From positions 1 to 32,541 of the forward strand of contig JAPKCQ010000009.1 in assembly GCA_026421165.1 (NCBI GenBank): DNA of 32,541 nt. Direction: 5' to 3'. Under the pieces are notes generated by a model. It searched no databases, had not been told where the DNA came from, and saw only the letters and a program-made list of their open reading frames with translations. Positions within the stretch are counted from its first letter, which is position 1. Each line of letters begins with the position of its first letter. Position numbers and translations under genes: made by a program. Source of the stretch: Lewinella sp. Lineage in GTDB: Bacteria > Bacteroidota > Bacteroidia > Chitinophagales > Saprospiraceae. Shown piece by piece: positions 1-32,541 of this stretch.

Positions 1-1
1 A

Positions 2-568
2 ATGCCCTCCGACCGCCAACAACAAGCCCAGACCATACGCAAAACCCGCAAGCTTCATCGCCTGTCGGGTATCAGCCTGTTCGTCTTTTTCTTTATTATG
101 GCGATAACCGGTATCCTGCTGGGCTGGAAGAAGCACAGTGGTGAAGCAATCATGCCGGATACCTATAAAGGAACGACGGATGATATGACCGCCTGGTTAC
201 CACTTGACACCCTTAGGTCTTTGGCCTCCGAAGTGGTCTACCGCGAAACGGGAACGCTGTCCGAAATTGATCGGATCGATGTGCGGCCCGGCAAAGGGAG
301 CATGAAGTTCCTGTTCAAGGGCGGTTACCGCGAGGTACAGCTAGATGCGGCAACGGGTGAAACCCTAAGCGTTGGCCGCCGGCATAACGACTGGATCGAG
401 CAGGTACACGACGGCTCCATCATTGACGACTGGCTCGGCATCCCGCACAGCATCTTCAAGGTGTTTTACAATACGCTGATGGGCGTTGCGCTGGTGATCT
501 TTACCGTTACCGGATTTTGGCTGTGGTATGGGCCTAAGCGGATGCGGAAGGGAGGAACTAGGAGTTAG
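2..568 (+). CDS. PepSY-associated transmembrane protein
   Basis: Protein of 188 residues. A basic N-terminus (RKTRKLHRLSG) leads into a first membrane helix at about residues 24-42 (SLFVFFFIMAITGILLGW). A soluble central part follows, containing a PepSY-like stretch (EVQLDAATGETLSV). A second helix lies at about 155-176 (FYNTLMGVALVIFTVTGFWLWYGP). This two-helix layout is typical of the PepSY-associated TM family, often found near TonB receptors and iron-reductase genes; the exact role is unknown. The ATG sits at base 2, so what lies upstream cannot be seen, but the start matches the usual beginning of the family. The stop codon lies just after the left arm of an inverted repeat shared with the downstream CTAG-rich array. 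Family call fairly sure, function not. Confidence 0.75.
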   Translation: MPSDRQQQAQTIRKTRKLHRLSGISLFVFFFIMAITGILLGWKKHSGEAIMPDTYKGTTDDMTAWLPLDTLRSLASEVVYRETGTLSEIDRIDVRPGKGSMKFLFKGGYREVQLDAATGETLSVGRRHNDWIEQVHDGSIIDDWLGIPHSIFKVFYNTLMGVALVIFTVTGFWLWYGPKRMRKGGTRS

Positions 569-590
569 TACTACTCAGGCTCCTAGTTCC
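554..590. repeat. Inverted repeat spanning the stop of the PepSY gene
   Basis: GGAACTAGGAG (554-564) is the exact reverse complement of CTCCTAGTTCC (580-590), with a 15-nt loop. The left arm is still coding sequence and the stop codon TAG (566-568) lies in the loop. It probably folds at the mRNA 3' end. No T-run follows, so it is not a classical terminator. Confidence 0.6.
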
Positions 591-697
591 CTAGCTCCTG
601 GCTCTCTAGTTTCTAGCGCTCTAGTTTCTAGCTCCCTAGTTTCTAGTTCTCTAGTTTCTAGTTTCTAGCGCTCTAGTTTCTAGCTCCCTAGTTTCTA
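580..697. repeat. CTAG-rich tandem array (about 15-bp unit)
   Basis: About eight degenerate copies of a 15-bp unit close to CTCTAGTTTCTAGCG lie head to tail, built from alternating 7- and 8-bp steps that each begin with CTAG. The array fills the whole gap between the convergent PepSY and slyD genes. Its last unit supplies the TAG stop codon of slyD (695-697 on the minus strand). CTAG is normally a rare tetranucleotide in bacterial DNA, so this density is striking. Confidence 0.85.
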
Positions 698-1204
698 TCT
701 CCGAACCCCATCCTCCGCAATAAACCGTTTCTGGATCAGCTCATCGACCGTAGCCTTACGCACCTCCAGCACCGCGCCGGAGAAAAAGAGCGTCTTCCCG
801 GCCAGGGCATGATTGGCGTCAAGCGTAACGGCCTCATCGTCCCATTTCAGGATTTTGGCGTTGACGGGTTTGCCGTCGGAACTGGTTAGGGTTACGAACT
901 GACCGGCGACGAGCAGGGTCGGGTCTGTTTCTCCCCGTTCGTCCTGGAAGTGATGGATGGGCATGCTGAGGACGTGTTCCTTACCCGCTACGCCGTAGGC
1001 ATCCTCCGGAGCCAGTTTGAAGGCGAAGCCGGTGCCGGACTTTAATCCGAAGAGGCGGCGCTCCCAGGCGGGCAGCATTTTACCGGCGCCGAACATGAAT
1101 TTGAAGGGGTAGTTTACGTCCATCCGCTCCATTAGCGGCCCGCTTTCGCCGCCGTCGCGGACTTCGTAGGTTAGGGTTACTATCGTGTGGTCGTCAATTG
1201 TCAT
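695..1204 (-). CDS. slyD: SlyD-type FKBP peptidyl-prolyl cis-trans isomerase
   Basis: Protein of 169 residues that would catalyse proline isomerisation and act as a chaperone. The FKBP core is at residues 1-72 (YPFKFMFGAGKMLPAWERRLFGL, then APEDAYG). It is interrupted by an insert-in-flap chaperone domain at about 73-126 and closed by the diagnostic LDANHALAGKTLFF segment at 128-141. The His-rich metal-binding tail of E. coli SlyD is missing, as in many homologues. The ATG overlaps the end of the upstream small membrane-protein gene by 11 bp, so the two are probably co-transcribed and translationally coupled. The stop codon is provided by the CTAG-rich array. No signal peptide, so cytoplasmic. 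Confidence 0.9.
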   Translation of the reverse strand: MTIDDHTIVTLTYEVRDGGESGPLMERMDVNYPFKFMFGAGKMLPAWERRLFGLKSGTGFAFKLAPEDAYGVAGKEHVLSMPIHHFQDERGETDPTLLVAGQFVTLTSSDGKPVNAKILKWDDEAVTLDANHALAGKTLFFSGAVLEVRKATVDELIQKRFIAEDGVRR

Positions 1205-1397
1205 TTAGGGGTTGTTTGTTGCCGCTTAACTTTTGCCAAAGAATGACGGCGAAGACTAGAAACATACAGAGGTGAGCAGCCTTCAGCCAGTAACCATTCG
1301 GTGGCAAAGCACCGGTGGGTATGAATATCACCACCAGCGCATAAAGGCTTGCGCCGATGAGCAGAACTTGTAGGTAAAGAGGAAGGTCGAGTTTCAT
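1194..1397 (-). CDS. Small two-helix membrane protein
   Basis: Protein of 67 residues with two predicted membrane helices: about 7-27 (LQVLLIGASLYALVVIFIPTG) and 37-56 (LKAAHLCMFLVFAVILWQKL). The ORF track extends it to 1451, but that codon is TTG and the added 18 residues are polar and not conserved-looking, so I chose the ATG at 1397, which opens directly into the first helix. It overlaps the slyD start by 11 bp, suggesting coupled translation. I do not recognise the family. It could be a membrane partner in a folding or envelope process, but nothing in the sequence shows that. Confidence 0.55.
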   Translation of the reverse strand: MKLDLPLYLQVLLIGASLYALVVIFIPTGALPPNGYWLKAAHLCMFLVFAVILWQKLSGNKQPLNDN

Positions 1398-1548
1398 GGA
1401 ATAATTAACGTCTGCTTCTGGCTTTGGTTTTATCCTAGAGGAAAACTTCAACGGCGCGTGAATCCTTACTGTTTTCTCTTAAATTTAGCCTGATAACCCA
1501 AACCATTGGGTGTTTTACCGTCTGATCCGTCTGCAGTAACACCTCTAA

Positions 1549-1594
1549 CGCCTGCCACGCCTCCCCTCTCCCGAGGAGAAGGGCCGGGGGCAAC
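1549..1594 (+). repeat. Dispersed palindromic repeat, copy 1 (CCTCTCC..GGAGA)
   Basis: The segment from CGCCTGCCACG to GGCCGGG carries a small CTCTCC/GGAGA stem. It matches, at about 34 of 38 positions, the reverse complement of 10209-10249. It lies just upstream of the sulfatase start. From memory, GGAGAGGGCCGGGG-like motifs are widespread intergenic repeats in Bacteroidota. Confidence 0.7.
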
Positions 1595-1610
1595 GCTACA
1601 ACCAACGAAC

Positions 1611-3035
1611 ATGAACAACCTCCTCCAAACCATTACCCTTTGTACCGTCCTACTCGTACTAAACGCTTGTAATGAACCGGGAAAAACGCTTGAAGCTCCG
1701 AAGGGCCCACCCAATTTGATCTTCATCCTCACCGATGACCTAGGCTACGGAGACCTGAGTTGCTACGGCTCTCCCCGCATCAATACGCCCCACCTGGATG
1801 GCATGGCCGCTGCAGGGCTAAAATTTACCAACTTCTACGCCTTCCCATCCTGCTCGCCGAGTCGGGCAGCGCTGATGACCGGTTGCTACCCGCCACGTGT
1901 GGGCATCCCCAACGTGATCGGTCCTCCCGGCCCGGCGTGGACGGCGGATAAGCAGTACGGCCTCAATCCTGATGAGACGACGCTTCCCGAAATGCTCAAA
2001 ACGGCGGGCTACGCGACAGGAATGGTTGGTAAGTGGCACCTCGGCCACTGGCCAGAAACCATGCCCCGCAGGCAGGGTTTTGACTTTTTTTTCGGCCTGC
2101 CCTACAGCAACGATATGCTGCCCGAAAGAGGCTACCCCGACTTGCCGGTCTACGACGGTGAAAAGCCCGTCGACTATAATCCGGACCAGGCATTGCTCAC
2201 CCAGTGGTACACGCAGAGGTCCCTCGATTTCATCCGTGAGAACCAGGACACTTCCTTCTTTCTCTACCTTGCCCATTCGATGCCGCACGTCCCGCTCTTT
2301 ACCGGAGATGCCTACGCAGACCAGAGTCGCCAGGGCATTTATGCTGACGTGGTGGAGGAGATCGACGGCTCCGTGGGGACCATCCTGGCGGAACTTAAAA
2401 CGTTGGGGCTGGACGAGAATACACTCGTTATTTTCACCTCAGACAACGGGCCGTGGCTCACCTATGGCAACCAGGGAGGCTCGGCCGGGCCGTTCCGGGA
2501 AGGTAAGGGCACTACCTACGAAGGCGGTATGCGGGTGCCGATGATTGCCCGCTGGCCAGGGCAGATTGAGGCCGGAAACATCAGTCACCGGACAGCTTCT
2601 TTGATCGATATCTTCCCGACCTTCGCAACGCTGGGGGAGGCCGAACTTCCCGCTACGAAGATTGATGGACAGGACATTTCCTCGCTTTTTACCGATTTTC
2701 GGCATTCTGTGTACGCGCCCAATAAGGAACCTTTTTGCTACTACCGTTCCGGGAACCTCGATGCTATTCGTGTGGGCAATTGGAAGCTTCATATTCCCCA
2801 CAGGTTTCGTTTCGTAACCAACGTCGGTGACGATGGGGTGAGAGGCAATTATGGCTACGAAAGCACCGGCCTGGAGCTGTATGACTTACAAGGAGATGCC
2901 GCCGAAAAGTATAATGTAGCTGAAAAATTTCCGGAAAAAACGGTGGAACTCAAAGCGATAATCGAACGCCTACAGGCCGAGATGGATGCGGAGAAACGTA
3001 CAGCTTTCTATCCGGCAGATGCGGAGGTGCAATGA
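1611..3035 (+). CDS. Arylsulfatase-family lipoprotein
   Basis: Protein of 474 residues of the type I (formylglycine) sulfatase family. The ORF track starts at a TTG (1506) inside a repeat. The ATG at 1611 opens a lipoprotein signal (MNNLLQTITLCTVLLVLNAC, lipid Cys at 20), so it is preferred. The metal-binding DD is at about 42-43 (ILTDDLGYGD). The sulfatase signature SCSPSRAALMTG places the Cys converted to formylglycine at about 81. GKWHLGH and FTSDNGP match later active-site blocks. It should hydrolyse a sulfate ester, probably on a polysaccharide, at the cell surface or in the periplasm. No SusCD pair or glycoside hydrolase is nearby, so the substrate cannot be named. It needs a formylglycine-generating enzyme or anSME not present in this window. 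Confidence 0.9.
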   Translation: MNNLLQTITLCTVLLVLNACNEPGKTLEAPKGPPNLIFILTDDLGYGDLSCYGSPRINTPHLDGMAAAGLKFTNFYAFPSCSPSRAALMTGCYPPRVGIPNVIGPPGPAWTADKQYGLNPDETTLPEMLKTAGYATGMVGKWHLGHWPETMPRRQGFDFFFGLPYSNDMLPERGYPDLPVYDGEKPVDYNPDQALLTQWYTQRSLDFIRENQDTSFFLYLAHSMPHVPLFTGDAYADQSRQGIYADVVEEIDGSVGTILAELKTLGLDENTLVIFTSDNGPWLTYGNQGGSAGPFREGKGTTYEGGMRVPMIARWPGQIEAGNISHRTASLIDIFPTFATLGEAELPATKIDGQDISSLFTDFRHSVYAPNKEPFCYYRSGNLDAIRVGNWKLHIPHRFRFVTNVGDDGVRGNYGYESTGLELYDLQGDAAEKYNVAEKFPEKTVELKAIIERLQAEMDAEKRTAFYPADAEVQ

Positions 3036-3050
3036 GTTAACCATTCTCTT

Positions 3051-3097
3051 GTTTTTTTATTTGGGGCGCGCACGCAGGTGCCGCAGAAGGTTTTTTG
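3051..3097 (+). repeat. T-run/GGCGC/ACGC repeat element, copy A
   Basis: The segment is a T-run, then GGGGCGCGCACGCAGGTGC, then GGTTTTTTG. It shares its core with 15514-15558 and 28750-28774: a T-run, GGCGC, ACGCGGGTGC, then often GGTTTTT. It lies 15 bp past the sulfatase stop. Only the left half is present here; no complementary right arm was found. Confidence 0.6.
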
Positions 3098-3182
3098 AAA
3101 AGCAAAGCGTTTCTAATACGCCGTCGTCGGGTAGCGACATCCCTTCCCGCATCCTTTCAAGAATCTAGAACGTTCCCCTCCC

Positions 3183-4238
3183 ATGACAACAACCGAAACG
3201 CTCATTATCGGTGCCGGACTAACCGGTCTGACCATTGCTTATGAACTCCACAAAGCCGGTAAGCCTTTCCTCCTCCTCGAAGCCCGCGACCGTACCGGTG
3301 GCCGGATCCTGACTTCCCGGACGGACGACGGTGCCCCCGTGGAAATCGGCGCAACCTGGCTGGGCAAAAAGCACGAGGACCTGATCGGCCTATTGTCTGA
3401 ACTAGGCATTGGAACCTTCGAACAAGTAACCGGCGGCAGGGCCATTTACGAAGCAAGTTCGCTCAGCCCCGCTCAGGTGGTCCAACTGCCGCACAACGAC
3501 GAACCAAGCTACCGGATCGCCGGCGGTAGCGAAATGCTGATCCGGGAACTATGGAGTAAAGTCCCGTCCGCCTCCGTCCGCCTCGACGAGCCGGTACTGG
3601 CCCTGAAAGGAATGACGGATTACGTAGAAGTGACGACCTCCCAGGGCGTTTATCAGGCAGGAAAGGTGGTGTCTACTTTACCGCCATACCTGTTTACGTC
3701 GAAGGTCACCGTAAGCCCGGCCTTACCCGACCAACTATTAAGCACTGCCCGCCAAACCCACACCTGGATGGGCGAGTCCATCAAGGTAGGCCTGCGCTAC
3801 GCCAAGCCCTTCTGGCGGGAAGACGGTGGCCCCGGCGGAACGATCTTCAGCAACGTAGGTCCCGTTTCCGAGATGTACGACCACACCAATATTGAAGAAA
3901 ACAAGTACGCCCTGAAGGGCTTCCTGAACGGGATGTACCATTCCGTTAGCCGGGAAGAACGCCGGGATATGGTGCTTACCCAACTTCGTAAATACTACGG
4001 CGAGGTCGTTGATGATTATCTCGCTTACGAAGAGGGTGTCTGGCGGCAGGAACTCTACACCTTTGCGGACTACGACGGCCACGTGCTGCCCCACCAGAAC
4101 AACGGGCATCCGGTTTTCAGAGAAGAATACCTTGACGGTCGACTGCTGCTGGCTGGTGCTGAGACGGCGGTGCTTTATCCTGGGTATATGGACGGGGCGG
4201 TGCGTAGTGCGCGGCGGGTGGCGGGGTTAGTTCTTTAG
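3183..4238 (+). CDS. Flavin-dependent amine oxidase family protein
   Basis: Protein of 351 residues of the NAD(P)/FAD-dependent amine oxidase (MAO-like) family. The N-terminal Rossmann fold has GAGLTGL at 8-14, followed by the EARDRTGGRI motif at about 34-43. The C-terminal FAD-binding block reads LLAGAETAVLYPGYMDGAVRSARR (about 322-345). It is shorter than typical monoamine oxidases (about 430-500 residues), mainly in the substrate domain. No signal peptide, so probably cytoplasmic. Substrate unknown: amines, polyamines or a carotenoid-like compound are possible. The ATG at 3183 is well placed. Its stop codon lies in the first arm of an octamer inverted repeat shared with the convergent kbl gene. 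Confidence 0.85.
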   Translation: MTTTETLIIGAGLTGLTIAYELHKAGKPFLLLEARDRTGGRILTSRTDDGAPVEIGATWLGKKHEDLIGLLSELGIGTFEQVTGGRAIYEASSLSPAQVVQLPHNDEPSYRIAGGSEMLIRELWSKVPSASVRLDEPVLALKGMTDYVEVTTSQGVYQAGKVVSTLPPYLFTSKVTVSPALPDQLLSTARQTHTWMGESIKVGLRYAKPFWREDGGPGGTIFSNVGPVSEMYDHTNIEENKYALKGFLNGMYHSVSREERRDMVLTQLRKYYGEVVDDYLAYEEGVWRQELYTFADYDGHVLPHQNNGHPVFREEYLDGRLLLAGAETAVLYPGYMDGAVRSARRVAGLVL

Positions 4239-4389
4239 TCTGTTAGTTCGTTGGTCTGTTGGTTTTTTAGGCTGCCACACTTTGTATACCACAAGGCTTT
4301 GAGGGTGCAGGTAACCACATTTTATAAAACGCGGAGTTTCCAACATGCGGTAGCCTAAAAGACCAACGAACTAACAGACTAACAGACTA
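4235..4389. repeat. Octamer-array inverted repeat between convergent genes
   Basis: Arm 1 (4236-4276) is a run of 8-bp units, TTAGTCTG TTAGTTCG TTGGTCTG TTGGTTTT, ending TTAGGCTGCC. Arm 2 (4349-4389) read on the minus strand has the same order of unit types and ends TTAGGCTACC. Ungapped, the 41-nt arms agree at about 34 positions, around a 72-nt loop. The stop TAG of the amine oxidase (4236-4238) and the stop TAG of kbl (4387-4389) both lie at the outer edges of the arms. It could act as a two-way transcription end. Confidence 0.8.
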
Positions 4390-5574
4390 TGAAATCACCT
4401 CAAGCTCCTTTCCAACTTTAATAAAAGCAGCAATAGCCTGATCCAACTGTGTTGCCGTATGCGCAGCAGAGAGCTGTACCCGAATCCGAGCTTTACCCTT
4501 CGGTACAACCGGGTAGAAGAAACCGATGACGTAAATGCCTTCCTCTAGCAAACGGCTGGCGTACTGCTGGGCGAGGGGGGCATCGTAAAGCATAACCGGA
4601 ACGATGGGGTGGTCTCCGGGGAGGATGTCGAAACCTGCCGCAGTCATCTCTTCGCGGAAGTATTTGGTGTTGGCCGCCAGCTGATCGCGTAAGTCGGTAG
4701 ACTCCGTCAGCATGTCGATGGCCCGGATGGATGCGCCGACGATGCTTGGTGCTAGGGTGTTGGAAAATAGGTAGGGCCGTGAGCGCTGCCGCAGGATGTC
4801 CACAATCTCCTTGCGGGCTGCAGTGAAACCGCCGGAAGCGCCGCCAAGTGCTTTGCCGTAGGTGCCGGTGATGATGTCTACCCGACCCATCACGCCGCAG
4901 TACTCGTGGACGCCGCGGCCGGTCTTTCCGATGAAACCGGTGGAGTGGCATTCGTCGACCATTACCATTGCGTCGTACTTGTCGGCGAGGTCACAGATTT
5001 TGTCCAGCTGGGCGATGGTACCGTCCATGGAGAAGGAGCCGTCGGTAACGATAAGTTTGCGGCGGGCACCGGAGGCTTTTTTCAGCTCTTCTTCGAGCGC
5101 GGCCATGTCGTTGTGGGCGTAGCGATGCCGCTGGGCTTTGCAAAGGCGGATACCATCGATGATGGACGCGTGGTTGAGGGCGTCGGAGATAATGGCATCT
5201 TCGGCGGTGAGGATGGGCTCGAAGAGGCCGCCGTTGGCATCGAAGGCGGCGGCGTAGAGGATGCAGTCTTCTGTGCCGAGGAAGTCGGCGGTCTTGCGTT
5301 CCAACTCCTTGTGGATGTCCTGCGTACCGCAGATGAAGCGGACGGAGGAGAGGCCGAAGCCGTGGCTGTCGATGGTTGCCTTACTGGCCTCTAGGAGCTC
5401 CGGGTGGGAGGAAAGGCCGAGGTAGTTATTGGCGCAGAAGTTTAGGACGTCGGAGGTTGTTTCCGTGTCGATTTCCGCTCCCTGGGGGGTGGTGATTATG
5501 CGTTCCACCTTGAAGACTCCGGCTTCGCGCATTTCATTGAGTTCTTGGTTGAGGGCTTCTTTTATGTTGTACAT
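4387..5574 (-). CDS. kbl: Glycine C-acetyltransferase (2-amino-3-ketobutyrate CoA ligase)
   Basis: Protein of 395 residues, the full length of Kbl, a PLP-dependent alpha-oxoamine synthase. It splits 2-amino-3-ketobutyrate with CoA into glycine and acetyl-CoA. The PLP-binding Asp and His lie in VDECHSTG (about 206-213), and the Schiff-base Lys is at about 241 in [24 protein letters not shown] (about 44-54) and [13 protein letters not shown] (80-92) match Kbl more closely than the BioF or SPT relatives. The neighbouring tdh makes its substrate, which settles the assignment. The two are separated by 175 bp of repeat-rich DNA but are co-directional. Start ATG at 5572-5574; stop in the octamer repeat. 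Confidence 0.95.
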
Positions 5575-5619
5575 ATTCTTTTTTTCTGTGGTTACTGCGC
5601 TTCATATCGTCTTCTATCT

Positions 5620-5740
5620 CCCCGGACGAAGCCTGGGGTGATGGAAAGAACATCCCTACAGGATGAAAAGGAGGCGCTATTATTATCCCGGACTTTGCTA
5701 TGCTTATCCGGGGTTACTATGGTGTAATCCCTAGAGGATT
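5620..5740. repeat. Cluster of four short hairpins in the tdh-kbl gap
   Basis: The 175-bp gap contains CCCC..GGGG (5620-5638), CATCC-ctaca-GGATG (5651-5665), CCCGGA..TCCGGG (5687-5712) and AATCC-ctaga-GGATT (5726-5740). The CATCC and AATCC hairpins are alike, as are the two CCCCGG-type ones, so the block looks like a doubled unit. It resembles hairpin-rich intergenic repeats I recall from other Bacteroidota genomes. It may modulate readthrough or mRNA stability between tdh and kbl. Confidence 0.6.
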
Positions 5741-5749
5741 GGTATGAAA

Positions 5750-6730
5750 CTAAGCTGCGGATGAATGTTGGCTTGGGGTTAGCTTTTTGGCTGCGTACTT
5801 CTCCTGGAGCTTGGTGAGCATGGTTTCTACCAGTTCTTCCATTTTGAATTGTGGTTGCCAGTTCCAGTCGTCTCGGGCGGGAGAATCGTTGATACTGTCG
5901 GGCCATTTGGCGGCTATTGCCTGACGGGAATCCGGAGAGTAGCTAACGTTGAAGTCCGGGTAATGTTTTTGGATGGCAGCGGCTACTTCGGCGGGAGAGA
6001 AGCTTAAGCCAGCGAGGTTGTAAGAGCTTCTTTCTTTGATGTTTTCCTTCGGAGCTTCCATTAGTTCGATGGTGGCGCGGATGGCGTCATCCATGAAAAT
6101 CATCGGAAGGGTTTCGCCGGGCTCTAGGAAGCAGGTGTAGGGCTCGTTGCGGACCGCACTGTGGAAGATCTCCACTGCGTAATCCGTGGTGCCGCCACCG
6201 GGGTCTGACTGGTATCCGATCACGCCGGGGTAGCGAACGGAGCGGACATCAATCCCGAACTTCGCAAAGTAATACTTGGCCCAGTTCTCCCCGGCGGCTT
6301 TGCTGATACCGTAGGCGGTGAGGGGATCGAGGAATGCGTTATTTGGCGTGTTTTCTAAGGGAGCGCTTTCTCCGAAAACGGCGATGGAGCTGGGGTAGAA
6401 GACCTTTTCAATGCCCTCCTTGCGGGATACTTCGAGGACGTTCAGGAGCGCGGTCATATTGATGTCCCAAGTCCGGAGTGGAGCCTTTTCTCCGCTGGCG
6501 GAGAGGATGGCGGCAAGGTGGTAAATTTGGCTTACTCCGTACTGCCGAACGACTTCGGTCATACGGGATTCGTCCGTTGCATCGAGGATTTCGAAACGGC
6601 TTTCGTAGCCCGGGAGGGGGAGAAGGTCGGAGGCGATGACGTTGTCAGTTCCGTACCGCGCCCGTAAGGCCGGGGTGAGCACGCTGCCCAACTGACCGTT
6701 GGCTCCGGTGACTAAGATGATCGGTTTCAT
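5750..6730 (-). CDS. tdh: L-threonine 3-dehydrogenase, SDR (epimerase-like) type
   Basis: Protein of 326 residues of the extended short-chain dehydrogenase family, matching the NAD-dependent threonine dehydrogenases known from Flavobacterium and Cytophaga rather than the zinc-dependent E. coli Tdh. The NAD-binding TGANGQLG is at 8-15, the catalytic Ser at about 114-115 (YPSSIAVFG), and Tyr140 with Lys144 in AYGISK. YPGVIGY and PMIFMDDAIRATIELMEAP are typical of this subfamily. It oxidises threonine to 2-amino-3-ketobutyrate, the substrate of the downstream Kbl, so the pair degrades threonine to glycine and acetyl-CoA. The divergent Lrp-type gene 212 bp away is the likely regulator. A UDP-sugar epimerase is the main alternative, but pairing with kbl argues against it. 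Confidence 0.92.
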   Translation of the reverse strand: MKPIILVTGANGQLGSVLTPALRARYGTDNVIASDLLPLPGYESRFEILDATDESRMTEVVRQYGVSQIYHLAAILSASGEKAPLRTWDINMTALLNVLEVSRKEGIEKVFYPSSIAVFGESAPLENTPNNAFLDPLTAYGISKAAGENWAKYYFAKFGIDVRSVRYPGVIGYQSDPGGGTTDYAVEIFHSAVRNEPYTCFLEPGETLPMIFMDDAIRATIELMEAPKENIKERSSYNLAGLSFSPAEVAAAIQKHYPDFNVSYSPDSRQAIAAKWPDSINDSPARDDWNWQPQFKMEELVETMLTKLQEKYAAKKLTPSQHSSAA

Positions 6731-6942
6731 GCTTGCTAGATTCTGGTCTAAATAAATTCTCTAACGCCCTCTTATCCAGAACGGTAAAGGATGGTATTTG
6801 CAATGTAAAGCTAAGCTTTGCCGTGGTTTGACGTCAGTAATTAGTAGAATTAGCGAATAAACACGGTTGGTTTCATAAAAACAGGGTTTCTTACGGTTGA
6901 ACGTAATTGTCGTACTAACAACCAGGAAAAATTATTGCGCCC
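6731..6942. promoter_or_regulatory. Divergent tdh/lrp control region
   Basis: A 212-bp AT-rich gap between the divergent starts of tdh and the Lrp-type gene. It contains a perfect palindrome AAAGCT-A-AGCTTT (6807-6819), a candidate operator for the Lrp protein, and AT-rich stretches. No confident Bacteroidota -33/-7 promoter pair could be picked by eye. Both promoters should lie here because each gene is the first of its unit. Confidence 0.4.
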
Positions 6943-7407
6943 GTGCAGCTAAAAATTGATGACATAGACCTTACCATTCTGCGGATCTTGCAGGATGACT
7001 CGAAGAAGACGGCTAAGGAGATTGCCGCCCGCCTAAACCTTACCGCATCACCCGTTTACGAGCGCATTAAGCGGCTTGAAAAAGAGGGCTTCATTAGGAA
7101 GTACGTCGTACTTCTTAATAAAAAGCGGTTTGACCTACAGGTCACGGCCTTCTGTCAGGTATCCATACGGTACCACGATAAAACTTTTATCGAAAAGTTC
7201 GAGGAACAGATCCAGGAGCTGGAGGAAGTCCAGGAGTGTTACCATATGGCGGGTAAGGTGGATTTTATTTTGAAGGTCAACAGCAAGAGCCTTGAGGATT
7301 ACCATGACTTCATCAAGTACAAGCTCTCCAAAATTGAGAACATCGGGGAGCTGAACAGCACCTTCGTATTGAAGGATATTAAGCATACTTCGGCTTTGAA
7401 TATTTAG
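6943..7407 (+). CDS. Lrp/AsnC-family transcriptional regulator
   Basis: Protein of 154 residues, the family's usual length. An N-terminal winged helix-turn-helix spans about 4-62 (LDDDSKKTAKEIAARLNLTASPVYERIKRLEKEGFI in outline), and a RAM ligand-binding and oligomerisation domain about 68-148 (CYHMAGKVDFILKV is the typical beta-strand block). The start is GTG at 6943; no in-frame ATG lies near, and the protein begins directly with the conserved LKIDDIDLTILRILQ helix. It is divergent from tdh-kbl, so it probably senses an amino acid and controls threonine catabolism and itself. That role is inferred from context only. Confidence 0.92.
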   Translation: MQLKIDDIDLTILRILQDDSKKTAKEIAARLNLTASPVYERIKRLEKEGFIRKYVVLLNKKRFDLQVTAFCQVSIRYHDKTFIEKFEEQIQELEEVQECYHMAGKVDFILKVNSKSLEDYHDFIKYKLSKIENIGELNSTFVLKDIKHTSALNI

Positions 7408-7413
7408 TGCTCT

Positions 7414-7445
7414 AACGTGAGCGTCCTGCCTGCGAACCTCACGTT
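7414..7445. repeat. AACGTGAG hairpin between convergent genes
   Basis: AACGTGAG (7414-7421) pairs with CTCACGTT (7438-7445). The right arm in full, CTGCGAACCTCACGTT, is the exact 16-nt complement of AACGTGAGGTTCGCAG at 26705-26720. It lies just past the lrp stop and before the 3' end of the TonB receptor gene, so it may end transcription from both sides. Confidence 0.65.
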
Positions 7446-7461
7446 TCTCTGCAAAACAGGC

Positions 7462-10155
7462 CTACTTCCATCCAAAAAAAACAGATAAATTAGGCGTAAA
7501 CCGAAGGCCAAAATTCTCAATTGAACTCACGAAAAACGTTCGGTGATCGCCGCCGAATGGAGGCTGTTGAGGTTCCACTTCCTGGTAGCGAAAAACGCGG
7601 CTCCGAGCATTTTTACGGTTGTAGACATTAAGCAGCGACAGGCCTATTTTTCCGTAAAACCCCTTGGTCCCAGGCTTGGCTCCCCACTGGTAGAATGCAG
7701 ACAAGTCGAGCCTGTGAAAGGCGGGTAGGGCACCTGCATTCAATCCTTCCCTTTGAATGTTTTCCGGTTCCAGTCTTTCGGTCGTGACGATGATGTCGGT
7801 AGCAACAGCCGGAGAGAAACGGTTGCCCGTCCGGTACTGCCATCCGAGAGAGAATAGCCAGTGATTGGTTTCAAACGAGTTTACCCATTTGAGTTGGTGG
7901 CGGCGGTCATTGGCGGCGGGAAAAAAATTATCGGAGATCTCGGTGAAGCGCCAGTCGGTTTTACTCAGGGAATAGATTGCCCAGGAATTAAAGTTCTTCC
8001 AGCGCTTCTTGACCAACAGGTCAGCCCCAATAGCCCGGCTTGCACCGTTGAAAAAGGTGTCGCCTGGGTCCGTTGAGCTGAGCAGGTTGAGGGAGGATAA
8101 ATTGGATATTCGTTTGTGGTAGGCTTCTACGTCGATAAGCCACCCTTTCTTCTGCCAGAGCGCACCGACGGTTGCTTCCTGAGCACCGGAGACTAGAATA
8201 TCTTCGCCGTCGGCGAGGGCCCACAACGGGGTAACCCCACTGAGTTGGTCGAAATCCAGTTCAATGATTTCGTTGAAGAATTGGTGGTTCTCTCCGTAGC
8301 CTGCTTTTAGCAGGAGGTTTTTTGAAAGTTGGTAACTGGTGGTTAGCCGGGGTTCGGCGTAGACCACATTATTAGGGGCATAATATTGAAGCCGCATACC
8401 GATTTTGGCCCGCCAGGCTTTAAAGGGTTGTATGGTGTAGGTCCCGTAGGCTACGGCATTGTCTCCATTGAAAGGTTCCTGCTGAGCATCGAACTCTTCG
8501 TCGGAATTCGCTTCACTATAGCTGAAGGCACTGTTCAGCCGTTGGAATTGAAGCCCTGCTTTAATGGAACTCTGTTGGCCTACTGGCCGGAAGTAATCAG
8601 CTTTAACCGTGAAGTCACTGATGGTACTTTCTCTACCATCTTCAAAACTATTTTCGAAGCCCTGTATATCGAGTTCGAACGCAGTGAAGTTTTCATTGCG
8701 GTAGTCTGAGTGAGACACTTGCAGCCCAATATTACTACCTCCAGGTAATTGGCGTTTAAGGGAGGCACTAAGGCCGTTATTACGGGTGCTTATCGCTTCG
8801 GAAGTAGCCAGGTCAATCTCAATTTGCTCGAATGTTACCTCGTTCGCAAAGACATCGGATTGGAGAAATCCGCTGATGGTGACGGAGGTCTGCCGGTCAG
8901 GGTTCCATTGCCAACGGGCGTTGAGCTCGGTAAAATTGAAGGCTTGGTTCGTACTCTCTAGCGAATCGTTAACGCTAATATCAACGCTGCCAAAAGATAA
9001 GGTGTTGAGGGAGGTATTCTGAAAGACCTGCCGTTGAAAACTCTGGTAGGTCGGGTTGTCAAATGGACCGGTGAGGGACGTCCGCGCGGAAACATGGAGG
9101 TCGGACTTGCCTTTAATGATGGGGAACTTCACGTAAGCATCCACATGCGTGAGGTTGATGGTAGCACCAACTTCCGGCCGGTCGATGATCTTTCTGGAAG
9201 TATTCATCTCCACCACCCCGGAAAGCCGGCCGCCATAACTGGCTTCCGCTTGGCCGCGCCAGATGCGCATTTCATCGACTAGGTTTGGGGAGAAGAAAGA
9301 GATCATGCCGAAGTAATGACCGGAGGCGTAAACGTTGATGCCGTCCCAGAGAACGTGCGTTTGATCGGGTGCCCCACCACGAATGCTCAATTTTCCGGCA
9401 GACTCGTCTGGAGAGTTAATGCCAGGAAGTAGTTGGGCGGAGCGATAGACCTCTTTTTCGGTGAATCCCGGCAGAGCGGAGAGCCGACTTGGCTGGACAA
9501 TTACTTCGCGTCCTTCGAGGGAAGAAGTAACGCCGTCGGTTAGGTATTCAATGACTTCTATCGAGGTAAGTTCAATGCCGGAGGGCTGTAGTGCCAGTAC
9601 GGGACACTGCGCACCGGCGGCGTCGCTGACGGCCACGCGGAGTTGTTGGTAGCCGAGGAAATAAAAGGTCAGGCTATCGGCTGGGCGGGCGGTGATTTTC
9701 CGGCGGCACCAGCCGTCGTTGTCGGAATAGAAGCTTTGCTCGCCGTTGTTTAGGGCAGACGTTACGAAGGGCAATTCGGCGCCGTGCTCATCGGTGAGGC
9801 GTACGCATATTTCCCAGTCAACGGGCGTACCGGGGGGGAGGGTAGTGAGGACTACGTAGCCACCCGACAGGGTTTTGGCTTGGATGCCGGTGTGCTTAAA
9901 GAGGTAGTTCTCGACTTCCGGCCAGGCGGCGTCTTTAAAGTTGCGGTCGATGATTTTATCGCCGAGGGTATTGGCGAGGTAGGAGAAGGTTAGGGAATAT
10001 CCCCGCTCCAACTCGGTAAGGATGTCGGTTAGCAGGCGTTGTTCGTAATTAGCGGTAAGGCGAAAGTCTGGAGTCTCTTGGGCGTGTAATGTTTGCTGCC
10101 CGGTTGGCAGAAAGAGAAAGAATACAGAGAGGAATAAGAACCAGATGAAGCGCAT
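7462..10155 (-). CDS. TonB-dependent receptor with STN signalling domain
   Basis: Protein of 897 residues located in the outer membrane. The signal peptide is about 1-26 (MRFIWFLFLSVFFLFLPTG..LHAQ). A secretin/TonB short N-terminal (STN) domain follows at about 30-105, then a CNA-B/carboxypeptidase-like domain at about 115-200. The plug is at about 225-330 (LPGFTEKEVYRSAQLLPGI..GKLSIRGGAPDQTHVLWDGINVY). The rest is a beta-barrel ending in an aromatic-rich strand. STN domains pass ligand binding on to a FecR anti-sigma factor, and such a fecR and its sigma gene lie directly upstream, in the order sigma-fecR-receptor as in Fec systems. Ligand unknown: a ferric siderophore, another metal chelate or a peptide are possible. 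No SusD partner is present, which argues against glycan uptake. Confidence 0.92.
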   Translation of the reverse strand: MRFIWFLFLSVFFLFLPTGQQTLHAQETPDFRLTANYEQRLLTDILTELERGYSLTFSYLANTLGDKIIDRNFKDAAWPEVENYLFKHTGIQAKTLSGGYVVLTTLPPGTPVDWEICVRLTDEHGAELPFVTSALNNGEQSFYSDNDGWCRRKITARPADSLTFYFLGYQQLRVAVSDAAGAQCPVLALQPSGIELTSIEVIEYLTDGVTSSLEGREVIVQPSRLSALPGFTEKEVYRSAQLLPGINSPDESAGKLSIRGGAPDQTHVLWDGINVYASGHYFGMISFFSPNLVDEMRIWRGQAEASYGGRLSGVVEMNTSRKIIDRPEVGATINLTHVDAYVKFPIIKGKSDLHVSARTSLTGPFDNPTYQSFQRQVFQNTSLNTLSFGSVDISVNDSLESTNQAFNFTELNARWQWNPDRQTSVTISGFLQSDVFANEVTFEQIEIDLATSEAISTRNNGLSASLKRQLPGGSNIGLQVSHSDYRNENFTAFELDIQGFENSFEDGRESTISDFTVKADYFRPVGQQSSIKAGLQFQRLNSAFSYSEANSDEEFDAQQEPFNGDNAVAYGTYTIQPFKAWRAKIGMRLQYYAPNNVVYAEPRLTTSYQLSKNLLLKAGYGENHQFFNEIIELDFDQLSGVTPLWALADGEDILVSGAQEATVGALWQKKGWLIDVEAYHKRISNLSSLNLLSSTDPGDTFFNGASRAIGADLLVKKRWKNFNSWAIYSLSKTDWRFTEISDNFFPAANDRRHQLKWVNSFETNHWLFSLGWQYRTGNRFSPAVATDIIVTTERLEPENIQREGLNAGALPAFHRLDLSAFYQWGAKPGTKGFYGKIGLSLLNVYNRKNARSRVFRYQEVEPQQPPFGGDHRTFFVSSIENFGLRFTPNLSVFFGWK

Positions 10156-10208
10156 GTAGTGAATTTGGGGGGGAGGTTATGTTACTGGACATTTGTGTTT
10201 CCTTCTCT

Positions 10209-10249
10209 TCCCGGCCTCTCTCCTGGGGAGAGGGGAGACGTGGCAGGCG
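10209..10249 (-). repeat. Dispersed palindromic repeat, copy 2 (CCTCTCC..GGAGA)
   Basis: On the minus strand this reads CGCCTGCCACG, CTCCCCTCTCCC, AGGAGA, GGCCGGG, matching copy 1 at 1549. It contains a CTCTCC/GGGGAGAG stem. It sits in the 123-bp gap between the fecR 3' end and the receptor start, where it could form an intercistronic RNA hairpin. Confidence 0.65.
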
Positions 10250-10278
10250 ACAAAGTGTCCGGTAGCATGGTTGAGTAA

Positions 10279-11259
10279 TTATTTGGGCGATAGGGTAACT
10301 TTTTCACCTTGGCGTTGGTACTTCAGGCTCTCCAGCGGTAGGAGGGCGATTTGGAGGGCCAGGTCGAGAGAGTCGTGCGGGAAACCGGTATTGATGAGCT
10401 GTTCCAAATCATGACCGATAGGAAGTTGTATTTCGATATCGTACTGGCGCTCCAGTTCGGCGATGACTTCGGAGAGGGGTCGGGCGTTGAAAACGGAGCG
10501 ACCGTTTAGCCAGTCGAGGCTTTCATTGTCCGGGATGGAAGCTTCGGAAACCAGACCATTAGCATCGATACTAACGGATTGGCCGGGGGTTAATGTATAG
10601 GTATCGGCTTCGCCCTGTCCGGCGTCAGGGGAGGAAGACTCAAAGCTGACGCCGACTTTACCGGTGGAACAGCTTACCCGCATCACGCCCTCACGGCTGT
10701 AGACGTTGAAGGAAGTTCCCAGCACCCGAACCTTGCCGCGTGGTGTATTTACAGTAAAGGGCCTACCGTCTTTTTTAACCTCAAAGTAGGCCTCCCCGTC
10801 CAGTTTTACGACTCGCTCCACTTCGTCTCCATTGAAGGCGAAGGAGGTTACAGCATTGAGCTGAACGGAGGAGCCATCGGGGAGGTCTGCTTGTTCGGTA
10901 GTACCGGCGGCGGCCATTAATTCAAGGTCTACACCCGGGCGGAGTAGGAAGATAGCAGTAATCAATAGTAAAACGGCAGCGGCTGCTCCCATCCAGTAAA
11001 CGGGGTTCAAACGGAGGACCTTAGCTCCTTTAACTTCCCCTGTACCTGCGGGCGCGCCCAACTGCTTACGGCGTTCCTTAAGTTCTGCCAAGGCACCCTG
11101 GGCATCATAGGCGGGCCGTTGAAGTTCTTTAGCCGTCTGCGCCAACCGCTCGTACTCGGCAAAGCCCGGACGCGCCTTAAGCTCTCGTTCTTCGGCCTCG
11201 CTGAGCGAGCCGCCGAGCCAGCGGCCCAGTAAATCATCCTTATTGAAGTTTTCTTCCAT
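10279..11259 (-). CDS. FecR-family anti-sigma factor
   Basis: Protein of 326 residues. The ORF track starts at a GTG (11307); the ATG at 11259 begins MEENFNKDDLLGRWLGG, the normal beginning of the family, so it is preferred. A cytoplasmic sigma-binding region precedes one membrane helix at about 86-107 (VYWMGAAAAVLLLITAIFLLRPG). A periplasmic FecR domain is at about 115-215 (ADLPDGSSVQLNAVTSFAF, DGEAYFEVKKD, RPFTVNTPRGKVRVLGTSFNVY). A C-terminal DUF4974-like domain is at about 255-324 (RPLSEVIAELERQYDIEIQL). It should hold the adjacent sigma factor inactive until the STN receptor binds its ligand. It lies 57 bp after the sigma gene. Confidence 0.93.
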   Translation of the reverse strand: MEENFNKDDLLGRWLGGSLSEAEERELKARPGFAEYERLAQTAKELQRPAYDAQGALAELKERRKQLGAPAGTGEVKGAKVLRLNPVYWMGAAAAVLLLITAIFLLRPGVDLELMAAAGTTEQADLPDGSSVQLNAVTSFAFNGDEVERVVKLDGEAYFEVKKDGRPFTVNTPRGKVRVLGTSFNVYSREGVMRVSCSTGKVGVSFESSSPDAGQGEADTYTLTPGQSVSIDANGLVSEASIPDNESLDWLNGRSVFNARPLSEVIAELERQYDIEIQLPIGHDLEQLINTGFPHDSLDLALQIALLPLESLKYQRQGEKVTLSPK

Positions 11260-11316
11260 GCTTGTCGGTTGCGAGACTATAAACGAAACAGGGTAGGTCG
11301 TTTTCACCCTACCTGC

Positions 11317-11835
11317 TTAGAGTGATTTATGAATTTTTCTCAGATCGAGCAATGCACGGCTCATTCTTTTTTCTACTGCTTTCTGGCTGATGTTGAGGAG
11401 TTCGGCGATCTCGCGGTACTTCATCTCTTCCACTCTGTTTAGCAGAAAAACCTCGCGGGCACCTGCGGGTAAAGCAGCAATCGCCCGTTCCAGTTTCTCG
11501 CGAAATTCGTTCTCTTCCATCAGGTCCTGCGGGGTCTCACTTTTCTCGCTGATTCCCGCCTGGTGCGCATTGAATTTGAGGACCACTTTAGCGTGCTCCA
11601 CCTGGTTGAAGAAAAGGTTCTCCGCCACCCGAAACACAAAGGCTTTGGCTTTTTCGGGCGCCACCTTTGCACAGTTGTCCCACAATTTAAGAAAAGCATC
11701 CTGAACGAGGTCCTCGGCCTTGCCCGCATCGCCAGTCCGATATATAAGGAAGTTACGCAGCAGGGGAGCTACGCGCAGGAAGGTCTGGTCATAGACCGAC
11801 TCTTCGCAAACACCCTTGGTGGGTTCTTCCTTCAT
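11317..11835 (-). CDS. ECF RNA polymerase sigma factor (FecI-like)
   Basis: Protein of 172 residues, the usual size for sigma-70 family ECF factors. Region 2 lies at about 22-90, with the -10-binding stretch DLVQDAFLKLWDNC. Region 4 lies at about 112-168, with REVFLLNRVEEMKYREIAELLNISQKAVEKRMSRALLDLR, a helix-turn-helix that binds the -35. It is first in the sigma-fecR-receptor operon and divergent from the acidic repeat lipoprotein gene, so it may drive one or both. The ATG at 11833-11835 is the natural start. Confidence 0.95.
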   Translation of the reverse strand: MKEEPTKGVCEESVYDQTFLRVAPLLRNFLIYRTGDAGKAEDLVQDAFLKLWDNCAKVAPEKAKAFVFRVAENLFFNQVEHAKVVLKFNAHQAGISEKSETPQDLMEENEFREKLERAIAALPAGAREVFLLNRVEEMKYREIAELLNISQKAVEKRMSRALLDLRKIHKSL

Positions 11836-11993
11836 TTCGTATTAAAAGAATTATTGAAAAAATGAGAAGTGGGGTAGGGTAAAGTTATCCCTTCCTGTTT
11901 GAGGGGGCAAATTACGCATCCTGTACGAAGGGTGCTATCATCAAAACCAGGTTTGTGCAGTTACGGCTGCCAGCCTCCCCTAAAAATAACTTT
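11836..11993. promoter_or_regulatory. Divergent promoter region, sigma factor / acidic lipoprotein
   Basis: A 158-bp gap between two divergent starts. It is strongly A/T-rich next to the sigma-factor ATG and holds a G-rich block (GTGGGGTAGGGT, 11871-11882). I could not assign promoter boxes with confidence. The arrangement alone suggests shared regulation. Confidence 0.35.
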
Positions 11994-13508
11994 ATGTTTA
12001 AGTTCAAAGTAACCAACGTCTTCTACATCCTTCTCCTTGCCCTAACCTTCACCGTCGTCTCTTGCGACGAAGACTCGCTACAGGAAGACATCACCCCTAA
12101 TCTCCCCGCCACGGAGGTACAAAACCAGCTGAATATGGCAGTAGGCCGCGCGCTGCCGCCTGATGATAATACTTCCGCCGATTCCATGTGTTTTACGTTC
12201 AATTTTCCACTCGAACTTACACTGGAAGACGGTAGTACAGTTACCGTAGCCGATGAGGAAGCGCTGGAAGACGCTTTCCTGGATGCCAGATTCGCTGATA
12301 ACTTTGTCGCTGACTTCGTTTACCCCTTTTCCCTAACCCTTTCCGACGGTTCTGAAACGAGCGTTGGTGACTTTGAAGGCCTCATGGAGGTGCTCATCGA
12401 TTGCTTCGGCGACTTCGAAGATTGGGACGATGAAGGTGACTGGGACGACCACGGCGATTGCCCCGCTGACTTCGACCTTGCTGGCTCCTGTTTCGAACTG
12501 GTGTTCCCCATCACCGTAATCTCCGGTACCGGAGAAACAGAAATCACTGACGAAGAAGCCTTTGACGAGTTCCTGATCAGCCTCAACCCTAACGATGCGG
12601 TGCCTTTCCGCTTCGCTTTTCCCTTCTCTGTACTTTTGGATGACGACGATGAGATCGTTGTAATCAGCAGCAACGAAGACCTGGAAGAAGTGCTCGAAGA
12701 TTGCGACTTTAGGGAGTGGGATGATGATGATTTAGACGATTGCTTCGGCTTCGGTCTGGGAGGAGATTGCTTTGAGATTAATTTCCCGCTAACGCTGTTG
12801 ATCAACGATCAACCCGTAATCCTCGACGACGAAGAAGACTTGCTTGAAGTATTGGGTAACCTGGAGCAGGATGGCGAAGTGGACATCGAACTGGAGTTTC
12901 CCGTTTCCATTACACTGCTCAGCGACGACAGCGTTGTGACCGCCAATAGTGAGGAAGAACTAGAAGAGACCATCGAAGACGCCTGCGATTGGGACGATGA
13001 TGATGACGAAGACTGGGACATCAACGAAGGCTACGGCTGCTTTGAAATCAACTTCCCGCTCAACCTGACCATCAACGGTGAAACGGTTACCATCAACAGC
13101 GAAGAAGACTTCGCTACCATCTTTATTGACCTGGACGGAGACGTAGGACTTGACATCGAACTAGCTTACCCCGTTACCGTAACCGTTTTTGCTGACAGCA
13201 GCACAGTGGTAATCAACAACGAAGAAGAGTGGGAAGCCCTCTGTGATGCCTGCCACTTCGATGGCGGAGACGGCGGCTTTGATGACGAATGCTTTTCTTT
13301 CAATTTTCCACTGAATGTTCTCGTTGACGGTGAAACCATAACGATAGCATCTGAAGAAGGCCTGGTGGCACTCTTTACGGACTTCGACCTGGAAGCAGCC
13401 TTCGGCGGTTTCTCCTTCCCATTTAGCGTTACCATCGAAGATTCAGGAGAGGTTGTTACCGTGAACAACGAAGAAGAGTTTGCTGCACTAGCAATACGCT
13501 GTGAATAA
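11994..13508 (+). CDS. Highly acidic Cys-bounded repeat lipoprotein
   Basis: Protein of 504 residues, family not recognised. The track's GTG start (11955) adds 13 residues before the true ATG (11994), which opens a lipoprotein signal ending TFTVVSC (lipid Cys24). The mature N-terminus is acidic (CDEDSLQED), like Bacteroidota surface-export signals. The body has five repeats starting at Cys66, 166, 259, 349 and 434 (CFxxNFPLxL), each of 85-100 residues and made of two half-repeats with the pattern F/Y-P-x-x-V/L, DG, V-T-V, EEE. Most repeats end in a further Cys. The linkers between repeats are Asp/Trp-rich (DWDDDDDEDWD, EWDDDDLDD). Possible reading: a surface cation-binding or adhesive protein. 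It is divergent from an ECF sigma-FecR-TonB receptor operon and followed by a strong terminator. Confidence 0.8.
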   Translation: MFKFKVTNVFYILLLALTFTVVSCDEDSLQEDITPNLPATEVQNQLNMAVGRALPPDDNTSADSMCFTFNFPLELTLEDGSTVTVADEEALEDAFLDARFADNFVADFVYPFSLTLSDGSETSVGDFEGLMEVLIDCFGDFEDWDDEGDWDDHGDCPADFDLAGSCFELVFPITVISGTGETEITDEEAFDEFLISLNPNDAVPFRFAFPFSVLLDDDDEIVVISSNEDLEEVLEDCDFREWDDDDLDDCFGFGLGGDCFEINFPLTLLINDQPVILDDEEDLLEVLGNLEQDGEVDIELEFPVSITLLSDDSVVTANSEEELEETIEDACDWDDDDDEDWDINEGYGCFEINFPLNLTINGETVTINSEEDFATIFIDLDGDVGLDIELAYPVTVTVFADSSTVVINNEEEWEALCDACHFDGGDGGFDDECFSFNFPLNVLVDGETITIASEEGLVALFTDFDLEAAFGGFSFPFSVTIEDSGEVVTVNNEEEFAALAIRCE

Positions 13509-13589
13509 CACTTTAATGTTGTCAACAGCTATGATTCAGGAGGGCGATTCCGTTCTGCTTGATTAGAGACGAATTCATTTACGCTTTAG

Positions 13590-13622
13590 CGCCGTCTGGG
13601 ATTTTCCTGGGCGGCGTTTTTT
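13590..13622 (+). terminator. Rho-independent terminator
   Basis: CGCCGTCTGGGA (13590-13601), loop TTT, then TCCTGGGCGGCG (13605-13616) form a continuous 12-bp stem (three G-T pairs), followed directly by TTTTTT. It ends the acidic lipoprotein transcript and stands 3 bp from the ackA-pduL stop on the other strand. Confidence 0.88.
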
Positions 13623-13625
13623 GTA

Positions 13626-15440
13626 TCATCCCACAACCACCCGCCGCTTACGCAAAGTCCCAGACTCCGAAGTCTCCTGCAAAACCCCTTCCTCTCCAGT
13701 ATTAATCTCCGCAGCATTGCCCTCATCCGTATCAATGTGCATCTCCAGTTTATACTTCGGAGAGACACGGATAAGGACGTTGCCGAAGGTGAGTGAACGC
13801 TCTCCGCTGCCAACCGCTACTTCCACGATATCACGGTCCTTAACACCAAAAACGGTGGCATCTTCCGGCGTCATGTGGATGTGACGCCAGGCGCAGATCA
13901 CGCCGTCTTCGAGCAGGAACTCTCCGGCGGAGCCGATCAGTTTGCAGCCCGGGGTGTCCTCTACTTTTCCGGACTCACGGACCGGGGCGTCGATGCCCAG
14001 GAAGAACTCGTCCGTTCGGCTGATCTCCAGCTGGTCTTTGCTCCGTACGGGGCCGAGGACACGGACGCGCTCGATGGTGTTACGAGGGCCGACAACAGTA
14101 ACCGTCTCTTCGGCAGCGAACTGCCCGGGCTGACTTAGCCATTTGCGAACCTTGAGTTCGTGCCCTTTGCCAAAGAGCGCATCTACCGTTTCTTGACGGA
14201 GGTGGATGTGGCGGGCGGAGATGGCGACGGGGATGGTTGGCATGGTGTTGACGGCGTCGGCCTTCTCGATCATTTTACCGCATTCGAGGGCGATGGCGAG
14301 CTGCTCGTCGGTCCGAACCGCCAGCAGTTTTACCCGGCTGTGTTGCATGCTGAAATCGATGACGGGGATCGTTTCCAGTAGCTGGACGGCAGCATTTTTG
14401 TCTTCGTTGATGATGGCGCCCAGGTAGCCGAGGCGCTGGCTGGCACGGTGGCGGATGACCGGGCTGTTCTCCCCGATACCGCCGGTAAATACGATCGCAT
14501 CGACCCCGCCCATGACGGCAGCGTAGGCGCCGATGTATTTGCGTAGCCGGTGGGTGAATACCTGTACGGCGAGCTGGCAATCGGCGTCGCCTTTGGCGGA
14601 TTTGTCGAGGATTGTCCGCATATCGTTGCCGGCGCCGGAGAGGCCGGCCAGTCCGCTTTTACGGTTCAGGAGGTCGTCGATTTCTTCGGGGCTGAGCCCG
14701 GCCTGTTTTTGTAAGTAGGGGAGAATACTGGGGTCTATATCGCCGGAGCGGGTGCCCATCACGAGGCCTTCGAGCGGCGTCATGCCCATGCTCGTTTCCA
14801 CGGAGCGGCCGAATTCTATGGCGGCCACGGAGCAGCCGTTGCCGAGGTGGCAAGTGATAATGCGCAGGTCTTTCGGTTGCGCGTCCAGGTAGCGGGCGGC
14901 GGCGGCGGCGACGTATTTGTGGCTCGTGCCGTGGAAGCCGTAGCGCCGGATGCCGTGCTCGGCCATCAGGTCTTTCGGCAGGGCGTAGGTTTTGGCGCGG
15001 CGGGGCATGTTCTGGTGGAAAGCCGTGTCGAATACCGCGAAATGATCCACATCGGGGAAGAGCTCGCGGGCGGCTTGGATGCCGCGTAGGTTGATGGGGT
15101 TGTGGAGCGGGGCTAATTTTTCAAGGGCTTCAATTTTAGCTTCCACCGCTTCATCAACGCGTACGGCGTGGTCAAAATCTTCGCCGCCGTGGACGACGCG
15201 GTGGCCTACGCCAGCGATTGGGGTGTCTTTCAGTTTGTCCTTCAGCACTTCCAGGCAAACGGCGATGGCGCGTTCGGGGCCCTTGCTTTCTAGCTCGATT
15301 ATGGTGCCGTCGGAGAATTCAATTACGGGCGCGTCGAGGAGCCGTTCGGCGCTCATTTCCAGGCTGCGCTTACCGGTGGCGGGGTTGATTACTGCGGCCT
15401 TTACGGAGGAGGAGCCGGCGTTTATTACCAGGATTTGCAT
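13626..15440 (-). CDS. Acetate kinase fused to PduL-type phosphotransacylase
   Basis: Protein of 604 residues. Residues 1-393 form a complete acetate kinase: N-terminal VINAGSSSVKA, catalytic Arg at about 81 in GHRVVHGG, Asp138 in FDTAFH, YGFHGTSH around 167-174, GTRSGDIDP around 229-237, and FTGGIGENSP with Glu324. After a short linker, residues 403-580 form a PduL phosphotransacylase: IPVAISARHIHL (zinc ligands about His411 and His413), AEETV at 443-447, CAWRHIHMTPEDA (His520 and His522) and EMHIDTDEGNAAEI (His568). Both halves appear intact. Together they would convert acetyl-CoA plus phosphate to acetyl-phosphate, then with ADP to acetate plus ATP, or the reverse. No microcompartment signal is visible, so it is probably a cytosolic housekeeping enzyme. 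No frameshift or internal stop separates the halves. Confidence 0.93.
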   Translation of the reverse strand: MQILVINAGSSSVKAAVINPATGKRSLEMSAERLLDAPVIEFSDGTIIELESKGPERAIAVCLEVLKDKLKDTPIAGVGHRVVHGGEDFDHAVRVDEAVEAKIEALEKLAPLHNPINLRGIQAARELFPDVDHFAVFDTAFHQNMPRRAKTYALPKDLMAEHGIRRYGFHGTSHKYVAAAAARYLDAQPKDLRIITCHLGNGCSVAAIEFGRSVETSMGMTPLEGLVMGTRSGDIDPSILPYLQKQAGLSPEEIDDLLNRKSGLAGLSGAGNDMRTILDKSAKGDADCQLAVQVFTHRLRKYIGAYAAVMGGVDAIVFTGGIGENSPVIRHRASQRLGYLGAIINEDKNAAVQLLETIPVIDFSMQHSRVKLLAVRTDEQLAIALECGKMIEKADAVNTMPTIPVAISARHIHLRQETVDALFGKGHELKVRKWLSQPGQFAAEETVTVVGPRNTIERVRVLGPVRSKDQLEISRTDEFFLGIDAPVRESGKVEDTPGCKLIGSAGEFLLEDGVICAWRHIHMTPEDATVFGVKDRDIVEVAVGSGERSLTFGNVLIRVSPKYKLEMHIDTDEGNAAEINTGEEGVLQETSESGTLRKRRVVVG

Positions 15441-15513
15441 AGGTGTTTGTGCTTTTGGTTCGGTGGTATTTTAGGACTAACGCGCAGGGTGGGGCTGGGT
15501 TTTATGGCTTTGT

Positions 15514-15616
15514 CTTTTTTCGGGCGCTGACGCGGGATGCAGGGGGAGGTTTTTGGAGAGCCCCGGACTCTGCTGCTCCAAAACCTTTCACCGCACCAGC
15601 GGCCGCGCCACTAAAA
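15514..15616. repeat. T-run/GGCGC/ACGC element, copy B, full palindrome
   Basis: The left arm runs from a T-run through CGGGCGCTGACGCGGGATGC to GGTTTTTGGAG (15515-15558). The right arm runs from CTCCAAAACC (15576-15585) through CCGCACCAGCGGCCGCGCCACTAAAA (to 15616). Read in reverse complement, the right arm repeats the left one block by block, so the whole unit is a long imperfect hairpin. It fills most of the gap between ackA-pduL and the MFS gene and ends one base before the MFS stop codon. Confidence 0.7.
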
Positions 15617-16777
15617 TCACCCCGCCCGCTGCTTCAGGAAAGCCGTAATCAAAAACGCCCCCAAAGCAAAGCCGAGCAATACCATAAAACTAAGCCGCAA
15701 ACTACTGATGCTGGACAGGAAACCCAGCAGCGCCGGGCTACCCAAAAAGCCAACGTAGCCCAATCCCGCTACCACCGCAATGCCCTCCGAAGAAGAAACA
15801 CCCTTCGTCTTTCCCGCCAGTCGGAACAACTCCGGAATGATGACCGAGAAACCCAGCCCGACTAATGCAAAACCCAGCAAGGCCACACCGTAAACTTCGC
15901 TTAAAACCGCCACGAAACCCAAACTCGCCAGCAGCGTCCCGCCCATGATAATCTTTAGCGGACCGAAGCGGCTGGATATCCCATCGCCCCAAAATCGGCC
16001 CAGCATCATGGTTATTGAAAAGGCCACGAACCCGAAGCTAGCAAGCTGATCGGACGGTATTTTTACGATGTCCAGCATGTATAATTTACTCCAGTGCTCA
16101 ATCGCGCCCTCGCTACCCATGATCATGAAACTGAGCACCGCCAGCCCGAGTAACGGCCGTAATAAGCCGATTTTGAAGCCGCCGTCGCCCTGCTCCGCCT
16201 CCGCACTGACCCGGTCTCGGTAAGCTCCGCAGAGGTAAAGGTTCGTGCTAACAATAAAGATAGCTACCGCCGCCATGTGCCAAACCGGCGCGGTAAACCA
16301 ACCAATAATGAGGCTGCCAATACCTGCTCCAATGACGCCGCCCATGCTGAAAAAACCGTGGGCTGCCGACATGAAGTTCTGCTCGTCTTCCTTCTCCAGT
16401 TCGGAAACGAGGGCGTTCATCCCAATGTCCGTAAGTGAGGCCATGGTGCCAGCCACAAAGAGTAGTCCGCAAAGGGAGGCAAGACTGGTGGCGAGTACCG
16501 GCCCCAGCATCGCAAGGCTGAAGGCACAAATGGCGATGATGGTCGTTCGTCCCAGCCCAATCCACCTAATGATGGCCGTGGAAACCGGGATGGTAACCAA
16601 CAGGCCAATAGAAAATGCAAGAAGCGCGAGGCCGAGTGCTCCGTCGTCAATGCCGAGTTTGTCCTTCACGGTCGGGATGTACAGCGCCCAGGTGCCTACC
16701 ACGATGTTGAGGGAGGCAAATACCCAGGCGGGAGCGAGGTAACGGCGGTTGCGGAGAATGAGGCGTAGTGACTGCAT
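15617..16777 (-). CDS. MFS transporter (YbjJ-like)
   Basis: Protein of 386 residues with about 12 predicted membrane helices, a major facilitator superfamily member. MSAAHGFFSMGGVIGAGIGSLI (about 136-157), DIGMNALVSELEK and the closing GFLSSISSLRLSFMVLLGFAL resemble the YbjJ/FucP-like branch, for which the substrate is generally unknown (sugars are suspected). ATG start at 16775-16777. It lies 176 bp downstream of ackA-pduL on the same strand, separated by a palindromic element, so shared transcription is uncertain. Confidence 0.85.
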   Translation of the reverse strand: MQSLRLILRNRRYLAPAWVFASLNIVVGTWALYIPTVKDKLGIDDGALGLALLAFSIGLLVTIPVSTAIIRWIGLGRTTIIAICAFSLAMLGPVLATSLASLCGLLFVAGTMASLTDIGMNALVSELEKEDEQNFMSAAHGFFSMGGVIGAGIGSLIIGWFTAPVWHMAAVAIFIVSTNLYLCGAYRDRVSAEAEQGDGGFKIGLLRPLLGLAVLSFMIMGSEGAIEHWSKLYMLDIVKIPSDQLASFGFVAFSITMMLGRFWGDGISSRFGPLKIIMGGTLLASLGFVAVLSEVYGVALLGFALVGLGFSVIIPELFRLAGKTKGVSSSEGIAVVAGLGYVGFLGSPALLGFLSSISSLRLSFMVLLGFALGAFLITAFLKQRAG

Positions 16778-17177
16778 GGCGGAAAGGTACTATACTACCG
16801 TCGGTCAGATGAGGTGATTCTGTGCTCGCGAAGCGAGCTCGGCCCTCCTCAAGCGCTGCCAGTAGGGGCGATTCCTTGCGGTCGCCCATACCGGGCCACG
16901 TTCGCCACTATGTTTTTACCTTATGCGCCCGATAGCAGTATAGCCGGCCGTGAAATTAAAGCACCTGGCCAACAAAAAGGGTTGTAAGGTGAAGTCGCTA
17001 TTGAATTTGTGTTTAGAACTAAGTGGCTGAAAATCATGAACCTATGTAATTTAAAGGTGGCTGTTATCCGCACGTAAACGCATATAATCGTTTGTATGCG
17101 CATAAAAGACGAGTAGCGGTATTCACTCTCCCGTACTTACGGAGACACCGGCTCACCGGAGCCACAAACCACAAGCA
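16778..17177. other. Intergenic region with short hairpins (400 bp)
   Basis: No gene was found. It contains a GCTCGC-gaa-GCGAGC hairpin (16824-16838) and GGGCGA..TCGCCC (16866-16887) in a block reading GTAGGGGCGATTCCTTGCGG, which resembles repeats I recall from other genomes. The right half (16920-17177) is AT-richer and should hold the promoter of the PIF1-like helicase, divergent from that of the MFS gene. Confidence 0.5.
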
Positions 17178-19325
17178 ATGTCTACCAATCCGCAGCTTGA
17201 GCTCGCCTATCAGTACGTCAGTCAAACCAAACGTCATATTTACCTTACGGGGAAGGCGGGTACCGGAAAAACCACCTTCCTTCACCGGGTAAAAGCTGAG
17301 GTCACTAAACACATGGCCGTCGTGGCGCCTACGGGTGTCGCTGCGATAAACGCAAAGGGACAAACGATTCACAGCCTTTTCCAGCTGCCCTTTGGTCTCC
17401 TCCGGCCGGGAGATACTCGGAGTAAAAGCCGCAAATTCAGTAAGAAGAAAGTCCGCTTGCTGAACAGCTTGGACCTGCTGGTGATCGACGAGGTCAGCAT
17501 GGTTCGTGCCGACGTGCTCGACGGCATCGATGAAGTACTCCGCCACATCCGCAGAACCGACGAACCTTTCGGTGGTATCCAACTCCTCATGATTGGTGAC
17601 CTTCACCAGCTACCACCCGTAGTAGGGGACGACGAACGGAGAGACCTGCTGCGGATGTACGATACTTCTTATTTCTTCGGTAGCCGCGCCCTTAAGGAAG
17701 TGAACCTGGCGACCATTGAATTGACCCATATTTACCGCCAGTCCGACGAGCAATTCATCAACCTCCTCAACCGGGTCCGGAATGATAATATGGACGATGA
17801 AGTCTTCGCCACCCTCAACGAACGCTACCGCCCGGATGCCGATAGCGCCAGCGGAGCCATTACCCTCACTTCCCACAATAACGCCGCAAACCAGATCAAT
17901 ACCAGTAAACTTCGGCAACTGGACGGTATTCAGTCGGACTTCAGGGCCAAAGTAATCGGTAAGTTTCCGGAGTCGATGTATCCCAACAGTATCAACCTCA
18001 GCTTCAAGGTTGGTGCTCAGGTGATGTTCAACCGCAACGATTCGGACAAGGCATATTATAACGGTAAGATTGGTGCCATTATCGCCATCAAAGACCAACT
18101 CATTACCGTCCGCTGTCCGGGAGACGATGGTGTCATCTGCGTTAACCCCATCACCTGGGAGAACATCAGTTACGAGATGAATACTTTGACAAAGAAGGTG
18201 AGCGATAACGTCATCGGCAAATACACACAGCATCCGCTCCGTCTCGCCTGGGCGATCACCATCCATAAAAGCCAGGGGTTGACGTTCGAGAAGGTCATCA
18301 TCGACGCGGCGGATGCCTTTGCTCACGGCCAGGTGTACGTCGCCCTTAGTCGTTGCAAAACCCTGGAAGGCATCATCCTGCGCAGCCGCATCGGAGAACA
18401 AAGCGTGAAGACCGACCGGGTCATTAGCAATTATAGCGAAGACAACGCCAACAACCAGCCGACCAAGGCAGACCTCGCGGCGGATAAGCGGGCGTTCCAA
18501 AGAGATTGCCTGCGGGAGCTGTTCGGCTGCCGGGAGCTGCACGATGCATCAGCCGCCTTGCGCCGGGCCTTGTTTGAGCATGAGAACGGCTTGCAATCGG
18601 GCTTTCCTTCGGAATACGCCCCGATTTCTAAGTCCATCGCCGAAAAGGCCATTAACCCGGGGCAACAATTTTTACCGCAACTGAACGCCTGGGGGCACCC
18701 GGACCTGACGCCGGAACAAAAAACTACCCTGACAAACCGCCTTGCCGCCGCCGGGAAATACTTCTCCGGTCTCTTTCAGGACGAGCTCCTACCGGCCGTA
18801 AAAGAATTTAGTTTTCTGACCGATAACCAGCGGATAAAAGAAACCGTCCGGGAAAAACTGGATGATTTGCGCCAGGCAGTATTCGTCGCATCGAAAAGCT
18901 TCTCAACGTTAACCGACGGCTTTGATGCTGCAGTTTATAAACGCGCTCGTACCTCCGCCAAAATCGAATTCTCGGGACCAGAAAAGGCATCGGGGAAATC
19001 TGCGTCCAAAATATTCGCAACTACTCCCAGCAATGTACCTCACCCGAACCTGTACAAAACCCTTGCCGCCTGGAGACTTGAAGCTGCCGAGGAGCGGGAG
19101 ATCCCAGCCTATACAATCGCGCACAATAGTACCTTAATCACTATTGCTACGTTGTTACCCCAAAGTCGGAAAGAACTACTGAGGATCAATAAAGTTGGCC
19201 CGAAGACCTGGGATAACTACGGAAAGGATCTGATCCGGATCGTCGGTGACTATATCCGAAAAAACAACATCACGCCGCCTTCGCTAACTACTGGACTCGG
19301 TAGTAATGCTGACTTCCATCATTGA
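17178..19325 (+). CDS. PIF1-like DNA helicase with C-terminal HRDC-like domain
   Basis: Protein of 715 residues. Superfamily 1B helicase motifs are clear: Walker A GKAGTGKTT (25-33), APTGVAAINAKGQTIHS (motif Ia, about 50-66), Walker B LLVIDEVSMVRADVLD (about 100-115), GDLHQLPPV (motif III), TIHKSQGLTFEKVIID (motif V) and VYVALSRCKTLEGI (motif VI). After the motor, a mostly helical region of about 250 residues leads to a C-terminal segment (about 640-700, AYTIAHNSTLITIATLLPQSRKELLRINKVGPKTW) that fits an HRDC domain, a nucleic-acid-binding module typical of RecQ helicases and RNase D. It should unwind DNA 5' to 3', perhaps at G-quadruplexes or stalled forks. Start ATG at 17178, single gene. 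Confidence 0.9.
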   Translation: MSTNPQLELAYQYVSQTKRHIYLTGKAGTGKTTFLHRVKAEVTKHMAVVAPTGVAAINAKGQTIHSLFQLPFGLLRPGDTRSKSRKFSKKKVRLLNSLDLLVIDEVSMVRADVLDGIDEVLRHIRRTDEPFGGIQLLMIGDLHQLPPVVGDDERRDLLRMYDTSYFFGSRALKEVNLATIELTHIYRQSDEQFINLLNRVRNDNMDDEVFATLNERYRPDADSASGAITLTSHNNAANQINTSKLRQLDGIQSDFRAKVIGKFPESMYPNSINLSFKVGAQVMFNRNDSDKAYYNGKIGAIIAIKDQLITVRCPGDDGVICVNPITWENISYEMNTLTKKVSDNVIGKYTQHPLRLAWAITIHKSQGLTFEKVIIDAADAFAHGQVYVALSRCKTLEGIILRSRIGEQSVKTDRVISNYSEDNANNQPTKADLAADKRAFQRDCLRELFGCRELHDASAALRRALFEHENGLQSGFPSEYAPISKSIAEKAINPGQQFLPQLNAWGHPDLTPEQKTTLTNRLAAAGKYFSGLFQDELLPAVKEFSFLTDNQRIKETVREKLDDLRQAVFVASKSFSTLTDGFDAAVYKRARTSAKIEFSGPEKASGKSASKIFATTPSNVPHPNLYKTLAAWRLEAAEEREIPAYTIAHNSTLITIATLLPQSRKELLRINKVGPKTWDNYGKDLIRIVGDYIRKNNITPPSLTTGLGSNADFHH

Positions 19326-19903
19326 ACACGGGCTGTAGTAACTTCACTTTTGGGCCAAACAACTACCCTCGGGTGACGCTCATCAACAAATACAACAAGC
19401 CTGTACTGATCTATGGTCTGCCTAGGGAATATAGAACTACATCATCCGCACGGACGTAAAGTCTAATAAATACAGCCTGAACGCATCGCTTTCTATGGTT
19501 ACGCGAAGGTTACCATCGATGTACCGATTGCGCTTGTGGTGCTGGCCTTCTTTAGCCGCTCGGTGTGTGAAGTTCTGTCGGGCGTAGGTTCGGGCTATTT
19601 TGATAGCCTGGTCGGATTGGTGTCCTTCTTACTCATTGGGCGGTGGTTCCAGACGTACAGTTTTGCTTGTCTTAACTCTGACCGGGATTACCGCGACTTC
19701 TCGTCGTTGCCTACGGTGCAACATCTGCTGGTATTCCCGAACCGGTTGTTTAGGACCTCGTAAGCTTGCGGGGCTTTCTTGCGTAATGGGATGGCTCCTA
19801 TTTTTAAGATAAACTCAGGAGAACGCTAGGAAAGTTGACGGTAAAGACTACGCGGCTCAGCGGTTTTTCGGGTACAGCTAAACCCAAGCCGTATCTTCGC
19901 CTC
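19326..19903. other. Intergenic region with gene relics (578 bp)
   Basis: No intact gene was found. The first part has a short open stretch (FTFGPNNYPRVTLINKYNKP, about 19347-19406) that I cannot identify. The middle holds the P-type ATPase relic listed separately. The last 140 bp should carry the start signals of the EEP-family gene. Confidence 0.5.
19500..19763 (+). pseudogene. Relic of CcoI/FixI-type metal-transporting P-type ATPase
   Basis: Translation in the frame of 19536 reads AKVTIDVPIALVVLAFFSRS, then EVLSGVGSGYFDSLVGLVSF, LLIGRWFQT and NSDRDYRDF. This closely resembles the transmembrane segment of Bacteroidota CcoI (FixI) copper ATPases, which in intact form has IDVPIALG, GYxDSLAGLVFFLLIGKWFQ and SFDRDY. 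The phosphorylation (DKTG) and ATP-binding domains are absent. The frame breaks down after DRDYRDF and reaches a stop at 19761. Upstream homology is lost within a few codons. It is a small decayed fragment, about 85 codons of a gene normally about 800 codons long. Recognition is from memory of the family. Confidence 0.55.
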
Positions 19904-21001
19904 ATGCTACGAAAACTATTGAAATACCTGGGTTACCTCGTCTTACTCTTTGTCCTCTACATCGTCGGCTTCCTAATTTTTGGAACGCTGACCGACTGGC
20001 AGCCCGAAGGCACTGAAGCGCTGCAGGAAAGCAATGGGCAAATGGCTGCGGAGCCGGTCATCAAGGACTCTATCGTCAGCCTCATGACCTGGAACGTCGG
20101 CTACGGAGGTATCGGGGATAAAGATTTTTTCTTCTACAACCAGGCCGCTGGTTTTTGGTGGACGAAGCCAGGCACCGTTCGGACAAGCCAGGAACGGGTA
20201 AAAAGCAATGTTGTCGGCCAGGAGATAACCCTGAAGGGTAACGTTGCCGATATTTACCTGTTGCAGGAGGTGGATACTGCCGCCCGCCGTAGCCACTACA
20301 TGAACCAACTGGCCGTGGCGCGGGATGCTCGGCCGGATTATGCGGCGCACTTCGCCGCTAACTTTAAGAGCAAACGGGTGCCGCTGCCGCTCTTTCAGCC
20401 GTGGGATCACTACGGTTACGTCGTTGGTGGGCTCGTGAGCCTATCTCGCTACCAGCCTACTTCGGCGGAGCGGATTCAACTACCGGGAGAGTACGGCTGG
20501 CCGACCAAAACCTTTCAGCTCGACCGGTGCGCGCTTCGCCAGACCATCCCGGTAAAGGGAGGAAAGGAACTGGTGGTGTACAACGTCCACTTCTCCGCTT
20601 ACGACGTCGACGGCAGCATCCGGGGGCAGCAGATGGCGAAGATGAAAGAGCTGATAATGGAGGACTATGCCGCCGGCCGCTACGTTGCCGTTGGGGCAGA
20701 CTGGAACCAGACGCCTCCGGGTTTCGACTGGTTCAGAATGAACCCAACGGTACGCACTACCCAGTTGCCCTTCGCCATTGGGTTTGAATTTATGCCTACG
20801 GGCTGGCAGTACGCTTTTGACCCCAGCGTAGCTTCCAACCGGTCAAGCGCAGCACCGTACGATCGTTTTAAAGCGCGGCGTAAGGTGATCGACTTTTTCC
20901 TCCTCAGCCCGAACCTCCGGGTCAAGGAAGTACGGGGTATTGAACAGGAATTCCGTTACAGCGACCACCAGCCAGTTTATGTCGAGGTGGAGTTGCTTTG
21001 A
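19904..21001 (+). CDS. Membrane-anchored endonuclease/exonuclease/phosphatase family protein
   Basis: Protein of 365 residues. The track's start is a TTG (19835). The ATG at 19904 begins MLRKLLKYLGYLVLLFVLYIVGFLIFG, a basic N-terminus plus one membrane helix, so it is preferred. The catalytic part carries the EEP family blocks: MTWNVGYGGIG, IYLLQEVDTAARR (metal-binding Glu), VYNVHFSAYD, VAVGADWNQTP (Asp and Asn) and the closing YSDHQPVYVEVEL (catalytic His). EEP enzymes cut phosphodiester or phosphomonoester bonds in nucleic acids, lipids or inositides; the substrate here cannot be told. The domain is probably on the outer side of the inner membrane. Confidence 0.85.
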   Translation: MLRKLLKYLGYLVLLFVLYIVGFLIFGTLTDWQPEGTEALQESNGQMAAEPVIKDSIVSLMTWNVGYGGIGDKDFFFYNQAAGFWWTKPGTVRTSQERVKSNVVGQEITLKGNVADIYLLQEVDTAARRSHYMNQLAVARDARPDYAAHFAANFKSKRVPLPLFQPWDHYGYVVGGLVSLSRYQPTSAERIQLPGEYGWPTKTFQLDRCALRQTIPVKGGKELVVYNVHFSAYDVDGSIRGQQMAKMKELIMEDYAAGRYVAVGADWNQTPPGFDWFRMNPTVRTTQLPFAIGFEFMPTGWQYAFDPSVASNRSSAAPYDRFKARRKVIDFFLLSPNLRVKEVRGIEQEFRYSDHQPVYVEVELL

Positions 21002-21313
21002 TGAAGTAAAGCAATTAGATAGTCGCTGCCGTACAAGCGTAGCAAGCATTTTCGTGTGGGAGCGACTATGTGACTAATGAGGCGCAGCCGCAGGTTCAAT
21101 AGAACGGATGATGGCAGCGTTCTCTCAAAAGCGGAGCCCCTCGCGATAGACAGATAGGACTATTGCGGAACCTCTTACGTTGGATGGGACCATCGAATAA
21201 CCTCATCGTGACGGGTCGGGTTGGGTTGTGGAACGCCACCATCTTGATATTGCTCTTAAAAACCGATCTTTGCACCAGCGTTCGCGCCTGCATCCATAAA
21301 ACTAACCATAAAG
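21002..21313. repeat. Dispersed mosaic repeat, site A (312-bp gap)
   Basis: No gene was found. The gap contains GTACAAGCGTAGCAAGCA (21031-21048; GTACGAGCGTAGTAAGTA at 26763), GGCGCAGCCGCAGG (21081-21094, exact reverse complement at 26638-26651) and, read on the minus strand near 21150-21180, AACGTAAGAGGTTCCGCAATAG, similar to the AACGTGAGGTCCGCTATTAG arm at 26741-26759. The promoter of the next lipoprotein gene should lie in the last 100 bp. Confidence 0.6.
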
Positions 21314-22213
21314 ATGAAGCCACTATTCTACCTATTTTGCCTGTGCCTCGGCCTGCTAACCTTCACGTGTGAATCTGATCCAAAAACCAGCTCTGAAGCT
21401 GATACCACGGAAATGAAAACCGAAGCCGACAACCCCAAGCCCGGCGAAAAATTTATGAAAGATGGTAAAAAGACCATCATCCTGGAAGCACAGCCCTGGC
21501 CAGTAGGGGAGTCCGGTATTTACCCCGCCGCCGAAGGCTTCAATGCTTCCGGGTCTGACCCGAAGGCCATCCGTCTGGCGGACAGCATCGTGAAGTACCA
21601 CGGTGGTTGGGATGCTTACGCCAATACCCGCTATTTTACCTGGAATTTCTTCGGCGCCCGCGATTTGCTCTGGGACAAACTAGAGAAGCGTACCCGGATA
21701 TCTATGCAAAATGACAGCACCGTCTACCTCCTCAATTTTGCGGATGCCGACAACCTGCAGGGGAAAGTGAAGAAAAATGGTATTGAGGTTACGGATCCTC
21801 AGGAACTGGCTGAAGACCTCAAGAAAGCCTACGGAATGTGGATCAACGACAGCTACTGGCTTGTCCACCAGTTCAAACTCAAAGACAGCGGAGTAACCCT
21901 GAAGTACGGCGGCGAAGTACGCACCGATCCCCAGGCCATCCGCCCCAGCTACATTCTTGATATGACGTTTGAGAAGGTTGGAAACACTCCGCAAAACAAG
22001 TACCGTCTATACGTCGACAAGGTGACCTGGCGCATCAATACCTGGCAGTTTTTCCGCGATGCCAACGATGCGGAGCCGGCTATGGAAACGCCATGGAAAA
22101 GTTACCTGCCCTACAACGGCTTAGTGCTGTCGGGAGACCGGGGTGGGCGTTTTCAGCTCAGTGCCATTGGGGTGCTTTATGATGTGGCTGAGCGGAAGTT
22201 TACGGAGCTTTAG
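21314..22213 (+). CDS. Uncharacterised lipoprotein
   Basis: Protein of 299 residues with a lipoprotein signal (MKPLFYLFCLCLGLLTFTC, lipid Cys at about 19), followed by a short Asp/Glu/Thr-rich linker. The mature part opens with ADSIVKYHGGWDAYANTRYFTWNFFGARDLLWDKL, a pattern I associate with Bacteroidota lipoproteins distantly like LolA/outer-membrane lipoprotein-sorting folds (beta-rich, W/Y-rich strands). I cannot name a function. ATG at 21314. It converges on the AAA+ gene, with only 16 bp between the two stops. Confidence 0.75.
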   Translation: MKPLFYLFCLCLGLLTFTCESDPKTSSEADTTEMKTEADNPKPGEKFMKDGKKTIILEAQPWPVGESGIYPAAEGFNASGSDPKAIRLADSIVKYHGGWDAYANTRYFTWNFFGARDLLWDKLEKRTRISMQNDSTVYLLNFADADNLQGKVKKNGIEVTDPQELAEDLKKAYGMWINDSYWLVHQFKLKDSGVTLKYGGEVRTDPQAIRPSYILDMTFEKVGNTPQNKYRLYVDKVTWRINTWQFFRDANDAEPAMETPWKSYLPYNGLVLSGDRGGRFQLSAIGVLYDVAERKFTEL

Positions 22214-22229
22214 TGTGTAGAACTTGCTA

Positions 22230-24893
22230 CTAGAAACCTATCCGTTTACGCTGAATAGAAAGCTCCTTAGTATCCAGCTTAAGGTGCTCAACGTCTGTTT
22301 TTAAGATGCGGACAGTCTTACCTTTATCTTCTTCCGCAGCGATATTCACGGAGCGGCGCAGGTCATGCCGGCGAATAACGTCGCCAACTATTTTGCGGAC
22401 CGAACGGGCGTTACCAAAGAAGGTGTCGCGGTATTTGTGCAGGAACTTGAGGTAGGCCGCCAGGTGCTTCTCCGCTGCGGGGGTGAGCTGGGCACCTTTT
22501 TCTACGATCATCCGACGGGCGATCTCCAGTAGTTGTTCGGGGTCATAATCTTCGAAGCGGAGGGTCTTATCGAAGCGGCTGCTGAGGCCAGGGTTAGCCT
22601 TCAGGAATACGTCCATATTATCCGGGTAACCGGCTACGCAGACGAAGAACTCGCCACGGCGATCTTCCATACGTTTGAGTAAGGCCTGGACGGCTTCGTC
22701 GCCAAAGTCTCCGCGTTGGGATGACTTCTGGGTGAGGGAGTAGGCTTCGTCAATAAAGAGTACGCCGCCAATAGCTTCCTCTACTTTTTTGGCCGTTTTT
22801 TCTGCTGTTTGCCCGACGTAGCCAGCAACCATTCCCTGGCGGTCGGTTTCCACGATGTGGCCACGCTCCAGAATACCGAGTGCGTTGTAGAGCTTGGCCA
22901 GGATACGAGCGACGGTTGTTTTGCCCGTGCCGGGATTACCGATCAGGACGGTGTGCAGGTGGAAGCTGTTGAGAACGTCGCGCCCGATTTGGCGGTAGTA
23001 GCGCACCAGGCTAACCAGGTCGTGGAGTTGGCTTTTGATGTTCTCCATACCGGTGAGGGCATCGAGTTCGCTGAGGGCTTCGGCCAGGAGTTCATCGTTG
23101 ACGGGGATGGCGGGGGGGTCTTTTTTTCTGATTCCTTCGATCTTATTGACATCTTCGAGTTCGATGGTACTGAGTTGCTCATCGGTGAGCTTGGCGGCAC
23201 CACCAACGCTCATCAGGCGAAGACCCATCTGTACTTTAGCTTTCTCGACGAGGTCGTGTACATAACGGGCGTTACCGAAGGTACGGTCGCGGGCACGGAA
23301 GGCGTGGGTGATGATTTCGTCGATGCGGGCTTTTGCGGAAAGGGTAAGCTCCACACCGAGGCCTTCGGAGGCGTAATCAGCGATGGTGCTCATTTCTTGC
23401 GGCATGAAGTCGCGGAAGTCGTAGTTGTGCTTGAAGCGGGACTTTAGCCCGGTGTTGCTGTCTAGAAAGCGCTTCATCTCTTCGGGGTAACCGGCGACGA
23501 TCACAGCGATGTCACCCGGACCGTTGCTCATTTCCTTGACGAGAATTTCGATGACCTCGCGGCCGAAGTCTTTGCCGTCGTCATTGCTACGTGCGAGGGC
23601 GTAAGCCTCGTCAATAAAGAGTACGCCGCCACGGGCTTTATCGATCACTTCCCGGGTTTTCGGCGCGGTCTGGCCGATATACTCCCCTACGAGGTCAACG
23701 CGGTCAGCTATAACAGTGTGGCCGCTGGAGAGTAGGCCCATTTTACGGTAGAGTTTACCCATCATGCGGGCGACGGTTGTTTTACCCGTTCCGGGGTTAC
23801 CGATGAAGATGGAGTGCACGTCCATCCCCTTGTCCATATCAAAGCCGCGCTTTTGGCGGATCTGTAGGAAACGAATGTAAATCGCGTGTTCCCGAATCTG
23901 CCGTTTCACCTCATAAAGGCCAGTTAGGGCATTGAGGTGGGCCATAATCTCATCGAAAGTCTCATCGGACTCTTGTTCGGAGGGTGCGAGCACCATGGTA
24001 TTTTCGTCGCCGGGAAGGTAAACAGCAGGGATTCCAGGAATGGCTTCGTCATCCACTATGAAGGGGATGCTGGCGATAAGTCGGTCGAGGAAGACAATAT
24101 CCGCAGTGTAGTTGTTGCTGCGCCAGAGGTTTGGAGTAGCCGCGCCCCAACCTGCGGTAATCTTGATGATCTTTTGGTCTTTGCGAACGTGGTGGAGGCG
24201 GACGACCTGGCCCTTGAGTTCTCGCGCCTGGTTGTGGAACTTAGTGAATAGTTCCAGATGCCACTCTTCGTCGGGCTGGAAGTTACGGAAGGTAAGTTCG
24301 AGGTAAATGTAACGGGTTTCCTTAGCGGCGAATTCGCGGAGATAGACGCGATCGTCTTCGGTGACATCATCGTAAGGGCCTTCGTAGAGGCGGGCGGATA
24401 CGGGCTCGATGTATTTTTCGACGGACTCCTTGACTTCCCAGTCGTCTTCTAGCGGATCGGGTGTATTATCGTGTGGTTCGATTACGTAGAAGTACTTGCT
24501 ACCAACCTTTTGCCCGTCAATGTAAGCTTCCCAGAAGTAGGTGCCTCGTTTCCAGAAGGTACCTCGTTTTTGGTTCCCCCATCCTTCACGGAGGTAGATC
24601 AAGCTATCGAATTTGCTTACCTCTTTCTCTATGGTGAGGTTACACATTTCGGTGCGTACCTGGTTGTCGATGCTGAAACACTTAAGGTCTACCCGTAGCG
24701 ACCAATCTTCAAGGTCAAATTTCTTGTTGAAGAGCGACAGCTCGGTGTAGATGTAAGCGGTCTCAAACCGATCGAATACCTGGCGGTATTTCTTTACATT
24801 TTCCCAGAGGTACTCGGTAGAATTGTAGACCTTAAGTTCTTTGAACTTATAGGGCGGAAGGGCTGGATCGGTTTGTTCCTTGCTGGTGGTCAT
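22230..24893 (-). CDS. Double CbbX/SpoVK-type AAA+ protein with two N-terminal beta-rich domains
   Basis: Protein of 887 residues. Residues about 20-140 and 160-282 look like two related beta-rich domains: each has a Y-I-Y-x-E-L strand (ETAYIYTELSLFN; ETRYIYLELTFRN), a W-x-L strand and a closing Y/F-x-V-I/V-E/D strand. Then come two AAA+ modules of the CbbX/SpoVK group. The first has Walker A GNPGTGKTT (365-373), Walker B VLFIDEA (424-430), SRF finger (485-487) and GNAR (540-543). The second has the same at 652-660, 711-717, 772-774 and 827-830. All catalytic parts seem intact in both. Relatives act as remodelling ATPases (Rubisco activase CbbX) or in secretion-associated systems (EccA). The N-terminal domains probably choose the target. 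Cytoplasmic; client unknown. Confidence 0.9.
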   Translation of the reverse strand: MTTSKEQTDPALPPYKFKELKVYNSTEYLWENVKKYRQVFDRFETAYIYTELSLFNKKFDLEDWSLRVDLKCFSIDNQVRTEMCNLTIEKEVSKFDSLIYLREGWGNQKRGTFWKRGTYFWEAYIDGQKVGSKYFYVIEPHDNTPDPLEDDWEVKESVEKYIEPVSARLYEGPYDDVTEDDRVYLREFAAKETRYIYLELTFRNFQPDEEWHLELFTKFHNQARELKGQVVRLHHVRKDQKIIKITAGWGAATPNLWRSNNYTADIVFLDRLIASIPFIVDDEAIPGIPAVYLPGDENTMVLAPSEQESDETFDEIMAHLNALTGLYEVKRQIREHAIYIRFLQIRQKRGFDMDKGMDVHSIFIGNPGTGKTTVARMMGKLYRKMGLLSSGHTVIADRVDLVGEYIGQTAPKTREVIDKARGGVLFIDEAYALARSNDDGKDFGREVIEILVKEMSNGPGDIAVIVAGYPEEMKRFLDSNTGLKSRFKHNYDFRDFMPQEMSTIADYASEGLGVELTLSAKARIDEIITHAFRARDRTFGNARYVHDLVEKAKVQMGLRLMSVGGAAKLTDEQLSTIELEDVNKIEGIRKKDPPAIPVNDELLAEALSELDALTGMENIKSQLHDLVSLVRYYRQIGRDVLNSFHLHTVLIGNPGTGKTTVARILAKLYNALGILERGHIVETDRQGMVAGYVGQTAEKTAKKVEEAIGGVLFIDEAYSLTQKSSQRGDFGDEAVQALLKRMEDRRGEFFVCVAGYPDNMDVFLKANPGLSSRFDKTLRFEDYDPEQLLEIARRMIVEKGAQLTPAAEKHLAAYLKFLHKYRDTFFGNARSVRKIVGDVIRRHDLRRSVNIAAEEDKGKTVRILKTDVEHLKLDTKELSIQRKRIGF

Positions 24894-25105
24894 TTCAGTA
24901 AAGTAAAGACTTTAAAAAATGCTACGCAAGAAAGGAGAGTTAAGACTTTTGGGTGGGCGGTGTTATTTTTCTACGAGCGGGAAGGATCACAAAGACCCGG
25001 GCCAGCGTTTGGCAGGTTTTGGGACTGCTGAATATTTAGGTGGGGTCAGAAAAGTTTAAACGGGCTCACTACTAATACCTAATTGTAACGGATTGAGTCG
25101 GTGCT

Positions 25106-26323
25106 CTAAACCATCGCAGTCCCGTTCACTAATCGATGGTACCGCTCCTGCAATTTTCTCCCCAAATTTCGCCGGTCGTACTTCTTGTGGAAACGCGTAG
25201 CTGCTGCCCGGCCAATCCGCTCCAGCTTACGGCCGCGGGCCAAACAATCGGCCACGACCTCGACGAACTGTGCGGGCGTATCAGCAATGAACAAGTCACG
25301 GCGGTGCTTTGCGGAAATACCTTCGAGGCCAATGGAAGAAGAGATCACCACCCGGCCTAAAGACATCGCCTCAAGGATCTTAGCCCGCATTCCACCGCCA
25401 CTGAGCAGCGGAACAATGCTAATACTGTGTGCGGAAACGAAGGTGCAGGAGCATTCCACTTCGCCGTGGATCACGACGTTCTTCATCCGTAGTTGCTGCA
25501 AACTCTCCGGCATATTGCGGCCGGCAACGTGGAATTCGATTGCGGGGAAGCGGCGGTGTATCTCCGGCCAGACGTCGTTGAGGAACCACTTGAGGCCTTC
25601 CAAATTGGGTAGCCAGTCGAGTGAGCCGATGAAGTGCAGGCTCGGGGCTTCCCGGAAGCTTTCGTAGGTTGGTTCTCCGCAGACGGTGTCGAGACCGATT
25701 GGAAGAACGTGACGTTCACCCCGGAAACCCATGGACTCGAAACGCTTGCCGTCGCGGTTAGTGATCGGCAGCAGAAGATCGTACTGGTTGAGCTGGGCGG
25801 TTTCGTAGTCTTTGAGTTGGCGCGTTAGGTGGCGCAGGTACCAGCGCTTAGGGGCGAAGCGTACGTTGGCGCTGCACCGTTCCCATATTTCGTGCTCCAC
25901 ATTGTGGGAGCGCATTACTACCTGCGCGGAGGAGTGGCGCCGGATAGTGGGTACGTAGGGGGAGAGGTAAAGGGTCTCCAGCTGAACGACTTCGAAGGTT
26001 TTCTCTTTGAGCCACTGGCTTAGGGCCGCGTGATATTCGGGAATGTCGAAGCGGCTGATGTGGTAAGAGGTGCCGCGTACCAGGTTGCCGAGTGCATCCA
26101 ACGGACTAATTTCGTTGTCTACGGTTACGGTCCGAACTTCGTGGTAGTGGGCCATCTTTTCAGGCAACTCCGTGCCAGCAAAGTAGTGCTTAGTAGTGTT
26201 CATCGCTAATAAACTAACCTCACAGCCTAGCTCGCTCAGACTCTTACTCAGGCCGTGGATAGCTTGGCTTTCACCGTCTTTTAGTGGGTAGGGGAACTTC
26301 TTGGTTAGTAGTAATAACTTCAT
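25106..26323 (-). CDS. Glycosyltransferase family 4 protein
   Basis: Protein of 405 residues with a GT-B fold. The N-terminal half starts MKLLLLTKKFPYPLKDGESQAIHGLSKSLSELG, the usual acceptor-side opening with a glycine-containing loop. The C-terminal donor half contains GSLDWLPNLEGLKWFL, FHVAGRNMP and SIVPLLSGGGMRAKILEAMSLGRVVISS; the Glu in KILEAMS corresponds to the conserved donor-binding EAMA block of family 4. It probably transfers a sugar from a nucleotide donor in exopolysaccharide, O-antigen or protein glycosylation. It stands alone here, without other glycan genes. ATG at 26321-26323. Confidence 0.88.
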   Translation of the reverse strand: MKLLLLTKKFPYPLKDGESQAIHGLSKSLSELGCEVSLLAMNTTKHYFAGTELPEKMAHYHEVRTVTVDNEISPLDALGNLVRGTSYHISRFDIPEYHAALSQWLKEKTFEVVQLETLYLSPYVPTIRRHSSAQVVMRSHNVEHEIWERCSANVRFAPKRWYLRHLTRQLKDYETAQLNQYDLLLPITNRDGKRFESMGFRGERHVLPIGLDTVCGEPTYESFREAPSLHFIGSLDWLPNLEGLKWFLNDVWPEIHRRFPAIEFHVAGRNMPESLQQLRMKNVVIHGEVECSCTFVSAHSISIVPLLSGGGMRAKILEAMSLGRVVISSSIGLEGISAKHRRDLFIADTPAQFVEVVADCLARGRKLERIGRAAATRFHKKYDRRNLGRKLQERYHRLVNGTAMV

Positions 26324-26831
26324 GCTGGAGTGATAGCGTGCTCTTTAAAAGCCCACTTTCAAGGACTTGCTCTTCGTTGGGTAGATACGGTGGGGTGGGA
26401 AAACGTTGCTCTTTGAGCTGATGTTTTTTCGGAATTATTGTTATAACCGATGGGTTCCGTGGATGGCTTATCTATTGTGAGGGGTTTTACTAGCGGCTAT
26501 CGCTATCTCTTTCCATCTCCCGCTACACAAAGCGTTCCTCCGGGACTGGGCGTGGTTGACCATACAAGTCTACGGTGGTAAGGGCCGCGAAAACACGACT
26601 AATTTCTACCGTCCTTATTGAAAAACTTGCTTGGCATCCTGCGGCTGCGCCTTTATCAATAATGTAGTCACCGCCGCAAAATAGTGGTGAAACAACGCTA
26701 CCGCAACGTGAGGTTCGCAGACCTTTGAGCGTCTGGTCTCTAATAGCGGACCTCACGTTACTGTACGAGCGTAGTAAGTACTCCCACTACAAAATGCGGC
26801 AGGGACTACATGACTATGGTACTACATTGCG
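26324..26831. repeat. Dispersed mosaic repeat, site B (508-bp gap)
   Basis: No credible gene was found. The right 200 bp hold CCTGCGGCTGCGCC (26638-26651, shared with site A), GTACGAGCGTAGTAAGTA (26763-26780, shared) and a strong hairpin: AACGTGAGGTTCGC (26705-26718) pairs with GCGGACCTCACGTT (26746-26759) over 14 bp with one G-T pair, plus an inner AGACC/GGTCT stem. AACGTGAGGTTCGCAG recurs exactly at 7430-7445 on the other strand. The left 170 bp should carry the promoter of the glycosyltransferase gene. Confidence 0.65.
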
Positions 26832-28667
26832 CTAATATTTCCACTCATTATTCTTCACATCGTCCTCAAACATGCGGCCAGTCGGGTTGATCATGACGGA
26901 CTTAACGTCGTCCTTCGGCATCTCTATGGTGAAGGTGTAGGTCGGGTAAGCCCAGCCCCAGTCTTTCAGGATGTTCCAGCTTTTGGCGTAGGAAGGCTGC
27001 GCTTTTACACCACGCATGATCTGCGGCGCGATGTAGAACCAGCGCTCATCGCCATTCTTCATCGTTACCAAAACCTCCAGGGGCATGGGCATACGGCCGA
27101 TCTTTTCCAGGGTGATGTCAGTTGACTTTCCCTTACCGCTTTCCACTTCCTTCACCGCGTAATCGGCGTAGTTGACGGAATTAACCCAGTACTCATTGTA
27201 CCAATCGAGCTCCAGTCCGGATTCTTTTTCCGCGATGCGGATAAAGTCGTTAGGGTTCGGGTGCTTGAAGGCCCAGTCGTTGAAGTAACGGAGCATGATG
27301 CGCTGGTGAACGTCTTCGCCGACAATATAGCGGAGCTGCTCCTGGTAAACGGAACCGTTTGTGTAGGCGGCAACGCCGTAAGCAGCGTTGGTCGCGTAGT
27401 GATCGGCGTGGGTGCTCAACGCTTCCTGCTTGCCGCTGGTGCGGAAATTGCGCAGACCTGCGTAGGTGCGGGCGTAAGGGTTTTCGGCAACGTCGCCACC
27501 GATGAGGCCTTCTTTACGGAGGTGGTTCATTATATCGGCGCTGGCCCAGCTGGTGAAACCTTCGTCCATCCATGGGTGCAGGGCTTCATTGGTGCCGAGC
27601 AGGTGCTGGTACCAGCTGTGCATTAGTTCATGGACAGATACGCCGACCAGGCTGGGGAAGCTACGCTCACCGGTAATCAGGGTGCTCATCGGGTATTCCA
27701 TACCTCCGTCGCCGCCCTGAATGAAGCTGTACTGCTCGTAGGGGTATTGGCCGTAGTGGGCGTTGATGAAGTCGAAGGCCTCGTCCAACACCTTGGGCAA
27801 GTTTTTCCAGTTGGTGCTGGTTTTTTCACCTTCTTGGTAGAAGAAGTTCATCGTCATGCCGTCGGCCCGTTTTAGGCTGGTGTGGCGGTAGTTGGGGTCG
27901 GCTGCCCACATGAAGTCGCCTACTTTAGGTGCCTTGAAGTGGTAGGTTATTTTCTTCGTGCGCTTCTCTGGTTCAGGCCCGTAGCCGTAGCCGATCTCTT
28001 CCGGGTTCTGGAGGTAGCCGGTGCCGCCGATGACGTAGTTGCGGTCGATGGTGATCTTCACGTCGAAGTCGCTCCAGATGTGGTAAAACTCACGGCCAAC
28101 GTAGGGGTCGGCGTGCCAGCCCTGGTAGTCGTATTCGGCCATTTTAGGGTACCACTGGGCCATGCTGTACTCGATACCTTCAGCGTTGTCGCGGCCATTG
28201 CGGCGGATCTGTAGGGGCACCTGGGCGTCCCATTCCAGCTTGAAGGTGGTGGAGGTGCCGGGCATTATTGGGTTGGTCAGTACCACTTCCATCACCGTTC
28301 CTTCTACGGTGTAGGCCTGGGGTGTACCATCGCGCAGTAGCGCTTCGGGCTTGATGTAGCCGATCTCATCGTCCTTCAGCTGACTGATACGGTCACCTAC
28401 GCGGCGGTCGGCATCGGGCAGGTTCAGGTTACGCACGTCCATCATGCTTCCTGGCTGGAAGGCGTTGAAGTAGAGGTGGTAGAATACGCGGTGCAGCGTA
28501 TCGGGGGAGTTGTTATAGTACGTCAGTATCTGCTTGCCGGTGTACTGGTTTTTCTTGACGTCCATGTCGATTTCCATCGCGTATTCGGCGCGTTGCTGCC
28601 AGCGGTCGGGCTGGGCGGATAGGCTTACGGTGGCAAGGAGAATGGCTAAGAGGAGTAGGTTACGCAT
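26832..28667 (-). CDS. M1-family (aminopeptidase N-like) metallopeptidase
   Basis: Protein of 611 residues with a signal peptide (MRNLLLLAILLATVSLSAQP). It has the gluzincin zinc site HELMH (His346, Glu347, His350) and the third ligand Glu369 in WMDEGFTSW. The exopeptidase-type loop is GGMEYP (321-326), equivalent to the GAMEN motif that binds the substrate amino group. The N-terminal 240 residues are the beta-sandwich (NQYTGKQILTYYNNS, HLYFNAFQPGS). It should remove N-terminal residues from peptides in the periplasm or outside. It is shorter than E. coli PepN (about 870), as is common for secreted Bacteroidota M1 enzymes. ATG at 28665-28667. Confidence 0.92.
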   Translation of the reverse strand: MRNLLLLAILLATVSLSAQPDRWQQRAEYAMEIDMDVKKNQYTGKQILTYYNNSPDTLHRVFYHLYFNAFQPGSMMDVRNLNLPDADRRVGDRISQLKDDEIGYIKPEALLRDGTPQAYTVEGTVMEVVLTNPIMPGTSTTFKLEWDAQVPLQIRRNGRDNAEGIEYSMAQWYPKMAEYDYQGWHADPYVGREFYHIWSDFDVKITIDRNYVIGGTGYLQNPEEIGYGYGPEPEKRTKKITYHFKAPKVGDFMWAADPNYRHTSLKRADGMTMNFFYQEGEKTSTNWKNLPKVLDEAFDFINAHYGQYPYEQYSFIQGGDGGMEYPMSTLITGERSFPSLVGVSVHELMHSWYQHLLGTNEALHPWMDEGFTSWASADIMNHLRKEGLIGGDVAENPYARTYAGLRNFRTSGKQEALSTHADHYATNAAYGVAAYTNGSVYQEQLRYIVGEDVHQRIMLRYFNDWAFKHPNPNDFIRIAEKESGLELDWYNEYWVNSVNYADYAVKEVESGKGKSTDITLEKIGRMPMPLEVLVTMKNGDERWFYIAPQIMRGVKAQPSYAKSWNILKDWGWAYPTYTFTIEMPKDDVKSVMINPTGRMFEDDVKNNEWKY

Positions 28668-28749
28668 GTTGGAGTGGTTGGTCTTTTTGATAAGGCTTAA
28701 ACGAGCTTAATGTGGGCTATTAGTGTCCAGCTTTAACCGGATGGTAAGG

Positions 28750-28813
28750 TTTTTTAGGCGCGGACGCGGGTGCAAAGAAAGTTGCGGGAGAGGGGCTTGG
28801 GGTACAGCCCCTC
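28750..28813. repeat. T-run/GGCGC/ACGC element, copy C, with GAGGGGCT hairpin
   Basis: TTTTTTAGGCGCGGACGCGGGTGCA (28750-28774) matches the core of copies A and B. It is followed by a perfect hairpin GAGGGGCT (28790-28797), loop of 8, AGCCCCTC (28806-28813). It sits between the solute-binding protein stop and the M1 peptidase start, where the hairpin could serve as terminator or attenuator. Confidence 0.65.
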
Positions 28814-28822
28814 GTCCGTAGA

Positions 28823-29917
28823 CTACTGCCCGGAGGCAACCTCATTAATAATAGCCCACGCATTGCCCAGGTTCTTATCAATATCCTCTCCTGAAACCTG
28901 AGTGCCGATGTTATCCGGGAAACCGTAGAGGTAGGCGTTAGCCTCAGCGAAAGACTCGCAGGGAAACTCAAACCAGCCGTTCGTCAGGATTTCCTGCATC
29001 GGTTCATCGTAGAAGTGGTTGATGAGCCGGGTGCCGAGCTGGCGGTTGGCGCTGTTGGCCGGCATGGTGATGCAGGTCATATTGAAAAAGTTGATGTCCG
29101 TCGCTTCGGTATGTGGGAAGCGGACGCGCCAGGCCTCTGCTGCGGCGAAGTGCTGCGGGTTGCCGTTCAGGAACCAGCGTACGGCGGAGCCCAAGCTGAC
29201 GAAGGCCAGGTCGATCTCTCCGGCGAGTAGGCGCTCCATCTGCTCGTAATCAGATCCCTGTGGGCCGCCGGTGGAGCGTTCGTAAATGGTCTTTGCCCAC
29301 AATTGTGCAGCACCTGGGTTCAGGTTGGTGTAAAGGCCGGCTACCACGCCTGCAAGTCCGGAGCTATCCGGATGCGCGACGCCGATGCGGATGTTGCGGG
29401 TTGTTGCCTGAATGATGCCTTTGTAGCTGCTGGCTTCCTCGGTGGTCACGGCGTTGGGGTTATAAACGGATACCATCGTCCACCGCGTCAGTCCGGCCCA
29501 GTAGCCTTCGTTGTCGAGGTAGCGGTCGCCCACGTCACCATTGGTGAAGGCATCGACGAAGAAGGGTTGCAACGCGCCGAAGCCCTGCAGCCGTGCTGCG
29601 TCCTCGAGGGTGGGTACGATCAGCACGTCGGCATCCAGCTTGGTTCCGGCCACTGCGTCGGCGATGATATCGACCATCGACCGCACCTTTACGTCTACCT
29701 TTACGCTGTACTTTGTCTCGAAGTCGCGGATAATCTCTTTGTCCTGCGTCAGGTAGCGCCAGGTCATCAGTTTTACGGTGTTGCCCGTTGATTGGTTGAT
29801 GGCCCCGGGGCCTGCTTTGATGCCGCTGGTGTTGCGGGCTGGGGCTTTGTCGTTGCCGCAGGCGGCTACGCTCAGGATGAGGGCTAGGGCGGCTATTAGT
29901 TTTAGTAGGGACTTCAT
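28823..29917 (-). CDS. ABC-type solute-binding lipoprotein (sulfate/iron-binding-like)
   Basis: Protein of 364 residues. The track's start (29941) is TTG; the ATG at 29917 opens a lipoprotein signal MKSLLKLIAALALILSVAAC (Cys20), so it is preferred. It is a periplasmic-binding protein type 2 fold: KLMTWRYLTQDKEIIRDFETKYSVKVDVKV, DADVLIVPTLEDAARLQGFGALQPF and WAGLTRWTMVSVYNPN are typical of the Fe(III)/sulfate/spermidine-binding cluster. Ligand uncertain. No permease or ATPase gene lies on either side, so it is an orphan within this window. Confidence 0.82.
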   Translation of the reverse strand: MKSLLKLIAALALILSVAACGNDKAPARNTSGIKAGPGAINQSTGNTVKLMTWRYLTQDKEIIRDFETKYSVKVDVKVRSMVDIIADAVAGTKLDADVLIVPTLEDAARLQGFGALQPFFVDAFTNGDVGDRYLDNEGYWAGLTRWTMVSVYNPNAVTTEEASSYKGIIQATTRNIRIGVAHPDSSGLAGVVAGLYTNLNPGAAQLWAKTIYERSTGGPQGSDYEQMERLLAGEIDLAFVSLGSAVRWFLNGNPQHFAAAEAWRVRFPHTEATDINFFNMTCITMPANSANRQLGTRLINHFYDEPMQEILTNGWFEFPCESFAEANAYLYGFPDNIGTQVSGEDIDKNLGNAWAIINEVASGQ

Positions 29918-29946
29918 GGTTGGTTTTGTTGGGGAAGGCAAAGATA

Positions 29947-29978
29947 GACTGTTAGACTTTTAGTACGTTAGTCTGTTG
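29947..29978 (+). repeat. TTAG octamer array, copy 2
   Basis: CTGTTAGA CTTTTAGT ACGTTAGT CTGTTGTC: four degenerate 8-bp units with TTAG at the same phase, matching the unit of 4235-4389. It lies about 30 bp upstream of the ATG of the solute-binding lipoprotein (minus strand), inside its probable leader. Confidence 0.65.
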
Positions 29979-30162
29979 TCAGGGCATTGACAAAGGGTAG
30001 CTGATCGCTACAGGCTCTTAACCTCTACCTTCAGTATTTGATCAGCTTGATGCTCTACAATGGAGGACACGCGCTTTCCGAAAGCCGTCAATTATAGGGA
30101 ATATGAAGTGTTTGAAGTTTGTACGGCTCCTGATCGTACTTCTCTTTTTTTATAATATTTGC

Positions 30163-30606
30163 TCATAGGTCGAATCCGGGGGGGCGGTCTAAAGCCACGA
30201 CTTTTCGCTGATTTGGCAGTAAAATGGCCTTTATTAACTCTAAAATGAGCGCTTTGCCGCGTTTTCGAGTGTTGAAGACAAATGCGAAGAACGTGTGATA
30301 GATTGGTAAGTTCTTCATAGCGACTCCACAATGAGGACGTATCCATAAACGTAAAACAGACCAGATTTCTTCCTGGGTATTGATATGAACTCCGTTGATG
30401 CCGCCTCCATCATCGTCACGAGTATAATCACCACCAGAGTGACCCACTGTCTTATGCGTGTACCCCCATCGCTCAATCTTGCTGTAGACAGTATATTTCT
30501 CAGTGTTGACGACCGTACCCTGAGATACGTGATCGCAAATCTGTGCTTTGACTGTTGCTAGTTCAACGTTGCCAAATACTCTGATGACAAGCAACTCGCT
30601 ACGCTC
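30163..30606 (-). pseudogene. Truncated IS1595-family (ISXO2-like) transposase
   Basis: The translation contains VNTEKYTVYSKIERWGYTHKTVGHSGGDY, INGVHINTQEEIWSVLRLWIRP and HTFFAFVFNTRKRGKAL. This matches the C-terminal half of ISXO2-like DDE transposases: NHS-GEY, VHTNTIEGFWS, HL..Y..EF.FRYN. Only about 145 residues remain of the usual 280-330, and no first catalytic Asp region is present, so it cannot transpose by itself. The reading frame starts inside the end of the UvrD-like helicase gene, meaning the N-terminal half was lost at that junction. No clear inverted terminal repeats were seen. Other frames over this stretch are shadows. Confidence 0.78.
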
Positions 30607-32332
30607 AACCAGGCAATAGCCCATTCCCAAAGGGCAAAGAGTCAAACAAACTACTATCCTCCTCCTCTATCTCCGCAATGTCTTCACTCTCTACTAAAAA
30701 GAGGGCTTCCTTAGCCCGCGTAATCGCGACGTACTTAAGGTTGATCTCCTGCTCCTTCTCCCAGTCCTTCTGCTGAGGGCGGCCCATCGGCAGCTTATCG
30801 TAGTCGATGATAAAAACACGGTTTTCTTCCAGGCCCTTGGCGCGGTGGATGGTGGACAGCTTGATGGCGCCCTTCTTCGCGGAAACGTAAGCTTTGACCT
30901 TCTCCAATACCTTGCTAACCGTCGTGCATTTCTTCTGCCACAACTCCCACTTCTTGTGCAGAAACTCCAGCCGCTTTTCGAGGTATTCGTTTTCGGCTTC
31001 CAGGAAGATCTCCCGCTCTGTCGCCTTCGGGATCTTGGCCCCGTTCTGGCGGATCACCCAGCGGTTGCGCTGCAGAACGATGTCTTTCAGCGCCCCAAAG
31101 CCCCGGTAGCGACGCTTGATGGAGGCTTGGAGTTCGTCTTGTTTAAACAATACCTTAAGTTCATTGATGAACTCCCGTGCTTCGTCCTCCGCAACCTGCA
31201 CCTTAACGTCATTATCTATGAAGTCGAAAATGAGGACCAGCAATGGCGCGCGCAGGCGGCTGATTACGAGGTCTCCCGGTCGCGCCAGCTCCACCACTTC
31301 GTCAACGGTAATATTATCGACCGTACCAAATTCTTTCTTCGCTCCAACAATGTCTTCCCGGATCTCCTGCGCCAGCGCGATCACCGCTGCCGGGCAGCGG
31401 AAGCAGGTCGTCAGCGGTAACTCCGTGGCGCGGGTCATCCGCGCTACCCGGTTGAAGGATTCCACATCAGCGCCGGTAAATCCGTAGATCGATTGCTGGG
31501 GGTCGCCCACGGCCAGCACTCTACTTCCTTTCTTACCGTACTTGGCGGCTACGGCAAACTGGGCCTTGCTCAGGTCCTGGCACTCATCGATGAAAATCCA
31601 GTCAAACTTGGAAGTGGCGTTGAGCTTCCAGATGAAGGGTAGATAGATCATGTCCGTAAAGTCGATGATGTAACTACGGGCCGCCAGTTCCGTCCCTGCC
31701 GTAAGTAGTAGCCGGTGGGCGGCGTAGTAGATCTCAAGCTCCTCGTGAAAGGTCTTGCTTTTCTCCTCGTTCTGGGTGAATACGCCGAAGTGCTCCACCA
31801 GATTGACGAAGTCTTCAAACGAAGGACCGTTCAGCGTGGCCCGGTGCTTCTGGTTGATGTCCAGCAACCGCCGCTGGATTCTGAACTTCAGGTTCTTGAT
31901 GGCGAAGCTTTGCCGACCATCACCACTGTTGGCCGCCTTCGGGTTGAGGTTGTTTAGCTTGCAGAGGGTCTGGATGTGCGGCGAGAGCTTGGTCTGCAGC
32001 TCTTCGCCCCGGTAGATCGTCGCGTATTTATGCTCCCGCATCTCCAGTCGGTGGTGGTGATCGGTGTTTTCCCGTAGGATGCGTAAACCAAGGCTGTGGA
32101 TTGTCTGAACGGTCACTTTTTCCATGTCCCGCTCCCGGAACTTGCGCCCGATCTCTTTTGCGATGCTGTTGTTGAAGGCACAGAATAGCACCTTCGACGG
32201 ATCCTTCGCAAAGCGCGCGCACTCCATAATCGTTGTCGTCTTCCCCGCGCCCGCCACTGCGTCGATGATGCCGTGCCCTTCTCCGTCGCGGACGAAGTCG
32301 AAGATGCGGTCTTGTTCAGGGGTGAAGGTCAA
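30605..32332 (-). CDS. UvrD/Rep-like superfamily 1A DNA helicase
   Basis: Protein of 575 residues. Motifs: Q-motif TPEQDRIF, Walker A AVAGAGKTTT (25-33), motif Ia FCAFNNSIAKEI, Walker B FDWIFIDECQDLS, motif III AVGDPQQSIYGFTGAD, motif IV TCFRC, motif V LSTIHRAKGLEENRVFIID and motif VI YVAITRAKEALFLV. It should translocate 3' to 5' on DNA. It is shorter than UvrD (about 720), and the 2B region is reduced. The start is TTG (32330-32332); an in-frame stop 21 bp upstream and no ATG before TFTPEQ make TTG the only reasonable start. The stop falls at the edge of the transposase remnant, so the last residues (FGNGLLPG) may derive from it. Confidence 0.88.
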   Translation of the reverse strand: MTFTPEQDRIFDFVRDGEGHGIIDAVAGAGKTTTIMECARFAKDPSKVLFCAFNNSIAKEIGRKFRERDMEKVTVQTIHSLGLRILRENTDHHHRLEMREHKYATIYRGEELQTKLSPHIQTLCKLNNLNPKAANSGDGRQSFAIKNLKFRIQRRLLDINQKHRATLNGPSFEDFVNLVEHFGVFTQNEEKSKTFHEELEIYYAAHRLLLTAGTELAARSYIIDFTDMIYLPFIWKLNATSKFDWIFIDECQDLSKAQFAVAAKYGKKGSRVLAVGDPQQSIYGFTGADVESFNRVARMTRATELPLTTCFRCPAAVIALAQEIREDIVGAKKEFGTVDNITVDEVVELARPGDLVISRLRAPLLVLIFDFIDNDVKVQVAEDEAREFINELKVLFKQDELQASIKRRYRGFGALKDIVLQRNRWVIRQNGAKIPKATEREIFLEAENEYLEKRLEFLHKKWELWQKKCTTVSKVLEKVKAYVSAKKGAIKLSTIHRAKGLEENRVFIIDYDKLPMGRPQQKDWEKEQEINLKYVAITRAKEALFLVESEDIAEIEEEDSSLFDSLPFGNGLLPG

Positions 32333-32334
32333 GG

Positions 32335-32366
32335 TTGGTTCGTTAGTCTTTTAGTTCGTTAGATAG
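32335..32366 (+). repeat. TTAG octamer array, copy 3
   Basis: GGTTCGTTAGTCTTTTAGTTCGTTAGATAG: TTAG recurs at an 8-bp period, as at 4235-4389 and 29947-29978. It begins 3 bp upstream of the helicase TTG start codon, so it covers the expected ribosome-binding region of that mRNA. No Shine-Dalgarno sequence is present there. Confidence 0.6.
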
Positions 32367-32453
32367 TTTCGTCTTTCGCCCAGGGAAGGCCGGTTTACTG
32401 CTTTTTGATGGCAAGATAGTTATTTTTATACAATTTGTAGCAATGTTGTTGGA

Positions 32454-32505
32454 TTGGGTTGAGCGCCTCTGGCGCGATTTATCGCGCCAGATGCGCGCAA
32501 CCCAA
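32454..32505. repeat. 52-bp near-perfect palindrome
   Basis: TTGGGTTG, A, GCGC, C, TCTGGCGCGAT, loop TT, ATCGCGCCAGA, T, GCGC, G, CAACCCAA. The arms pair at 23 of 25 positions with only two mismatches. An A-run follows on the plus strand (T-run on the minus strand, before the stem), so it does not fit a simple terminator for the plus strand. It may be a REP-like element or a protein-binding or cruciform site. Confidence 0.85.
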
Positions 32506-32541
32506 AAAACATGTGCGCCAAGCCCCAGCAAAAAAAACATA

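Follow-up and report, generated by a model that had tools for sequence, protein, structure and literature searches.

Studies have shown that the EcfO-Reo system of Phocaeicola (PMC13114119) and the Das1-Dma1 system of Bacteroides (PMC13088901) drive NigD lipoproteins. In FecI-FecR-FecA and FoxI-FoxR-FoxA, one genetically linked system combines an ECF sigma factor, a FecR whose C terminus is STN-like and a receptor whose N terminus is a signalling domain (PMC11637429), and the SusCD and BtuBG pairs of Bacteroidota combine a TonB receptor with a surface lipoprotein. In this study, we analyzed a stretch of 32,541 nucleotides from Lewinella sp. (the window), in which a repeat lipoprotein, here called REP, stands opposite an operon of the Fec-like layout, so that the locus resembles both the Fec-type systems and the receptor-lipoprotein pairs. 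In our reading, the operon is probably a trans-envelope ECF sigma switch and REP its regulated output at the cell surface, and the term "output" is better supported for REP than "partner".

REP and the operon opposite it

REP (11994..13508, plus strand, 504 aa) was recognized as a surface-type lipoprotein with five Cys-bounded units by its ORF, lipobox, unit HMM and full-length model. Its start was taken at ATG 11994, the mechanical ORF call being GTG 11955. The lipobox is FTVVSC, and the mature protein begins with CDEDSLQED. Across a gap of 158 bp, three genes are transcribed divergently on the minus strand: an ECF sigma factor similar to the Bacteroidota Sig70_bacteroi1 (11317..11835; PF08281, 1e-17), a FecR-type anti-sigma/regulator (10279..11307; PF04773, 7e-18, and PF16344) and a TonB-dependent receptor of the transducer type with a Plug (3e-9), a beta-barrel and an STN-like N terminus (7462..10155). 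The sigma factor and the adjoining FecR-domain protein, identified by PF08281 and PF04773, match the sigma/anti-sigma pair of a Fec-type module. The sequence-only reading had described a complete sigma/FecR/STN-receptor trio across this gap; the sigma factor, the FecR, the Plug receptor and the gap all held, and the STN domain was weak in the window (E 0.027, sub-threshold) and clear in relatives of the receptor, which reached 1e-10 (STN) and 1e-7 (FecR_C). The same genome carries four FecR genes and a second REP-family lipoprotein, and both REP genes lie opposite sigma-FecR-receptor operons. Beyond REP, one 604-aa ORF of the window (13626-15440, minus strand) fuses an acetate kinase and a PduL-type phosphate propanoyltransferase (PTAC) (Pfam 3e-133 and 2e-77).

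Repeat units and predicted fold

The unit HMM, which has 75 columns and was built from family members, found exactly five units in REP (12189..12404, 12489..12704, 12768..12986, 13038..13253 and 13287..13502, all on the plus strand), with starts 83-100 residues apart. The [FY]P half-repeats were at residues 71, 110, 171, 209, 264, 302, 354, 392, 438 and 475, exactly the ten that had been counted by the sequence-only reading. In the 73-unit family alignment, Cys1, Pro7 and the last Cys were invariant and Pro45 was nearly invariant. The full-length model (pLDDT 71.6) has five ordered units, and the Asp/Trp-rich linkers between them are disordered. The unit HMM, the family alignment, the lipobox and the model thus agree with the initial description of a five-unit, Cys-bounded lipoprotein with such linkers.

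For unit 3, AlphaFold2 was given 84 units from the window and related loci and returned a confident model (pLDDT 91) of two beta-beta-beta-alpha halves. No family in Pfam or NCBIfam matched the unit above the cut-off, no credible match was found among PDB sequences, and no shared fold was found in the PDB (Foldseek, best E 2.4) or among viral models (best E 0.18), with TM scores of approximately 0.4 or below in both cases. At the sensitivity used, the repeat is therefore without a family name or solved fold in Pfam, NCBIfam, the PDB and viral models, as the failure to recognize a named domain had suggested. A literature search for the family in FecR or Saprospiraceae contexts returned nothing.

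Several candidate identities were rejected. One half-repeat of REP resembles the DGD-V-I-SDEDL stretch of PB1 (PF00564), and a sub-threshold resemblance to PB1 occurred in 13 of the 73 family units (best E 0.001); however, the REP match scored 20.9 bits against a gathering score of 23.6, covered positions 46-70 only (approximately 25 of the 84 in the profile) and had no counterpart among PDB folds. The resemblances to CyaY and Rib were also sub-threshold, and PDB matches to tyrosyl-tRNA synthetase (E 0.036) covered a single half-unit and look like chance.

The number of units varies from 2 to 6 among homologues. In L193, the half-repeats are nearly without Cys and no Cys bounds the units, which indicates that the fold can do without the Cys pair. 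Two other homologues (L039 and L055) have, by eye only, a Kazal-like Cys-rich segment ahead of the units. Four Flavobacteriaceae homologues (L145, L147, L153 and L154) have additional lipocalin-like modules C-terminal of the units; that of L154 matched DUF4923 barely above the cut-off (E 6e-5), and the L145 protein had no Pfam match.

Linkage of REP homologues to sigma factors

In the same-family (Saprospiraceae) set, whose loci were picked by protein similarity and which had relatives in 92 of 150 genomes, a sigma gene was within four genes of the lipoprotein in 46 of 61 REP loci; five of the other 15 were at contig edges and 10 were not. The phylum-wide set was picked independently, with the unit profile alone, and 40 of 396 genomes were positive; here the sigma gene was immediately adjacent in 38 of 40 loci. 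Adjacency by chance is approximately 2.5%, from up to 44 Sigma70_r4_2 matches per genome, and because the loci are related and the counts not independent, no exact probability is claimed. These counts, together with the shared promoter motif described below, strongly support the proposal that the sigma/FecR/receptor operon has REP as its partner or output.

A third set, of named records, was found by a search with the Dma-type alignment. Besides Saprospiraceae MAGs, it contained Flavobacteriaceae, among them Maribacter luteus, M. vaceletii, Eudoraea adriatica and Flavobacterium gillisiae. All Flavobacteriaceae homologues in it are divergent from the sigma gene, which is followed by FecR and the receptor on every contig of sufficient length. 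In the Maribacter and Eudoraea loci examined, the cassette is alone between argS and ffh/folD. The same-family loci had four layouts: divergent as in the window, sigma-FecR-receptor-lipoprotein, lipoprotein-sigma-FecR-receptor and lipoprotein-sigma-c4. REP is not a universal partner of every FecR, since it was present at only two (L103 and L106) of the 26 same-genus FecR loci that were retrieved from other genomes by FecR alone.

Small proteins of approximately 160 aa, lipoprotein-like and with an HELGH metallopeptidase-like motif, were seen in nine loci (L072, L077, L081, L083, L084, L088, L189, L190 and L192), mostly encoded between sigma and FecR; PF18894 was sub-threshold in L084. They could act on the anti-sigma.

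Two anti-sigma architectures

The anti-sigma beside REP is of two types, either FecR with a TonB receptor, as in the window, or a single Dma/Reo-like protein (c4). In the c4 proteins, a short N-terminal part is followed by one TM, a polar tether and a C-terminal outer-membrane barrel, which is the Dma/Reo anti-sigma architecture (PMC13088901, PMC13114119). The single TM near residues 40-80 and the polar tether were found in 41 of 42 c4 proteins, and two of those scanned (L071 and L065) matched OMP_b-brl_2 (PF13568) above the cut-off. We therefore regard them as predicted Dma/Reo-like anti-sigmas that would span both membranes. Thirty-one Dma-type sigma genes adjoin REP without a FecR/receptor pair, and the Dma-type operons examined contained no receptor or transporter.

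In a quick sigma tree, Dma-linked and FecR-linked sigmas were on separate sides, and the REP-linked FecR-type sigmas appeared in more than one place. The ECF sigma that adjoins the Dma-type anti-sigma, a candidate member of the ECF21 group, thus belongs to a lineage apart from the FecR-linked sigmas. The window sigma was in a clade of 23 (support 97), and REP was adjacent to 22 of these. Another family of the same class contributed three loci (L212, L215 and L205) in which lipoprotein-sigma-Dma is followed by a second sigma-like gene of 287 aa.

A promoter-like motif before REP and fecR

Motif search found a promoter-like motif, GTAGGGTA-N14-TGTTTGA, upstream of REP (11874..11902, plus strand), and the same motif, as GTAGGGTG-N14-TGTTTCG, between sigma and fecR (11284..11312, minus strand). 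These are exactly the two occurrences of GTAGGGTA-N14-TGTTT in the window (11874-11900, plus strand, and 11286-11312, minus strand), where 0.02 are expected, and none was found before the sigma gene. Because of the second site, the start of fecR should be ATG 11259 and not GTG 11307.

The dyad GTAGGGTA-N14-TGTT/TGTC recurs upstream of divergent REP genes, with a spacer of 14 in all 31 fitting upstreams. GTAGGGT preceded 36 of 62 divergent REP genes, compared with 13 of 1078 other genes at these loci and none of the 62 reversed sequences. By a looser GTAGG test, 20 of the 62 upstreams lacked the motif, and another motif, TGAGTACA, was present in some Saprospiraceae modules, including some of the upstreams without GTAGG. 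Before fecR, the motif was found in 38 of 77 REP modules and in 2 of 20 FecR loci without REP; before sigma, it was found in 1 of 77. Judged by this shared motif, the sigma factor would switch REP on.

GGTAGGGTRAA occurred nine times in the whole genome of the window (three times for the reversed-pattern control), and four of the nine cores were the REP and fecR promoter-like sites of the two modules. One further core, with a matching downstream element, preceded a PKD-domain lipoprotein gene (L231, C231:7066; gene 584-1414, minus strand) as GTAGGGTG-N14-ATTATT. This lipoprotein may also belong to the regulon of the window sigma or its paralogue. In the Dma-type operons, TGCAACG was upstream of the lipoprotein in 24 of 42 cases versus 3 of 1078 other genes; other genes served as the control for TGCAACGT, since TGCAACGT reads the same backwards and a reversed-sequence control is invalid. 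Because distinct motifs precede the FecR-type and Dma-type lipoproteins, the lipoprotein gene of each sigma type appears to bear a mark of its own.

Two loci, L115 (7208-9061, plus strand) and L118 (1107-4739, minus strand), have the same cassette without REP and with the motif before fecR. There, a T9SS-tailed FG-GAP protein and a SASA esterase occupy the divergent slot behind the same motif, which speaks for this slot encoding the output of the sigma. This result bears on another reading, in which REP is part of the receptor complex, sits on the barrel, presents ligand or acts as a gate, and tunes the sigma signal while being induced itself; SusD and BtuG are models for such a lipoprotein. 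Both architectures constantly pair REP with a sensor that contains a barrel, and protein identity across the cassettes falls from approximately 60% for sigma to 45% for FecR, 37-43% for the receptor and 26-30% for REP, so that the two surface components diverge fastest, as this reading would have it. However, unrelated secreted proteins fill the slot in L115 and L118, and REP is therefore not obligatory for the receptor, FecR and sigma; in addition, the two sensor barrels found with REP are of unrelated size and type. We regard a place in the receptor complex as possible and not as the favoured explanation. Still more speculatively, the unit may be an undescribed compact fold that is coupled to several ECF sigma lineages and two sensor architectures; it would bind the sensor barrel or its ligand and form an exchangeable extracellular half of the switch instead of being a passive output.

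Surface export signal and acidity

In Bacteroidota, surface lipoproteins carry a lipoprotein export signal (LES) of the C-X-K-(D/E)2 or SDDDD type (PMC5080379). A mature start of the C-x-[KRQ]-[DE] type was found in 83 of 131 REP family members versus 5 of 35 other lipoproteins, and the mature start of the window REP, CDEDS, likewise has acidic and polar residues after the lipid Cys. REP is thus predicted to be on the cell surface.

Such display is consistent with an adhesin or a protective coat induced by envelope stress, for example one shielding barrels from phage or antibacterial toxins. The multi-domain string, its fast divergence and the variable unit number fit this function, and in Phocaeicola vulgatus, antibacterial toxins elicit a response from Reo-type sensors (PMC13114119). 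Since no adhesin, lectin or defence family matched REP in Pfam or NCBIfam, we consider this function rather unlikely.

The mature window REP contains 28% Asp+Glu and 1% Lys+Arg (family medians 23.5% and 2.2%). The sequence-only reading had called the lipoprotein acidic and suggested that it could collect a cation or chelate for the receptor. The acidity was confirmed for the window protein and its CDEDSLQED start; across the family it is typical and not universal. One branch, which includes the paralogue in the same genome and same-genus relatives, contains 9-13% Lys+Arg, and its units and linkers are neutral or basic; the linkers are also basic in the short two-unit forms. A conserved role in cation binding thereby loses its main support, and cation collection was rejected as the conserved function of REP. 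A collector feeding a TonB receptor would also have no receptor to feed at the Dma-type loci, and no calcium- or metal-binding family matched above the threshold. The composition of the window protein speaks for a cation or metal-chelate collector, and we nevertheless hold that reading to be very improbable.

Proposed switch and comparison with known systems

We return to REP as the regulated output of the sigma switch. In this model, a signal at an outer-membrane barrel would reach the anti-sigma and free the sigma factor. The sensing barrel would be the STN-type TonB receptor in the window and the barrel of the Dma/Reo-like anti-sigma in other genomes. The freed sigma would recognize the motif and transcribe REP, together with fecR and the receptor where the module is of the FecR type, and not its own gene. 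REP would then be exported by the signal after its lipid cysteine and be displayed as compact Cys-bounded domains on disordered linkers.

Compared with Fec-type signalling, the REP cassettes add a constant surface lipoprotein, and the Maribacter and Eudoraea loci examined had no transporter genes. Different from the SusCD and BtuBG pairs, REP has no SusD or BtuG match and also occurs with sensors without a TonB receptor. The closest likeness is to NigD, the main lipoprotein output of an ECF sigma freed by an anti-sigma that extends from the cytoplasm to the outer membrane (PMC13114119, PMC13088901). REP matched neither the NigD profiles (Pfam, NCBIfam) nor a solved NigD structure, in sequence or fold, and the window module differs in using FecR and a TonB receptor instead of a Dma-like protein. 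The best-supported reading is that REP is parallel in function to NigD under EcfO-Reo and Das1-Dma1 and unrelated to it in sequence. The predicted promoter motifs make such regulons readable from genomes, and the four-gene cassette in Maribacter luteus, M. vaceletii, Eudoraea adriatica and Flavobacterium gillisiae makes the model testable. NigD is the main reported output of the trans-envelope ECF switches of Bacteroidota; REP would be a second lipoprotein output, one that is unrelated to NigD and occurs with sensors of both the FecR/receptor and the Dma/Reo type.
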